57,633 nt of DNA from Streptomyces celluloflavus (GTDB lineage Bacteria > Actinomycetota > Actinomycetes > Streptomycetales > Streptomycetaceae), in contig JOEL01000040.1 of assembly GCA_000720995.1 (NCBI GenBank), positions 1 to 57,633 of the forward strand, given 5' to 3'. Of this stretch, positions 1-57,633 are shown piece by piece. The notes below the pieces were generated by a model. It saw only the letters and a list, made by a program, of their open reading frames with translations, made no database searches and was not told the DNA's origin. Position numbers and translations under genes: made by a program. The first letter of the stretch is position 1; each line of letters starts with the position of its first letter.

Positions 1-405
1 TGGTGGCGCGGCACTTGGCGGCCAGGTCCTTCTGGAGGGTGACCTGGCGCTCGAAGCTCGTCCGGCTGAGACCGGCCGAGAAGAGATTGGTGCCGACGGG
101 CAAACCGCAGTCCAGCGGGGTGCTGCGGCCGACGAAGCGCGGGTCGAAGCCGACGATGTCGTAACGCGGGCCAACCTTCTTCATCCACGCGTGGAATTCC
201 GGCGGGGATTCGAGGGCGGTGCCGCCGGGGCCGCCGTTGTTGAGCAGGATCGAGCCGATGCGGTGGCGGGTGTCGGTGGCCTTGAGCCGGACTTCGACAT
301 GGCGGGGGCCGGCGCGGCCGTGGCGGTGGGGGCCGCGCCGAGGCAGGCGACGAGGGCGAGGCCCACCGCAGAGGTGCGGCGCACGGCGGGGCTGGAGGTG
401 ATCAC
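1..405 (-). pseudogene. 5' part of a secreted alpha/beta-hydrolase (tripeptidyl aminopeptidase type), frameshifted
   Basis: The GTG at 405 is preceded by a perfect AAGGAGGA ribosome site (416-409). It opens a signal peptide (basic start, then GLALVACLGAAP, then an Ala-rich cleavage region) of about 35 codons. From about 298 the hydrolase homology continues in a different frame: VEVRLKATDT, the oxyanion-hole motif NNGGPGG, then YDIVGFDPRFVGRS, running off the left edge. Intact family members have a few dozen residues between the signal peptide and this point, including the WxxC region, and they are absent here. I infer a small deletion that also shifted the frame, so the gene as read makes only a nonsense 74-residue product. 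The rest of the gene lies outside the window. A sequencing error could explain the shift but not the missing segment. The family is secreted serine peptidases that trim tripeptides. Confidence 0.7.
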
Positions 406-617
406 GAATCCTCCTTGGGGTGCTGGGTGTTGTGGTCGGAAGTGCCAGTCGTATGTGCCGAGTCCGCCGCGGGTACGGCAACCGCCGGCACGCCCGACGG
501 GACAGCCGACACCACTGCGGGCCGGGCCGGTCGGTGCCTGTCGAAGGGGGATCTCTCCACCCCGTTCCGTATATGTCTCACACCGCAGACGCTATGCGCA
601 GCAGTAGCCCCCACTCA

Positions 618-975
618 CTACGGCTGTCCCCCCGATCCCGGTGCGGCCATCCCCCGCAACGGATCGTCCACGGCCCTGCATTCGGAGCGAGTGGGCAGGG
701 CCTCGTAGTCGCGGGCCGGTCGGCGGTGCAGCATGAGCCGGCCATAGGTCCGTTCGGCCGCCCACGGTTTCGGTATCGGCGTGAAACCTCTGGTCCCGGG
801 CTTGCGGGCGGTAATTTCCATGTAGCCGTAGACCGTGTTCCAGTGCGGGAAGTCGTGTGGGAGGTAGCGCCACTGAACGCCCGTGCGGTCGACGTACAAG
901 ATCGCATCCATGATGTCGCGCAGCTCGTGCTCGGCCGGCCGGCCGAAGTCCAGGGCCCGGCCACGGCGCTCGAAG
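618..975 (-). pseudogene. IS5-family transposase remnant, internally deleted
   Basis: Read on the minus strand, this stretch gives the N-terminal helix-turn-helix block of IS5-type transposases ([16 protein letters not shown], then [16 protein letters not shown] and WNTVYGY). It is followed almost immediately by the C-terminal block ([20 protein letters not shown], then [13 protein letters not shown]). In a complete enzyme these blocks are separated by well over 100 residues carrying the first two acidic residues of the DDE site. Here they are joined at about 805-825, so the catalytic centre is gone. No start codon or terminal inverted repeats can be assigned with confidence. The remnant abuts an integrase remnant on its right and a broken hydrolase gene on its left. 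Confidence 0.75.
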
Positions 976-1006
976 CGCCAAGCGCGAAGAAGCGATTGGA
1001 GAAGGA

Positions 1007-1847
1007 TCTCGGCCCGACCTCCTCCGTCTGGTCTGGGCGACGCTGTCCGGTGTCCTCCAGGCCGCCGTCGAGGACCGCCGCCTCGGGCGCAATCCGTGCC
1101 GGTCCAGCACGATCGGCCCGCCGCCTGCCACGCCCGGGAGGGTTGAAGCATGGACGCCTGAACGTGTGCTGGCGGTACGGGCCGATGCCGGACTGCTACC
1201 GGCTCCTTGCCACGATCGGTGCGGGTCTTGGACTGCGGCAAGGGGAGGCACTCGGGCTCTCCGTGGAGGACATCGACTTCGCCAAGGAAATCGTCCATGT
1301 CCGTCGCCAGGTGAAGATAGTGCGGGCGAAGCTGTGCTTCGCGCCCCCTAAGGGGCGCAAGGTCCGGGATGTGCCGCTGCCGACGAGCGTGGCCCGAGCC
1401 GTCCAACGGCATATGGAGGTCTTCACACCCGTGCCGGTCACGTTGCCCTGGGACGACCCGGCTCCTCCGAAGACGTCAGCGGAAGCCAAGCCCCGTCGGC
1501 CGAGGACGTACCGCCTCTTGGTGACAGGACGCGAGCGGAAGGCGGTCAACCGGAACTGCTTCAACTCCTACGTGTGGAAGCCCGCTTTGGCCAAGGCCGG
1601 CGTGATCGCACCACTGGGGGAGAACGAAGGGAACGGGGCCCGTGTGCGGGAGCCGTCCCGGGAGCACGGATTCCACGCCCTGCGCCACTTCTACGCCTCC
1701 GAGGAACTGGAGGCCGGGGAATCGGTCGTCTCGCCGGCACGTTGGCTGGGTCACTCCGAACCGGGGTTCACATTGCGGAAGTACTCCCACTTCCTGCCCC
1801 GCGCGGGCGCGCGGGGCAGCGCCGCCATCGATGCGGTTTTCGCGTAG
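1007..1847 (+). pseudogene. Tyrosine integrase (phage/ICE type), N-terminally truncated and frameshifted
   Basis: From about 1013 one frame reads the end of the core-binding domain and the start of the catalytic domain ([18 protein letters not shown], then [14 protein letters not shown]). Near 1180 homology jumps to another frame ([19 protein letters not shown]) and continues to the TAG at 1845. The catalytic residues are visible in that second frame: Arg in GLRQGE (1236-1238), the HALRH box (1674-1688), LGHS, and the nucleophile Tyr in RKYSH (1782-1784). The N-terminal arm-binding and most of the core-binding domain are missing, and no start codon with a ribosome site serves the remainder. 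It was presumably the integrase of an integrative element or prophage. No att site or tRNA gene is visible nearby. It is almost certainly inactive. Confidence 0.8.
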
Positions 1848-1903
1848 CCAGGTACAGCTGGCAGAAGGCCGGACCCGGCTCAAATTCCCAGAGAAGTCCC
1901 ACA

Positions 1904-1963
1904 GATGCCGCCGCACCCCTCCATACCCGCGTCTGCGCAGGTCTGGAGGGGTGCGGCGGCATC
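1904..1963. terminator. Perfect 20-bp stem hairpin after glnA
   Basis: The arms 1904-1923 and 1944-1963 are perfectly complementary (GATGCCGCCGCACCCCTCCA and its complement) around a 20-base loop. The hairpin lies just beyond the glnA stop (1970, minus strand) and 57 bases after the integrase remnant, so it can end transcription from both sides. It lacks a T-run, as is usual in Streptomyces. Confidence 0.8.
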
Positions 1964-1969
1964 TACCTC

Positions 1970-3379
1970 TTAGATGTCGAAGTAAAGCTCGAACTCATGC
2001 GGATGCGGCCGCAGCTGGATCGGGGCGATTTCGTTCGTGCGCTTGTAGTCGATCCAGGTTTCGATCAGGTCGGAGGTGAAGACGCCGCCCTGCTGGAGGT
2101 ACTCGTTGTCGGCCTCAAGAGCGTCGAGGACGGCGGGGAGGGAGGTCGGGACCTGGGGGACGCTCGCGTGCTCCTCGGGGGCGAGTTCGTAGAGGTCCTT
2201 GTCGATCGGCTCGGCCGGCTCGATCTTGTTCTTGACGCCGTCCAGGCCCGCGAGGAGCAGTGCGGAGAAGGCGAGGTACGGGTTCGAGGACGGGTCCGGG
2301 GCGCGGAACTCGACGCGCTTGGCCTTCGGGTTGGAGCCCGTGATCGGGATGCGCATGGCCGCGGAGCGGTTGCGCTGCGAGTAGACCATGTTGACCGGGG
2401 CCTCGAAGCCGGGGACCAGGCGGTGGTAGGAGTTCACCGTCGGGTTGGTGAAGGCCAGCAGCGACGGGGCGTGCTTGAGGATGCCGCCGATGTAGTAGCG
2501 GGCGGTGTCCGAGAGGCCCGCGTAGCCCTGCTCGTCGTAGAAGAGCGGGACGCCGCCGGACCAGAGGGACTGGTGGACGTGCATGCCCGAGCCGTTGTCG
2601 CCGAAGATCGGCTTGGGCATGAAGGTCGCGGTCTTGCCGTTGCGCCAGGCGACGTTCTTCACGATGTACTTGAAGAGCATCAGGTCGTCGGCCGCGGCGA
2701 GCAGCGTGTTGAACTTGTAGTTGATCTCCGCCTGGCCGGCCGTGCCGACCTCGTGGTGCTGGCGCTCGACCTCCAGGCCGGCCGCCTCCAGCTCCAGGGA
2801 GATCTCGGCGCGCAGGTCGGCGAAGTGGTCGACCGGCGGGGCCGGGAAGTAGCCGCCCTTGTAGCGGACCTTGTAGCCGCGGTTGTTCTCCTCCGACCCG
2901 GTGTTCCAGGCGCCGGCCTCGGAGTCGATGTGGTAGAAGGACTGGTTCGCGCTGGTCTCGAAGCGCACGCTGTCGAAGACGTAGAACTCGGCCTCGGGGC
3001 CGAAGTACGCGGTGTCCGCGATGCCGGTGGAGGCGAGGTACGCCTCGGCCTTCTTGGCGATGTTGCGCGGGTCGCGGCTGTACTGCTCGCCGGTGATCGG
3101 GTCGTGGATGAAGAAGTTGATGTTGACCGTCTTGTCCCGGCGGAACGGGTCCACCCGAGCGGTCGACAGGTCCGCGCGCAGCGCCATGTCGGACTCGTGG
3201 ATCGCCTGGAAGCCGCGGATCGACGAACCGTCGAAGGCCAGCTCCTCGGTCGGGTCGAACGCCTTCGCCGGGATCGTGAAGTGCTGCATCACACCGGGCA
3301 GGTCGCAGAAGCGGACGTCGATGAATTTGACGTCCTCGTCCGCGATGTACTTCTTTACCTCGTCGGCGTTCTGGAACAT
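1970..3379 (-). CDS. glnA: Type I glutamine synthetase
   Basis: This gene makes glutamine from glutamate, ammonia and ATP, and is the main ammonium-assimilating enzyme, cytoplasmic and dodecameric. The 469-residue product matches the usual GlnA length. The N-terminal beta-grasp ([20 protein letters not shown]) and the catalytic domain ([38 protein letters not shown]) are complete. The adenylylation tyrosine is Tyr397 in [11 protein letters not shown], so activity can be switched by GlnE. I chose the ATG at 3379 because GGAGGAG lies just upstream; an upstream in-frame start would add eight residues that the family lacks. A GlnR operator sits about 100-140 bases upstream, and a strong hairpin follows the gene. 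Confidence 0.98.
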
Positions 3380-3480
3380 CCCTACTCCTCCTAGCCCGGT
3401 CACCGGTCGGCGGACGCGGGGTTGCTACGCGGAACGCACCCTTGTGCAGTGGCGCGCTTGCCCGACCATAAGCAGGCGTG

Positions 3481-3519
3481 ATTTCCCAAGCATGACCCAT
3501 TTGTTTCGCCGAGGTTAAC
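3481..3519 (-). promoter_or_regulatory. GlnR operator of glnA (two a/b box pairs)
   Basis: Read on the minus strand from 3519, the sequence is GTTAAC, six bases, GAAAC, six bases, GTCAT, six bases, GAAAT. This is the known GlnR consensus of alternating GTnAC-like and GAAAC-like boxes at 11-bp steps. It ends about 100 bases upstream of the glnA ATG, where GlnR is known to activate glnA under nitrogen limitation. A candidate -10 (TATGGT) lies just downstream, at about 3465-3470 on the minus strand. Confidence 0.85.
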
Positions 3520-3628
3520 CGGCGCGCGGCCCGTCGCACGCTCCGGCGTGCGCCGCCGACGGTCCGGCCGGTCCGTGTCCGCCGCCCCTCCGCGAGGCGT
3601 ATGTATGCGGTCGCAGTACCGTGGACGG

Positions 3629-4096
3629 GTGGACAACAGGCAAGCAATCGGATCGTGGATCTCCGGGCCCCGCGCGGCAGCCGAGGACATGGGCGTCGAA
3701 TTCGGATACCGCGGCCAGCGGCTCGGGCTGCCGGAGGAGGGCCCGGGTTCGGTCGCCCGTCCCGGGCGCCGTATCGCCGCCCTCTTCATCGACTGGGCGC
3801 TGTGCATGCTGATCGCCTACGGACTACTCAGCGGCGGCAGGATGCAGTCGGCGAGCAACTGGGCGCTGGTCGTCTTCGCGGTGCTCAGCGTGCTGACGGT
3901 CGGCACGGTCGGCTTCACGCCCGGCAAGCGGCTGGTGGGCCTGCGGGTAGCCGCCGAGGGCGGCGGCCGGATCTCGCTGCCGCGGGTGGTGCTGCGGACG
4001 CTCCTGCTCCTCGTGATCATCCCGGCCGTCATCTGGGACCGCGACGGCCGCGGCCTGCACGACCGCCTGGCCCGCTCGGTAGAGGTACGGATCTGA
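3629..4096 (+). CDS. RDD family membrane protein
   Basis: A small integral membrane protein of 155 residues and unknown function. The N-terminal third is soluble. An RDD-type domain follows, with RPGRRIAALFIDW at the start of the first helix, a second helix (WALVVFAVLSVLTVGTVGF), the FTPGKRLVGLRV loop, and a third helix (VLRTLLLLVIIPAVIW) ending in RDGRGLHDRLA, which is the RDD signature. The start at GTG 3629 gives VDNRQAIGSW; an ATG at 3605 would add eight residues. The gene is divergent from glnA and convergent with the DUF4191 gene. No ligand or partner is evident. Confidence 0.85.
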   Translation: MDNRQAIGSWISGPRAAAEDMGVEFGYRGQRLGLPEEGPGSVARPGRRIAALFIDWALCMLIAYGLLSGGRMQSASNWALVVFAVLSVLTVGTVGFTPGKRLVGLRVAAEGGGRISLPRVVLRTLLLLVIIPAVIWDRDGRGLHDRLARSVEVRI

Positions 4097-4313
4097 GAGG
4101 TCCGGGCAGCTCGTCCGCCTGCCTGCCCGTATGCCGCTCATCCACGAGCCCCAGCGGGTGCGCCTACGGCCCGACCGTATACAGGCCCCCGTACGAGCCC
4201 GCCTGCCGCTCGTACCCGGAAGGCCGGGCCCCCGCCCGTACCGAGGGACACCCGTACCGCATACGGCATACCGCACCCGGATCGCTCGCACACCGCCCCC
4301 GCACCGCATACAG

Positions 4314-4344
4314 AACGCCCCGGAGCTCTCCGCTCCGGGGCGTT
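4314..4344. terminator. Bidirectional terminator hairpin
   Basis: The arms 4314-4326 (AACGCCCCGGAGC) and 4332-4344 are perfect complements around a five-base loop. They sit between the convergent RDD (ends 4096) and DUF4191 (ends 4390) genes. The remaining 200 bases before the hairpin (4097-4313) hold several short CCCGTAC/GTACCGG-like repeats but no gene. Confidence 0.8.
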
Positions 4345-4389
4345 CGTGGTTTCTCGTCGGGGCGCCGGGGTGTCCGGCCGTCCGGGTGG

Positions 4390-5100
4390 TCAGCGCGTCT
4401 TGCCGCCGCCCTTGGGCATCCGCATGCCCTTCGGCATCGGACCCTTCGGCACCGGCATATTGCTCATCAGGTCGCCCAGTGCGCGGAGCCGGTCGTTGAC
4501 GGCCGTGACCTGGGCGCCGGGCAGTACGCGCGGCAGCTTCAGCAGGGTCGTCCGGACCTTCTTCAGCGGCACCTGGCCCTCGCCGTCGCCCACGATGAGG
4601 TCGTGGACCGGGGAATCGGCGACGGTGCGCGCCATCCGCTTCTTCTCGGCGGCCAGCAGGCCGCGGAGACGGTTCGGGTTGCCCTCGCCGACCAGCACGA
4701 TGCCGGCCTTGCCGACGGCGCGGTGCACGACGTCCTGGCTGCGGTTCATCGCCACCGCCGGGGTGACCGTCCAGCCGCGGCCGACGTTCTCCAGCACGGC
4801 GGCCGCCGCACCGGGCTGGCCCTCCATCTGCCCGAAGGCAGCTCGCTCCGCGCGGCGTCCGAAGACGATCGCCATCGCGAGGAAGGCCAGGACGAAGCCC
4901 AGGATGCCCGCATAGATGGGGTGACCGATCAAGAAGCCGATGGCAAGGAGAACGCCGAATACGACGATGCCCACGCCAGCGACGACAAGACCGACCTTGG
5001 AGTCGACCCGACGGGTCATCTTGTAGGTCAGGGCGATCTGCTTGAGCCGCCCGGGGTTCTCAGCGCCGGCAGCGCCGTCTGATTTTGCCTTCCTCGCCAT
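4390..5100 (-). CDS. DUF4191 membrane protein
   Basis: A conserved actinobacterial membrane protein of 236 residues, function unknown. It has a soluble basic N-terminus (MARKAKSDG...), two adjacent membrane helices at about residues 35-85 (GLVVAGVGIVVFGVLLAIG and ILGFVLAFLAMAIVFGRRAE), then a long cytoplasmic C-terminal domain with the family's conserved stretches (NVGRGWTVTPAVAMNRSQD, AVGKAGIVLVGEG, LRGLLAAEKKRMARTV). It ends in a Pro/Gly/Lys/Met-rich tail. The ATG at 5100 starts at the family's normal N-terminus; a long in-frame extension upstream is not plausible protein. It lies downstream of a 71-codon gene in the same direction and may be cotranscribed with it. Confidence 0.85.
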   Translation of the reverse strand: MARKAKSDGAAGAENPGRLKQIALTYKMTRRVDSKVGLVVAGVGIVVFGVLLAIGFLIGHPIYAGILGFVLAFLAMAIVFGRRAERAAFGQMEGQPGAAAAVLENVGRGWTVTPAVAMNRSQDVVHRAVGKAGIVLVGEGNPNRLRGLLAAEKKRMARTVADSPVHDLIVGDGEGQVPLKKVRTTLLKLPRVLPGAQVTAVNDRLRALGDLMSNMPVPKGPMPKGMRMPKGGGKTR

Positions 5101-5110
5101 ACAGCGAAGT

Positions 5111-5326
5111 TTACGTGGCCTGTGGGCGCCTGGTCGCCGCGGCCTCCAGTACGTCCTGGGCCTCGTGCCGGTCCTTGGCCCGGCGGCGGTCCTCCAGTAC
5201 CGACGTCCAGGCGTTCCGGCGGGCGGTGCGCTGTCCGCCGCGCAGCAGCACGGCCTCGACGGCACGCAGAGCACCGGTGACGGCGGGGATGGAGCGGGCG
5301 GTGGCGCGGAGCTGCGCGGCCTGCAT
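5111..5326 (-). CDS. Small conserved hypothetical protein
   Basis: A 71-residue, strongly basic, Ala/Arg-rich, probably helical protein (MQAAQLRATARS...). The start is ATG 5326 with GGGAGA six bases upstream. It ends 10 bases before the DUF4191 ATG, so the two probably form an operon. Codon use is typical of the region. I recognise no domain and no function. Confidence 0.6.
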   Translation of the reverse strand: MQAAQLRATARSIPAVTGALRAVEAVLLRGGQRTARRNAWTSVLEDRRRAKDRHEAQDVLEAAATRRPQAT

Positions 5327-5434
5327 GTCAGGTCTCCCTCAGGCGGTCGAAGGTGCGGGAGCGGTGCGTGCATCCATCGTCACCGAAGGGTGTTACCAAC
5401 GGATGACCTGCCGGTCAAACACCTATGAAACGTT

Positions 5435-5480
5435 GACGCGGCCCGCACCGCCCCCGCCCTGGGGGAGCGCGGGCCGCGTC
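5435..5480 (-). terminator. Terminator hairpin after lipA
   Basis: The arms 5435-5446 (GACGCGGCCCGC) and 5469-5480 are perfect complements, with a 22-base loop that itself is C/G rich (CCCCC...GGGGG). It lies 45 bases beyond the lipA stop on the minus strand. Confidence 0.75.
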
Positions 5481-5524
5481 CTCTCAGCATGTGCCACGAT
5501 TCACAAGATGGCGCGCCGGGCGGC

Positions 5525-6499
5525 TCAGACCGCCTGAGTGGACGCCTCGACCTCGCGCCGTTCGATCGCCTGCTGGTAGAGGCGGCCGGCGCGGTAGGAG
5601 GAGCGGACCAGCGGGCCGGACATGACACCGGCGTAGCCGATCTCCTCGGCCTCCTCCTTGAGCTCCACGAACTCGGCGGGCTTGGCCCAGCGCTCGATGG
5701 GGTGGTGCCGCACGGAGGGGCGCAGGTACTGGGTGATGGTGATCAGCTCGCACCCCGCGTCGTACAGGTCCTGGAGCGCCTGGCTGATCTCCTCGCGGGT
5801 CTCGCCCATGCCCAGGATCAGGTTGGACTTGGTCACCAGACCGGCCTCGCGGGCCTTGGTGATGACCTCCAGCGACCGCTCGTAACGGAAGCCGGGGCGG
5901 ATCCGCTTGAAGATCCGCGGCACCGTCTCGACGTTGTGCGCGAGCACCTCGGGACGCGAGGAGAAGACCTCGGCCAGCTGCTCGGGGACCGCGTTGAAGT
6001 CGGGGATCAGCAGCTCGACGCCGGTGTCCGGCATCCGGGTGTGGATCTGCCGGACCGTCTCCGCGTACAGCCAGGCGCCGCCGTCCGCCAGGTCGTCGCG
6101 GGCGACGCCGGTGATCGTGGCGTACTTCAGACCCATGGTCTCGACGGACTCGGCCACCCGGCGCGGCTCGTCGCGGTCCAGCGCCTGCGGCTTGCCCGTG
6201 TCGATCTGGCAGAAGTCGCAGCGCCGGGTGCACTGGTCGCCGCCGATGAGGAAGGTCGCCTCGCGGTCCTCCCAGCATTCGTAGATGTTGGGACAGCCCG
6301 CCTCCTGGCAGACCGTGTGCAGGCCCTCGCTCTTGACCAGGCTCTGGAGGTGGTTGTACTCCGGGCCCATCTTCGCCCGGGTCTTGATCCACTCGGGCTT
6401 GCGCTCGATGGGGGTCTGGCTGTTCCGGACCTCCAGGCGCAGCATTCGCCGGCCGTCAGGCTTGGGCATTGACTGCCCATCGGGTGCGACAGCGGACAC
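5525..6499 (-). CDS. lipA: Lipoyl synthase
   Basis: A radical-SAM enzyme that inserts two sulfur atoms into protein-bound octanoyl groups to make lipoyl cofactors. The 324-residue product carries both iron-sulfur motifs: the auxiliary cluster cysteines C64, C69 and C75 ([12 protein letters not shown]) and the radical-SAM cysteines C90, C94 and C97 (CTRRCDFC). It also has the C-terminal RSSY serine that ligates the auxiliary cluster. The start is GTG 6499 after GGGAG. lipB lies 114 bases upstream in the same direction, which gives the complete endogenous lipoate pathway. Its substrates include the E2 subunit encoded at 20.7-22.4 kb. A CACGT-N4-ACGTG inverted repeat sits in the lipB-lipA gap at 6557-6570. 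Confidence 0.98.
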
Positions 6500-6613
6500 G
6501 TCCGGCTCCCTACGACTTCGATTCTTCGGCGTCCACCAGGGTACGCCCGTAATTCACACGTCTTTACGTGCAGCCCAACCCTGCATGCCAGGGGTGCATT
6601 CCCGCCGTGCGGT

Positions 6614-7429
6614 TCAGACGGCGCGGGGGAGGAGCTCGGCGCCCTCCAGGACGTCCCGCAGATGTTTCTCGACGGCGGGCAGCACCTCGGCGATGGTGAT
6701 CTCGCGGCCCAGCTCGGCGGAGAGCGAGGCGACACCGGCGTCGCGGATACCGCACGGCACGATCTTGTCGAACGAGGTGTTGTCCGGGTTCACGTTGAGC
6801 GCGAAACCGTGCATCGTGACGCCCTTGGCGACGCGGATGCCGATGGCGGCGAGCTTGCGGTCCTCCCGGCGCTGGCCGGCGTTGGACGGCGCGTACTCCG
6901 GGCCGTTCAGCCGCGCGTCGAACATCTCGTCCGCCACCAGGGGGTCGAAGTCCAGCGTCAGACCGCCCAGGGCCGGCCGCTCCTCGACCGGGTCGCCCAG
7001 CACCCAGACGCCGCTGCGGCCCTCGATCCGGGTGCCCTCGACGCCGAAGTCGGCGCAGACCCGGATCAGGGCCTCTTCGAGACGGCGGACGTGGGCGACG
7101 ACGTCGACCGGGCGCGGCAGCTTCTGGATGGGGTAGCCCACCAGCTGGCCGGGGCCGTGCCAGGTGATCTTTCCGCCGCGGTCCACGTCGATGACGGGGG
7201 TGCCGTCCAGGGGGCGCTCGTCATCGGCCGTGCGGCGTCCCGCGGTGTAGACGGGCGGGTGCTCCAGCAGCAGACAGGTGTCCGGCACCTCATCGGCGAA
7301 CCGGGCGGCGTGCACCCGGCGCTGTTCCTGCCACGCCGCCTCGTACTCCACGGCGTCCGCTCCGAAGCCCAGGTGCACAAAGCGCAGCCTCTCGGGTACG
7401 GGGGTCTCCCCCCGAGAGATCGCAGTCAC
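6614..7429 (-). CDS. lipB: Octanoyl-ACP:protein octanoyltransferase
   Basis: Transfers octanoyl groups from acyl carrier protein to lipoyl domains, the step before LipA. The protein has 271 residues. Visible motifs are [31 protein letters not shown], the lysine of [10 protein letters not shown] and the thioester cysteine in [14 protein letters not shown] (about residue 226). An insert of about 45 residues between GVWV and RKLAAIG (EERPALGG...NAGQRRED) makes it longer than the E. coli enzyme; I believe this is common in Streptomyces. I chose GTG 7429 because GAGGAG lies just upstream. Confidence 0.96.
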
Positions 7430-7751
7430 GGCAGCTCCTCTTCGAACCATTGGTGCAGTTCATCGCCACATTTGATGCCACTTCGCGCCCTTGCCACTGT
7501 ACGGCCGCCCGCCGGCGTCCCCGCAGGCGGCCGGATCCGGACGGTGCGTACCCCGGGGGAGGGGCGGGTGCCGGGCCGCCTGCCGCACCGAAGCGCCCTG
7601 CTCACACGATCGGATGAACGCGGCGCACAGGCGGCGAGAAAGGCACCGAAGGCCGTTACATTCACGCCGTTCCACAAGGGCGAGGAGTGCACCGGGCGGG
7701 GCCGGCCGAATCCGGCGGCCCGGCCCGAAAGGCAGGAGACCGGTAAAGCCG
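7430..7751. other. Intergenic region between divergent lipB and regulator genes
   Basis: These 322 bases must hold the lipB promoter (minus strand) and the promoter of the regulator gene (plus strand). I see no confident -35/-10 pair, operator or RNA structure. The codon-like bias in parts is ordinary high-G+C background. Confidence 0.5.
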
Positions 7752-9206
7752 ATGACCGAACGACCCCCGCAACACATGCCCAACCGCCAGCTCGCAGGGC
7801 TGATCGCCGAGGCGGGATTCTCCAATGCCGGGCTGGCCAGACGGGTGGATCAGCTCGGCATCGAGCACGGCCTCGACCTGCGCTACGACAAGACCTCGGT
7901 GACCCGCTGGCTCCGCGGCCAGCAGCCGAGAGGCACCACACCGGCGCTGATCGCCGAGGTGTTCACCCGGCGGCTCGGCCGTCGGCTGTCCGCCCAGGAC
8001 CTCGGCCTGGACGCCTGCGCACCGGTCTACGCCGGACTCGAATTCGCCGCGACGCCCGCCGAGGCGGTGGACATCGTCACCGGCCTGTGGCGCAAGGACT
8101 CCGGCAGCCACGCCGAACTGCGGAAGATCGCCTTCACCCCGGCCGGGCTGGTGGTGCCCAGCCGGGACTGGCTGATCGGCCGCGCCGACGAACGGGTGGC
8201 CCGCGGCGACCCGCCGGCCGACGGCGCGGGCCGGGTGCCCGCCCAGGGCCGGATGCCGGTGCCGCGGCAGCGCCGGACCGACCGCACCGACCGTCCCCAG
8301 GGCGCCCGGGTCTGCGCCGGCGACATCGCGGCACTGCGCTCGGTCGGCGAGCTCTTCCGGGCGCTGGACCACGCCTACGGCGGCGGCCACGCCCGGCAGG
8401 CCCTGGTGCGCTATCTGGAGCACGAGGCCGAACCGATGCTGCGCGGCACGTACAGCGAGGCGACCGGCCGCCGGCTCTTCGCGGCCGCCGCCGACCTGAC
8501 CCGGCTGGCCGGCTGGACCTCGTACGACATCGCCGCGCACGGTCTGGCGCAGCGGTACTTCGTCCAGGCGCTGCGGCTGTCCCAGGCGGCCGGTGACCGG
8601 GCGTACGGCTCCTACGTCCTGGTGACGATGAGCCGGCAGGCCGTCTATCTGGGGCACGGCCGGGAGGCCGTCCAACTGGCGCGGGTCGCCCAGCAGGGCG
8701 TCGGCAGCAGCGCGCCGCCCGTGGTCCAGGCGCTGCTGCACGCCGCGGAGGCGCGCGGCCACGGCCTGCTGTCCGAGGTCCGGGCCTGCACGGCGGCGCT
8801 GGCCCGCGCCGAACGCGCACTGGAGACCGCCCGGCCGGGCGACGAGACCCCGCACTGGGCGCGCTTCTTCGACGAGGCGCAGCTCGCCGACGAGCTGGCG
8901 CACTGCCACCGCGACCTCCAGCAGTACCGCGCCGCCTCCCAGCACGCCGAGCGCTCGCTGCAACTGCGCGCCGCCGGCTTCGCCCGCAGCCGGCTCTTCT
9001 GCCGCGTCGTCCTGGCCACCGCCCGCCTCGGCCTGGGCGAATTGGAGCAAGCCTGCACGCTCGGCGCCGAGGCGGCCCTGCAAGCCTCCGAGATGCGCTC
9101 GGTACGCGCCCATGAGTACGTCCGGGACTTCGAACGCCGCCTGGAGCCGTACCGGGACGCGGCGCCGGTACGGGGATACCGGGACCGGGTCGCGGCGCTG
9201 GGCTGA
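7752..9206 (+). CDS. Large regulator with N-terminal helix-turn-helix and TPR-like C-terminal region
   Basis: A 484-residue cytoplasmic protein of the Streptomyces family annotated as regulator or NsdA-like. Residues about 8-75 form a helix-turn-helix-like region (QLAGLIAEAGFSNAGLARRV, then SVTRWLRGQQPRGTTP). A middle region follows with a variable low-complexity stretch at about 155-185. The C-terminal 280 residues are Ala/Leu-rich helical repeats resembling tetratricopeptides (RYFVQALRLSQAAGDRAYGS, QYRAASQHAERSLQLRAAG). The ATG at 7752 matches the start of homology; MPNRQ nine codons later is an alternative. Its target is unknown. It stands alone, and a hairpin separates it from the convergent oxidoreductase gene. 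Confidence 0.8.
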   Translation: MTERPPQHMPNRQLAGLIAEAGFSNAGLARRVDQLGIEHGLDLRYDKTSVTRWLRGQQPRGTTPALIAEVFTRRLGRRLSAQDLGLDACAPVYAGLEFAATPAEAVDIVTGLWRKDSGSHAELRKIAFTPAGLVVPSRDWLIGRADERVARGDPPADGAGRVPAQGRMPVPRQRRTDRTDRPQGARVCAGDIAALRSVGELFRALDHAYGGGHARQALVRYLEHEAEPMLRGTYSEATGRRLFAAAADLTRLAGWTSYDIAAHGLAQRYFVQALRLSQAAGDRAYGSYVLVTMSRQAVYLGHGREAVQLARVAQQGVGSSAPPVVQALLHAAEARGHGLLSEVRACTAALARAERALETARPGDETPHWARFFDEAQLADELAHCHRDLQQYRAASQHAERSLQLRAAGFARSRLFCRVVLATARLGLGELEQACTLGAEAALQASEMRSVRAHEYVRDFERRLEPYRDAAPVRGYRDRVAALG

Positions 9207-9241
9207 CCGGACCGGCCGGCATGCGGCGCCCGGACCGGCGG

Positions 9242-9265
9242 GTGGCGGGGCGGCGGCCCCGCCAC
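9242..9265. terminator. Bidirectional terminator hairpin
   Basis: GTGGCGGGG (9242-9250) pairs perfectly with CCCCGCCAC (9257-9265) around a six-base loop. It lies between the convergent regulator (ends 9206) and oxidoreductase (ends 9282) genes. Confidence 0.7.
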
Positions 9266-9281
9266 GGCCGGCGGGGCCGGA

Positions 9282-10589
9282 TCAGGCCGCGGTGCGCAGG
9301 GTGTTCGGCTCCACCAGCGGCGGCAGACCGAAGTCCCGGAGCAGGGCGCGGGCGGCGCGGTGGCCCGAGTGCAGGGCGCCCTGGACGGTGCTGATGTCGC
9401 GGTGGTCGCCGCACACGTAGAGACCCGACAGCACCCGCACGGGCCGCTCCGGATCGTGCGGGACCGGCATCGCGGGCACCGCGTACGGGTCGTGATGGGC
9501 GGTCAGCAGCTGCCAGTCGTCGCCCGCGGCGCCGTAGATCCGGTCGAGCTGGGGCCGGACCGCTCCGTCGAGAACGGACAGCGGCAGCGAGGCCGCGGCG
9601 CCCAGCACGACGGTGGTGACCAGGGAACGGCCGGGCGGCGTCCGGGACGGGTCGATCGCGCCCGCGGCGTACGAGTACGCCACCGGGCCCTCCGTCGGGA
9701 GGACCAGCGCGGTGCCGTGGTACGGCGCGGTGCGCGCTCCGGTGGCGGTGCCCGCGGTGTGGTGCAGGACCGTCACCGGGTGGAACGCGGGCACCCGCAG
9801 CCCCGGCAGCAGTTCGGCCGCATCGCGCGCGCCGGTCGCCACCAGCACCGCCCGGCAGGGGATGAGACCGTGCTCGGCGGTGCGCACGCCGGTGGTGGAG
9901 ACGGCCGTGGCGCGGACGGAGGTGCGGACCGTACCGGGCGGCAGCGCGGCGGCAAGGAGTTCGGGGACGGCCGAGGCGCCGCCGGCCGGCAGGCACAGCC
10001 GGCCCTCGGCGAACGCGCGCAGGAGCTGCGCGGCACTGCGGCTGGAGCCGCGCAGCCGCGGATCGCAGAGCAGCGCGCCGAGCAGCGGGCGCAGGAACGC
10101 GTCGTGGCCGCGCGGTGGGAAGGCGGGGCGGCTCGCCAGGGCCTCACCGACCGGGCGGTCGGCGGGGGTGGGAGGGGCGGCCCGCTCGCCGTAGCGGTCG
10201 GTGTGCCGGTCCGGTCTGCGGTCGGTACGCCGGTCGGCGCGCGAGAGGGCGCGTGCCGCGGCCAGTGCGCCCCTTGTGCTTCGGGGCGCGCTGATGCGCT
10301 GCGCCCGTTGGCCGTTGTGGAGCCAGAGGCCGGCCGCGAACGGCCGCAGCGTCAGACCGCCGAGGCCGGGAATCCGGCGCAGTTCGGCGGCGGTGGCGAC
10401 CAGCGGCCGTCCGCCGCGGTCCAGCCGGAAGCCGTCGAGATCGTCCGTGGCGGCCCGGCCGCCGATCCGCGGGGCGGCCTCCAGCACGGTGACCGACAGG
10501 CCCGCGCCGGTCAGCTGCCGGGCGGCGGCGAGTCCGGCCGGGCCGGCCCCCACGATGACGACGTCCACGGCCGATGCGATACGCACCAC
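9282..10589 (-). CDS. NAD(P)/FAD-dependent oxidoreductase (amine oxidase/phytoene desaturase-like fold)
   Basis: A 435-residue flavoprotein. The N-terminal Rossmann motif is VVIVGAGPAGLAAARQL with the acidic end of the second strand in VTVLEAAPRIGGRA, typical of FAD-binding amine-oxidase-like enzymes. The C-terminal FAD motif is GLYVCGDHRDISTVQGALHS. The middle contains a low-complexity, Arg/Asp-rich insert (RTDRRPDRHTDRY at about residues 118-132) that probably varies between species. Two GTGs (10589 and 10586) follow GGGAGGGG. The substrate is unknown; related Streptomyces proteins are called protoporphyrinogen oxidase-like, but nothing here fixes that. It may be cotranscribed with nothing, since flanking genes are separated by 245 bases. 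Confidence 0.85.
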   Translation of the reverse strand: MVRIASAVDVVIVGAGPAGLAAARQLTGAGLSVTVLEAAPRIGGRAATDDLDGFRLDRGGRPLVATAAELRRIPGLGGLTLRPFAAGLWLHNGQRAQRISAPRSTRGALAAARALSRADRRTDRRPDRHTDRYGERAAPPTPADRPVGEALASRPAFPPRGHDAFLRPLLGALLCDPRLRGSSRSAAQLLRAFAEGRLCLPAGGASAVPELLAAALPPGTVRTSVRATAVSTTGVRTAEHGLIPCRAVLVATGARDAAELLPGLRVPAFHPVTVLHHTAGTATGARTAPYHGTALVLPTEGPVAYSYAAGAIDPSRTPPGRSLVTTVVLGAAASLPLSVLDGAVRPQLDRIYGAAGDDWQLLTAHHDPYAVPAMPVPHDPERPVRVLSGLYVCGDHRDISTVQGALHSGHRAARALLRDFGLPPLVEPNTLRTAA

Positions 10590-10834
10590 GTGCCCCTCCC
10601 GAGGTCGGTCCCGCCGGCCCCGCCCCGGGGCTGGCGCCCGGTGCGGCCGCGCGGGATGCCGAGATGTGTGCCCGAGACGGTAAGGGGGCCGGGCGGCGGC
10701 GGACAGGGGGCTCGCGGGGCGCGTCGGGGGTCGTCCCGGGGCACCGTCCGGCGGGGGAGCGGGGCGGGGCAGCCGGCGGGACCGGGGCGGCCGTTCCCGT
10801 CAGGGGCCGGTGCGGGCCACCGCCGTCGGCCGCC

Positions 10835-11749
10835 TCATGCCGCGCGGACCGCGTCCGCGATGCCGGGATGGGCGAACGTGAACCCGGAGGCCAGCAGCCG
10901 CGCCGGGACGACCCGCTGACTGCCGAGCACGTCCCCGGCGAACTCGCCGAGCGCGACCCGCAGCACCGGCGCCGGTACGGACAGGAGCGTGGGGCGGTGC
11001 AGGACGCGGCCCATGACGGCGGTGACCTCGCGGTTGGTGACCGGTTCCGGGGCGGTGAGGTTGACCGGTCCGGACAGGCCGTCGGTGTCGATCAGGTGGC
11101 GGAGCGCCGCCACCTGGTCCCGGAGGGAGATGAAGCTCCAGTACTGGCGGCCGTCGCCGAGCCGCCCGCCCAGGCCCAGGCGGAAGACCGGGAAGAGCCG
11201 GCCCCAGGCGCCGCCCGAACGCGCCACGACCAGGCCGGTGCGGGCGAACACGGTGCGGATACCTGCCTCCCGGGCGGGCGCCGCGGCCGCCTCCCAGTCG
11301 ACGCAGACCTCCGGCAGGAACCCCGTACCGGGCGGTGCGCTCTCGTCCGTCCGCCGGTCGCCGGTGTCGCCGTAGTAGCCGATCGCCGAACCGCAGACGA
11401 GGACCCGCGGCGGGGTGTCCATCGTGGCGAGGGCCGTGGCGAGGGCCCGGGTGCCCAGGACGCGGCTGTCGTGGATCTCGCGTTTGTAGGCCGCGGTCCA
11501 GCGGTGGTCGCCGACGCCCGCGCCGGCGAGATGGACCACCGCCCCGCAGCCGGCGAGCCCGGCGGTGTCCACCTCCTGGCGCCGCGGATCCCAGCGCACC
11601 TCGTCCGGGGCGGCGGGCGGGTGCCGGACGAGCCGGACGACGTCGTGGCCGCCCGCCGGGCCGCCGGGCCGGGCGCTGTCCCCGGCGCGCAGCGACCGTA
11701 CGAGCGCCGTGCCGATGAGACCGGTCGAGCCGGTGATCGCGATCCGCAT
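10835..11749 (-). CDS. TIGR01777 family NAD-dependent epimerase/dehydratase-like protein
   Basis: A 304-residue atypical SDR. The N-terminus MRIAITGSTGLIGTALVRSL carries the GxTGxxG nucleotide motif. Family motifs follow: VVHLAGAGVGDHRWT, RVLVCGSAIGYYGDTGDR, and the C-terminal RRVVPARLLASGFTF-like block (here SQRVVPARLLASG). Relatives in E. coli (YfcH) were once called cell-division inhibitor SulA homologues; the true reaction is not known. ATG 11749 is chosen because homology starts there. A DUF4240 gene lies upstream in the same direction, separated by a hairpin. Confidence 0.88.
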   Translation of the reverse strand: MRIAITGSTGLIGTALVRSLRAGDSARPGGPAGGHDVVRLVRHPPAAPDEVRWDPRRQEVDTAGLAGCGAVVHLAGAGVGDHRWTAAYKREIHDSRVLGTRALATALATMDTPPRVLVCGSAIGYYGDTGDRRTDESAPPGTGFLPEVCVDWEAAAAPAREAGIRTVFARTGLVVARSGGAWGRLFPVFRLGLGGRLGDGRQYWSFISLRDQVAALRHLIDTDGLSGPVNLTAPEPVTNREVTAVMGRVLHRPTLLSVPAPVLRVALGEFAGDVLGSQRVVPARLLASGFTFAHPGIADAVRAA

Positions 11750-11783
11750 GTGCCCATACTGCCCGCACCCCGTCCGCACCGCC

Positions 11784-11820
11784 GGGCGGGCCGTGGCGAC
11801 GCCACGCCGGTGGCCCGCCC
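11784..11820 (-). terminator. Nested hairpin, likely terminator of the DUF4240 gene
   Basis: GGGCGGGCC (11784-11792) pairs with GGCCCGCCC (11812-11820), and the enclosed sequence itself folds as GTGGC-GAC-GCCAC. It lies 140 bases beyond the DUF4240 stop and 35 bases upstream of the epimerase start, so it could also sit in the epimerase leader. Confidence 0.55.
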
Positions 11821-11959
11821 CAGGGCCTGTCGTCACCTTCCCGTCCGCCCCGCGACGCCCGGCACGCGCGCTCGCCGCACCGAGCGAAAGACCCGGTACT
11901 CCAGTACTCGGACGCCGCGGGGCCACCCTTCGGGCGACGACGGGAGGGGGCGACCGGCC

Positions 11960-12478
11960 CTACGGCCGGAAGCGGTCCCAGAGCCGTGGGAAGCGTTCCG
12001 CCAGGGCCCGGTCGTCGTCGAAGTCGAGGTAGGTGCCGAGCGGTTCGGGCGGCTGCGGGGGCAGGCCGAGGTCGGGCAGTACGGCGCCGGTCAGCTGCTC
12101 GTACGCTTCGTCGGCCGCGTAGCCCAGCTCCTCCGCGTCGCCGTCCACCGCCTCGTCGAAGTCGGCCACGAGGTCGGCGAGGCGGTCCGGATCGTGCAGT
12201 GCGCCCTCGAAGACCTCCCGGCCCTGGCCGATCAGCCAGCAGCGGAAGAAGTCGAACGCGTCGTCGCTCGCACCGCCCAGCATGATCCCCGCCGCCGCCC
12301 ACAGCTCCCAGGCGTACGCCCGGTTGTAGCGGGCCTCGAAATGGCGGGCGAAGTCCACGACGACGTCCGGGTCCCGCCCCGCCAACCGCTCGACCAGCAG
12401 GTCGGCCTGTTCCTCGGGGTCGCCCTCGGCGGCCTCGCGGGAACCGTCGATCAGTTCCCAGAACTCCGTCTCGTCCAT
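11960..12478 (-). CDS. DUF4240 domain protein
   Basis: A 172-residue acidic protein. It shows the DUF4240 pattern: MDETEFWELIDGSREAA at the start, VDFARHFEARYNRAYAWELW, AAGIMLGGASDDAFDFFRCWLIGQGREVFE, and the C-terminal DLGLPPQPPEPLGTYLDFDDD. The function of the family is unknown. ATG 12478 with GGAG five bases upstream is preferred over the adjoining GTG 12481. The gene is divergent from the sigma-like membrane gene. Confidence 0.85.
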   Translation of the reverse strand: MDETEFWELIDGSREAAEGDPEEQADLLVERLAGRDPDVVVDFARHFEARYNRAYAWELWAAAGIMLGGASDDAFDFFRCWLIGQGREVFEGALHDPDRLADLVADFDEAVDGDAEELGYAADEAYEQLTGAVLPDLGLPPQPPEPLGTYLDFDDDRALAERFPRLWDRFRP

Positions 12479-12665
12479 CACCGCTCCAGCATCCGCCCTG
12501 CCACCCGGGCCCGCACGCGGAAGACACCGGATGTGACCAGGGCGATATCCGCCGGTGTCCGCCGCCCGCCGGAGCGGTCCGCCGCCGGGTGACCGGCCCC
12601 GGATTCACTCGTTGGAAGGCGTGCAACGACGACATATCCCCCCACCCCGTGAAGGGCTGTTCAGC

Positions 12666-14606
12666 ATGCCCATGGACGAACGCACCCGGGCCGATGTCGA
12701 ACGGGCGGAGGCGGCCCTTGTCGAGCACTACCCACGGCTCGTCCGCCTCGCCTACCTCGTACTGCCCCCGCCGATGGGCCGCCACCGCCGGGTGCTCACC
12801 GCCCACGGCCTGGTCCAGCGGGCGCTGCCGCGGACCGGTCGCGGCCGGCCGGCCGGTGGGCCGCCCGGCGGGCCCGACCGGGCGCCGGCCACCGACTCCG
12901 GCTACGCCCTGGTGCGGCTGCGCACCCTGCGGCAGGCCCTGGCATACGAGCGGGTGCCGCGCCGTTGGCCCGCCCAGCTGCTGCCCGCGGTGCCCCTCGT
13001 CTGGGGGCTGCGGCTCTTCCCGCTGGCCGGTGGCGCCGACGAACTCGCCCTGGACCGGGCGCTGTCCGCGGTCGCGGCGCCGGTCCGGGCCGCCGTCGGG
13101 CTGTGGCATCTGGAGGGGCTGGACGAGGAGGGCACCGCCGCGGTGCTGGCGGCGGCCGGGGTCGAGGACCCGGCCGCGGCGCAGCGGGCGGCCGGACAGC
13201 TGGACCGGGCGGCCGGCGCCGGTGCCGGGGCGCTGCTGAACTCGGGCGAGTTCGACCCGTGCACGGTGCAGACCCGGCCGACGGATCTGCTGCGCCGTCG
13301 GCAGCGGGTGCGGGTGGCGGCCGCGGTGGCGGCGGTGGTGGCGGCCGGCGCGGTGGTGGCCGCCGTCCCGGGCGGCGACGGCGCGGCGTGGGAAACGGCC
13401 GGCCACCGGCCGGCCGCCACCGAGGCGCGGCAGGCGCTGGACCCGGGACGGCTGGTGCGCACCCCCGATGAGCGGTGGGCCGCCACCTCGCGGATGGACT
13501 TCACCGCCTGGCCCGCCCGGGGACGCGCCGCGGGCGACAAGGCGCTGCTGGGGCGGGCGCTGCGGGTCTGGGCGGCGCCGCCCGCCGGTACCCGGATCAC
13601 GGCGTCCGCCGGGACGTCCACCCGGCCGCCGGACCATCCGCCGCAGCTGCTCTACGCGGGCCTGATCGACAATGTGCGGGTGGTGGTCTGCCACGACGGC
13701 GAGCGGCTGGTGCGCTACGCGGAGCCGGCCGGGGCCACCCCGACACTGCACTTCGCACGGGTCGACGGCGCCGATCTGACGACCGGCGCCGCGCTGGTGA
13801 TCGGGCGCGGCGACGGCTGGCTGCGCTATCTGATCGCGCCGTGGGTCGCCGACACCGCCACCCGCGATCTGCTCGCGCCCCGCGCCCCGGACCGTCCGCT
13901 GCACATCGCCCCGGACGGTGTCACCGACCGGGTGCCGGCACCGCCGGCGGCGGGCGGCGGCTGCGGGCGGTGGCCGGTGGTCCGGTTCCGGTCCTCGGCG
14001 CGGATCGCGGCGCACCACTCCTTCCTCGTGACCGACCTCGGCGAGCCGGTGCCGGCGCACCTCACGTACCGGCCGCCGTCGGCCGACGGCGAGCCGCCCC
14101 GGGAGCCGGACGAGGCGACCGGCCACCCGGCGCTGCTGAGCTGGGCCCGTACCGCCTGTGCGCTGCGGTCGCTGCGCGGTTTGGGCGTACGGTCCGTCGG
14201 CAACTGGGAGTTCGCGCGGCAAGACCTCCCGGAGGGCGGCGGCAGCGCGACCTGGGTCTGTACCCGCGCGGACACCTGGCGCGGGTCCGGCCGGGTCACG
14301 GTGCGGCTCCAGCCGCCCGCCGCGCGCCCGGCCGACTCCGGGCGGATCGCCGGACGGGCCCGGGACACCGCAGCGTGCGGCCGCTTCGGCCGCCAGGTGG
14401 TCGGCGCCGTCCGCTGGCGGTCGGCGTCCGGGAGGTGGTACCTGCTCGCCGCGGGCAGCCGGGCGGTCACCGGTCTCGACGTCACCGGCGGGGTACGGGC
14501 CGCCACCGGGGAGGGCACGCTCGCCGTACCGGCCGCGCCGCAGACCCGTGCCGAGGTCGCGGGCCGGCTGCGGACCGGCGCCGGTCCGCGCGCGCTCCGG
14601 CCGTAG
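12666..14606 (+). CDS. Sigma-like domain fused to a membrane anchor and a large extracytoplasmic domain
   Basis: A 646-residue protein that I do not recognise as a named family. Residues 1-210 resemble a degenerate ECF sigma factor of the SigE-like type: a region 2-like start (HYPRLVRLAYLVLPPP) and a region 4-like helical block (LWHLEGLDEEGTAAVLAAAG). About 215-235 is a single membrane helix (VRVAAAVAAVVAAGAVVAAV). The remaining 410 residues would be outside the cell, with several cysteines (for example VVCHDGERLV, GGGCGRWP, TACALRS, WVCTRADTW). The start at ATG 12666 has only a moderate ribosome site (AAGGG). A hairpin at 14713-14737 follows. The arrangement suggests a membrane-tethered sensor or a decayed sigma factor rather than a working transcription factor; this is inference. 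Confidence 0.75.
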   Translation: MPMDERTRADVERAEAALVEHYPRLVRLAYLVLPPPMGRHRRVLTAHGLVQRALPRTGRGRPAGGPPGGPDRAPATDSGYALVRLRTLRQALAYERVPRRWPAQLLPAVPLVWGLRLFPLAGGADELALDRALSAVAAPVRAAVGLWHLEGLDEEGTAAVLAAAGVEDPAAAQRAAGQLDRAAGAGAGALLNSGEFDPCTVQTRPTDLLRRRQRVRVAAAVAAVVAAGAVVAAVPGGDGAAWETAGHRPAATEARQALDPGRLVRTPDERWAATSRMDFTAWPARGRAAGDKALLGRALRVWAAPPAGTRITASAGTSTRPPDHPPQLLYAGLIDNVRVVVCHDGERLVRYAEPAGATPTLHFARVDGADLTTGAALVIGRGDGWLRYLIAPWVADTATRDLLAPRAPDRPLHIAPDGVTDRVPAPPAAGGGCGRWPVVRFRSSARIAAHHSFLVTDLGEPVPAHLTYRPPSADGEPPREPDEATGHPALLSWARTACALRSLRGLGVRSVGNWEFARQDLPEGGGSATWVCTRADTWRGSGRVTVRLQPPAARPADSGRIAGRARDTAACGRFGRQVVGAVRWRSASGRWYLLAAGSRAVTGLDVTGGVRAATGEGTLAVPAAPQTRAEVAGRLRTGAGPRALRP

Positions 14607-14712
14607 TCCCGTCCCGGGGGCGGCGCCGCCGGGACCTCGTGGGGAAGCCGGGGCGAGCGGGCGGGAGAACGGACGAATGCCGGAGGGAAGACCTGGCGGA
14701 AAGCCCGACGGA

Positions 14713-14737
14713 AAACCCGACAGAAGGTGTCGGGTTT
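14713..14737 (+). terminator. Terminator hairpin
   Basis: AAACCCGAC (14713-14721) pairs perfectly with GTCGGGTTT (14729-14737) around seven bases, the right arm ending in TTT. It is about 105 bases beyond the sigma-like gene and 97 bases before the SDR start. It is preceded by near repeats of CCCGACGGAAA/CCCGACAGAA. Confidence 0.65.
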
Positions 14738-14833
14738 CGCTGCGAACGTCGACTTGTACGGCGGACGAACGGCGTACGGGGCACGGCGCAAGCCGCGCGG
14801 TGCCCGGTGCACGAACAGCGAGGAGTGGCGCAC

Positions 14834-15793
14834 GTGACGGAGCAGGCGGACGTGACGAGGCAGGCGGATGCGGCGGAGCAGGGGCGGCCACTGGCGGGGC
14901 GGGTGGCGCTGGTCGCGGGGGCGACCCGGGGCGCGGGACGGGCGATCGCCGTGGAGCTGGGCCGGGCCGGGGCCCTGGTGTATGTGACGGGGCGGACGAC
15001 CCGGGAGCGGGTCAGCGAGGTCGGGCGGGCCACCGAGACGATCGAGGAGACCGCGGAGCTGGTCACGGCGGCCGGCGGCACCGGGATCGCCGTACCGGCC
15101 GACCACCTCGAACCGGACCAGGTCAAGGCGCTCATCGCACGTGTCGACCGGGACCACGGACGGCTGGACGTGCTGGTCAACAGCGTCTGGGGCGGTGACC
15201 ATCTGCTGGAGTTCGACACCGCGCTGTGGGACCTCGATCTGGCCGACGGGCTGCGGATGCTCCGGCTCGGCGTTGAGAGCCACCTCGTCACCAGCCACTA
15301 CGCGCTGCCGCTGCTGATCCGGCGGCCCGGGGGGCTGGTCGTCGAGATGACGGACGGTACCGCCGCCTTCAACCGGACCTACCGCGGCAACCTCTGCTTC
15401 GACCTCACCAAGAACGCCGCGCACCGCGTCGCGTTCGGGCTCGCGGCCGAGCTGAAGAAGTACGGCGGCACGGCCGTCTCGCTCACCCCCGGTTTCCTGC
15501 GGTCCGAGGAGATGCTGGACCACTTCGGGGTGACGGAGGAGACCTGGCGCGACGCGGTGGCGCAGGAACCGCACTTCGCCGTCGCCGAGTCGCCGCTCCT
15601 GGTCGGCCGCGGCGTCGCCGCACTGGCCGCCGACGCGGACAAGGCGCGCTGGAGCGGCCGGTCGCTCTCCAGCGGCCAGTTGGCCAAGGAGTACGACTTC
15701 AACGACGCGGACGGCTCGCGGCCGGACGGCTTCGGCTACTTCGAGGAGGTGGTCCTGGGCGGGAAGGAGGGGAGCCCGGAGGACTACCGGTAG
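14834..15793 (+). CDS. Short-chain dehydrogenase/reductase
   Basis: A 319-residue SDR oxidoreductase. After a polar 20-residue leader it shows the cofactor motif ALVAGATRGAGRAIA (TGxxxGxG variant with Ala for the first Gly), the DxxD-like PADHLEPDQ, and the LDVLVNSVWGG strand. The catalytic region EMTDGT then TYRGNLCFDLTKNAAHR departs from the usual YxxxK (Y-R-G-N and a separate K), so the catalytic tetrad is atypical for classical SDRs. The start is GTG 14834 with AGGAG eight bases upstream. It is convergent with the WYL regulator, only six bases apart. Confidence 0.88.
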   Translation: MTEQADVTRQADAAEQGRPLAGRVALVAGATRGAGRAIAVELGRAGALVYVTGRTTRERVSEVGRATETIEETAELVTAAGGTGIAVPADHLEPDQVKALIARVDRDHGRLDVLVNSVWGGDHLLEFDTALWDLDLADGLRMLRLGVESHLVTSHYALPLLIRRPGGLVVEMTDGTAAFNRTYRGNLCFDLTKNAAHRVAFGLAAELKKYGGTAVSLTPGFLRSEEMLDHFGVTEETWRDAVAQEPHFAVAESPLLVGRGVAALAADADKARWSGRSLSSGQLAKEYDFNDADGSRPDGFGYFEEVVLGGKEGSPEDYR

Positions 15794-15799
15794 CGGCGG

Positions 15800-16804
15800 T
15801 CAGTCATAGAGCGCGGCGGTCCCCCGGGCGGCCGCCGCGAACCGCTCGCGCAGCGCGGGGGGCGCCAGCACCTCGCCCTCCGGGCCGAGCGCGAGCAGCT
15901 GGCTGTAGGCGATATCGGCGGACTCCACGGCCAGCGTGACGGTCAGCCGGCCGTGTTCGTCGGGCGGGCCCGCCTGCTCGATCGCCTCCCGCGCCGCCGC
16001 GCGCTCGGTGACGTACGGAAGCTGCCGGACCCCGCGCGCGGAGAGCCGCAGCACCACCTCCGCGCGCAGCAGCGAGCGGGCGAACTGCTCGGCCCGCGCC
16101 GCCCAGAACGCGGGCAGGTCGAAGGTCTCGTCGCGGGTGAAGCGCTCACCGGTGGCGGTGACGGCGGTGAAGCGGTCCACGCGGTAGACGCGGTAGGAAC
16201 CGGAACTGGCGGCGGGTGCGGGGGCGGCCACGGGGGTGCCGCCGGCGCGGGCCGCCAGATACCAGACCCCGGCCTTCAGCACGAGGCCGTACGGCTCCAG
16301 CTCCCGCTCGACCTCGCGGTCCTTGCGGTGGTAGCGGGCGGTCAGGCGGCGGTCGTCCCACACCGCGTCGGCGACGGCGGGCAGCAGAGCGGGGGTCGCG
16401 GGCTCCTGATACCAGGCGGGCGCGTCGAGATGGAAGCGCTGGGCGGCGCCCGCCGCGGCGTCCCGCAGTTCGGGCAGCAGCGCCGCGGACACCTTGAGCC
16501 GGGCGGCGGACGCGGCGTCCGCGAGGCCCATCTCGCGCAGGGCGGTGGGCACTCCGGAGAGGAAGAGCGCCTCCGCCTCGCTGCGGCCGAGGCCGGTGAG
16601 CCGGGTGCGGTAGCCGCCGATCAGACGGTAGCCGCCGGCCCGGCCGCGGTCGGCGTAGACGGGCACGCCGGCCTCGGAGAGGGAGAGGACGTCCCGGGCG
16701 ACCGTACGCTCCGAGACCTCCAGCTCGCGCGCCAGCTCGGCGGCCGTCATCGACGGCCGGGACTGGAGCAGCAACACCATCTTGATCAGCCGGGCAGCGC
16801 GCAT
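15800..16804 (-). CDS. YafY/WYL-family transcriptional regulator
   Basis: A 334-residue regulator with an N-terminal winged helix (MRAARLIKMVLLLQSRPSMT, then ELEVSERTVARDVLSLSEAG and the wing VYADRGRAGGYRLIGGY). A linker follows, then a WYL domain (LEPYGLVLKAGVWYLAAR, where the W-Y-L triad is clear) with a short Pro/Ala/Ser-rich insert, then the WCX C-terminal extension (RLSARGVRQLPYVTE). WYL proteins bind small or nucleic-acid ligands. The divergent partner is absent: the gene is convergent with an SDR that it might regulate. ATG 16804 marks the start of homology. Confidence 0.92.
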   Translation of the reverse strand: MRAARLIKMVLLLQSRPSMTAAELARELEVSERTVARDVLSLSEAGVPVYADRGRAGGYRLIGGYRTRLTGLGRSEAEALFLSGVPTALREMGLADAASAARLKVSAALLPELRDAAAGAAQRFHLDAPAWYQEPATPALLPAVADAVWDDRRLTARYHRKDREVERELEPYGLVLKAGVWYLAARAGGTPVAAPAPAASSGSYRVYRVDRFTAVTATGERFTRDETFDLPAFWAARAEQFARSLLRAEVVLRLSARGVRQLPYVTERAAAREAIEQAGPPDEHGRLTVTLAVESADIAYSQLLALGPEGEVLAPPALRERFAAAARGTAALYD

Positions 16805-16879
16805 GCCGTCATCATGCCGGGCGGTACTGACAACCACCGGTGGTCCGGGCGGCCGGGGAAGGGATCGCCGGTGATGGGT

Positions 16880-16923
16880 GGTACGGCCCGGCCGCCGCCT
16901 CGAAGGCGCGGCCGGGCCGTACC
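16880..16923 (-). terminator. Strong terminator hairpin after aceE
   Basis: The arms 16880-16895 (GGTACGGCCCGGCCGC) and 16908-16923 are perfect complements, and the 12-base loop adds a GCC/GGC pairing. It lies 95 bases beyond the aceE stop. Confidence 0.8.
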
Positions 16924-17017
16924 GGTGGAATCCCGTGCGAAGACCCCGGGCGCGGTGGTGATCTCCGCACGGGAGCGGGGCGGGCGGCATCCGGCGCCGG
17001 CCGGTGCCGCCCAGGTC

Positions 17018-19690
17018 TCACAGGCCGTAGCGCTCCCTGGCCTCCTTGACGGTCTCCGGCTTGACCTCGCCGCGGCGGGCCAGCGCGGCCAGCGTCTGGA
17101 CGACCACCGACTGCGGATCGACACCGAAGTGCCGGCGGGCCGCGTCGCGGGTGTCGGAGAGGCCGAAACCGTCGGTCCCGATGGAGACCCAGTCCTGCTC
17201 GACCCACGGCGCGATCTGGTCGGGCACCGCCCGCATCCAGTCGCTGACCGCGACGACCGGGCCGGGGGCACCGGACAGCGCACGGGTGACGTACGGAATC
17301 CGGTCCTCGCCGTCCAGCCGGGCCGCGTCGCACTCCAGCGCGTCGCGGCGCAGCTCCGTCCAGGAGGGTGCCGACCAGACGTCCGCCGCCACGCCCCAGT
17401 CGGCGGCCAGCAGCCGCTGCGCCTCCAGGATCCAGTGGACGGCGGTGCCGGAGGCCAGCAGCTGCGCCCGCGGGCTGTCGGCCTGCGGCCGGGCGCCCTC
17501 CTGGTAGCGGTAGAGGCCCTTGAGGATGCCCTCTTCGACGCCCGCCGGCATGGCCGGCTGGACCTTGGTCTCGTTGTAGACCGTCAGGTAGTAGAAGACG
17601 TCCTCGGCGTCGGGGCCGTACATCCGGCGCAGCCCCTCCTTGACGATCACCGCCACCTCGTACGCGAACGCCGGGTCGTACGAGAGGGCCGCCGGGTTGG
17701 TGGAGGCGATCAGGTGCGAATGGCCGTCGGCGTGCTGGAGGCCCTCGCCGGTCATGGTCGTACGGCCCGCGGTGGCGCCGATGACGAAACCGCGGCCCAA
17801 CTGGTCGGCCAGCGCCCAGAACTGGTCGGCGGTGCGCTGCCAGCCGAACATCGAGTAGAAGATGTAGAAGGGGATCATCGGCTCGCCGTGGGTGGCGTAC
17901 GACGTCGCCGCGGCGGTGAAGTCGGCCAGCGAACCGGCCTCGGTGATGCCCTCGTTGAGGATCTGACCGTCCTTGGCCTCCTTGTAGTACAGGAGCTGGT
18001 CGCGGTCGACGGGGTCGTAGGTCTGGCCCAGGGGGGAGTAGAGGCCGGCCGACGGGAAGAGCGACTCCATCCCGAAGGTACGGGCCTCGTCGGGGACGAC
18101 CGGCACCCAGCGCCGGCCGGTCTCCTTGTCCCGCATCAGGTCCTTGATCAGCCGGACGAACGCCATGGTGGTGGCGATCTCCTGGCTGCCGGACCCCTTC
18201 TTCAGGGCGTCGAAGGACTTGTCCGCGGGCATCGGCAGCGGCTTGGCGACGACCTTGCGGGCCGGTGCCGGGCCGTCCAGGGCCGCGCGCCGCTCGCGCA
18301 GGTAGCGCATCTCCGGGGAGTCCTCGGCCGGGCGCCGGTACGGCACCAGGCCGTCCGCCAGCGCGCTGTCCGGGATGGGCAGTTCCAGGAGGTCGCGCAT
18401 GGTGCGGAACTCCGACCCGGTCAGCTTCTTCATCTGGTGGTTGGCGTTACGGGACTCGAAACCCGCGCCGAGGGTGTAGCCCTTGACGGTCTGCGCCAGG
18501 ATGACGGTCGGCGCGCCCTTGTGCTCGACGGCGGCCCGGTAGGCGGCGTACACCTTGCGCGGCTCGTGGCCGGCGCGGGAGGTCTGGAACAGCTCCAGCA
18601 GCTTGGCGTCGGAGAGCGTACGGCCGATCGCCCGGAGGGCGGCGTCCGCGCCGAAGAAGTGGTCGCGCAGGTAGGCGGCGTCGCGGGTGGCGTACGTCTG
18701 GAACTGGGCGTCGGGGACCTCGCGCAGCCGGCGCACCAGGGCGCCGTCGGTGTCCTGGGCGAAGACCTCGTCCCAGGCCCGGCCCCACAGCGATTTGACG
18801 ACGTTCCAGCCGGCCGCGCGGAACTGGGCCTCCAGCTCCTGCACGATCTTGAAGTTGGGGCGGACCGGGCCGTCGAGGCGTTGGAGGTTGCAGTTGATGA
18901 CGAAGGTCAGGTTGTCCAGGCCCTCGCGGCCGGCCAGCGCCAGGGCGGCGGTCGACTCCGGCTCGTCCATCTCGCCGTCGCCCAGGAAGGCCCAGACGCG
19001 GGAGCGGGAGGTGTCCTTGATGCCGCGGTGCTCCAGATAGCGGTTGAAGCGCGCCTGGTAGATCGCGGAGAGCGGGCCCAGGCCCATGGAGACGGTGGGG
19101 AACTCCCACAGCCAGGGCAGCCGCCGCGGGTGCGGGTACGAGGGCAGGCCCGCGCCGCCGGCCTCCTGGCGGAAGTGGTCGAGCTGCTCCTCGGTCAGGC
19201 GGCCGTCGAGGAAGGCGCGGGCGTAGATACCGGGGGAGGCGTGGCCCTGGAGGTAGAGCTGGTCGCCGCTGTCCGTGCCCTCCTTGCCGCGGAAGAAGTG
19301 CTGGAAGCCGGTCTCGTAGAGCCAGGCGGCGGAGGCGAAGGTGGCGATGTGGCCGCCGAGGCCGTACCGGGCGCCGCGGGTGACCATCGCGGCGGCGTTC
19401 CAGCGGTTCCAGGCGGTGATCCTGGCCTCCAGCGCCTCGTCGCCCGGGAAGTCGGGCTCGGCGGAGGTCGGGATGGTGTTGACGTAGTCCGTCTCCAGGA
19501 GGGACGGGAGGGCGGTGCCTTCGGTGCGCGCGGTGTGCTCCAGGGCACGGCGCATCAGATAGGCGGCGCGATGCGGGCCCGCTGCCTTGGTGACGGCGTC
19601 GAGGGACTCGCGCCACTCGGCCGTCTCCTCCGGGTCGCGGTCCGGGAGCTGGTCGAGCTGGCTGTACGGCAGGCGCACGGGATCGGGCAT
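17018..19690 (-). CDS. aceE: Pyruvate dehydrogenase E1 component (homodimeric type)
   Basis: Decarboxylates pyruvate with thiamine diphosphate and passes the acetyl group to the lipoyl domains of E2. The 890-residue product has the length of the homodimeric E1p family. Visible motifs are GLGGHIATFASAAWLYE, the TPP/Mg motif GDGEMDEPES, QTVKGYTLG, and in the transketolase-like domain PFYIFYSMFGWQRTADQFWA, TTMTGEGLQHADGHSH. ATG 19690 follows GGAAAGGGG; an earlier in-frame ATG would add 15 unlikely residues. It sits beside a GntR regulator and the E2-lpd genes, forming the PDH locus, and ends in a strong hairpin. Confidence 0.97.
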   Translation of the reverse strand: MPDPVRLPYSQLDQLPDRDPEETAEWRESLDAVTKAAGPHRAAYLMRRALEHTARTEGTALPSLLETDYVNTIPTSAEPDFPGDEALEARITAWNRWNAAAMVTRGARYGLGGHIATFASAAWLYETGFQHFFRGKEGTDSGDQLYLQGHASPGIYARAFLDGRLTEEQLDHFRQEAGGAGLPSYPHPRRLPWLWEFPTVSMGLGPLSAIYQARFNRYLEHRGIKDTSRSRVWAFLGDGEMDEPESTAALALAGREGLDNLTFVINCNLQRLDGPVRPNFKIVQELEAQFRAAGWNVVKSLWGRAWDEVFAQDTDGALVRRLREVPDAQFQTYATRDAAYLRDHFFGADAALRAIGRTLSDAKLLELFQTSRAGHEPRKVYAAYRAAVEHKGAPTVILAQTVKGYTLGAGFESRNANHQMKKLTGSEFRTMRDLLELPIPDSALADGLVPYRRPAEDSPEMRYLRERRAALDGPAPARKVVAKPLPMPADKSFDALKKGSGSQEIATTMAFVRLIKDLMRDKETGRRWVPVVPDEARTFGMESLFPSAGLYSPLGQTYDPVDRDQLLYYKEAKDGQILNEGITEAGSLADFTAAATSYATHGEPMIPFYIFYSMFGWQRTADQFWALADQLGRGFVIGATAGRTTMTGEGLQHADGHSHLIASTNPAALSYDPAFAYEVAVIVKEGLRRMYGPDAEDVFYYLTVYNETKVQPAMPAGVEEGILKGLYRYQEGARPQADSPRAQLLASGTAVHWILEAQRLLAADWGVAADVWSAPSWTELRRDALECDAARLDGEDRIPYVTRALSGAPGPVVAVSDWMRAVPDQIAPWVEQDWVSIGTDGFGLSDTRDAARRHFGVDPQSVVVQTLAALARRGEVKPETVKEARERYGL

Positions 19691-19869
19691 GGATGGCCCC
19701 TTTCCGGACGGGGGGAATGCGTGTTCGGCAGGCATTCGGCAGGCAGGGGTATCGCGCCCCAGCCGCGACCATACGCCTCTGATCGATGATCGATCAACGC
19801 TCTTCGGGCGAATAACCGCAGGTCGGCACGGGGTGCCGCCGTTTCCGGCACGCGGTGCCAGACGGAAAA

Positions 19870-19896
19870 GGGCCGGGCGATACCGTCGCCCGGCCC
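19870..19896 (-). terminator. Terminator hairpin after the GntR gene
   Basis: GGGCCGGGCGA (19870-19880) and TCGCCCGGCCC (19886-19896) are perfect complements around five bases, 14 bases beyond the stop at 19911. It separates this gene from the aceE promoter region (19691-19869), in which an AT-rich TGATCGATGATCGATCA-like palindromic patch (about 19781-19797) is notable. Confidence 0.8.
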
Positions 19897-19910
19897 TCCT
19901 GGAGCCCCCC

Positions 19911-20534
19911 TCAGACCCTCGGCGCGCAGCTCAGCACATGTGTCTTGAGCAGGGTGCCGATCCTCGGGTCGCGCCGCCGGAACGCGTCCACGATCTCCTG
20001 GTGGTCCTGGGCGTGCGAGCGCGGCTCCGGGCTGAACCAGCGGATCGAGAGCGTCGTCCAGACCTCGACGCCCAGCGACTCCCAGGTGTGCAGCAGTACG
20101 GCGTTCCCGGCCGCCTGCACGATCTCGCGGTGGAAGGCGACCGTGTGCCGCACCTGGGCCTCCCCGTCGCCCGTCCGGTCGGCCTCCCGCAGCGCCGCCA
20201 CCTCGCGCTCCAGCGCCGCCGTGTCGCTCGCCAGCCGGCCGGCCGCCAGCTCCGCCGCCACCTGCTCCAGACCGGCCCGCACCGGGTAGCTCTCCTTGAG
20301 ATCGTCCGCGGTCAGATTCCGCACCCGTACGCCCTTGTTCGGCGCCGACTCGATCAGCTGGAGCGACTCCAGCTCGCGCAGCGCCTCCCGTACGGGGGTC
20401 TGGCTGACCTTCAGCTCGACCGCGATCCGCCGCTCCACGATCCGTTCGCCCGGCTGCCAGCGGCCGCTGACGATCCCCTCAAGGATGTGCTCGCGGATCT
20501 GCTCGCGCAGCGAATGGACGACCGGCGGGGTCAT
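19911..20534 (-). CDS. GntR/FadR-family regulator, probably of the pyruvate dehydrogenase genes
   Basis: A 207-residue regulator with an N-terminal winged helix (HSLREQIREHILEGI, RWQPGERIVERRIA, LKVSQTPVREALRELESLQL, NKGVRVRNL) and an all-helical FCD ligand domain (ESYPVRAGLEQVAAELAA, HTVAFHREIVQAAGN). In the FadR/PdhR class the FCD domain binds small organic acids. ATG 20534 follows AAGGAG. Its position between aceE and the E2-lpd genes, in the same direction, suggests that it controls pyruvate metabolism. I infer this from context only; no operator has been demonstrated. Strong hairpins on both sides make it its own transcription unit. Confidence 0.9.
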   Translation of the reverse strand: MTPPVVHSLREQIREHILEGIVSGRWQPGERIVERRIAVELKVSQTPVREALRELESLQLIESAPNKGVRVRNLTADDLKESYPVRAGLEQVAAELAAGRLASDTAALEREVAALREADRTGDGEAQVRHTVAFHREIVQAAGNAVLLHTWESLGVEVWTTLSIRWFSPEPRSHAQDHQEIVDAFRRRDPRIGTLLKTHVLSCAPRV

Positions 20535-20608
20535 GACGTGCTCCTTCAGAGCGGTGGTGACAATCGGGTGGAGAAGTGACAAGGGGGCCATTATCCGGGA
20601 AACGCGAA

Positions 20609-20647
20609 GGGACCGGCCCCGGCTCGTCATGAGCCGGGGCCGGTCCC
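20609..20647 (-). terminator. Strong 17-bp terminator hairpin after the E2 gene
   Basis: The arms 20609-20625 and 20631-20647 (GGGACCGGCCCCGGCTC and its complement) are perfect around the five-base loop GTCAT. It lies 29 bases beyond the E2 stop (20676). Confidence 0.85.
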
Positions 20648-20675
20648 CTGTGCACCTACCGGAGGGCTACCGGAT

Positions 20676-22418
20676 TCAGAGACCGATCTCGGTCTCGAAC
20701 TCGGCGGCCTCCAGGATCTGCTTGACCGTGGTCAGGTAGCGGGCGGCATCGGCGCCGTCCACCAGACGGTGGTCGTAGGAGAGCGCGAGGTAGGTCATGT
20801 CGCGCACCGCGATGGTCTCGCCGAGGTCCGGGTGGTTGATGACCACCGGGCGCCGGACGGTCGCACCGATACCCAGGATGCCGACCTGGTTCGGGGGCAC
20901 GATGACCGTGTCGAACAGGGCGCCGCGCGAACCGGTGTTGCTGATGGTGAAGGTCGCGCCGGCCAGGTCGTCCGGGGTGATCTTGTTGGCCCGGACCTTG
21001 CCCGCCAGCTCCGCCGTCTTCTTGGCGATACCGGCGATGTTCAGGTCGCCCGCGGCCTTGATGACCGGGGTCATCAGGCCCTTCTCCGCGTCCACCGCGA
21101 TACCGATGTTCTCGGTGTCGAAGTAGGTGATGGTGCCCTCGGCCTCGTTGATCCGGGCGTTGACGACCGGGTGGGCCTTCAGCGCCTGGACGGCGGCCTT
21201 GACGAAGAACGGCATCGGCGAGAGCTTGACGCCCTCACGCTGCGCGAAGGACTCCTTGGCCTTGTTGCGCATCCGCATGATCGCGGTGATGTCCACCTCG
21301 ACCACGCTGGTCAGCTGCGCCTGGCCGTGCAGGGCCTTCATCATGTTGTCGCCGATGACCTTGCGCATCCGCGGCATCTTGACGGTCTGGCCACGCAGCG
21401 GCGACGGCTCGATGGAGACGCCGGCAGCCTTCGCGGCGGCGGCCGGAGCCGCGACCGGCGCCGGAGCGACGGCCTTGGCGGCCTCCGCGGCGGCGATGAC
21501 GTCCTGCTTGCGGACCCGGCCACCGACACCGGTGCCCCGCACGGTGGCGAGGTTCACGCCGCTCTCCGCGGCGAGCTTGCGCACCAGCGGGGTGACGTAC
21601 GCGCCGTCGCCCTCACCCGCGGCCGGAGCCGGGGTGACGGGGGCCGGTGCGACCGGAGCCGGAGCCGGCGCCGGCGCGGGGGCCGGAGCGGGCGCGGGGG
21701 CCGGTGCCGGAGCGGGCGCGGGCGCCGCGGCGACCGGCGCGGGAGCCGGGGCCGGGGCGGGTGCGACCGGAGCCGGGGCCGGCGCGGGGGCGGGGGCCGC
21801 GGCCGGGGCGGCCGAACCGATGACGGCGAGCTTGGCGCCGACCTCGGCGGTCTCGTCCTCGGCGACGGTGATCTCCAGCAGCGTGCCGGAGACCGGCGCC
21901 GGGATCTCGGTGTCGACCTTGTCGGTGGAGACCTCCAGCAGCGGCTCGTCGGCCTCGACCGACTCACCGACCTCCTTCAGCCAGCGGGTGACGGTGCCCT
22001 CGGTGACGCTCTCGCCGAGCGCGGGGAGGACGACGTCGGTGCCCTGGGCGGCGCCGGCGGGGGCCGCCGGGGCCGGGGCCGCGGCGGCCGGAACCGGGGT
22101 GGGCTCGGGCTGCGCGACCGGCGCCGGGGCGGCCGGGGCCTCGACGGCGGCCGGGGCCGGGGCGGCGGCCGGCGCACCGGTGCCGTCGTCGATGATGGCC
22201 AGCTCGGCGCCGACCTCCACCGTCTCGTCCTCGGCCACCTTGATGGAGGCCAGGACGCCTGCGGCCGGGGCCGGGATCTCGGTGTCGACCTTGTCGGTCG
22301 ACACTTCGAGCAACGGCTCGTCGGCCTCTACACGCTCACCCTCGGCCTTCAGCCAGCGGGTGACGGTGCCCTCGGTGACGCTCTCGCCGAGCGCCGGAAG
22401 GGTTACGGAAACCGCCAT
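20676..22418 (-). CDS. sucB: Dihydrolipoamide acyltransferase (E2) with two lipoyl domains
   Basis: The E2 core of the pyruvate (and in actinobacteria probably also 2-oxoglutarate) dehydrogenase complex. In order: lipoyl domain 1 (residues 1-77, lipoyl Lys43 in STDKVDTE), Ala/Pro linker, lipoyl domain 2 (127-201, Lys168 in the same motif), a second linker of about 67 residues made almost entirely of Ala-Pro, a peripheral subunit-binding domain (about 272-312, VTPLVRKLAAESGVNLATV), and the catalytic acyltransferase domain ending with the DHRLVDGADAA active site (His550, Asp554). The length is 580 residues. ATG 22418 follows AAGGAG. lpd lies 92 bases upstream in the same direction. LipA/LipB nearby make its cofactor. 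The name sucB is the traditional label; substrate preference cannot be read from sequence. Confidence 0.95.
   Translation of the reverse strand: MAVSVTLPALGESVTEGTVTRWLKAEGERVEADEPLLEVSTDKVDTEIPAPAAGVLASIKVAEDETVEVGAELAIIDDGTGAPAAAPAPAAVEAPAAPAPVAQPEPTPVPAAAAPAPAAPAGAAQGTDVVLPALGESVTEGTVTRWLKEVGESVEADEPLLEVSTDKVDTEIPAPVSGTLLEITVAEDETAEVGAKLAVIGSAAPAAAPAPAPAPAPVAPAPAPAPAPVAAAPAPAPAPAPAPAPAPAPAPAPAPVAPAPVTPAPAAGEGDGAYVTPLVRKLAAESGVNLATVRGTGVGGRVRKQDVIAAAEAAKAVAPAPVAAPAAAAKAAGVSIEPSPLRGQTVKMPRMRKVIGDNMMKALHGQAQLTSVVEVDITAIMRMRNKAKESFAQREGVKLSPMPFFVKAAVQALKAHPVVNARINEAEGTITYFDTENIGIAVDAEKGLMTPVIKAAGDLNIAGIAKKTAELAGKVRANKITPDDLAGATFTISNTGSRGALFDTVIVPPNQVGILGIGATVRRPVVINHPDLGETIAVRDMTYLALSYDHRLVDGADAARYLTTVKQILEAAEFETEIGL
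21615..21815. repeat. Ala-Pro coding low-complexity repeat in the E2 linker
   Basis: About 200 bases built from GCCGGA/GCCGGG/GCGGGC-type units that encode the (Ala-Pro)n swinging-arm linker after the second lipoyl domain. Such tracts are prone to slippage, so the exact length may vary between strains or assemblies. Confidence 0.85.
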
Positions 22419-22510
22419 GGTTTCTGTTGCTCCTTACGGATGGGATCTCCCCTGCTCGCTGTGTCGAGAGCCTGGGGAAGTGCGGATGTGATCGCGCCCG
22501 GGACTGGGGG

Positions 22511-23899
22511 TCAGTCGTGGGAGTGGAGAGGCTTGCCGGCCAGGGCCAGGTGGGCCTCGCCGAGAGCCTCGTTCTGCGTCGGGTGCGCGTGGACGAGCTG
22601 CGCAACCTCGGCCGGCAGGGCCTCCCAGTTGTAGACCAGCTGGGCCTCACCGACCTGCTCGCCCATACGGTCACCGACCATGTGGACGCCGACCACGGCA
22701 CCATCCTTGACCTGGACGAGCTTGATCTCGCCCGAGGTCTTGAGGATCCGGCTCTTGCCGTTGCCCGCGAGGTTGTACTTCAGAGCGACGACCTTGTCGG
22801 CGCCGTACAGCTCCTTGGCCTTCGCCTCGGTGATGCCCACCGAAGCGACCTCGGGGTGGCAGTACGTCACGCGCGGCACACCGTCGTAGTCGATCGGCAC
22901 GGTCTTGATACCGGCCAGCCGCTCCGCTACCAGCATGCCCTCGGCGAAGCCGACGTGCGCGAGCTGGAGGGTGGGGACGAGGTCACCGACGGCCGAGATG
23001 GTCGGCACGTTGGTCTGCATGTACTCGTCGACCAGGACATAGCCGCGGTCCATCGCGACGCCCTGCTCCTCGTAGCCCAGCCCCTGGGAGACCGGCCCGC
23101 GGCCGATCGCGACCAGCAGCACCTCGGCCTCGAAGGCCTTGCCGTCGGCGAGGGTGACCCGGACGCCGTCGGCGGTGTACTCGGCCTTGTCGAAGAAGGT
23201 GCCGAGGTTGAACTTTATGCCCCGCTTGCGGAAGGCCCGCTCCAGCAGCTTGGAGCTGTTCTCGTCCTCGACCGGGACGAGGTGCTTGAGGCCCTCGACG
23301 ATGGTCACGTCGGTGCCGAAGGACTTCCACGCCGAGGCGAACTCGACGCCGATGACGCCGCCGCCCAGGACGATCGCGGACTTCGGCACGCGGTCCAGCT
23401 TCAGCGCGTGGTCCGAGGAGATGATGCGGTTGCCGTCGATCTCCAGGCCCGGCAGCGACTTCGGCACGGAGCCGGTCGCCAGCAGGACGTGGCGGCCCTC
23501 GACGCGCCGGCCGTCCACGTCGACGGACGTCGGGGAGGAGAGCCGTCCGGTGCCCTCGATGTAGGTCACCTTGCGCGAGGCGATCAGACCCTGGAGGCCC
23601 TTGTACAGGCCCGAGATGACCTCGTCCTTGTACTTGTGGACCGCGTCGATGTCGATGCCCTCGAAGGTGGCCTTGACACCGAACTGGTTGGCCTCGCGCG
23701 CCTGGTCGGCGATCTCACCGGCGTGCAGCAGCGCCTTCGTGGGGATGCAGCCGTTGTGCAGGCAGGTACCGCCGACCTTGCCCTTCTCGATCAGGGCGAC
23801 GTCCAGGCCCAGCTGCGCCCCGCGCAGGGCAGCGGCGTAACCGCCGCTACCGCCTCCGAGGATCACTAGGTCGAAAACGGTGCTGGCGTCGTTCGCCAC
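22511..23899 (-). CDS. lpdA: Dihydrolipoyl dehydrogenase (E3)
   Basis: Reoxidises dihydrolipoamide of E2 with NAD. The product has 462 residues. It has an FAD Rossmann motif (LVILGGGSGGYAAALRGAQL), the redox disulfide in GGTCLHNGCIPTKALL, an NAD Rossmann motif (AIVLGGGVIGVEFASAW), the second FAD motif (ISAVGDLVPTLQLAHVGFAEG) and the C-terminal dimer-interface catalytic His-Glu (HAHPTQNEALGE). GTG 23899 with GGAGG upstream gives the normal N-terminus VANDASTVFDLVIL; the frame stays open for 79 more codons upstream without homology. It probably forms an operon with the E2 gene. Confidence 0.97.
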   Translation of the reverse strand: MANDASTVFDLVILGGGSGGYAAALRGAQLGLDVALIEKGKVGGTCLHNGCIPTKALLHAGEIADQAREANQFGVKATFEGIDIDAVHKYKDEVISGLYKGLQGLIASRKVTYIEGTGRLSSPTSVDVDGRRVEGRHVLLATGSVPKSLPGLEIDGNRIISSDHALKLDRVPKSAIVLGGGVIGVEFASAWKSFGTDVTIVEGLKHLVPVEDENSSKLLERAFRKRGIKFNLGTFFDKAEYTADGVRVTLADGKAFEAEVLLVAIGRGPVSQGLGYEEQGVAMDRGYVLVDEYMQTNVPTISAVGDLVPTLQLAHVGFAEGMLVAERLAGIKTVPIDYDGVPRVTYCHPEVASVGITEAKAKELYGADKVVALKYNLAGNGKSRILKTSGEIKLVQVKDGAVVGVHMVGDRMGEQVGEAQLVYNWEALPAEVAQLVHAHPTQNEALGEAHLALAGKPLHSHD

Positions 23900-24137
23900 G
23901 TCACGTCCTCCATGCATGGGTACGCCGGAGCCGGTCTCCAATGACCGGACGGCGGCTGTTGATCGGCCGCTTTTACGTCGGCCCTGGGTAAGGGGGGCCC
24001 TGTCCTGCCGAGAACCCATCTTCGCACTTGTTGAACGAAGCCGGGACGCCGGGCCGGGCCGGGGGCGGCCGGAGGGCCGCGCCACAGGGGTTACTGCTGC
24101 GTACGCGCGTGCGGATTTCGTTGAGGGCGAACGCATA
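23900..24137. other. Leader and promoter region of lpdA
   Basis: There are 300 bases between lpdA (start 23899) and pepA (stop 24200), the first part of which is the lpdA upstream region. I see no gene. The stretch TTTTACGTCGGCCCTGGGTAAGGGGGGCCC near 23970-24000 is less coding-like and may hold the promoter, but no convincing -35/-10 pair stands out. The pepA terminator follows at 24138. Confidence 0.4.
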
Positions 24138-24172
24138 CGTACGGCCCCGGGAACGGTGCCCGGGGCCGTACG
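24138..24172 (-). terminator. Terminator hairpin after pepA
   Basis: CGTACGGCCCCGGG (24138-24151) and CCCGGGGCCGTACG (24159-24172) are perfect complements with a seven-base loop, 28 bases beyond the pepA stop. Confidence 0.85.
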
Positions 24173-24199
24173 GACAAAACAGGCGAGACCGGGACGGCG

Positions 24200-25726
24200 T
24201 CAGCCGAGGTCGCCCGCGGCGGTGCGCTCGGCCAGCCGGACCAGGGTGCGGACCGCGGAGCCGGTGCCGCCCTTGGGGGTGTAGCCCCACGGCGCGCCCT
24301 CGTGGAAGGCCGGGCCCGCGATGTCCAGGTGCGCCCAGGAGATGCCCTCGCCGATGAACTCCTGCAGGAAGAGTCCGGCGGCCAGGCCGCCGCCCATCCG
24401 CCCGCCGATGTTGGCGAGGTCGGCGACCGGGGACTCCATGCCCTTGAGCAGCTCGGCGGGGAGCGGCATCGGCCAGGACTGCTCGCCGGTCTCCTCCGCG
24501 ATCTCGTGGATCGAGGTGCGGAAGGCGTCGTCGTTGGCCATGATCCCGAAGGTGCGGTCGCCCAGCGCCACCATCATCGCGCCGGTCAGCGTCGCGACGT
24601 CCACGATCGCGTCCGGGGACTCCTCCGAGGCGCGGGCCAGCGCGTCGGCCAGCACCAGGCGGCCCTCGGCATCGGTGTTGAGCACCTCGACCGTCTTGCC
24701 GCTGTACATGGTCAGCACGTCACCGGGGCGGGTGGCGGAGCCGGACGGCATGTTCTCGGCGAGCGCCAGCCAGCCGGTGACGTTCACCTCCAGGCCCAGC
24801 CGGGCGGCGGCCACGACCGTGGCGAACACCGCGGCCGCGCCGCTCATGTCGCACTTCATGGTCTCGTTGTGGCCGGCCGGCTTGAGCGAGATGCCGCCCG
24901 AGTCGTAGGTGATGCCCTTGCCGACGAGCGCGAGGGTCTTCGTCGCCTTGGCGTGCGTGTGCGCGATCCGCACCAGCCGCGGCGGCGCCTCCGAGCCCTG
25001 GCCGACGCCCAGCAGGCCGCCGTAGCCGCCCTTCTTGAGCGCCTTCTCGTCGAGCACCTCGACGGCGAGGCCGAACTCCTTGGCGGCGGCCTGCGCCTCG
25101 GCCGCGAAGGACTTCGGGTCGAGGTCGTTGGAGGGCGTGTTGATCAGGTCGCGGGCGCGGTTGATCTCCGCGACCAGTGCCTGGGCGCGCTCGGCGGCGG
25201 CCTTGAACCCCTTGTCGCGGGGCTTGCCGCCGAGGATGGCGACCTCGGCCAGCGGCGCCGACTTGGCGTCGTCCTTCTTCTTGCCGCCGTTGCTGCGGTA
25301 CGCGGTGAAGGTGTACGCGCCGAGCAGCGCGCCTTCCGCGACGGCGGCCGCGGCCTCGGCGTCCTCGACGGGCAGCGCGAAGGCGGCCTTCTTGGTGCCG
25401 GTCAGCGCGCGGGCGGCGCTGCCCGCGGCGCGGCGCAGCGACTCGTGGCCGTAGCCGTCGCCCTTGGCCGGGGCGTCGCCGAGGCCGACTGCCAGCACGA
25501 CCGGCGCCTTGAGGCCGTCGGCGGCGGGCAGCTTGGTCACCTCGCCCTCGGCACCGCTCGCGCCGAGGGTTTCCAGCACGGCGGCGAGCTTTCCGCCGAA
25601 CGCCTTGTCCACGGCCTCCGCGCCGGGGGCCGTGACGACGCCCTTGGCGCCCTTGGCCACGCCGACGACGACGGCGTCCGCACGCAACGTTGCGGCGGAA
25701 GAAGTACTGAGGGTCAGTGCAGTCAC
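24200..25726 (-). CDS. pepA: Leucyl aminopeptidase (M17)
   Basis: A cytoplasmic metallo-aminopeptidase that removes N-terminal residues, especially Leu, from peptides; it needs two metal ions. The 508-residue protein has the N-terminal macro-like domain and the C-terminal M17 catalytic domain with the metal and catalytic motifs VGKGITYDSGGISLKP, MKCDMSGAAAV, SATRPGDVL and the signature NTDAEGRLVLADAL. GTG 25726 is the only sensible start; its ribosome site (GGAACAGGACC) is weak. The gene stands alone and ends in a strong hairpin. Confidence 0.96.
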   Translation of the reverse strand: MTALTLSTSSAATLRADAVVVGVAKGAKGVVTAPGAEAVDKAFGGKLAAVLETLGASGAEGEVTKLPAADGLKAPVVLAVGLGDAPAKGDGYGHESLRRAAGSAARALTGTKKAAFALPVEDAEAAAAVAEGALLGAYTFTAYRSNGGKKKDDAKSAPLAEVAILGGKPRDKGFKAAAERAQALVAEINRARDLINTPSNDLDPKSFAAEAQAAAKEFGLAVEVLDEKALKKGGYGGLLGVGQGSEAPPRLVRIAHTHAKATKTLALVGKGITYDSGGISLKPAGHNETMKCDMSGAAAVFATVVAAARLGLEVNVTGWLALAENMPSGSATRPGDVLTMYSGKTVEVLNTDAEGRLVLADALARASEESPDAIVDVATLTGAMMVALGDRTFGIMANDDAFRTSIHEIAEETGEQSWPMPLPAELLKGMESPVADLANIGGRMGGGLAAGLFLQEFIGEGISWAHLDIAGPAFHEGAPWGYTPKGGTGSAVRTLVRLAERTAAGDLG

Positions 25727-26053
25727 GGTGATGAAGGTCCTGTTCCGTCAGGGGAATCCGGTCGCGCCCAGGGCGCTGCTGCGGCCGAGCCTACGCTCGG
25801 CGCCGCCGCCCGGTCCCGTCCGCCGCCGCACCGGGACGTATCCGGGCGCCGCCCACCGCCGCCCATCCGGGGTGAACCGTCCGCCAATGCGGGGGAGTTG
25901 CCCCCTTTAGGATAGTTTCGGCCTCTTCTTCCGGCGGCTCCCGGCGGTGTGCGCCCGTACCGATGAGACGCGCGCCACAACGGCCGGTGAGGCGGCGTCA
26001 CCTCGCCGACGGGCCCCTCCCGCTCCCCGTCGCGCCCGCCGTACGGCCGGACG
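25727..26053. other. Intergenic region between pepA and cobS
   Basis: The 327 bases hold no convincing gene. A small hairpin GGGGG-AGTTG-CCCCC (25891-25905) is followed by the only AT-richer patch (CTTTAGGATAGTTT). Read on the minus strand this gives TATCCT, a possible -10 element for pepA about 185 bases from its start. This is weak evidence. Confidence 0.4.
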
Positions 26054-26869
26054 TCAGCCGAGCGCGAGGACGACCAGCGCCGCCAGCCCCGCGCTCTCCG
26101 CGAGCGCGCCGAACACATCGCCGGTCACCCCGCCGAACCGCCGTCGGCAGTGCCGCAGCACCAGTTCGCCGGTCCCGAGGCCGGCCAGCGCCGCCACCCC
26201 GGCGTGCAGCGCGCCCCACGGACCGGACAGCGCGCCCGCAGCGGCGCACAGGGCCGTCACCAGGGCGGCGCACAGCAGCGCCGCGCGGAGCGGCACGGTA
26301 CCCGCGACCGCCGCGCCGAGCCCGCCGGGCCGGGCGGCCGGCACCCCCGGGCGGGAGGCGAGGGTCAGCGCGCAGCGGGCGGTGACCGCCGCGACGGCGA
26401 CGGCCGTCGCACCCCGCGCCCAGCCGTCCGCGTACAGTTCGGACACCGCCGCCACCTGCGCGAACAGGGTGAACAGCAGCGTGATGACCCCGAACGGGCC
26501 GATGTCGGACTGCTTCATGATGCGCAGCGCGTCCGCGGCCGGCCGGCCGCTGCCCAGGCCGTCCGCGGTGTCGGCGAGCCCGTCCAGATGCAGACCGCGG
26601 GTGAGCGCGGCGGGCACCGCGGCGCTGCCGACCGCGGCGAGCAGCGGCCCGCCGCCCAGCAGGAGCAGCACCCCGCCGAGCGCGGCCGCGGCCGCCCCGA
26701 CGGCCAGCCCGGCCAGCGGTGCGCAGAGCATCCCGCCGCGGGCGGTCTCCCGGTCCCAGCGGGTGACCCGCACCGGCAGCGCGGTGAGCGTCCCGAAGGC
26801 GAAGCGCAGCGCGTCGGTACGGGCCGGGGGCCCCGGGGCGGCGGTCGGGGAGTCGGGTGCTTCGCTCAT
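26054..26869 (-). CDS. cobS: Adenosylcobinamide-GDP ribazoletransferase
   Basis: Joins GDP-cobinamide to alpha-ribazole to finish cobalamin in the membrane. The 271-residue product is polytopic (about six to seven Ala/Leu/Val-rich helices). It carries the family motifs FGTLTALPV near the start, TRGLHLDGLADTADGLGSG with the Asp-rich metal site, and IMKQSDIGPFGVI. ATG 26869. It is divergent from the next membrane gene by 84 bases. cobT and cobU lie 4-7 kb away on the same strand, so the pathway genes are split by an insertion of membrane protein genes. No B12 riboswitch is visible upstream. Confidence 0.93.
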   Translation of the reverse strand: MSEAPDSPTAAPGPPARTDALRFAFGTLTALPVRVTRWDRETARGGMLCAPLAGLAVGAAAAALGGVLLLLGGGPLLAAVGSAAVPAALTRGLHLDGLADTADGLGSGRPAADALRIMKQSDIGPFGVITLLFTLFAQVAAVSELYADGWARGATAVAVAAVTARCALTLASRPGVPAARPGGLGAAVAGTVPLRAALLCAALVTALCAAAGALSGPWGALHAGVAALAGLGTGELVLRHCRRRFGGVTGDVFGALAESAGLAALVVLALG

Positions 26870-26953
26870 CGCCGCAGGCTACCCCGGTTGCCGCGGCGTT
26901 AAATTGCCCTCATATGACGGAAAGCTTGCTGTGACAGAAGGGGAGTATGTGGC

Positions 26954-27691
26954 ATGGGTCACTGGTGGGTCCGCAACATCATCGAGCCGGGGAAGCTGCC
27001 GCTGCTGCTCGCCCTCGCCTCCTTCGTGCTGACCTTCCTCGTGACCCGCGTCATCACCCGGCTCATCCGCGCGGGCAAGGGCCCGTTCCGCAACATCACA
27101 CCGGGCGGGATACACGTCCACCACGTCGTCCCCGGCGTGATCCTCATGGTCATCGGCGGCTTCATCGGGATGGCCGGCGGCCCGCGCGGTTTCGGCTCCG
27201 CCGTCGCGGCCGTGCTCTTCGGCATCGGCGTCGGCCTGGTCCTGGACGAGTTCGCGCTGATCCTGCACCTGGACGACGTCTACTGGACCGAGGCCGGCAC
27301 CAAGAGCGTCGAGATCGTCATCATCACCGCCGCGCTGGTCGCCCTGATCCTCTGCGGCTTCCTGCCGTTCGGCGTCAACGAGCTGAGCCCCGACGAGACC
27401 CACGACCGCTTCCTGGTCGTGCGGACCGTCGGCATCAACTTCCTCTGCGCCCTGATCGCACTGTTCAAGGGGAAGGGCCGGATGGCCGTCATCGGGGTGG
27501 TCATCCCCTTCGTCGCGCTCGTCGGGGCCATCCGGCTGGCCCGGCCCAACTCACCCTGGGCCCGGCGCTTCTACGCCCGCCGGCCCAGGGCGCAGGCCCG
27601 CGCGAAGGTCCGTGCCTACCGCCACGACGTGCGCTGGTCGGGGATCCGCCGCCGGATCGAGCACCTCATCGGGGGTGCTCCCAGCCGCTGA
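26954..27691 (+). CDS. Integral membrane protein, unknown function
   Basis: A 245-residue protein with about six membrane helices (LLLALASFVLTFLVTRVITR, PGVILMVIGGFIGMAG, VAAVLFGIGVGLVLDEF, VEIVIITAALVALILCGF, VGINFLCALIALF, MAVIGVVIPFVALVGAI) and a basic C-terminal tail. Polar conserved-looking motifs lie next to membranes: GGIHVHHVVPG after helix 1 and LDEFALILHLDDVYW, rich in His and Asp, which suggest metal or substrate binding. I do not recognise a named family. ATG 26954 with AGGGGAG upstream. Its last 26 bases overlap the convergent rhomboid-like gene. Confidence 0.75.
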   Translation: MGHWWVRNIIEPGKLPLLLALASFVLTFLVTRVITRLIRAGKGPFRNITPGGIHVHHVVPGVILMVIGGFIGMAGGPRGFGSAVAAVLFGIGVGLVLDEFALILHLDDVYWTEAGTKSVEIVIITAALVALILCGFLPFGVNELSPDETHDRFLVVRTVGINFLCALIALFKGKGRMAVIGVVIPFVALVGAIRLARPNSPWARRFYARRPRAQARAKVRAYRHDVRWSGIRRRIEHLIGGAPSR

Positions 27692-28373
27692 CGTGCTGGA
27701 GGCCGCCGGGCTTGCGGCGGCGCCCGGCGATCTCCCACACCGCGCAGAGCACCAGCACGGCCGCGACGGCCGCGATGTGCTCCTTGCCCGCCAGGTTGTT
27801 CTTGATGAACAGCACCTCGACGACCATCGCGACCACCACCGCCGCGCAGGTGAACCAGGCGCGGTAGCGCCAAGTTACGACCAGCGCCAGGCCCACCACG
27901 GCCGCCGAGGGGCCGGTGTCGATGACGTACGCGTCGGTGGGCGGCAGCCCGACGGGGGTGCCGGGCCCGAGCCAGATGCCGAGCCGCGCGTACATCGTCC
28001 CGGCGAGCGTGGCGAGGTACGCGACGGCCAGCATCTGCCGCCGGCCCAGGCAGATCTCGGCGATCCCGAAGACCAGCAGCAGCTGCGCCAGCGCACCCCA
28101 GACCGGCAGATCGAGGGCGGGCACGAACAGCGAGAGCGGGGTGCGCAGCAGCGCCAGCCACAGATGCTCACCGGCCTGCACGGAGCCGATGTTCTGGATC
28201 GGCCGGTAGCCCCAGGGCTGGTTCTGCACGATCTGGAAGACCAGCGTCAGCAGCACCGCCGCGAGCGTCACCGGGATCGCCCGCAGTTTCCGCTTCGCCA
28301 GCGCCGACCGCACGGTCCGAAGGAGCGGGCCCCACTCGGCGCGTGCGGCACGACGCAGGGCCGGCTCCGTCAT
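27666..28373 (-). CDS. Rhomboid-like membrane protein
   Basis: A 235-residue protein with about six membrane helices. A possible rhomboid dyad is present: Ser in TGPSAAVVGLAL (compare GxSx in rhomboids) and His in GKEHIAAVAAVLVL. The LVFQIVQNQPWG and LLVFGIAEICLGRRQ segments resemble the rhomboid-like family described in actinobacteria. The start ATG 28373 overlaps the stop of the upstream MprF-like gene (ATGA), so the two are translationally coupled. Whether it is a protease is unproven. Confidence 0.65.
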   Translation of the reverse strand: MTEPALRRAARAEWGPLLRTVRSALAKRKLRAIPVTLAAVLLTLVFQIVQNQPWGYRPIQNIGSVQAGEHLWLALLRTPLSLFVPALDLPVWGALAQLLLVFGIAEICLGRRQMLAVAYLATLAGTMYARLGIWLGPGTPVGLPPTDAYVIDTGPSAAVVGLALVVTWRYRAWFTCAAVVVAMVVEVLFIKNNLAGKEHIAAVAAVLVLCAVWEIAGRRRKPGGLQHVSGWEHPR

Positions 28374-30136
28374 CTCATGTTCTCCAGGTGCTTGCGGTTC
28401 AGCCACTTCGGCAGACCAGGGGCCTCCAGGAAGCCCTCGGCGCGGGCGCCGGCGACTCCGATGCGCAGCAGATCGGTGCTCTTGTCGAAGAGCATGTACC
28501 GCGGTTCCCAGATGGGCCGGTATTTGGCATTGGCGCGGTAGAGCGATTCGATCTGCCACCAGCGGGAGAAGAAGCTGAGCAGCGAACGCCATATGCGCAG
28601 TACCGGACCCGCGCCGAGCCGCGATCCGCGTTCGAAGACGGAGCGGAACATCGCGAAGTTCAGTGAGATCTGCGTGATCTCCACCTCTTTCGCCCGCTGG
28701 ATCATCTCCAGGACCATGAATTCCACCAGGCCGTTCTCGGAATCCCGGTCACGCCGCATCAGGTCCAGCGAGAGGCCGCTGTCGCCCCACGGCACGAAAC
28801 TCAGCAGCGCCCGCAGCCGCCCCTCGCCCTCCCCGTCGCCGGCGTCCCGGCATTCGAGCATCACGCACCGCCCGTCCCCGGGATCCCCGAGCCGGCCCAG
28901 CGCCATGGAGAAGCCCCGCTCGGTCTCCCCGTCGCGCCAGTCGTCGGCCAGCCGCAGCAGCTCGTCCATCTCCGGCCCGGGAATGTCCTCGTGGCGCCGG
29001 ATGCGGACGGTGTACCCGGCCCGCTCGACCCGGTTGTACGCCTGCCGGACGGTGCGCATCGCGCGCCCGCCGAGGGTGAACTCCTCGGTGTCCACGATCG
29101 CCTCGTCGCCGATCTCCAGCGCGTCCAGACCGTGCCGGGCGTAGATCGTGCCGCCCTCCTCGCTGGCGCCCATCACGGCCGGCGTCCAGCCGTGCTCCCG
29201 GGCCTCGGCGAGCCACCGCTCGATGGCACCGGGCCACGCCTCGGGATCGCCCAGCGGATCGGCGGAGGCCAGCGACACGCCGCCCACCACGCGGTAGGTG
29301 ATCGCCGCCTTGCCGCTGGGGGAGAACAGGACGCTCTTGTCGCGGCGCAGCGCGAAATAGCCCAGCGAATCGCGGTCGCCGTGCCGGGCGAGGAGCGCGC
29401 GCAGCTTCTCCTCGTCGTCCCCGGTGATCGGATCGGTGCTGCGCACGGACCGGAAGGCCGCCCACAGGACGGCCACCAGCAGCGCCGTACTCATCACGTT
29501 GATGACGACATCCACCCAGTTCGGGGCGGAGATCCCGAGGAACTTCAGCTCGTCGGGGGCGAGCGAGATCAGCCGCATCAGGCCGTACCGCCACCGCAGG
29601 AAGAACGTCGAGGACGCGTTCTGGGCGGTGTTGGTGACCGTGACCAGCAGCGCCGCCAGCAGCGAGGCGGTCAGCAGCCCGCCGACCGCGGTGACCGCGG
29701 CCAGCTTCGGATTCGACCGGTCGCCCTTCGCGTAGAACTCCCGGCGGCCGACGACCAGTGCGACGACGAACAGCAGCGTCAGCACCAGCGACACCCAGTT
29801 CTGCGCATGCGCGCGGAACTCGGGGAAGAGCGCGAGCACGGAGCCGATCAGCGCCAGGAACAGCCCCGACAGCACCAGGCTCAGAATCCAGGCCGCCCGC
29901 TTGCGCCGCCGCAGTGTGACGGCGAAGAACAGCGAGAAGGCGCCGGAGGCGAACCCCGCGGTGAGCAGATACGGGGTGAAGAACTCGTCGACGTTGTGCC
30001 GGCGGATGTTGTTGCCGAACGACACCCACACCGCGCTGAGGAAATTGATGAACGTGACGGTGCGCAGATACCAGACGCCGAACGCGGCGCCGCGCTGTGA
30101 CCAGGGGCCGCGGGGGCGGTCCTCATCCGGGCTCAA
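28370..30136 (-). CDS. MprF-like aminoacyl-phosphatidylglycerol synthase (DUF2156 domain)
   Basis: A 588-residue membrane enzyme. The first 240 residues contain about six to seven helices (YLRTVTFINFLSAVWVSFG, WILSLVLSGLFLALIG, WVSLVLTLLFVVALVV, GGLLTASLLAALLVT). The C-terminal 330 residues are the DUF2156 acyltransferase with GNAT-like folds (SVLFSPSGKAAITYRVVGG, SADPLGDPEAWPGAI, GDSGLSLDLMRRD, LVEFMVLEMIQRAKEVEI, SLYRANAKYRPIWEPRYMLF). The family transfers Lys or other aminoacyl groups from tRNA to phosphatidylglycerol, modifying envelope charge and resistance to cationic peptides. The likely start is TTG 30136 with GGGAG eight bases upstream. It overlaps the rhomboid-like gene by four bases. 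Confidence 0.88.
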   Translation of the reverse strand: MSPDEDRPRGPWSQRGAAFGVWYLRTVTFINFLSAVWVSFGNNIRRHNVDEFFTPYLLTAGFASGAFSLFFAVTLRRRKRAAWILSLVLSGLFLALIGSVLALFPEFRAHAQNWVSLVLTLLFVVALVVGRREFYAKGDRSNPKLAAVTAVGGLLTASLLAALLVTVTNTAQNASSTFFLRWRYGLMRLISLAPDELKFLGISAPNWVDVVINVMSTALLVAVLWAAFRSVRSTDPITGDDEEKLRALLARHGDRDSLGYFALRRDKSVLFSPSGKAAITYRVVGGVSLASADPLGDPEAWPGAIERWLAEAREHGWTPAVMGASEEGGTIYARHGLDALEIGDEAIVDTEEFTLGGRAMRTVRQAYNRVERAGYTVRIRRHEDIPGPEMDELLRLADDWRDGETERGFSMALGRLGDPGDGRCVMLECRDAGDGEGEGRLRALLSFVPWGDSGLSLDLMRRDRDSENGLVEFMVLEMIQRAKEVEITQISLNFAMFRSVFERGSRLGAGPVLRIWRSLLSFFSRWWQIESLYRANAKYRPIWEPRYMLFDKSTDLLRIGVAGARAEGFLEAPGLPKWLNRKHLENMR

Positions 30137-30211
30137 GCGACATCTCCCATGAAAAGTGATCCTGTGGGCGCCGCTGACGGACCGGAATGTGCGTGACGTG
30201 TGCGCGCTCTT

Positions 30212-30236
30212 CCGGCCGCCGTGAACCGGCGGCCGG
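30212..30236 (-). terminator. Terminator hairpin after cobT
   Basis: CCGGCCGCC (30212-30220) and GGCGGCCGG (30228-30236) are perfect complements around seven bases, 20 bases beyond the cobT stop. Confidence 0.7.
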
Positions 30237-30256
30237 CCGTTCGGGTCCGGCGCCGC

Positions 30257-31303
30257 TCAGTCGCGTACGGGCAGTTCTGCCGACAGGGCCGCGGCTGCCC
30301 GCACCAACGGCAGAGCCAGCAGCGCCCCAGTCCCCTCACCGGCAGTGACGCCGTGATCGAGCAAAGGGTTGAGTGCGATCCGGTCCAGCGCCTTGCCCTG
30401 CGCCGGCTCCCCGCTCGCCTGCCCGGCCACCCACCAGTCCGGCGCCCGGAACGCCACCCGCTGCGCCACCAGCGCACAGGCCGCCGAGACCACCCCGTCC
30501 AGGATCACCGGCGTGCGGCGCACCGCGCTCTGCAACAGGAACCCGGTCATCGCGGTCAGATCGGCGCCGCCGCAGGTGGCCAGCAGCGCCAGCTGGTCGC
30601 CGAGGACCGGCCGGGCCCGCCGCAGCGCGTCCCGGATCGCCGCGCACTTGCGCATCCAGGCCAGATCGTCGATGCCCGCCCCGCCCCGCCCGGTGACGAC
30701 CGAGGCGTCCGTCCCGCACAGCGCGGCGATCAGCGTGCTCGCGGCGGTGGTGCCGCCGACGCTCAGATCGCCCAGCACGACGAGGTCCGTACCGGCGTCG
30801 GCCTCCTCGTCCGCGATCGTCATCCCGGCCCGGAACGCCGCCTCGGCCTCCTCGGGCGTCAGCGCGTCCTCGATGTCGATCCGCCCGCTGCCGCGCCGCA
30901 CCCGGTGCCGGGTGACCTCCTCGGGCAGCTCCGCCGGATCGCAGTCCACCGCCATGTCCACCACCCGGACCGGTGCCCCGGCGCCGCGGGCCAGCACGGC
31001 GGCCGGGCTCACCCCGTCCAGTACGGCCCGGACGAGATCCTTGGTGCCGCCGGCCGGACGCGCCGAGACGCCCAGCTCCGCCACCCCGTGATCGCCCGCG
31101 AACAGCAGCACCCGCGGGTGCGCGAGGGGCCGCACCGGTACCTGCTGCTGGACGGCGGCCAGCCACCCGCCCAGCTCGTCGAGCCGGCCGAGGGCGCCCG
31201 GCCGCACGGTCAGCCGCGCCCGCCGTTCCTCGGCGTCACGGCGTGCGGCGCTGTCGGGGCGCTCGATCAGTGGGGCGAAGTCATCGAGGTTCAGGGCGCT
31301 CAT
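30257..31303 (-). CDS. cobT: Nicotinate-nucleotide:dimethylbenzimidazole phosphoribosyltransferase
   Basis: Makes alpha-ribazole phosphate from nicotinate mononucleotide and the lower-ligand base for cobalamin. The 348-residue protein shows LLFAGDHGVAELGVSARP, VLGDLSVGGTTAASTLIAAL, GRGGAGIDDLAWMRK, LLATCGGADLTAMTGFLL and the catalytic Glu in TAGEGTGALLALPLV. ATG 31303 is chosen as the homology start, though its ribosome site is weak and the frame stays open upstream. The methyltransferase gene is 91 bases upstream. Confidence 0.94.
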   Translation of the reverse strand: MSALNLDDFAPLIERPDSAARRDAEERRARLTVRPGALGRLDELGGWLAAVQQQVPVRPLAHPRVLLFAGDHGVAELGVSARPAGGTKDLVRAVLDGVSPAAVLARGAGAPVRVVDMAVDCDPAELPEEVTRHRVRRGSGRIDIEDALTPEEAEAAFRAGMTIADEEADAGTDLVVLGDLSVGGTTAASTLIAALCGTDASVVTGRGGAGIDDLAWMRKCAAIRDALRRARPVLGDQLALLATCGGADLTAMTGFLLQSAVRRTPVILDGVVSAACALVAQRVAFRAPDWWVAGQASGEPAQGKALDRIALNPLLDHGVTAGEGTGALLALPLVRAAAALSAELPVRD

Positions 31304-31394
31304 TCGGCGCAGATTACCGGCAACGGACCGCGGGCGACGCGCCCGGCGGCCGATGACCGCGCACCGGGGCCGCCGGGACGCCCCGGCCACCCGC

Positions 31395-32213
31395 TCATGG
31401 ACCGGCGAACCGCACCTCGCACACCAACGGCAGCAGCGCGCGCAGAACCGGGACCCGGTGCCGGTACGCCGCCGGCCGCCGCAGGGAAGCGGCGGGGAGC
31501 CGCGCCGGGGGCAAGGGCAGTTCGCGGACCGCGACGATGCCCGGGTGCGCGCTCGCCACCCGCGGCAGCTCGGCGCGGTCCAGGCTCCAGCGCACCGGGG
31601 CGGCCCACCGGCCGCCGGCCAGCGCACCGCACCGGCGGGCCAGCGCGGCGCTCCGGCGCGGCAGCACGTCGAAGACCAGCGCCCCGCCCGGAAACCGCTC
31701 CGCACAGGCCGCCAGCAGCGCCCGTACCTCGGGCGGCGGCAGCCGCATCAGGACCCCCGCCGCCGTGACGACGACCCCGCGCCGCGGCTCCGGTACCGCG
31801 TCCAGCCAGCCGTGATCGGCCGCGGCGCGGGCGACCGTACGCCGCCGGGGGCCGTCCGGCAGCAGTATCCGGCGCACCGCGGCGGTCTCCGGCGGCGCCA
31901 CCGTCAGCCAGGTCAGCCGCCCGTTGTCCAGCCGCCAGAACCCGGTCCCCAGCCCCTCCCCGAGCGCGACCACGGTCGCCTCCGGGCGCCGGTCCAGATA
32001 GCGGCGCACGGCCGCCTCGGCACACCGGCCGCGCGGGCCCGGCTCCCGCGGGCCGCGGGCGTCGTACGGGGCGGGACGGGAGCGGACGGCGCCCGGCCCC
32101 GGCACCCGGGTGGGGCCGCCACCCGGTGCGGGCACCGGCCCCACAGGGACGGCCGGCGCCGGGTGGCCCGCCGCGCCCGGCGGTTCGGATTCGGTCAGCT
32201 CGGATTCGGTCAC
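31395..32213 (-). CDS. SAM-dependent methyltransferase (LCMT-like)
   Basis: A 272-residue class I methyltransferase of the leucine carboxyl methyltransferase-like superfamily that acts on small molecules. Motif I is VVALGEGLGTGFWRLDNG, preceded by YLDRRPEATV, and followed by RRILLPDGPRRRTVARAA and VVVTAAGVLMRLPPPEVRALL. The N-terminal 60 residues are low-complexity and the start is uncertain; GTG 32213 gives VTESELTESE. It lies between cobT and the MBL-CobU fusion in the same direction, so it may be cotranscribed. Its substrate is unknown; no known cobalamin step needs it here. Confidence 0.78.
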   Translation of the reverse strand: MTESELTESEPPGAAGHPAPAVPVGPVPAPGGGPTRVPGPGAVRSRPAPYDARGPREPGPRGRCAEAAVRRYLDRRPEATVVALGEGLGTGFWRLDNGRLTWLTVAPPETAAVRRILLPDGPRRRTVARAAADHGWLDAVPEPRRGVVVTAAGVLMRLPPPEVRALLAACAERFPGGALVFDVLPRRSAALARRCGALAGGRWAAPVRWSLDRAELPRVASAHPGIVAVRELPLPPARLPAASLRRPAAYRHRVPVLRALLPLVCEVRFAGP

Positions 32214-32275
32214 GGTCCAAGAGCACCCGCCGCCACGCCCCCGGGCAAGCGGACACGGGCACCGTCCGGCCGCCG

Positions 32276-33592
32276 TCAGCCACGCAGCGCAAGCGCCTGG
32301 CCCGCGACGACCAGCAGCAGCTGCTCGCACTCGGCGCCGAACGCGGCGTTCAGCCGGCCCAGTTCGTCCCGGAAACGGCGGCCCGACGCGGTCGCCGGGA
32401 CGACTCCGGAGCCGACCTCGTTGCTCACCGCGACCACCGTGCGGCGGGTCGCCCGGACGGCCGCGACCAGGGCGTCGGTCCGCTCCCGCAGCGCCTGCCG
32501 CCCGCCCGCCTCCCATGTCGCGTCGTCCCAGGCCCCGACCTCGTCCATGGCGTGCGTCAGCCACAGCGCCAGACAGTCGATGAGCAGCGGCGCCGCGCCG
32601 GGCTTCCGGCCGGTACCGGTGCCGGGGCCGGGGACCGCGCCGAGGTCTGTCCCGCCGCCCGCCCCGGCACCGTCGTCCAGCAGCAGCGGCACCAGATCGC
32701 AGGTCTCGGCGGTACGCCAGCTGCCGGGGCGCCGCTCACGGTGCAGCGTCACCCGCTGCGCCCACTCCGTGTCGCCCTCCCGGGTGCCGCCGGTCGCCAC
32801 GTACAGCACGTCGGGGAAGGCCGTCAGCCGCCGCTCCGCCTCCGCCGACTTGCCGCTGCGCGCACCGCCCAGCACCAGCGTGCGGCGCGGCAGATCGGGC
32901 ACCGCGTGGTACTCGCCGACCACCAGCGAGCTGCCGTCCGGCACCGCGCGGGCGCCCGCCGCGGCCAGTCTGCGGTGCAGCTCGGGGCCGGGCGGCACCT
33001 CGTGGTCGATGTGTACGGCGACCACATCCGTCGCCGCGTCGACCGCCCCGCCCGCCCGCAGCCGGGCCAGCGCGTCGGGGCGCGCCAGGACGTCCAGCAG
33101 CACCAGGTCGTACGGGCCGCCGCCCGCCCCGTGGGCATCGCCGCGGCCCGCCGTGGTGCCGTTCCCCTCACCGAGGCCGGCCGGGGCCGCGCCGGGCGGC
33201 AGATAGAGCAGCCGCTCCCCGTCGGGGCCGCCGATCTCGTAGCCGGTGCCCGGGACGTCCACCGCGACGGCCCGCACCCGGTGCCCGTCGAGCAGCGCCA
33301 GCTCCCGCCCGTCCGCGACCCGGCCCGGCTGCGGCAGCCCGGCCGGCACCTCCAGCGCGGGCCCGTCGTGCGGATGCGAGAGCAGCACCTGTCGTACGGC
33401 GGTGAGCGACTGACCGGCGCGGGCCGCCGCGAAGGCGGGGCCCGGCGTCAGATCGATGAGCAGCGCGCCGTCGACGAGCAGCGCGGTCGCCGCCCGCGCC
33501 TCGCCGCCGACGGCACGGGCACAGACGGCACACGGACAGCCGGGGCGCGGCAGCCCCCGCGGGGCCCCGGTGCCGAGGAGAGTGAGTTCCAC
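32276..33592 (-). CDS. cobU: MBL-fold domain fused to adenosylcobinamide kinase/GTP:cobinamide-phosphate guanylyltransferase
   Basis: A 438-residue fusion. Residues 1-245 are a metallo-beta-lactamase-like domain that begins with LTLLGTGAPRGLPRPGCPCAVC; the usual HxHxDH metal motif is degenerate (SHPHDGPA), so it may not be a hydrolase. Residues about 247-438 are CobU: P-loop LVLGGARSGKSAEAE, VLYVATGG, the guanylylation-site region LHRERRPGSWRTAE, LLIDCLALWLTHAM, and VSNEVGSGVVP. CobU phosphorylates adenosylcobinamide and attaches GMP, making the substrate of CobS. The start is GTG 33592. A Gly/Pro/Thr-rich insert (about 320-345) interrupts the CobU fold. Confidence 0.92.
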   Translation of the reverse strand: MELTLLGTGAPRGLPRPGCPCAVCARAVGGEARAATALLVDGALLIDLTPGPAFAAARAGQSLTAVRQVLLSHPHDGPALEVPAGLPQPGRVADGRELALLDGHRVRAVAVDVPGTGYEIGGPDGERLLYLPPGAAPAGLGEGNGTTAGRGDAHGAGGGPYDLVLLDVLARPDALARLRAGGAVDAATDVVAVHIDHEVPPGPELHRRLAAAGARAVPDGSSLVVGEYHAVPDLPRRTLVLGGARSGKSAEAERRLTAFPDVLYVATGGTREGDTEWAQRVTLHRERRPGSWRTAETCDLVPLLLDDGAGAGGGTDLGAVPGPGTGTGRKPGAAPLLIDCLALWLTHAMDEVGAWDDATWEAGGRQALRERTDALVAAVRATRRTVVAVSNEVGSGVVPATASGRRFRDELGRLNAAFGAECEQLLLVVAGQALALRG

Positions 33593-33694
33593 CTGCCGAG
33601 TTTCTCGCGTCCACGCCCGGCGGGCGCGCGGGGGGCCGCCCCGACACCGCCGTTGGACGGGCGGAACCGGACGGGTCCGGCCCCCTGGTACCCG

Positions 33695-34246
33695 TCAGAA
33701 CTTCTGCTGCTTCGCCTCCGGGGGCAGGAAGCACGGGGTGCTGACGGACAGCCGGAGGGTGTTCGGGGGTTTGACGGTGTCGGCGATGAGGCTGAAGTTC
33801 TCTCCGTCGTGGCGGCCGTAGAGGGTGACCTCCGAGTTCTTCTCCTGGAAGCCGGTGATTTTCACGTCCGCGTGCTTTTCCAGTGCCGTCCGGAGTTTAC
33901 GGACCGCCGGAATGTGCGCCGCCAGCGGAAGATCGGCGTACACGGTATAGGTCAGGGTGTACCGGCCGTCGTCGGCCACCTCGTCGTTTTTGCCGATGCA
34001 TTCCTCGAAATCCGTGAAGGGGCCGAAGGTATGGCCTGTCTTCACCTCCGCGTAGTGCGCCATGGTCGAGGTGTACTGCTTCGCCCAGGTCAGGGATTCC
34101 GCACGGCTCTTACGCGGCAGCGGCTTGTTGGGGTCTTCGGATTTCTGGGGCATGCAGGCTCCGGCGTACAGGAGGACCGAGGCGGCCAAGGCGATCAGGA
34201 TGGGGGTGAGGATTTTCTGCTTCACCCTGCGGGGAGATCCGCTCAC
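33695..34246 (-). CDS. Putative lipoprotein of the DUF1023 cassette
   Basis: A 183-residue exported protein: basic start (SGSPRRVKQK), hydrophobic stretch ILTPILIALAASVLLYAGAC with a loose lipobox (AGAC), then a charged soluble domain. Conserved-looking features are a Cys in FEECIGKND and a C-terminal Cys (VSTPCFLPPE), which could pair. GTG 34246 overlaps a ribosome site (AAGGA) that sits on the stop of the DUF1023 gene 10 bases upstream, so the two are one operon. I do not recognise the family. Its place next to a secreted-hydrolase gene suggests an accessory or immunity role, which is inference. Confidence 0.7.
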   Translation of the reverse strand: MSGSPRRVKQKILTPILIALAASVLLYAGACMPQKSEDPNKPLPRKSRAESLTWAKQYTSTMAHYAEVKTGHTFGPFTDFEECIGKNDEVADDGRYTLTYTVYADLPLAAHIPAVRKLRTALEKHADVKITGFQEKNSEVTLYGRHDGENFSLIADTVKPPNTLRLSVSTPCFLPPEAKQQKF

Positions 34247-34256
34247 GGATTGTCCT

Positions 34257-35852
34257 TCACATTTTGACGGGTGTGTGCAGTGATTCATCCGGCTGCCTGC
34301 CGGCGATGATTTTCCCTTGATTGGCGAGACTCTCACTGTTCTCGTCCCAATAGCCGCTGTGGCCGTGGGTATCGGTGATGAACCGGGTACCGCCGAAGAC
34401 CTGGGTGTTCGGGTCGGGGCCGAGAGTCAGGCCCTGTGCGTTGCTGATGGGGTCGTCGTCGGCGAGCCCCGAGTAGAAGTGGCGCGGGTCGACGTGGAGA
34501 TCGGACGCCTTGCCGACGGTCATCCCCGGACTGCCGACGACGGAAATGCTGTCGGCGTCGAGGCCGTTTCCCCCGGCGTCCGCGTCGCCCACGACAGTGG
34601 CGCCATAACTGTGTCCCAGCACCGTCATGTGCGCACGGTCCGGCCCCTCGTGCGAGGCCCGCAGACCGTGGGTGAAATCCCGCAGGTCCGGAGCCGCGGC
34701 GTCAGCCCGGCCCGTGCCGGCGACGGCGAGATTCGGGGCCTCGGCCACCGGAATCTCCGGCGCGTCGTAACCGAGCCAGTAGACCATCGAGGTGTTCGCC
34801 GAGGGATCGGCCCGCCCGGCCGACCTCTGAAGTTTGTCCATCCGCGCCAGCTGGCCGCCGGTCGAGTCCATCGTCGTGGCGGTGCCCGGCACCTGCACAC
34901 CGACATTGTCGGCGGTGTCCGGATTTCCCATGGCGATGACGGTTTTGCCGTCCTCGAACCCGTCGAAATCGAGCAGATAGAGCTTCTTGTTTCCCGTCGC
35001 GCCGTCCCGTTTGTCGAGTTCGGCCTTCAGGACCTCAAGGTTGTGACGGTGTTCCGGAATGCCGGGGATGGACTGGTCGCTGCCGCTGACGAAGTTGAGT
35101 TCCTGGTCCAGCGCGAGCCGGTTCGCATCGTCGCGGACGGTGCTCGGGAGGCCGTTCGCCTTGCCGATCTGCTCCGGGTACATGGCCGCGTACTCCTGCC
35201 GCGACGCGTCGTCGAGGCCCTTCCACCAGTCGGCGGCGTCCTTGGGGTCCTCGGGGATCTGCGGCCCCTGGACGCCCAGGTCCTTCATGGCCTGCCGGCT
35301 GTCGGCGGCGGATTCCGCGGCCATGTGGGTGTTGGTGCGGTCCAGGATGTCGCCGCGCAGTTCCGACAGCGCCTTGTCGCCGTCGTCACTGGCCTGCCGC
35401 GCATCCAGCACCGCGGTGTCGACGGCCTCCTGAAAGTGCTTCATCCGGGCCAGCTTCTGCTGCGCGTCGGCCTCCGGCACGTCCACCTCGCAGAGGGCTT
35501 CCCCCACCGAGCCGGAGTCGTTGACCAGGAATCCCTCGGCTTCCGCGCTCCGCACGGCGTTGCGCAGATCCGTCTGCGCCTGCTCCATGCGGAAACGCAC
35601 CGTGTCGATCGACTTCGCGAGGGTCATCGACTCGCGGCGGACCACGTGGATGCGCGTCTCGATGTCCTCCAGGAACGTCAGGGCGGCCTTGGCGTCGTCC
35701 CCCTCCCAGGAGGCGTGCAGCGGACCGGTCACCTTCGTACGGTGCCGGTCGAAGGCGCCGTCCATCGCCTGCGACACCTGCCGCCAGGAGTCGGCGGCGG
35801 CCGTCAGGTCCGCGAAGTCCTGCTTCAGCAGACGTGCGTAATCGGAAGCCAT
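34257..35852 (-). CDS. DUF1023 alpha/beta-hydrolase with WXG-like helical N-terminus
   Basis: A 531-residue protein. Residues 1-230 are helical with a WXG100-like pattern (YARLLKQDFADLTAAADSWR, LHASWEGDDAKAALTF) and heptad-rich regions. The C-terminal part is a DUF1023 alpha/beta-hydrolase with the nucleophile elbow VLGHSYGATVVGD (Ser near residue 414) and a late His in TDTHGHSGYW. In actinobacteria these proteins occur beside WXG100/EspC-like genes and are thought to be type VII secretion cargo. The start is ATG 35852, four bases after the EspC-like gene stop, so they are coupled. Enzyme activity and target are unknown. Confidence 0.85.
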   Translation of the reverse strand: MASDYARLLKQDFADLTAAADSWRQVSQAMDGAFDRHRTKVTGPLHASWEGDDAKAALTFLEDIETRIHVVRRESMTLAKSIDTVRFRMEQAQTDLRNAVRSAEAEGFLVNDSGSVGEALCEVDVPEADAQQKLARMKHFQEAVDTAVLDARQASDDGDKALSELRGDILDRTNTHMAAESAADSRQAMKDLGVQGPQIPEDPKDAADWWKGLDDASRQEYAAMYPEQIGKANGLPSTVRDDANRLALDQELNFVSGSDQSIPGIPEHRHNLEVLKAELDKRDGATGNKKLYLLDFDGFEDGKTVIAMGNPDTADNVGVQVPGTATTMDSTGGQLARMDKLQRSAGRADPSANTSMVYWLGYDAPEIPVAEAPNLAVAGTGRADAAAPDLRDFTHGLRASHEGPDRAHMTVLGHSYGATVVGDADAGGNGLDADSISVVGSPGMTVGKASDLHVDPRHFYSGLADDDPISNAQGLTLGPDPNTQVFGGTRFITDTHGHSGYWDENSESLANQGKIIAGRQPDESLHTPVKM

Positions 35853-35855
35853 GAC

Positions 35856-36464
35856 CTATCCAAAGGGGGTGTCGTCGGTACGTGCGCCGGCCGCCCGGCC
35901 CGGCATCGTACGGACCTCACCCGGGTCGTACACGGGCATCGCCGGCTTGGCGTGCAGCATCTCGTCCGTGCCGGGTGAGGGCGTACCGGGTGGCGGCGGC
36001 TGGTATTCGCCGACGTCCTCGCGTATCGAGTCGGTGTGCCCTGCACCGGGGCGCGGCAGTCCGGCGTGAACCGGTGGTGGCACCGCCTGTCCGGCCGTAC
36101 CGGTATGCGGCATCCCGGCGCCGCCCGAGGCGGGGGCCGACATGATCACGCCCACCATGTCCCCGTCGAAGTCCTCGAAGTCCTGATCAACCATCTGCTC
36201 GTTCCACGCATGGTTGTCGGCGGTGTCGCGGAGATTGCCGGCGCCCTGCCGCAGGCGCTTGTGCAGACCGTCGAGGGCGGGCTGCCAGGTCTCACCGATC
36301 ATGTGCAGGGCCGAGGCGACGGACCAGCCCTCGGCGGAACCGGCGGCCGTACGGGTCTCGGTGACGGCCTTGTCGCAGGGCTTCTCGATGTCTTCGGCGA
36401 TGCCGTCCTGGGCGTGCGCCGATGCCCGCAGTTCGTCGGGCTGAACCGACAGGTTGTCCGACAC
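35856..36464 (-). CDS. EspC/WXG100-like protein with proline-rich tail
   Basis: A 202-residue protein. The first 100 residues form two helices with a turn (VQPDELRASAHAQDGIAEDI ... GWSVASALHMIGETWQPALD, then LHKRLRQGAGNLRDTADN), typical of small type VII secretion partners (EspC-like). The second half is Pro/Gly/Thr-rich and disordered (about 110-200), which fits an unstructured tail. GTG 36464 is preceded by GGGGGAGAG 11 bases upstream. It is the first gene of a three-gene operon with the DUF1023 hydrolase and the lipoprotein. Confidence 0.75.
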   Translation of the reverse strand: MSDNLSVQPDELRASAHAQDGIAEDIEKPCDKAVTETRTAAGSAEGWSVASALHMIGETWQPALDGLHKRLRQGAGNLRDTADNHAWNEQMVDQDFEDFDGDMVGVIMSAPASGGAGMPHTGTAGQAVPPPVHAGLPRPGAGHTDSIREDVGEYQPPPPGTPSPGTDEMLHAKPAMPVYDPGEVRTMPGRAAGARTDDTPFG

Positions 36465-36720
36465 TGAATGTGCTCTCCCCCGTAACTCTGTGCGAGGAAG
36501 ACGTTATCAAGCCGCTTTCACCCCAGGTCCGGGCGTATCGCCCTGGCTTGCCGCATCCCTGGCGGGCGCACGGCCCACCGCCGGACGCGCCGATCTAAGC
36601 TGCGGATCAGCACAGCAGGCAGGACCCGGAAGCAAGGCTCGCAAACAGGACCGGGCGGGGCGCGGTGGACGCGGTCCGCGGTGGCCCTGACACGTACTCG
36701 GTGGGATCCAGGAGGCGGAC

Positions 36721-36933
36721 ATGGCGTGGACGTGGCGGTTCGAGAAGGCGGACGGTACGGAGACCGCACCCGCGGTGGAACCGGAGGAGTTCACCACACA
36801 GGGGGACGCGGAGTCCTGGATCGGTGAGGAGTGGCAGGGCCTGCTGGACGGCGGCGTGGACCAGGTCAGGCTCTTCGAGGACGGTACGGAGATCTACGCG
36901 GCCCCGATGAGCCTGCACGCCGAGGCGGGCTGA
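36721..36933 (+). CDS. Small conserved actinobacterial protein
   Basis: A 70-residue acidic protein (MAWTWRFEKADGTETAPAV..., with TQGDAESWIGEEWQGLLDGG and VRLFEDGTEIYAAPMSL). The family is widespread in Streptomyces, and the fold is probably a small beta-alpha unit, but its function is not known. ATG 36721 has AGGAGG six bases upstream. It stands alone before a strong hairpin and is convergent with the ABC transporter gene. Confidence 0.85.
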   Translation: MAWTWRFEKADGTETAPAVEPEEFTTQGDAESWIGEEWQGLLDGGVDQVRLFEDGTEIYAAPMSLHAEAG

Positions 36934-36944
36934 ACCGGACGGTG

Positions 36945-36989
36945 AACGCGGCGCCCGCCGGCCCCGAATGGGTCGGCGGGCGCCGCGTT
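36945..36989. terminator. Perfect 16-bp terminator hairpin
   Basis: The arms 36945-36960 (AACGCGGCGCCCGCCG) and 36974-36989 are perfect complements with a 13-base loop, and the right arm runs into TTT. It lies between convergent genes. Confidence 0.85.
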
Positions 36990-37036
36990 TTCCGGCACTG
37001 CGTTTTCCGGCGCTGCGCGGCGCCGCACCCGCACGG

Positions 37037-39106
37037 TCAGCCGGTCGCCGCCGGTCCGCCCCGGCCCGCCGCGGCCACCTCGCCACCGGCCGCCCTGGCG
37101 CCGGGCACGTCGGTACCGGGCCCGCCGCCGTCCGGCTCGTCACCCTCCGGCCCGCCGCCGGCCCGCCCGGGGCCGGGCACCCCCGTGTCACCGGCCGCCC
37201 CGCCCTCCGGTGCGGACGCCAGGAACTGCGTCGCCGCCAGCTCCCCGTACAGCGGATCGCCGGACACCAGCTCCGCGTGGGTGCCCACCGCCCGCACCAG
37301 GCCCGCCTCCATCACCACGATCCGGTCCGCGAGGGTCACCGTGGACAGCCGGTGCGCGACCACCAGCACCGTCGTGGACTCGGCCGCCCGCGCCACGGTC
37401 TCCCGCAGCGCCAGTTCGTTGACCGCGTCCAGCTGCGAGGTCGCCTCGTCCAGGAGCAGCAGCCGGGGCCTGCGCAGCAGCGCCCGCGCGATCGCCACCC
37501 GCTGCCGCTCACCGCCCGACAGCTTGCTGCCGCGGTGGCCCACCGGCGTCTGGAGCCCCTCCGGCAGCCGCGCCACCAGCCCGTCCAGCTTGGTCCGTGC
37601 CAGTACCTCGGCGATCTGCGCGTCGGTGGCGTCCGGCGCGGCGAAGACGAGGTTCTCGCGGAGTGTGCCGGCCAGTACGGGCGCGTCCTGCTCGACGAAG
37701 CCGATCGTCGCGCGCAGCCGGTCCAGGGGCCAGTTCCGGACATCTTCGCCGTCCACCAGCACCCGTCCGCCGGTCACCTCGTAGAACCGCTCGATCAGCC
37801 CGAAGACGGTGGTCTTGCCCGCGCCCGACGGGCCGACGAAGGCGGTCAGCCCGCCTCCGGGCACGGTGAAGCTGACGCCGTGGTGCACCGGCGCGAGCTC
37901 CGGGCCGTACCGGAACGACACGTTCTCGAACGCCACGCTCGCCGGGGGCCCCGCCACCGGAGTCGCTGCCGGCCCCGCCACCGGAGTCGCCGCTTCGCCG
38001 TCCGCCGGCTCCCCGCCCGTCGACTCCACCTCCAACTGCTCGGCCTCCGCCATCCGCGCGATGGCCGCCGACCCCACCTGGTACGCGGACGCCGCCTCCA
38101 CCAGATGGGAGATCGGGTCGATCAGATAGAAGAGGTAGAGCAGGAACGCCACCAGGGTCGCGATGTCCACGGTGCCGGACGCCACTCGCGCCCCGCCCAC
38201 CCCCAGCACCGCGAGGAACGACACCTGCACCGCGAGCCCGATCGAGGACATCGCGACCGACTGCCACTTCGCGGCCCGGACCCCGTGCCGCCACGCCTCG
38301 CGCGACGCCGCCTCGATGACGGCACCCTCCCGGGCCTCCGCCCCCGACGCCTTGACCGTGCGGAACGCCCCGAACGTCCGCTCCAGCGCCGCCGAGATCG
38401 CCCCCACCGACGCCTGCGCCTGCTGCGTCGCCTTCGAGATCCGCGGCAGCACCAGCCCCAGCGCGCTGCCGATCAGCACGATGACCCCGAGAGTGACGCC
38501 CAGCAGCACCGGGTCGAGCAGCGCCATCATCACGATCGCCCCCACCAGCGTCAGCGCACCGGTCGCCGCGGAGACCATCGACCGGGTGGTGACCGCGCGC
38601 AGCAGTGTGGTGTCCGAGGTGACCCGGGACATCAGATCGCCGGGCGGGACCCGCTCCACCGCCGGCATCCGCAGCCGCAGCAGCCGGCCGACGAGCTGCC
38701 GGCGGGCCACCAGCACCACCGATTCGGCGGTGCGCTCCAGGACGTACGCGCCGACCGACGAGATCGCGGTGCCCGCCACCACCAGCACCGTCAGCCCCAC
38801 CAGCAGACCGGTGATCGACCCCTCGCCGCCGAGCCGCCCGACCAGCTCCTTCGCGGCCATCGGCTGGACGAGGCCGGTGAGCGTACCGATCAGGGTGAGG
38901 AGTCCGCCCAGCGCGATGGCGGCGCGGTGCGGCCGGATATGGCCGTAGAGGATCCGCCAGGTCCGGCGGAACGGCAGTTTCGGCCCGGCCTCGGGTGCGT
39001 CGGCTGCGGGCGCGTCGGTCCGCTCCGGGGTGCCGGGTGGCGCCGCCCCGGGCCGTGCGGTGTCGGGGGCTCCGCTCCCGGGCGGGGCTACAGGATCATG
39101 GCTCAC
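37037..39106 (-). CDS. ABC exporter, membrane and ATPase domains fused
   Basis: A 689-residue half-transporter that must dimerise. A disordered Pro/Ala-rich N-terminus (1-45) precedes six membrane helices (about 55-340) with the coupling region [20 protein letters not shown]. The ATPase domain has Walker [11 protein letters not shown]-loop [11 protein letters not shown], signature [16 protein letters not shown], Walker [13 protein letters not shown] and H-loop VVAHRLST. Between the two halves lies a linker with a duplicated PVAGPAAT unit (37947-37994). A Gly/Pro-rich tail follows. The start is GTG 39106, with a weak ribosome site. Substrate unknown; the family includes lipid and multidrug exporters. 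Confidence 0.93.
37947..37994. repeat. 24-bp tandem duplication within the ABC transporter gene
   Basis: Two adjacent copies (37947-37970, 37971-37994), differing at two of their last four bases, encode a duplicated eight-residue unit (AATPVAGP) in the linker before the ATPase domain. It is in frame and probably length-variable. Confidence 0.85.
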
Positions 39107-39203
39107 ACCGGACAGGACGCAGCCGGCGGCCGTTCACCTGACCGGAGAGCAGCCGGAATGCGCCGGAAATCCTCCCCGGCGCCGCGCCCGGCCGCGTCCG
39201 GTG

Positions 39204-40001
39204 TCAGCCGCGCACTCCGCACAGATGCAGCAGCGCCGCGACCGAGCGGTACGGGTCCGTCCGCCCCGCCCGTTCCTCGGCGGCCAGCAGCCCGGCCAGA
39301 CCGTCGGGGGAGGGCGGCGCTTCGCCGTCGGCCGCGAGATCGGTGAAGACCCGCACGCCGTACCAGGTGGCCAGCGGTGCGCCGATGCCGGCGAGGGTGG
39401 ACGTCAGTGCCGCCAGCCGGTCCGCACGTACGGGCCGTCCGATGCGGTTGGTGTACTCCGGCGAGTCGAAGGCCGCCAGCGCGGTGGCCCAGTCACCGGA
39501 CAGCCCGGGGCGCATGGCCAGCGCGTCGGCGTTGCGCACGACCAGCGACAGCAGACCGCCGGGCGCCAGCACCCGCGCCAGCCCGGCCAGCATCGGGTCG
39601 GGCTCCGCCACGTACATCAGGACACCGTGGCACAGCACGATGTCGAAGGAGCCGGGCAGGAAGTGCGCACCGGTCTCCCGGCCGTCGCCGTCCATCAGCC
39701 GCACCCGGTCCTGGATGCCGGCGGGCTCCTCGGACAGCGCCGCGCGGGCGGCCGCCATCATCTGGGGATCGGACTCCAGCCCGGTGACCTCGTGGCCCGC
39801 CCTGGCCAGCCGCAGCGCCTGGGTGCCCTGGCCGAGGCCCACATCCAGCACCCGCAGCCGCTGCCCGACGGGGAACCGCCCGGCTATCTGCTCCTCGATC
39901 TGGCGGGCCACCAGCTCCTGGCGGACGGTGTTCCGCAGGCCGCCGAGGCCCTCCAGCCAGGCGCCGGCCGCGCCTCGGAAACCGGCCGGCGTGGTGCTCA
40001 G
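39204..40001 (-). CDS. Class I SAM-dependent methyltransferase
   Basis: A methyltransferase of about 265 residues with motif I VLDVGLGQGTQALRLARAG, motif II VTGLESDPQMMAAA, a MDGDGRE step, FDIVLCHGVLMYVAEPDPML and VLAPGGLLSLVVRN. It resembles the family that contains CmoM-like and other small-molecule enzymes; the substrate is unknown. Homology begins at STTPAGFRGAAGAW, directly after a CTG codon at 40001 that overlaps the stop of the DUF3043 gene (CTGA). No ATG, GTG or TTG occurs in frame near it, so CTG is the likely start, with GGAGAG eight bases upstream. The next GTG would remove 30 family residues. Confidence 0.85.
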   Translation of the reverse strand: MSTTPAGFRGAAGAWLEGLGGLRNTVRQELVARQIEEQIAGRFPVGQRLRVLDVGLGQGTQALRLARAGHEVTGLESDPQMMAAARAALSEEPAGIQDRVRLMDGDGRETGAHFLPGSFDIVLCHGVLMYVAEPDPMLAGLARVLAPGGLLSLVVRNADALAMRPGLSGDWATALAAFDSPEYTNRIGRPVRADRLAALTSTLAGIGAPLATWYGVRVFTDLAADGEAPPSPDGLAGLLAAEERAGRTDPYRSVAALLHLCGVRG

Positions 40002-40594
40002 GGCCGCTCTCCGCGCTTGACCTGCGGCTTGGGCAGCCGCAGCCGTCGCATCTGGAGGGTGCGCATCACCGCGTATGCCTTGACGCCCTTGAGGTTCTCG
40101 TTCGGGAAGCGCTCGTTGAGCCGCTTGCCCAGCCGGATCCAGATGCCGATCGAGTCGAGCACGATCAGCACGATGATCGCGAGCCAGAGCAGCAGCGCGA
40201 TGGTCTGGATCGACGGCACCCGGACCATGGTGAGCACCAGGATCACCACGGCCAGCGGCAGGAAGAACTCCGCCACGCACCAGCGTGAGTCGACGAAGTC
40301 GCGGGCGAACCGGCGGACCGGTCCCTTGTCACGTGCGGGCAGATAGCGCTCATCGCCACTGGCCATGGCCTCGCGCTGCTTGGCCATATCGGCACGGCGG
40401 GCCTCGCGCTGGGCCTTCGTCGCATCTTTGCGGTTGGTCGGGGTGTGCGCGCGTGCCCGGCGCTGCGACTGGGAGTCGCTGCGCTTGGGCGTCGGGCGGC
40501 CTTTGGGGGCCTGCGGGTCGCGGGGCTGCTGGGGCTGGTCCGCGGTCACCTTGGCGGTCGCGGCCTGCTCATCCTTCGAACGGCTTCGGAACAC
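39998..40594 (-). CDS. DUF3043 membrane protein
   Basis: A 198-residue actinobacterial protein of unknown function. A charged N-terminal half (SRSKDEQAATAKV, KPKGRPTPKRSD-like repeats, ATKAQREARRADMAKQREAM) is followed by two membrane helices at about 105-150 (AEFFLPLAVVILVLTMV, TIALLLWLAIIVLIVLDSI) and a basic tail. GTG 40594 gives VFRSRSKDEQ, which matches relatives; TTG 40603 is an alternative. Its stop overlaps the methyltransferase start by four bases. A perfect 16-bp inverted repeat lies 22 bases upstream. Confidence 0.88.
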   Translation of the reverse strand: MFRSRSKDEQAATAKVTADQPQQPRDPQAPKGRPTPKRSDSQSQRRARAHTPTNRKDATKAQREARRADMAKQREAMASGDERYLPARDKGPVRRFARDFVDSRWCVAEFFLPLAVVILVLTMVRVPSIQTIALLLWLAIIVLIVLDSIGIWIRLGKRLNERFPNENLKGVKAYAVMRTLQMRRLRLPKPQVKRGERP

Positions 40595-40615
40595 AAGACC
40601 CAAGGGTACGGGGTA

Positions 40616-40654
40616 GCCGGATCGTTCCCCCGGTCGGCGGGGGAACGATCCGGC
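40616..40654. promoter_or_regulatory. Perfect 16-bp inverted repeat between divergent DUF3043 and pspA genes
   Basis: GCCGGATCGTTCCCCC (40616-40631) pairs exactly with 40639-40654 around seven bases. It lies 22 bases upstream of the DUF3043 start and 236 bases upstream of pspA. Because both genes point away from it, it is not a normal end-of-gene terminator. It may be an operator, an attenuator in the DUF3043 leader, or the end of an unrecognised transcript. The rest of the gap (40655-40889) carries the pspA promoter. Confidence 0.6.
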
Positions 40655-40803
40655 AACGGCACGGGACCCTGACGGGGGTCGTACCAGGACAGACCGGACG
40701 TGACGGCGGTTTCTCCGGCCTCTCTACTCCCTGCGCCGGAGTGGACCGATCGCCTAGATCGTCCTCCAGGATGAGCGCATCGGGACCCGAACAGTGCGGT
40801 AAT

Positions 40804-40830
40804 GGAACCAAGGCCCGTACTGTGGGGTCT
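40804..40830 (+). promoter_or_regulatory. ECF-type promoter candidate for pspA
   Basis: GGAAC (40804-40808), 18 bases, GTCT (40827-40830), about 60 bases upstream of the pspA ATG. The spacing and boxes resemble the GGAAC/GTCT pattern of Streptomyces ECF sigma factors such as SigE or SigR. This is a pattern match only. Confidence 0.5.
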
Positions 40831-40889
40831 GTAGATGTGCTGGAGCCTAAGCCCGATGTAACTCGGTCAGAAGGGGGCGCGCGAGGCCC

Positions 40890-41687
40890 ATGAGCGGTGT
40901 CATGAAGCGGATGGGGATGATCTTCCGCGCGAAGGCCAACAAGGCCCTGGACCGGGCCGAGGACCCGCGCGAGACCCTCGATTACTCGTACCAGAAGCAG
41001 CTTGAGCTGCTTCAGAAGGTGCGTCGCGGCGTCGCCGACGTGGCGACGTCCCGCAAGCGCCTGGAGCTGCAGCTCAACCAGCTCCAGGGGCAGTCCAGCA
41101 AGCTGGAGGACCAGGGCCGCAAGGCGCTCTCGCTCGGCCGGGAGGACCTCGCCCGCGAGGCGCTGTCCCGCCGTAGCGCGCTGCAGCAGCAGGTCAACGA
41201 CCTCCAGACGCAGCACCAGACGCTGCAGGGTGAGGAGGAGAAGCTCACCCTCGCCGCGCAGCGCCTCCAGGCCAAGGTCGACGCCTTCCGTACGAAGAAG
41301 GAGACGATCAAGGCCACGTACACCGCCGCCCAGGCGCAGACCCGGATCGGCGAGGCGTTCTCGGGAATCTCCGAGGAGATGGGCGACGTCGGGCTGGCCA
41401 TCGAGCGGGCCGAGGACAAGACCGCGCAGATGCAGGCGCGGGCCGGCGCGATCGACGAACTGCTGGCCTCGGGTGCGCTGGACGACCCGACCGGTATGGC
41501 CAAGGACGACATCACCGCCGAGCTGGACCGGCTGTCCGGCGGCACCGATGTCGAGCTGGAGCTCCAGCGGATGAAGGCCGAGCTGGCGGGCGGTCCGTCC
41601 GCCGGCAAGCAGGCCATCGAGCCGGGGCAGGGCGGCCAGGCCCAGCCGGCGCAGCCGAACGACCAGCCGCGCTTCGACAAGAAGTGA
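40890..41687 (+). CDS. pspA: Phage shock protein A (PspA/IM30 family)
   Basis: A 265-residue peripheral membrane protein that binds stressed membranes. It has the amphipathic N-terminal helix (MSGVMKRMGMIFRAKANKAL), long coiled-coil helices throughout (LDYSYQKQLELLQKVRRGVA, RLELQLNQLQGQSSKLEDQ, LQQQVNDLQTQHQTLQGEEE), and a Gly/Pro/Gln-rich tail. In Streptomyces PspA responds to envelope stress. ATG 40890 has a GGGGGC site. The PspA-associated gene follows 57 bases on in the same direction. Confidence 0.95.
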   Translation: MSGVMKRMGMIFRAKANKALDRAEDPRETLDYSYQKQLELLQKVRRGVADVATSRKRLELQLNQLQGQSSKLEDQGRKALSLGREDLAREALSRRSALQQQVNDLQTQHQTLQGEEEKLTLAAQRLQAKVDAFRTKKETIKATYTAAQAQTRIGEAFSGISEEMGDVGLAIERAEDKTAQMQARAGAIDELLASGALDDPTGMAKDDITAELDRLSGGTDVELELQRMKAELAGGPSAGKQAIEPGQGGQAQPAQPNDQPRFDKK

Positions 41688-41744
41688 CGGTCCTCCGCGG
41701 ATAACCTCGTAGAGATCGTCGGACCGGAACCAAGGGAGACCGTC

Positions 41745-42023
41745 GTGATCGTACGGATCATGGGGGAGGGCCAGGTGAAGCTGGACGATGCCCACTTCAC
41801 CGAGCTCAACAAGCTGGACGACGAGCTGCTCGAAGAGATGGAGAGCGGCGATGAGGAAGGCTTCCGCCGGACCCTCGGCGGTCTGCTGGACGCGGTGCGC
41901 CGACTGGGCTCACCGCTTCCGGACGACGCCCTGGAACCCTCCGAACTGATCCTGCCGTCCCCGGACGCCAGCCTCGACGAGGTCCGGGACATGCTCAGCG
42001 ACGACGGCCTGATCCCGGGCTGA
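41745..42023 (+). CDS. pspAA: PspA-associated protein
   Basis: A 92-residue acidic protein of the actinobacterial PspAA family (VIVRIMGEGQVKLDDAHFTE, then LDDELLEEMESGDEEGFRRTL, and the C-terminal ELILPSPDASLDEVRDML). It works with PspA in membrane stress, but its molecular role is unclear. GTG 41745 follows AAGGGAG eight bases upstream. The hairpin at 42099-42128 ends the pair. Confidence 0.9.
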   Translation: MIVRIMGEGQVKLDDAHFTELNKLDDELLEEMESGDEEGFRRTLGGLLDAVRRLGSPLPDDALEPSELILPSPDASLDEVRDMLSDDGLIPG

Positions 42024-42098
42024 GCGGCCCCGGCCGGTGCGCACCCCGCGGGGAGCGCACCGACCCGGTACCGCTCGCACTCCAGCACATGACGGACG

Positions 42099-42128
42099 AC
42101 GCCCCGGCCCCCGATGGGACCGGGGCGT
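42099..42128 (+). terminator. Terminator hairpin after pspAA
   Basis: ACGCCCCGG (42099-42107) and CCGGGGCGT (42120-42128) are perfect complements with extra CCC/GGG pairing in the loop, followed by a T-rich stretch (TTACCGTTTGCTCTTG). It lies before the histidine kinase start I chose, and inside the gene if the upstream ATG at 42089 were used. Confidence 0.7.
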
Positions 42129-42142
42129 TACCGTTTGCTCTT

Positions 42143-43423
42143 GTGACCTCCCACGACCCCGGCCCGGAAGTGCCCCGCGCCGGCCGTTTCCGCTGGCACC
42201 AGACGCACCCGCTCGCGTTCGACGCCGTCCTGGCGGCGATCGCGCTCGCCGCGATCCTGTCCACCTCGGTGGCCGATCTGCACGGCTCGCAGGGTCCCCG
42301 GTTCGGGGTCCGTCCCCTCTCGGCCACGACCGCGTCGCTGGCCGCCGTCGCCTGCGCCGCCCTGGTGCTGCGCCGCCGGATGCCCCGCACGGTGCTGGCC
42401 GTCACCGGTGTGCTGACCATCGTCGAACTGATCGCTCAGGGCGGCGCACCGCGCGGCCCGGTCGTCGGCCCCACCGTGCTCGCGCTCTACACCCTGGCCG
42501 CCGTGACCGACCGGCCCACCACCTGGCGGATCGGCGCGCTGACCATGGTCGCGCTCACCGCCGCCGGGATGATCTTCGGGACCCACCCCTGGTACTCCCA
42601 GGAGAACCTCGCGATCTTCGCGTGGACGGGCATGGCCGCCGCCGCGGGCGACGCGGTACGCAGCCGGCGCGCCTATATCGACGCCATGCGCGAGCGCGCC
42701 GAACGCGCCGAACGCACCCGTGAGGAGGAGGCCGGGCGCCAGGTCGCCGAGGAGCGGCTGCGCATCGCCCGTGAGCTGCACGACGTCGTCGCCCACCACA
42801 TCGCGCTGGTCAACGTCCAGGCCGGGGTGGCGTCGCACGTCATGGACAACCGCCCCGACCAGGCCAAGCAGGCGCTCGCGCACGTCCGCGAGGCGTCCCG
42901 TTCGGCGCTGGAGGAACTCCGCGCCACCGTCGGCCTGCTGCGCCAGTCCGACGACCCCACGGCGCCCACCGAACCCGCACCGGGGCTCGGCGTCCTGGAC
43001 CAGCTCGTCGACGGGTTCGTCCGCGCCGGCCTCCCCGTCGACCTGGAGCTCCCGGAGCCGGCCGGTGCGCTGCCCGCCTCCGTGGACCTCACCGCCTACC
43101 GCGTGGTCCAGGAGGCGCTGACCAATGTGCACAAGCACGCGGGCGACGGCGCCCGTGCGACGGTGCGGATCGTCCGCACCGGATCCGGTCTGACGGTGAC
43201 CGTCCAGGACGATGGCGCGGGCCCGGCCGGCGCGGACCGCCGCGGCGGCGCCGACGGGCCGGACGGCCGGCCCGCGCACGGCGGCGGCCACGGCCTGACC
43301 GGTATGCGCGAGCGGGTCCTCGCGCTGCGCGGCACGCTCGTGACGGGCCCGCGCGCGGCCGGCGGTTTCCAGGTGCTGGTCACCCTGCCACTTCAGTCCG
43401 TCCGTACGGGGGAGTCGATATGA
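42143..43423 (+). CDS. NarL-type sensor histidine kinase
   Basis: A 426-residue sensor kinase. About five membrane helices (residues 15-155, for example AFDAVLAAIALAAILST, TASLAAVACAALVL) are followed by a short coiled coil and the HisKA_3 dimerisation domain with the phosphorylated His in RIARELHDVVAHHIA. The ATP-binding domain has ALTNVHKHA (N-box), VQDDGAGPAG (G1) and GHGLTGMRERV (G2). I chose GTG 42143 because the pspAA terminator overlaps the region between it and the ATG at 42089. It ends four bases into the response regulator start (ATGA), so they are coupled. Confidence 0.93.
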   Translation: MTSHDPGPEVPRAGRFRWHQTHPLAFDAVLAAIALAAILSTSVADLHGSQGPRFGVRPLSATTASLAAVACAALVLRRRMPRTVLAVTGVLTIVELIAQGGAPRGPVVGPTVLALYTLAAVTDRPTTWRIGALTMVALTAAGMIFGTHPWYSQENLAIFAWTGMAAAAGDAVRSRRAYIDAMRERAERAERTREEEAGRQVAEERLRIARELHDVVAHHIALVNVQAGVASHVMDNRPDQAKQALAHVREASRSALEELRATVGLLRQSDDPTAPTEPAPGLGVLDQLVDGFVRAGLPVDLELPEPAGALPASVDLTAYRVVQEALTNVHKHAGDGARATVRIVRTGSGLTVTVQDDGAGPAGADRRGGADGPDGRPAHGGGHGLTGMRERVLALRGTLVTGPRAAGGFQVLVTLPLQSVRTGESI

Positions 43424-44106
43424 CGATCAAGGTGCTGCTCGCCGACGACCAGACGCTGCTGCGCAGCGCGTTCCGCATCCTGGTCGACTCGGAGCCGGAC
43501 ATGCGGGTGGTCGGCGAGGCGTGCGACGGCGCCCAGGCGTACGAGCTGGCCCGGTCCACCGGCGCCGATGTCGTCCTGATGGACATCCGGATGCCCGGGG
43601 TGGACGGCCTCGCCGCCACCCGCATGATCAGCCAGGACCCGCAGCTCACCGCGGTCCGGGTGGTCATCCTGACCACGTTCGAGGTGGACGACTACGTCGT
43701 GCAGTCGCTGCGGGCCGGGGCCAGCGGCTTCCTGGGCAAGGGCGCCGAGCCCGACGAACTGCTGAGCGCGATCCGGATCGCGGCGGCCGGTGAGGCGCTG
43801 CTCTCGCCGGTCGCGACCAAGGGTCTGATCACCAAGTTCCTCGCCCAGGGCGAGGGTGCGGACGGCGCCGGACCGGCCGGCCGCGGCGCCGAGCGGCTGG
43901 CGACGCTCACCGGCCGTGAGCGCGAGGTGCTGGTGCTGGTCGCCGGCGGCCTGTCCAACGACGAGATCGCCGAACAGCTGGCCGTCAGCCCGCTGACCGT
44001 CAAGACCCATGTGAACCGCGCGATGGCCAAACTCGGCGCCCGCGACCGGGCCCAATTGGTGGTCATTGCGTACGAAACCGGTCTCGTACGCCCACGGGTG
44101 CAGTGA
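43420..44106 (+). CDS. NarL/LuxR-family response regulator
   Basis: A 228-residue regulator paired with the kinase just upstream. The receiver domain has the DD pair in VLLADDQTLLRS, the phosphorylated Asp in DVVLMDIRMPG, Thr in VVILTTFEVDDY, and Lys in SGFLGKGAEPDELL. The C-terminal LuxR-type helix-turn-helix is LTGREREVLVLVAGGLSNDE...VKTHVNRAMAKLGARDRAQLV. The RND pump gene follows 163 bases on, which suggests that it is a target, though this is inference. Confidence 0.95.
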   Translation: MTIKVLLADDQTLLRSAFRILVDSEPDMRVVGEACDGAQAYELARSTGADVVLMDIRMPGVDGLAATRMISQDPQLTAVRVVILTTFEVDDYVVQSLRAGASGFLGKGAEPDELLSAIRIAAAGEALLSPVATKGLITKFLAQGEGADGAGPAGRGAERLATLTGREREVLVLVAGGLSNDEIAEQLAVSPLTVKTHVNRAMAKLGARDRAQLVVIAYETGLVRPRVQ

Positions 44107-44204
44107 GGGTGGAGGCCCCCGTACTCCGAACGCGGTACACGACCGGGCCGGAAACCGACTTGCGAGCGAGGAAATCGGGCCGGGGCATGACGGAGGGTGT
44201 AGGT

Positions 44205-44244
44205 GGGCCTGTGGAGGTGTTTCAGGCCCTCCGCCGACTTTTTT
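44205..44244 (+). terminator. Hairpin with T-run between the response regulator and the RND gene
   Basis: GGGCCTG (44205-44211) pairs with CAGGCCC (44223-44229). An uncommon run of six T bases follows (44239-44244), giving a canonical intrinsic terminator rather than the T-less type seen elsewhere in the window. It lies 26 bases before the RND start, so it could act as a terminator or an attenuator. Confidence 0.6.
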
Positions 44245-44269
44245 CAGATCAGAAGAGAGAACCCCACCC

Positions 44270-47200
44270 ATGTCCTGGCTGTCCCGACTCAGCCTCGTAC
44301 AACGGGGCCTGGTAGCGCTGATATCGGTCGTCGCGATCGCCTTCGGCGCCATCGCGATCCCGCAGCTCAAGCAGCAGCTCCTGCCGTCCATCGAACTTCC
44401 CATGGTGTCCGTGCTGGCGCCGTATCAGGGCGCCTCGCCCGATGTCGTGGAGAAGCAGGTGATCGAGCCGCTGGAGGACGGAATCCAGGCGGTCGACGGC
44501 ATCAAGGGCGTCACCTCGACGGCGAGCGAGGGCTCGGCCGTCATCATGGCGCAGTTCGACTTCGGCAACGACTCCAAGCGCCTGGTCGCCGACGTCCAGC
44601 AGGCGGTGAACCGCGCCCGCGCGAAGCTGCCCAAGGAGGTCGACCCGCAGGTCGTGGCCGGCTCGACGGACGACATTCCCACCGTCGTCCTCGCCGTCTC
44701 CGCCACGGACAAGGACCAGCAGACCCTCGCCGACCAGCTGCGCCGCAGCGTCGTACCGGACCTGAAGAACATCGACGGCGTCGGCCAGGTCACGGTGAGC
44801 GGCGTCCAGGACCGGATCGTCGCGGTCACCCCCGATGACGCGAAGCTCGCGGCCGCCGGACTCTCCCCGGCCGCGCTCGGCCAGGCGCTGGAGGCGGGCG
44901 GCACGTCCGTGCCCGCCGGATCGTTCGCCGAGCACGGGCAGAGCAAGACCGTCCAGGTCGGCGCCGGCTACACCTCCGTGCGGCAGGTCCAGGACCTGAT
45001 GGTCGCCCCGGCGGCGGGCGGCGCGGGCGGCGGCCAGGCGGCCAAGCCGGTCCGGCTCGGTGACGTGGCCACCGTCAAGGAGACGGCGGCCACCCCGGCC
45101 TCCATCACCCGCACCAACGGCAAGCCCAGCCTCGCCGTCACGGTGACGATGGACCGGGACGGCAGCGCCGTCGCCATCTCCGACGCGGTCAAGGACAAGC
45201 TGCCCAAGATCCGCCAGGACCTCGGCAAGGGCACCGCCCTCACGGTCGTCTCCGACCAGGGCCCGGCCGTCTCCAAGTCGATCGAGTCGCTGACCACCGA
45301 GGGTCTGCTCGGCCTGGTCATGGCCGTGATCGTGATCCTGGTCTTCCTGCTGAGCCTGCGCTCGACACTGGTGACCGCGGTCTCCATTCCGCTGTCCGTC
45401 GTCCTCACCCTGATCGTGCTGTGGACCACGGACCTCTCCCTCAACATGCTCACCCTCGGCGCGCTGACCATCGCCATCGGCCGCGTCGTGGACGACTCCA
45501 TCGTCGTCCTGGAGAACATCAAACGGCACCTGGGCTACGGCGAGGAGCGCCGCGAGGCCATTCTCACCGCGGTCCGCGAGGTCTCCGGAGCGATCACCTC
45601 CTCCACCCTGACCACCGTCGCCGTCTTCCTCCCCATCGGCGTCGTCGGCGGCATGGTCGGTGCCCTCTTCGGCTCCTTCTCGCTGACCGTCACCGTCGCC
45701 CTGCTCGCCTCCCTCATCGTGTCGCTGACGGTCGTGCCGGTGCTCTCGTACTGGTTCCTGCGCGCCCCGGAGATCCCCGAGGGCGCCGACCCGGAGCAGC
45801 TGCGCCGCGAGGCCGAGGAGAAGGAGACCCACAGCGCGCTGCAGCGGCTGTACGTCCCGGTGCTGCAGTTCGCGACCCGCCGCCGGGTCACCAGCGTGGT
45901 GATCGCCGTCGTCATCCTGCTCGGCACCTTCGGCATGGGCCCCCTGCTCAAGACCAACCTCTTCGACCAGGGCTCCCAGGACACCCTGAGCATCAAGCAG
46001 GAACTGAAGCCCGGCACCAGCCTGGGCGCCGCCGACGCGCAGGCCAAGAAGGTCGAGACGCTGCTCGCCGGCACGGCCGCGGTCCAGGACTACCAGGTCA
46101 CCGTCGGCTCCTCCGGCTTCATGGCGGCCTTCGGCGGCGGCACCGGCGCCAACCAGGCGTCCTACCAGGTCAAGCTGAAGGACGCCAAGGACTCCGACAA
46201 GGTCACCGAAGAGCTGCGGACCGGACTCCACAAGCTCGGCACGGGCATCGGCGAGACCACCGTCACCGCGGGCGGCGGCGGTTTCGGCAGCCAGAACCTG
46301 AGCGTGGTCGTCAAGGCCGGTGACGCGAACGTCCTCAAGACGGCCTCGGAACAGGTCCGCAAGGCCGTCGCGGGCCTCGACCACGTCACCGACGTACAGA
46401 GCGACCTGGCGCAGAGCGTGCCGCGGATCTCCGTCACGCCCAACGACAAGGCCGCGGCGGCCGGTTACAACCAGGCCACCCTCGGCGCCACGGTCGCCCA
46501 GGCGGTGCGCGGCACCACCAGCGGCAAGGTGCTGCTGGACGACACCGAGCGCGATCTCGTCGTCACCTCGGCCCACCCGGCCACCAGCGAGGCCGAGTTG
46601 AAGGCGCTGACCGTGCCGACCCCGGCCGGCACGGTCAAGCTCGGCGACATCGCCACCGTCCGGACCGTCCCCGGCCCGGTCCAGATGACCCGGATCGACG
46701 GGGCGCGGTCCGCGACGATCACGGCCAAGCCGACCGGCGACAACACCGGCGCGGTCACCGCCGACCTCCAGAGCAAGATCAAGTCGCTGAAGCTGCCGGC
46801 CGGCGCGACCGCGGAGATCGGCGGCGTCTCGCAGGACCAGAACGACGCGTTCTCCTCGCTCGGCCTGGCCATGCTCGCCGCCATCGCCATCGTCTTCATG
46901 CTCCTGGTCGCGACCTTCAAGTCCCTGATCCAGCCGCTGATCCTGCTCGTCTCGATCCCGTTCGCGGCGACCGGCGCGATCGGCCTGCTGGTCGTCACCG
47001 GCACCCCGCTGGGCGTCCCGGCGATGATCGGCATGCTGATGCTGATCGGCATCGTGGTCACCAACGCCATCGTGCTGATCGACCTGATCAACCAGTACCG
47101 GGCGCAGGGCTACGGCGTGGTGGAGGCCGTCATCGAGGGCGGCCGGCACCGGCTGCGCCCGATCCTGATGACCGCCCTGGCCACGATCATGGCGCTGCTC

Positions 47201-47428
47201 CCGATGGCGCTGTCCATCACCGGTGACGGCGGTTTCATCTCCCAGCCGCTCGCGGTGGTCGTGATCGGCGGTCTGATCACCTCGACCCTGCTCACCCTGC
47301 TCCTCGTCCCGACGCTCTACGCGGTGATCGAACTCCGCAAGGAACGCCGGGCGAAGAAGAAGGCGGCCAAGGGCCTGGGGGCGCAGCCGGCGGAAGCCGA
47401 CCGCGCGCCGGAGCCGGCGGGCGTCTGA
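44270..47428 (+). CDS. RND superfamily efflux transporter (AcrB-like)
   Basis: A 1052-residue inner-membrane pump of the HAE1/AcrB type. It has the two-fold repeat of RND proteins: helix 1 (LVALISVVAIAFGAIAIPQL), a periplasm-type domain, a block of six helices (for example LGLVMAVIVILVFLLSL, TLGALTIAIGRVVDDSIVVLENI, with the conserved GxxxxDD), then a second half with LAMLAAIAIVFMLLVATF, GVPAMIGMLMLIGIVVTNAIVLIDLI and LRPILMTALATIMALLPMAL. The N-terminal half has the proton-relay GRVVDDSIVVLENI (Asp-Asp). ATG 44270 has AGAGAG six bases upstream. No MFP or outer-membrane partner is nearby, as is usual in actinobacteria; some relatives are annotated MMPL or multidrug exporters. Confidence 0.95.
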   Translation: MSWLSRLSLVQRGLVALISVVAIAFGAIAIPQLKQQLLPSIELPMVSVLAPYQGASPDVVEKQVIEPLEDGIQAVDGIKGVTSTASEGSAVIMAQFDFGNDSKRLVADVQQAVNRARAKLPKEVDPQVVAGSTDDIPTVVLAVSATDKDQQTLADQLRRSVVPDLKNIDGVGQVTVSGVQDRIVAVTPDDAKLAAAGLSPAALGQALEAGGTSVPAGSFAEHGQSKTVQVGAGYTSVRQVQDLMVAPAAGGAGGGQAAKPVRLGDVATVKETAATPASITRTNGKPSLAVTVTMDRDGSAVAISDAVKDKLPKIRQDLGKGTALTVVSDQGPAVSKSIESLTTEGLLGLVMAVIVILVFLLSLRSTLVTAVSIPLSVVLTLIVLWTTDLSLNMLTLGALTIAIGRVVDDSIVVLENIKRHLGYGEERREAILTAVREVSGAITSSTLTTVAVFLPIGVVGGMVGALFGSFSLTVTVALLASLIVSLTVVPVLSYWFLRAPEIPEGADPEQLRREAEEKETHSALQRLYVPVLQFATRRRVTSVVIAVVILLGTFGMGPLLKTNLFDQGSQDTLSIKQELKPGTSLGAADAQAKKVETLLAGTAAVQDYQVTVGSSGFMAAFGGGTGANQASYQVKLKDAKDSDKVTEELRTGLHKLGTGIGETTVTAGGGGFGSQNLSVVVKAGDANVLKTASEQVRKAVAGLDHVTDVQSDLAQSVPRISVTPNDKAAAAGYNQATLGATVAQAVRGTTSGKVLLDDTERDLVVTSAHPATSEAELKALTVPTPAGTVKLGDIATVRTVPGPVQMTRIDGARSATITAKPTGDNTGAVTADLQSKIKSLKLPAGATAEIGGVSQDQNDAFSSLGLAMLAAIAIVFMLLVATFKSLIQPLILLVSIPFAATGAIGLLVVTGTPLGVPAMIGMLMLIGIVVTNAIVLIDLINQYRAQGYGVVEAVIEGGRHRLRPILMTALATIMALLPMALSITGDGGFISQPLAVVVIGGLITSTLLTLLLVPTLYAVIELRKERRAKKKAAKGLGAQPAEADRAPEPAGV

Positions 47429-47450
47429 CGCCGGTCCGTCCGATGCAGAA

Positions 47451-47486
47451 ACGATGCCCCCGTGAGCGTGTGCTTGCGGGGGCATC
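47451..47486 (+). terminator. Terminator hairpin after the RND gene
   Basis: CGATGCCCCCG (47451-47461) and CGGGGGCATCG (47476-47486) are perfect complements with a 14-base loop, 22 bases beyond the RND stop. It separates the peptide-methyltransferase operon from upstream transcription. Confidence 0.8.
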
Positions 47487-47577
47487 GCGCTGGGCATGCC
47501 CGCTCCGGACACGGCACGGCGGGCGCCCGGCGCCCGGCCACGGCCGACGCTCAAGACCACCAACGGAGGGGCTGTTC

Positions 47578-47688
47578 ATGGGGAAGCACGGTGACGGCAA
47601 GGGCGGCGCGGACGGCGACAAGCAGCAGAGCCCGAAGGAGTCCGACGGCCGGTGGACCAAGCCGGTGACCAACCCGCCCAAGAAGTAG
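47578..47688 (+). CDS. Candidate RiPP precursor peptide (imiditide-like)
   Basis: A 36-residue peptide, about a third charged (seven Lys, four Asp, one each of Glu, Arg and His) and Gly/Pro-rich, with no cysteines and no membrane helix. It starts MGKHGDGKGGADGDK, and its second half contains SDGRWTKPVTNPPKK. It has three Asp-Gly steps (Asp6, Asp12, Asp23), the sequence context where an Asp ester most readily closes to an aspartimide. ATG 47578 has GGAGGGG seven bases upstream, a better ribosome site than most genes here. The methyltransferase gene begins 11 bases after its stop with its own GGGAG. This matches the peptide-plus-PIMT-like-methyltransferase layout of imiditides. Asp23 in SDGRW is my guess for the modified residue. 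Confidence 0.75.
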   Translation: MGKHGDGKGGADGDKQQSPKESDGRWTKPVTNPPKK

Positions 47689-47699
47689 GGAGCGACGCC

Positions 47700-48803
47700 A
47701 TGTCCTCGCCGAGCCGGCTGGTGGAGATCCTGCGCAACAAGGGCGCCCTGGCGCCGGAGTGGGCGCCGACCGTGGCGGCGGTCGACCGCGCCCGCTTCGT
47801 ACCCGACACGTTCGAGGTGGGCGACCGTACCGTCTCCCGGTCCGCGGACGAGGCGGAGTGGCGCCGCATGGTTTACGCCGACCTGCCGCTCATCACCCAG
47901 CACAACGACGGTGACGCCACGGACGGCCGGGTCGCCTTCCCCACCTGTGCGACGTCGATGCCCTCCCTCATGCTCGCCATGGCCGCGATCGTCCGGGACG
48001 GCGACGCGGTACTGGAGATCGGGACGGGCACCGGCTACCACTCCGCGTGGCTCGCGCACCGGCTCGGCGAGGACCGCATCACCACGATCGAAACCGACAA
48101 GGCGCTGTACGACATCGCCCGGCACAACCTGCGCCGCGCCGGATTCCGCCCGCACACGGTGTGCGGCGACGGCCTGGCGGGCGTTCCCGGACGGGCGCCC
48201 TACGACCGCACCATCGCCACCTGCACGGTCCGCGACATCCCGTACGCCTGGGTGGCGCAGAGCGCCCAGGGGGGCACCATCCTCACCCCCTGGGGCTCGT
48301 CCTTCCACTCCTACTCGTTCGCGACCCTGACCGTCCGCGACAGGCGGGCCACCGGCCGCTTCTCCGGCCGCCCGGCCTTCATGTGGGCGCGCCAGCAGCG
48401 CCGCTCCTACGGCCGCATCCGGGACTGGTACCACGGTGAGCGGGGCGACCTCGCGACGACCACGATCGACCCGCGGATCCTGGAGGAGGACCACCACGCC
48501 CGCTTCGCCGTCGGACTGCGGGTCCGGGACGCCTGGCCGCTGCTGAGCCCCGCCGACGACGGCAGCGACGAGGCCACCTACTGGCTCTTCGACGACGCCC
48601 GCACCTCCTGGGCCACCGTCGAGTACGTCCCCGGCCGCGACCGCTACGAGACGGAACAGCACGGCCCCCGCCGCCTCTGGGACGAGGTGGCCGCCGCCTA
48701 CCGCGCCTGGACCGACGCGGGCAGCCCGCCGCGCGACCGCTACGGCATCACCGTCACCGCGGACGGCCAGCGCGTATGGCTGGACGACCCGCCGCGGAGC
48801 TGA
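47700..48803 (+). CDS. PIMT-like O-methyltransferase of RiPP type
   Basis: A 367-residue class I methyltransferase related to protein-L-isoaspartate O-methyltransferase. A PIMT-like N-terminus (residues 1-100, with ARFVPDTFEVG and FPTCATSMPSLMLAMAA) leads to motif I VLEIGTGTGYHSAWLA (104-119) and post-I TTIETDKALYDIARHNL. It is about 140 residues longer than housekeeping PIMT, and the extension ends in LWDEVAAAYRAW...DRYGITVTADGQRVWLDDP, the kind of C-terminal block known from RiPP-associated methyltransferases (lanthipeptide, graspetide, imiditide). These esterify a specific Asp of the peptide, which then closes to aspartimide. ATG 47700 with GGGAG upstream. It is coupled to the 36-codon peptide. 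A housekeeping PIMT is less likely because of the extension and the peptide. Confidence 0.85.
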   Translation: MSSPSRLVEILRNKGALAPEWAPTVAAVDRARFVPDTFEVGDRTVSRSADEAEWRRMVYADLPLITQHNDGDATDGRVAFPTCATSMPSLMLAMAAIVRDGDAVLEIGTGTGYHSAWLAHRLGEDRITTIETDKALYDIARHNLRRAGFRPHTVCGDGLAGVPGRAPYDRTIATCTVRDIPYAWVAQSAQGGTILTPWGSSFHSYSFATLTVRDRRATGRFSGRPAFMWARQQRRSYGRIRDWYHGERGDLATTTIDPRILEEDHHARFAVGLRVRDAWPLLSPADDGSDEATYWLFDDARTSWATVEYVPGRDRYETEQHGPRRLWDEVAAAYRAWTDAGSPPRDRYGITVTADGQRVWLDDPPRS

Positions 48804-48896
48804 CCGCGGATCCCGGCACGCCGCCGGGCCCGGACCGGCCCGTCCCGGCGGCGCGCCGGTGCACCGCTCGCCGTCATCCCGGCGCCACGCCGAAAA

Positions 48897-48939
48897 GGGG
48901 CCGGGGCCCGCGCCCGTATCCAGCGCGGGCCCCGGCCCC
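48897..48939. terminator. Strong bidirectional terminator hairpin
   Basis: The arms 48897-48913 (GGGGCCGGGGCCCGCGC) and 48923-48939 are perfect complements around nine bases, between the convergent methyltransferase (ends 48803) and nadA (ends 48961) genes. Confidence 0.85.
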
Positions 48940-48960
48940 TCACACGTATCCCCCGCGCGC

Positions 48961-50151
48961 CTACGGCAGCGCCAGCATCCGCTCCAGCGCGAGCTTCGCG
49001 AACGCGGCGGTCCCGGGGTCCACCTCGATCCGGTTGACCGTCTTGCCGGCTGCCAGCGATTCCAGCGTCCACACCAGGTGGGGGAGGTCGATCCGGTTCA
49101 TGGTCGAGCAGAAGCAGACCGTCTTGTCGAGGAAGACGATCTCCTTGTCCTGGTCGGCGAAACGGTTCGCCAGCCGCCGGACGAGGTTCAGCTCGGTGCC
49201 GATCGCCCACTTCGACCCGGCGGGCGCCGCCTCCAGGGCCTTGATGATGTACTCCGTCGATCCGACGTAGTCCGCCGCCTCCACCACCTCGTGCTTGCAC
49301 TCGGGGTGCACCAGCACGTTGACGCCGGGGATCCGCGCCCGTACGTCCTCGACCGACTCCAGCGAGAACCGGCCGTGCACCGAGCAGTGCCCGCGCCAAA
49401 GGATCATCCGGGCGTTTTGCAGCTGCTCGGTGGTGAGCCCGCCGTTGGGCTTGTGCGGGTTGTAAACGACGCAGTCCTCCAGGGACATGCCCATGTCCCG
49501 TACGGCGGTGTTGCGCCCGAGGTGCTGGTCGGGGAGGAAGAGCACCTTGCTCGTCGCGGGGTCGCCCTGTGCGAACGCCCAGTCCAGGGCCCGCTCGGCG
49601 TTGGAGGAGGTGCAGATCGTGCCGCCGTGCTCGCCGGTGAACGCCTTGATGTCGGCCGAGGAGTTCATGTACGAGACGGGCACGACCTGCTCGGCTATAC
49701 CGGCCTCGGTGAGCACGTCCCAGCACTCGGCGACCTGTTCGGCGGTGGCCATGTCGGCCATCGAACAGCCGGCGGCCAGATCGGGGAGGACGACCTGCTG
49801 GTCGTCGCCGGTGAGGATGTCCGCGGACTCGGCCATGAAGTGCACACCGCAGAAGACGATGTACTCGGCGTCCGGGCGGGCGGCCGCGTCCCGTGCCAGC
49901 TTGAAGGAGTCGCCGGTCACGTCGGCGAACTCGATGACCTCGTCGCGCTGGTAGTGGTGCCCGAGGACGAAGACCTTGTCCCCGAGCTTCGCCTTGGCCG
50001 CGCGGGCGCGCTCGACGAGATCCGGGTCGGACGGCGCCGGGAGGTCGCCGGGGCACTCCACACCGCGCTCGCTCCGCGGATCGGCCTCGCGGCCGAGGAG
50101 GAGCAGGGCCAGCGGGGTCGGCTGGACGTCCAGGGGCTGGGCGGTGGTCAC
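48961..50151 (-). CDS. nadA: Quinolinate synthase A
   Basis: Condenses iminoaspartate with dihydroxyacetone phosphate to quinolinate in NAD synthesis, using a [4Fe-4S] cluster. The 396-residue product has the KVFVLGHHYQRDEVIEFADV start region, the cluster cysteines in YIVFCGVHFMAESAD, VHPECKHEVVEAAD and LDKTVCFCSTMNR, and the GTELNLVRRLA motif. The start is GTG 50151 (VTTAQPLDVQ), nine bases after GAGAGG; a GTG at 50160 touches that site and is less likely. No nadB or nadC follows in the window. A possible palindromic operator lies 85 bases upstream. Confidence 0.97.
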   Translation of the reverse strand: MTTAQPLDVQPTPLALLLLGREADPRSERGVECPGDLPAPSDPDLVERARAAKAKLGDKVFVLGHHYQRDEVIEFADVTGDSFKLARDAAARPDAEYIVFCGVHFMAESADILTGDDQQVVLPDLAAGCSMADMATAEQVAECWDVLTEAGIAEQVVPVSYMNSSADIKAFTGEHGGTICTSSNAERALDWAFAQGDPATSKVLFLPDQHLGRNTAVRDMGMSLEDCVVYNPHKPNGGLTTEQLQNARMILWRGHCSVHGRFSLESVEDVRARIPGVNVLVHPECKHEVVEAADYVGSTEYIIKALEAAPAGSKWAIGTELNLVRRLANRFADQDKEIVFLDKTVCFCSTMNRIDLPHLVWTLESLAAGKTVNRIEVDPGTAAFAKLALERMLALP

Positions 50152-50478
50152 GACACGCACCCTCTCTTTTCTGCGGACAGCAGACGGTAGACAGCGGGCA
50201 GCAGCGGTGGGCGCACTGCCTTTTCGTCTATTTGACGCTATCTATCATAGCGGCTTCATGTCACGTTGACGATGGCCATAGTGTCGATGTGACGCATCCA
50301 CCTCCGGGCATTTCCGGGCGACCGCCGAGCGCCGTCCGCCGGTGTGCGAGCATGAAAGGGAGAGCCTTCCGGCGATGCCCGGAGGCTCGTCGAGAACTTG
50401 CGCCCAGCCGGAATTAATCCGGGGCCCCGTCGGTTGCAGCCGAGGGCAAGCGGTCCGTACAACCCGGGAGAGATGTAG
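50152..50478. other. Divergent promoter region of nadA and erpA
   Basis: These 327 bases separate nadA and erpA, which point apart. The AT-richest part of the neighbourhood is 50221-50290 (TTTTCGTCTATTTGACGCTATCTATCATAG and onwards), where both promoters probably lie. On the minus strand TATGAT and TAGATA are plausible -10 boxes for nadA. On the plus side TTGACG (50265-50270) could be a -35. No riboswitch-like structure is visible. Confidence 0.5.
50236..50252. promoter_or_regulatory. Palindrome CGCTAT-N5-ATAGCG upstream of nadA
   Basis: Perfect six-base arms (50236-50241 and 50247-50252) in the AT-rich part of the nadA-erpA gap, about 85 bases before the nadA start and overlapping its likely -10. 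An operator for an NAD-biosynthesis repressor is plausible; the cognate regulator is not known from this window. Confidence 0.5.
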
Positions 50479-50832
50479 ATGAGTGTTCAGGACGAGACCA
50501 CCGTCAGCGAGGGCATCATCCTGTCCGACGCGGCTGCGTCGAAGGTGAAGGGCCTGCTGGAGCAGGAGGGCCGGGACGACCTCGCGCTGCGGGTGGCCGT
50601 GCAGCCCGGCGGCTGCTCCGGACTCCGCTACCAGCTCTTCTTCGACGAGCGTTCGCTCGACGGCGACGTCGTGAAGGACTTCGACGGCGTCAAGGTCGTC
50701 ACCGACCGGATGAGCGCCCCCTACCTGGGCGGCGCCTCCATCGACTTCGTCGACACCATCGAGAAGCAGGGCTTCACGATCGACAACCCGAACGCCACCG
50801 GTTCCTGCGCCTGCGGCGACTCCTTCAGCTGA
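50479..50832 (+). CDS. erpA: A-type iron-sulfur cluster insertion protein (ErpA/HesB family)
   Basis: A 117-residue A-type carrier that passes iron-sulfur clusters to apo-enzymes. The three conserved cysteines are in QPGGCSGLRYQLFF and NATGSCACGDSFS (C-x-C). Its neighbour nadA (and lipA elsewhere in the window) is a cluster-dependent enzyme, and the pairing with nadA is frequent in Streptomyces. ATG 50479 has GGGAGA upstream. It is followed by a strong hairpin. Confidence 0.95.
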   Translation: MSVQDETTVSEGIILSDAAASKVKGLLEQEGRDDLALRVAVQPGGCSGLRYQLFFDERSLDGDVVKDFDGVKVVTDRMSAPYLGGASIDFVDTIEKQGFTIDNPNATGSCACGDSFS

Positions 50833-50848
50833 GCGCCCGCGGGTACGG

Positions 50849-50884
50849 AAGGCGGCGCCCCCCCGGTTGGGGGAGCGCCGCCTT
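50849..50884 (+). terminator. Terminator hairpin after erpA
   Basis: AAGGCGGCGC (50849-50858) and GCGCCGCCTT (50875-50884) are perfect complements, with further CCCCC/GGGGG pairing inside. It lies 17 bases beyond the erpA stop. Confidence 0.85.
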
Positions 50885-51013
50885 CGTCGTTTCCCGCCTT
50901 CTCCGGCGCCCTCGACGGATTCCGGTGCCGTCCGCGCACTCCGGTACCGCCGACCGGTCGGCTGACGGGCTGGGACCGGCCGGATCTCCACGGTTTCCGG
51001 CCGACGGCCGCCG

Positions 51014-52606
51014 TCAGCCCTTCGGCACGGTCCCGCCGCTCGACACATCGACCACCTTCCGGCCGTCCAGCGGCTTCGCCAGCGTCACCGTCGCGGTGAA
51101 CTCTTTGGCGATCTTGACGCAGACCTGCCCCGGCTCCCGCTCCGTGCCGACCACCTCGACCCGCACCGTCGTGGCCGACTCCACCGCGCTCGCCGCATAG
51201 CTGCTGCAGACCCCGCCCCAGAAGCGCAGCGTCAGCTTCCTGCCGTCCCCGGCGACGGTGTACGAGGCCGCCGCCGTCACCCCGGCCTTTCCGGACGGCC
51301 GCGGACCGTGCGGCGCGCCGTCGCCGCCCCGCCGCGTCAGATATTTCGGCTGCACCGCGGGGTGCGCGACCGTGGCGCTCGCGTCCGGGCCGTCGCCGGT
51401 GGTGCCCGCCTGGCGCACCGTGAACAGCCACGACGGCACCAGCGCCGGCCCGCCGTCCACGTACCGCATCGCGAGCCCGAAGACCGCGCCGGTCACCTCG
51501 GCCGGCTGCGGCGCCTTCGCCGGCGACGGCTCGCACGGGGCGATCCCGCCGGTGCCGGTGCCGGCGCCCTTGTCCGGCCGGGTGCCGTTCCCCGGCGACG
51601 CGCAGCCGTTGCCGGGGCCGGGCCGCCCGCCGGGGGAGTTCAGCAGCGCCAGCGTCTTGTCCGCGCTCAGCACCGGATAGTCGGCCCCCTTGACCAGCTG
51701 CGCCAACTGGCCGCTGCCGCCGACCACTTGGCCGTCGGAGCCGACCTGGAGGGTGCTCTGCCAGCCGTACGTCGGCAGCCCGCCGAGCACCGGACGCGCG
51801 GTCACGGTCCGCACCGCGCCGGACAGCCCGCCCGTATCGAGCTTCGCGTCCTCCTGGCCGAGCGCCGCCAGCACCGGCCGGACCGCCTGCGCCGCCTTCT
51901 CCGGCGGCACCGCGCCCCCGCCCCCGCCGCCGCCCTCGTCCGAGGCCGTGGCGCCCGCGTCGGCCCGGTACGAAGGGCAGCCCGGCGGGGTCGACGCCGG
52001 GCCCGCGGCGCCGCTCCCGCCGGACCCGGCCTTCGGTGAGGCGGGCAGCGGGCAGTTCGTGCCGCCCGGGGCGCCGTACCGCGTGTACGTCCACGCGCCG
52101 GAGCCGGTCCTGTTCACCTGGAGGGCGGGGCCGTGGCCGTCCCGGGCCGGCCCGCCGACCCTCCAGACCGTGCCCTCCGAACGAACCTTTCCGGCCACAT
52201 CCAGGGCCTTCGCCAGCCGCTCCACCGCGTCCTGGCCGATCTGCCCCTGCGGGCGGTACACCGGCGCGGCCGCCGGCCCGCCGGGCAGCTTCACCACCGC
52301 CCGGTAGCGCGCGCCCCGCGGGTCGGGCTCACCGGCGGCGATCGAACCGCCGCCGGCGGTGCCGTCGAGCGCCAGCGGCGGCGGGTCGCCCTGGGCCGGT
52401 GCGCCCGTGCCGGGGGCCGCGGCGCCGCCCGCGGACGCGGCCCAGTACGCCGCGCCGCCCCCGGCGAGCAGTACGGCGGCGGCCATCGAGGTGACCGCCA
52501 GCGGGGTGCGCCGCCTGCGCACCGTGGGCGTCGGGCTGCCGGGGGTGTCGGGGCTGTCGGGGTTGCCGGGGGTGTCCGGGGTATCCGGGCTGTCGGGGGT
52601 CTGCAC
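51014..52606 (-). CDS. Exported or membrane-anchored protein, Streptomyces-specific
   Basis: A 530-residue protein. Residues 1-28 are a disordered run of Ser-Pro-Asp-Thr repeats, followed by a basic RRRRTP stop and a single membrane helix at about 37-60 (LAVTSMAAAVLLAGGGAAYW). The 470 remaining residues are outside the cell. They contain low-complexity Gly/Pro inserts (about 70-85, 190-240, 330-365) and conserved-looking blocks (GTVWRVGGPA, YGWQSTLQVGSDGQVVGGSG, VTGAVFGLAMRYV, ALVPSWLFTV), with cysteine pairs in GGVCSSYA and GQVCVKI. The fold is unknown. GTG 52606 follows AAGGAGC. Homologues exist as hypothetical proteins only. Confidence 0.8.
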   Translation of the reverse strand: MQTPDSPDTPDTPGNPDSPDTPGSPTPTVRRRRTPLAVTSMAAAVLLAGGGAAYWAASAGGAAAPGTGAPAQGDPPPLALDGTAGGGSIAAGEPDPRGARYRAVVKLPGGPAAAPVYRPQGQIGQDAVERLAKALDVAGKVRSEGTVWRVGGPARDGHGPALQVNRTGSGAWTYTRYGAPGGTNCPLPASPKAGSGGSGAAGPASTPPGCPSYRADAGATASDEGGGGGGGAVPPEKAAQAVRPVLAALGQEDAKLDTGGLSGAVRTVTARPVLGGLPTYGWQSTLQVGSDGQVVGGSGQLAQLVKGADYPVLSADKTLALLNSPGGRPGPGNGCASPGNGTRPDKGAGTGTGGIAPCEPSPAKAPQPAEVTGAVFGLAMRYVDGGPALVPSWLFTVRQAGTTGDGPDASATVAHPAVQPKYLTRRGGDGAPHGPRPSGKAGVTAAASYTVAGDGRKLTLRFWGGVCSSYAASAVESATTVRVEVVGTEREPGQVCVKIAKEFTATVTLAKPLDGRKVVDVSSGGTVPKG

Positions 52607-52735
52607 CGCATCGCTCCTTCGGCTCCGCTGGACATCTGACGTGTCATCCTCCGCGAGAGGAACGCCGATGGGACGGAGCCGGGGCGCGAGCGGTTCCCCG
52701 GCGTCGCCGCTCAGCCGCCGGGCCCGTACATACCG

Positions 52736-53059
52736 TCAGTCGCCGTACTCGGACATACCGTCGACGAGTGCGGCGGAGGCGGCCGGGACCTCGACCCCGC
52801 GCAGCTCGGCCGCGCGGCCCGGCGCCGGCGCGGCGGACCGGCCCGCCCGCCAGCGCGGCGCCATCCGCGCGCAGTCGCCGCGCAGCTGGGCCAGCGACTC
52901 CGGATCGGCGGCGGACCGCCGTCCGGGGTGCCCCGCCGCGCCGGCGCCCGACGGGTTACGCGAGACGCCGGAAGCGGCGGAGGTGCCGGAAGCGCCGGAG
53001 GGGAGAGAAGTCCCGGAAGTGACGGAATGCGAAGTGGCGGGTTTCACATGCTTGGTCAT
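52736..53059 (-). CDS. Small hypothetical protein
   Basis: A 107-residue frame. The first half is Ser/Thr/Gly-rich and disordered; the second half (DPESLAQLRGDCARMAPRWR, then AAELRGVEVPAASAALVDGM) looks helical with codon use typical of coding DNA. The ATG at 53059 has no clear ribosome site, so the start may be internal. It shares the strand with the exported protein gene 130 bases downstream. I cannot assign a function. Confidence 0.45.
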   Translation of the reverse strand: MTKHVKPATSHSVTSGTSLPSGASGTSAASGVSRNPSGAGAAGHPGRRSAADPESLAQLRGDCARMAPRWRAGRSAAPAPGRAAELRGVEVPAASAALVDGMSEYGD

Positions 53060-53200
53060 ACCGGCACCGTACGCACCGGGCGGCCTGCGGAGAAAGACCT
53101 ACTATTGGGTAGATTCGTCAGGTAGGAGCGCCCAGGGCAACCCGGTAGCGTTGCCCTCCGTCCGCCCGCCCCTTACGCCATCCGCAGGAGCAGACCCGTC

Positions 53201-54175
53201 GTGCGTATCGCAGTCACCGGCTCCATCGCCACCGACCACCTGATGACCTTCCCCGGCCGCTTCGCCGACCAACTGGTCGCCGATCAGCTGCACACGGTTT
53301 CCCTTTCCTTCCTGGTGGACCAGCTCGACGTCCGCCGCGGCGGCGTCGCCGCCAACATCTGCTTCGGCATGGGCCAGCTCGGCACCGAGCCGATCCTGGT
53401 CGGCGCCGCGGGCAATGACTTCGACGAGTACCGCGCCTGGCTCGACCGCCACGGCGTGGACACCAGCTCGGTGCACATCTCCGAGCTCCTGCACACCGCC
53501 CGCTTCGTCTGCACCACCGACGCCGACCACAACCAGATCGGCTCCTTCTACACCGGGGCGATGAGCGAGGCCCGGCTGATCGAGCTGCACACCGTGGCCG
53601 AGCGGGTCGGCGGGCTGGACCTCGTCGTGATCGGCGCGGACGACCCCGAGGCGATGATCCGCCACACCGAGGAGTGCCGCACCCGCGGTATCCCCTTCGG
53701 CGCGGACTTCTCCCAGCAGATCGCCCGGATGGACGGCGACGCCATCCGCACCCTGCTGGAGGACGCGGCCTACCTCTTCTCCAACGAGTACGAGAAGGGC
53801 CTGATCGAGTCCAAGACCGGCTGGAGCGACGCGGAGATCCTCGCCAAGGTCGGTACCCGCGTCACGACCCTGGGCGCCAACGGCGTCCGCATCGAGCGGG
53901 TCGGCGAACCGGCCATCGAGGTCGGCTGCGCGGAGGAGCGGACCAAGGCCGACCCGACCGGTGTCGGCGACGCCTTCCGCGCGGGCTTCCTGTCCGGTCT
54001 GGCCTGGGGCGTCGGCCTGGAGCGCGCGGCGCAGGTCGGCTGCATGCTCGCGACGCTGGTCATCGAGACCGTCGGCACCCAGGAGTACGAGCTGCACCGC
54101 AGCAACTTCATGGACCGCTTCACCAAGGCGTACGGCCACGAGGCCGCCGGCGAGATCCGGGCCCACTTGGCCTGA
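53201..54175 (+). CDS. PfkB-family carbohydrate/nucleoside kinase
   Basis: A 324-residue sugar or nucleoside kinase of the ribokinase fold. It has the N-terminal GSIATDHLMTFPGRFADQL, the GGVAANICFGMGQLG glycine motif, and the C-terminal signature DPTGVGDAFRAGFLSG with the catalytic Asp and anion hole. The family includes adenosine kinases, and mycobacterial adenosine kinase is of this type; the substrate cannot be read from sequence. GTG 53201 has GGAG 10 bases upstream. It is convergent with the desulfurase fusion, with a hairpin between. Confidence 0.9.
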   Translation: MRIAVTGSIATDHLMTFPGRFADQLVADQLHTVSLSFLVDQLDVRRGGVAANICFGMGQLGTEPILVGAAGNDFDEYRAWLDRHGVDTSSVHISELLHTARFVCTTDADHNQIGSFYTGAMSEARLIELHTVAERVGGLDLVVIGADDPEAMIRHTEECRTRGIPFGADFSQQIARMDGDAIRTLLEDAAYLFSNEYEKGLIESKTGWSDAEILAKVGTRVTTLGANGVRIERVGEPAIEVGCAEERTKADPTGVGDAFRAGFLSGLAWGVGLERAAQVGCMLATLVIETVGTQEYELHRSNFMDRFTKAYGHEAAGEIRAHLA

Positions 54176-54181
54176 GCCGCA

Positions 54182-54205
54182 CCGGCCGGGGCGGGCCCCG
54201 GCCGG
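54182..54205. terminator. Bidirectional terminator hairpin
   Basis: CCGGCCGGGG (54182-54191) and CCCCGGCCGG (54196-54205) are perfect complements with a four-base loop, between convergent genes ending at 54175 and 54225. Confidence 0.75.
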
Positions 54206-54224
54206 GCCGCTCCGTTCCGGGCCG

Positions 54225-55682
54225 TCAGACGCGGCGCCGCACCATGTACGCGGCGCCGCGCTCCGCCGCCCGCTCGCCCAGGTACTCGTGCTCGCGCATC
54301 GCGCACCAGGCGGGGATGTCCAGCCGCGCGGCCTCGTCGTCGGCGAGCACGGTCACCGTCCCGCCGACCGGCACCTCGCCGATCACCTTCGCCAGCTCGA
54401 TGACCGGGAGCGGACAGCGCTTGCCGAGCGCGTCGAGCACCAGCCCGCCGGGGGAGCCGGTGGCGGCTTCCGGGGTGACGGTTTCGGGGGCGGCGGCCGT
54501 CGGGGACCCCGGCGCCTGCCGGGTCGCGCTCGCAGCCGGTCCCGCCGGCACCCCCAGCCGCTCCCGTACCGAGCGCACCACCTCCGGCAGCACCGCAAGG
54601 AAGCGGTCCACCGCCTCCTCGGGGGTGCCGTACGGGAGCGAGATCCGGACATTTCCCTCCGACAGCACGCCCATCGCGCGCAGCACATGGCTCGGCGTCA
54701 GCGTGCTGGACGTACAGGACGATCCGGACGAGACCGAGAAGCCCGCGCGGTCGAGTTCGTGCAGCAGGCTCTCCCCGTCGACATAGAGACACGAGAAGGT
54801 CACCAGGTGCGGCAGCCGGCGGACCGGATCGCCGACCACCTCCACGTCCGGGACCAGCTCGGGCACCCGGACCCGGATCCGGTCCACCAGCCGCCGCAGC
54901 CGCGCCGCCTCGTCCGGCCCGCTCTCCGCCGCCGCCCGCAGCGCCCGCAGGGACGCCGCCGCGGCGATCACCGCGGGCAGATTCCCGAACCCCGGTACGC
55001 GGCCCGACTCCCGTTCGTCCTGCGGCCCCTGGGGGGAGAACCGGGTGCCCTTGCGGACCGCCAGCAGTCCGACGCCGGGTGGCCCGCCCCATTTGTGGGC
55101 GCTCGCCGCCAGCAGCGACCAGCCGCCGGGCACCGGACCCCAGGGCAGCGACTGGGCCGCGTCCACCAGCAGCGGCACACCCGCCTCCCGGCAGCGGTCC
55201 GCCACCGCTTCGACCGGCTGCTCGGTGCCCACCTCGTGGTTGGCGGACTGGAGGCAGACGAGCGCGGTGTCCGCCCGCAGCGCGGCCGCGACGTCCTCGG
55301 CCGCCACTCGGCCCGTACGGTCCACGGGCACCTCCGACAGCGTCCCGCCGGCCGCCTCGTGGCGGGCGGCGGCGTGCAGTACCGAGGAGTGCTCGACGGC
55401 GGAGTGCAGCAGCCGGCGGCCGACACGCCGACGGGCGGCGAGCGCGCCGGAGATTCCGGAGTGCACGGCATACGTCCCCGAAGGGGTGAAAACCAGTTCG
55501 TCGGGGCGGCAGCCCACCGCCTCCGCGGCGGCCTCCCGCGCGGCGTCCAGCAGCAGCCGGGCCCGCCGCCCCTCGCGGTAGAGCCGGGCCGGATCGGCCC
55601 AGCCCTCGTCGAGCGCGGCGAGCAGGGCCTCCCGGGCGACGGGGTGCAGCGGGGCGGTGGCGGCGGCGTCGAAGTAGGGCAC
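54225..55682 (-). CDS. Cysteine desulfurase fused to a TusA-like sulfur carrier
   Basis: A 485-residue fusion. Residues 1-385 are a NifS-like PLP enzyme: substrate entry PYFDAAATAPLHP, PLP region HSAVEHSSVLHAA, LVDAAQSLPWG, the PLP lysine in SAHKWGGPPGVGLL, and the catalytic cysteine in SSGSSCTSSTL. After an Ala/Pro/Thr linker, residues about 413-485 are a TusA/SirA domain with the sulfur-accepting LGKRCPLPVIEL motif and DDEAARLDIPAWC. The fusion would pass persulfide sulfur directly to the carrier. GTG 55682 has no clear ribosome site, so a leaderless message is possible. The destination (thiolation of tRNA, cofactors or clusters) is unknown. Confidence 0.9.
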   Translation of the reverse strand: MPYFDAAATAPLHPVAREALLAALDEGWADPARLYREGRRARLLLDAAREAAAEAVGCRPDELVFTPSGTYAVHSGISGALAARRRVGRRLLHSAVEHSSVLHAAARHEAAGGTLSEVPVDRTGRVAAEDVAAALRADTALVCLQSANHEVGTEQPVEAVADRCREAGVPLLVDAAQSLPWGPVPGGWSLLAASAHKWGGPPGVGLLAVRKGTRFSPQGPQDERESGRVPGFGNLPAVIAAAASLRALRAAAESGPDEAARLRRLVDRIRVRVPELVPDVEVVGDPVRRLPHLVTFSCLYVDGESLLHELDRAGFSVSSGSSCTSSTLTPSHVLRAMGVLSEGNVRISLPYGTPEEAVDRFLAVLPEVVRSVRERLGVPAGPAASATRQAPGSPTAAAPETVTPEAATGSPGGLVLDALGKRCPLPVIELAKVIGEVPVGGTVTVLADDEAARLDIPAWCAMREHEYLGERAAERGAAYMVRRRV

Positions 55683-56017
55683 GTACGAGACGGTAGATCA
55701 CGGTGCCCGGCGCGGCACCGGCCCCGGGTCCCGGCGCGGCCGTACGGGCCGGGGCAGGTGCCGTACGGGCCCGGGGGCCGGACGCGGCGCCCCGGCGCGG
55801 TGCCGGGCGCCGCGTCAGATGCCTGGTGGGACCGGGGTTTCGGCCCCTTGGGGGTGCGGCGCGGCGCGTTGGGCACCCTCCCCGCGCGACCCCAAATAGC
55901 GTCCAGTAGGGTTTGGTCCGCATAAACATCCAAACCCCTGCCCGTGCCAGGGCCGGCGACCGACCAGCGAGACGGCCGCAGCCGGTCTCGCGGGCGAGAC
56001 TCTCGGGAAGGCGCTAC
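55683..56017. other. Divergent region between the desulfurase fusion and ctaC
   Basis: The 335 bases hold no convincing gene. The first 130 bases are extremely G+C-rich with repeated GCCGTACGGGCC units and a hairpin (55781-55816). The promoter of ctaC probably lies in the AT-richer stretch 55893-55935 (AAATAGCGTCCAGTAGGGTTTGG). Confidence 0.5.
55781..55816. repeat. Hairpin with one bulge between divergent genes
   Basis: GACGCGGCGCCCCGGC (55781-55796) pairs with GCCGGGCGCCGCGTC (55802-55816), with a single bulged base. It is terminator-like but both neighbours point away from it. Confidence 0.6.
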
Positions 56018-56980
56018 GTGAGTCCCAACGGCTCCGACCGCTCGTCGCGGCGCCCGATGCGGCGGAAGCTGCCGCAGGTGCTTGCTGCGGGCCTGGTCCT
56101 GGCGACCGCGACTGGTTGCACATACAAGGACTTCCCCCGCCTCGGCATGCCGACGCCCGTCACCGACGAGGCGCCGCGGATCCTCTCTCTTTGGCAGGGC
56201 TCCTGGGCCGCCGCCCTCGCAACGGGCGTGCTGGTGTGGGGCCTGATCATCTGGAGCGTGATCTTCCACCGCCGCAGCAGGACCAAGGTGCAGGTCCCCG
56301 CGCAGACGCGGTACAACATGCCGATCGAGGCTTTGTACACGATCGTGCCGTTCATCATCATCGCGGTGCTCTTCTATTTCACCGCGCGCGATGAGAGCGA
56401 AATCCTCAAGACCTCCAAGAAGCCGGACCACGTGATCAACGTGATCGGCTTCCAGTGGAGCTGGGCGTTCAACTACTTGGAGAACGTGGACGGCAACAAG
56501 TCGACCACGAACATCAACGCCAAGGAACTCGACGCGATCCCGGACAAGTGGAAGAAGGGTGTGCCCGAGGGCGCCGAAGGCGTCTACGACCAGGGCACCC
56601 CGGCGACACGGAACCCGCAGACCGGCAACCCGGGCCCGACCCTGTGGCTGCCCAAGGGCGAGACGGTTCAGTTCATCCTGACGTCGCGTGACGTCATCCA
56701 CTCCTTCTGGGTGGTGCCGTTCCTGATGAAGCAGGACGTCATCCCGGGCCACACCAACGTCTTCGAGGTGACTCCGAACCAGGAGGGCACCTTCATGGGC
56801 AAGTGCGCCGAGCTCTGCGGTGTCGACCACTCCCGGATGCTCTTCAACGTCAAGGTCGTCTCCCCCGAGAAGTACCGGGAGCACCTGAAGGAACTGGCGA
56901 AGAAGGGCCAGACCGGTTACCTGCCGTCGGGCATCAAGCAGACGGATCACGCCAGGAACGCGGAGACCAAAAACAAGTGA
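56018..56980 (+). CDS. ctaC: Cytochrome c oxidase subunit II (ctaC)
   Basis: Subunit II of the aa3-type oxidase, which accepts electrons from the cytochrome bc complex through its CuA centre. The 320-residue lipoprotein has a signal peptide with lipobox LATATGC, two membrane helices ([20 protein letters not shown] and [19 protein letters not shown]), and the cupredoxin domain with the CuA ligands in [15 protein letters not shown], the conserved FQWSW, and an extended loop. GTG 56018 has GGGAAGG seven bases upstream. Its TGA overlaps the ctaD GTG (GTGA), so the two are coupled. Confidence 0.97.
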
Positions 56981-57633
56981 GCATCCTCAACGAACCTCAG
57001 GGTGCCGCCGCCGATACGGCTCCGGCAGCACCGCCCGTACGCCAGAAGCAACCCGGTATCGCCGTGGTGAAGTGGCTCACGACCACCGACCACAAGACCA
57101 TCGGCACGATGTATCTGGTCACGTCGTTCGCGTTCTTCTGCATCGGCGGCGTGATGGCGCTCCTGATGCGTGCCGAACTCGCTCGCCCCGGCACGCAGAT
57201 CATGTCGAACGAGCAGTTCAACCAGGCGTTCACGATGCACGGCACGATCATGCTGCTGATGTTCGCGACGCCGCTGTTCGCAGGATTCGCGAACTGGATC
57301 ATGCCGCTCCAGATTGGCGCGCCGGACGTGGCGTTCCCGCGGCTGAACATGTTCGCCTACTGGCTCTACCTCTTCGGCTCGCTCATCGCGGTGGCCGGCT
57401 TCCTCACCCCGCAGGGTGCGGCCGACTTCGGCTGGTTCGCGTACTCCCCGCTCTCGGACGCGGTGCGTTCGCCGGGTGTCGGTGCCGATATGTGGATCAT
57501 GGGTCTGGCTTTCTCGGGCTTCGGCACGATTCTTGGTTCGGTCAACTTCATCACCACGATCATCTGCATGCGCGCGCCCGGCATGACGATGTTCCGGATG
57601 CCGATCTTCACGTGGAATGTGCTGCTGACCGGT
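56977..57633 (+). CDS. ctaD: Cytochrome c oxidase subunit I (ctaD), 5' part
   Basis: The catalytic subunit with heme a and the heme a3-CuB centre, cut by the window end after about 219 residues. After a 35-residue polar leader ([19 protein letters not shown]), the membrane part begins with [19 protein letters not shown] and shows the first heme a ligand His in [12 protein letters not shown], and [24 protein letters not shown] 56977 overlaps the ctaC stop by four bases. Confidence 0.97.

Follow-up and report, generated by a model that had tools for sequence, protein, structure and literature searches.

A conserved 36-residue peptide gene and a two-domain PIMT-like methyltransferase gene in Streptomyces celluloflavus: a probable type I pamtide (imiditide) cluster

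The window analysed here, 57,633 nucleotides of Streptomyces celluloflavus contig JOEL01000040.1, contains on its plus strand a 36-residue ORF followed after 11 bases by a 367-codon methyltransferase ORF. The pair is very probably a type I pamtide (imiditide) gene cluster, whose peptide would be modified at an aspartate. Imiditides are a peptide class reportedly first described in 2023 by Cao et al. They are encoded by two genes, one for a precursor and one for a PIMT homologue (PMC13001092, cited here, like PMC10787088, from excerpts). The arrangement, the chemistry and the names are already published, with more than 1,500 clusters having this methyltransferase as the primary enzyme (PMC10787088) and 1,414 type I members (PMC13001092), and the S. 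celluloflavus locus may be among the published type I clusters.

Table 1 Features of the locus (positions in the window).
Feature	Positions	Strand	Basis
Precursor gene with ribosome-binding region	47560..47688	+	ORF 47578-47688 encoding MGKHGDGKGGADGDKQQSPKESDGRWTKPVTNPPKK; 24 family-A sequences compared; profile searches
Predicted PIMT-like aspartyl O-methyltransferase (PAMT), 367 aa	47700..48803	+	Family models, solved chains, structure comparison
Stable hairpin 3' of the RND gene, probable RND terminator and upstream border of the pair	47452..47487	+	Folding against shuffles; 8/10 same-site sequences, window included
Long GC-rich hairpin between methyltransferase and convergent nadA, probable terminator for both genes	48896..48940		Folding against shuffles
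Asp23-Gly24 codons, predicted methylation and aspartimide site	47644..47649	+	Invariant in 22/22 aligned precursors (families A, B, C)
SAM-binding motif VLEIGTGTG of the methyltransferase	48009..48035	+	Role by homology; five residues invariant, 22/22
Acidic stretch ADDGSDEA of the C-terminal domain, proposed counterpart of the NmaM acidic loop	48552..48575	+	NmaM matched by description only
WXXXGXP motif (WTDAGSP, residues 337-343)	48708..48728	+	Sequence comparison; motif named in PMC13001092 (excerpts)

The original prediction had the coordinates, frame and sequence right (ATG at 47578, stop at 47686-47688, ATG of the second gene at 47700), and Shine-Dalgarno-like purine-rich sequences, GGAGG for the precursor and GGAG for the methyltransferase, stand ahead of the two start codons. 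Its description of the peptide gene as well expressed was not borne out; a scan for sigma-70-like promoters found none. The two hairpins said to border the pair are real, both being much more stable than shuffles (z of -3.4 for segment 47429-47500 and -5.1 for segment 48885-48960). Neither is followed by a T-run, and a simple terminator scan requiring one returned nothing, so that their role as terminators is one we infer. The scan for further RiPP enzymes took in ten flanking genes lying between 37 and 54 kb. Upstream these encode an ABC transporter, PspA, a PspA-associated protein, a histidine kinase, a response regulator and an AcrB-like RND transporter, and downstream NadA, a protein of iron-sulphur biosynthesis, one with no match in Pfam and a PfkB kinase. 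As had been claimed, there is no other RiPP enzyme among the ten, ATP-grasp enzymes included. Neither a protease nor an exporter gene belongs to the pair; the upstream RND transporter is also present in genomes that do not have the pair.

The peptide contains 7 Gly, 7 Lys, 4 Asp, 4 Pro and only two Thr, has no cysteine, and includes three Asp-Gly steps (D6-G7, D12-G13 and D23-G24). Judged by its distribution among genomes, the ORF is a real gene that is inherited together with the methyltransferase. A profile was built from 13 peptides of the window's precursor family (family A) and searched without reference to the enzyme. In 392 genomes of the genus it gave 27 matches in 26 genomes, 18 of them strong (E ≤ 1.4e-15, the window included) and nine weak. 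Every strong match has the methyltransferase or its remnant alongside, the enzyme being partly hidden by N in L107, broken beside an intact precursor in L110 and frameshifted in L103. The weak ones, 0/9 of which have the enzyme within the fetched stretch, were taken as chance. Among 293 genomes of the order there were 14 strong matches, and all eight that were new adjoin the enzyme. In total, strong matches occur in 26 genomes (the window's included), and 26/26 lie directly before the methyltransferase or its remnant. A chance ORF is rejected by this search, and at all strong matches the peptide is conserved beside the enzyme (broken in one case), where an unconserved peptide would have refuted the original prediction. 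Among seven same-site precursors dN/dS, which also speaks for more than chance, was 0.24-0.79, below 1 in 21/21 pairs, with few changes per pair; variable sites at codon positions 1, 2 and 3 numbered 3, 9 and 9 (codons 2-31, 11 sequences), with no clear excess at the third position. Family A was seen only in the window's genus: counting the own genome, in 14/293 genomes of the order (1/9 genera) and 2/394 genomes of the class (1/137 genera).

The survey was also run from the enzyme, with 47 loci examined (7/7 matches of one search, 29 of roughly 150 matches listed in another and 11/17 other own-genome matches). Directly ahead of the enzyme, 34 of the 47 have a precursor of one of four families: A, B (pattern HSG.PDT..[SG]DG[HK]R), C (GKPD....DGH) or D (QDDSDSGNKHGGGGSDEGGNT.DG). 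The other 13 are the 11 own-genome copies, two of which (L076 and L077) show candidate precursors of another type, together with L066 and L070. That no intact precursor was found beside these last two close enzyme relatives counts against the pamtide reading. The precursor type tracks the enzyme tree, which was made without L082-L085 and L126 (the L126 enzyme was missed by the script), and families B and D each form a single group in it. Later comparisons leave out L058, by sequence the same genome as L004; alignments A1-A3 leave out L057 and L062, and precursor alignment A1 also the ten family-D precursors.

Several loci have layouts of their own. In two genomes (L007 and L160, L161 being apparently the L007 contig) two pairs stand in tandem, the first with a family-B precursor and an enzyme, the second, directly after it, with a family-A precursor and a separate enzyme. 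L064 has a family-A pair, 3706-3819 (+), and next to it another pair encoded on the other strand, 4859-4990 (-), whose precursor MGKHEKPPPDLGKGKPPPGNSDGQVPKPEPGEGEHRK again has S-D-G; the oriented copies of this locus differ between extractions. At L066 the enzyme ORF (4998-6122, oriented) overlaps with its start the stop of an upstream ORF, and at L070 the precursor is truncated.

With respect to the modified residue, an alignment of 22 precursors from families A, B and C has five invariant columns, M1, G2, D23, G24 and P33. Asp23 is the best candidate and the predicted site, because D23-G24 is the only Asp-Gly step invariant across the three families (22/22, in a short gapped alignment). All three Asp-Gly steps originally pointed out are present, but they are not equal candidates: residue 12 is Asp in 13/24 family-A sequences and Glu in the other 11, and D12-G13 was therefore set aside. 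D6, D14 and D23 are kept in 24/24 family-A sequences, which blurs the choice of D23, and D6-G7 is a possible modification site on the same comparison. It is conceivable, though we consider it improbable, that the class is right and the modification falls on Asp6 (or Asp14), in the better conserved N-terminal part. Besides the invariance of both residues within family A, this would fit the greater likeness of residues 1-26 than of 27-end in divergent pairs (0.80 vs 0.67), and the variability of the n+1 residue, which is His in NmaA (PMC13001092, excerpts), would permit D14-K15. However, at neither residue do families B and C have an aligned Asp, as they do at D23-G24 throughout that short gapped alignment. 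The location of the conserved precursor Asp near a conserved Pro or Gly, as given in the excerpts of PMC10787088, suits D23, but D6 too.

The best family model for the methyltransferase is TIGR04188, with a match covering nearly the whole length; the score of 305 bits is below the cut-off of 380, which is a point against the pamtide reading. In the SAM-binding motif V104, E106, G108, T111 and G112 are invariant in 22/22 aligned enzymes. The enzyme exceeds the PIMT chains listed (208-235 aa) by 132-159 residues, the original prediction having put the excess at about 140. Sequence matches to the 22 solved chains listed are all confined to residues 40-206, and the C-terminal block matches none of the 22 by sequence, contrary to the alignment with a housekeeping PIMT that would have told against the original prediction. 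In the structure comparison, ten of the 12 other PIMT/PCMT rows end by model residue 236 and two at 296 and 304, and the two-domain Thermotoga PIMT 1DL5 extends to residue 363. The C-terminal domain and its WXXXGXP are features of RiPP-associated PIMT homologues, the motif being named as such in PMC13001092 (excerpts). The own genome has 18 matches of the enzyme family, partial ones included, two of which (L076 and L077) belong to further candidate two-gene pairs, and WXXXGXP recurs in 5/11 of its other enzyme copies examined. The block is thus present as described, but, being shared, it marks this enzyme group and not imiditides alone.

A protein-repair PIMT with an extra domain, next to an unrelated or regulatory small gene, is a highly improbable explanation. 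The catalytic domain does have the PIMT fold, and 1DL5, the best solved relative, is called a PIMT; against this, the scores fall far under all PIMT equivalog cut-offs (best 89 vs 188 bits), strong precursor matches adjoin the enzyme without exception, the genome contains the 18 family matches, partial ones included, and the precursor type follows the enzyme tree. A canonical repair PIMT is a single domain of about 210-235 aa scoring above an equivalog cut-off. Such enzymes (3LBF, 1JG1) repair isoAsp and share the catalytic domain, but do not have the C-terminal domain, which 1DL5 from Thermotoga maritima also has.

The features of the pair agree with those of type I pamtides: the precursor lies directly beside a PIMT homologue, with no primary RiPP enzyme among the ten flanking genes; it is short, contains much Gly, Pro, Asp and Lys, and has a conserved Asp close to Gly (36 aa and D23-G24, the published precursors being about 45 aa and rich in Gly, Pro and Asp (Lys); PMC10787088, PMC13001092, excerpts); and the homologue has a C-terminal domain of more than 100 aa with WXXXGXP. 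The imiditide reading of the original prediction is supported by this conserved linear peptide and two-domain enzyme, arranged in two genes as the excerpts of PMC13001092 describe. The closest known systems are SpaA-SpaM of Streptomyces sparsogenes, likewise a Streptomyces host, and NmaA-NmaM of Nonomuraea maritima, which have the same two genes, a short linear charged Gly/Pro/Asp/Lys-rich precursor, and PIMT homologues with the extra C-terminal domain and WXXXGXP. Compared by description and not by sequence, they differ in that the n+1 residue is His in NmaA and would be Gly here. Type II pamtides, or cysimiditides, are also made of two genes and use the same enzyme group; the present peptide, having no cysteine, does not have their CxxCxGxG tetracysteine zinc ribbon.

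The methyltransferases of graspimiditides, lassimiditides and lanthimiditides (TIGR04188, TIGR04364) are homologous to the present enzyme, but their substrate is a peptide that other enzymes have cyclised, and no such enzyme is among the ten flanking genes; the ATP-grasp enzyme of a graspimiditide (graspetide group 13) cluster is likewise not found there. There is very little to favour a pair that tailors a larger, graspetide-like RiPP with other enzymes elsewhere, the linear peptide not being the final substrate: TIGR04188, the best family model, is associated with ATP-grasp, and some other own-genome copies stand immediately behind ORFs with the terminal residues NPNGQW or NPGGQW, which we take to be ATP-grasp ends, but no ATP-grasp enzyme is among the ten flanking genes, the identified recurring neighbours of 19 relatives are DUF6879 and HTH/DUF5753 proteins, and the peptide has only two Thr, compared with the Thr/Asp cross-linked cores of graspetides.

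For the type I pamtide pair the following mechanism may be proposed. The methyltransferase would methylate the side chain of Asp23 with S-adenosylmethionine, its C-terminal domain presumably selecting the linear peptide. The amide nitrogen of Gly24 would then attack the methyl ester of Asp23, with loss of methanol and formation of a five-membered aspartimide, which would slowly open to isoAsp and Asp. Electrostatic docking may contribute to peptide recognition. Docking of the charged precursor on an acidic enzyme loop has been suggested (PMC13001092, PMC10787088), such a loop being reported for NmaM in the excerpts of PMC13001092. In the window the charges are opposite, +3 for the peptide and -4 for enzyme residues 281-295, a position taken from our own alignment and not from NmaM, and at L076 they are opposite with the signs reversed (-4 for the precursor, +1 for the enzyme stretch). 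However, in all ten family-D pairs a precursor of -4 to -6 is combined with a stretch of -1 to -3, and L060 and L064, with precursors of -3 and -4, have stretches of -5 and -4. As both sides of these pairs are acidic, some relatives of the present pair break the charge-pairing rule, which is not upheld as a general one, and electrostatic docking does not fully account for recognition in this enzyme group; on simple charge pairing, this also weighs against the pamtide reading.

Cores of RiPPs often vary more than their modifying enzymes. Here, likeness is greater between precursors than between their enzymes in 251/276 family-A pairs, in 213/213 of those with enzymes less than 65% identical (means 0.77 vs 0.52), in 14/15 family-B pairs (0.80 vs 0.70) and in 45/45 family-D pairs (0.92 vs 0.73), the pairs not being independent and the counts leaving out L103, L107, L110, L126 and L157-L159. 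At L126 a family-A precursor stands beside an enzyme just 37% identical to that of the window. Since family A is partly defined by likeness of the precursor, which favours high precursor conservation, the argument rests on families B and D, each a single group of the enzyme tree. Given the usual order of variation, a slower-changing precursor hints at a constrained role, and the strong conservation suggests that the peptide has a constrained physiological target and is not a diversifying weapon.

The location of the pair was compared among genomes. At all ten further loci where enzyme identity is 81% or more (L001, L002, L003, L055, L056, L057, L097, L104, L122 and L123) it follows the same RND gene, and nadA was seen in all six whose stretch reaches that far. 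Near relatives with enzymes at most 57% identical, no RND or nadA match was found in the fetched stretches. At 17 nadA loci of other genomes of the genus the enzyme is absent (0/17); in ten of these the RND gene faces nadA with 61-607 bases between alignment ends, compared with 1,539 in the window, and in seven there is no RND gene within the stretch. This absence and the shorter distance indicate that the pair was gained here, or lost elsewhere, as a unit. By these comparisons, one clade has it as an extra unit between the RND gene and nadA, and other clades have it elsewhere. By clustering, DUF6879 and HTH_31/DUF5753 genes, possibly common in the genus, recur beside the pair at six of six family-B loci and one family-A locus (L059, L061, L062, L063, L068, L069 and L071, with Pfam run on L059, L062, L063 and L069).

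In three families change is slower in the peptide than in the enzyme, tandem pairs of different families are kept, and one family lies beside DUF6879 and HTH/DUF5753 genes. For these reasons we tentatively raise the idea, which is still less probable than its opposite, that such imiditides are conserved physiological peptides (a signal, a regulator or a protein-binding factor) and not diversifying antibiotics. The slower-changing peptide, the exceptions to charge pairing, the tandem pairs and the recurring regulator neighbours go beyond the excerpts of PMC10787088 and PMC13001092, the latter of which calls linking aspartimide RiPPs to function the bigger challenge. The chemistry of these peptides is known. 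The present family would make a clean test system: a single peptide and a single enzyme are involved, the site is mapped and related genomes either have or do not have the pair there, one residue stands out as the likeliest to be modified, and the pattern of conservation points to a constrained target.
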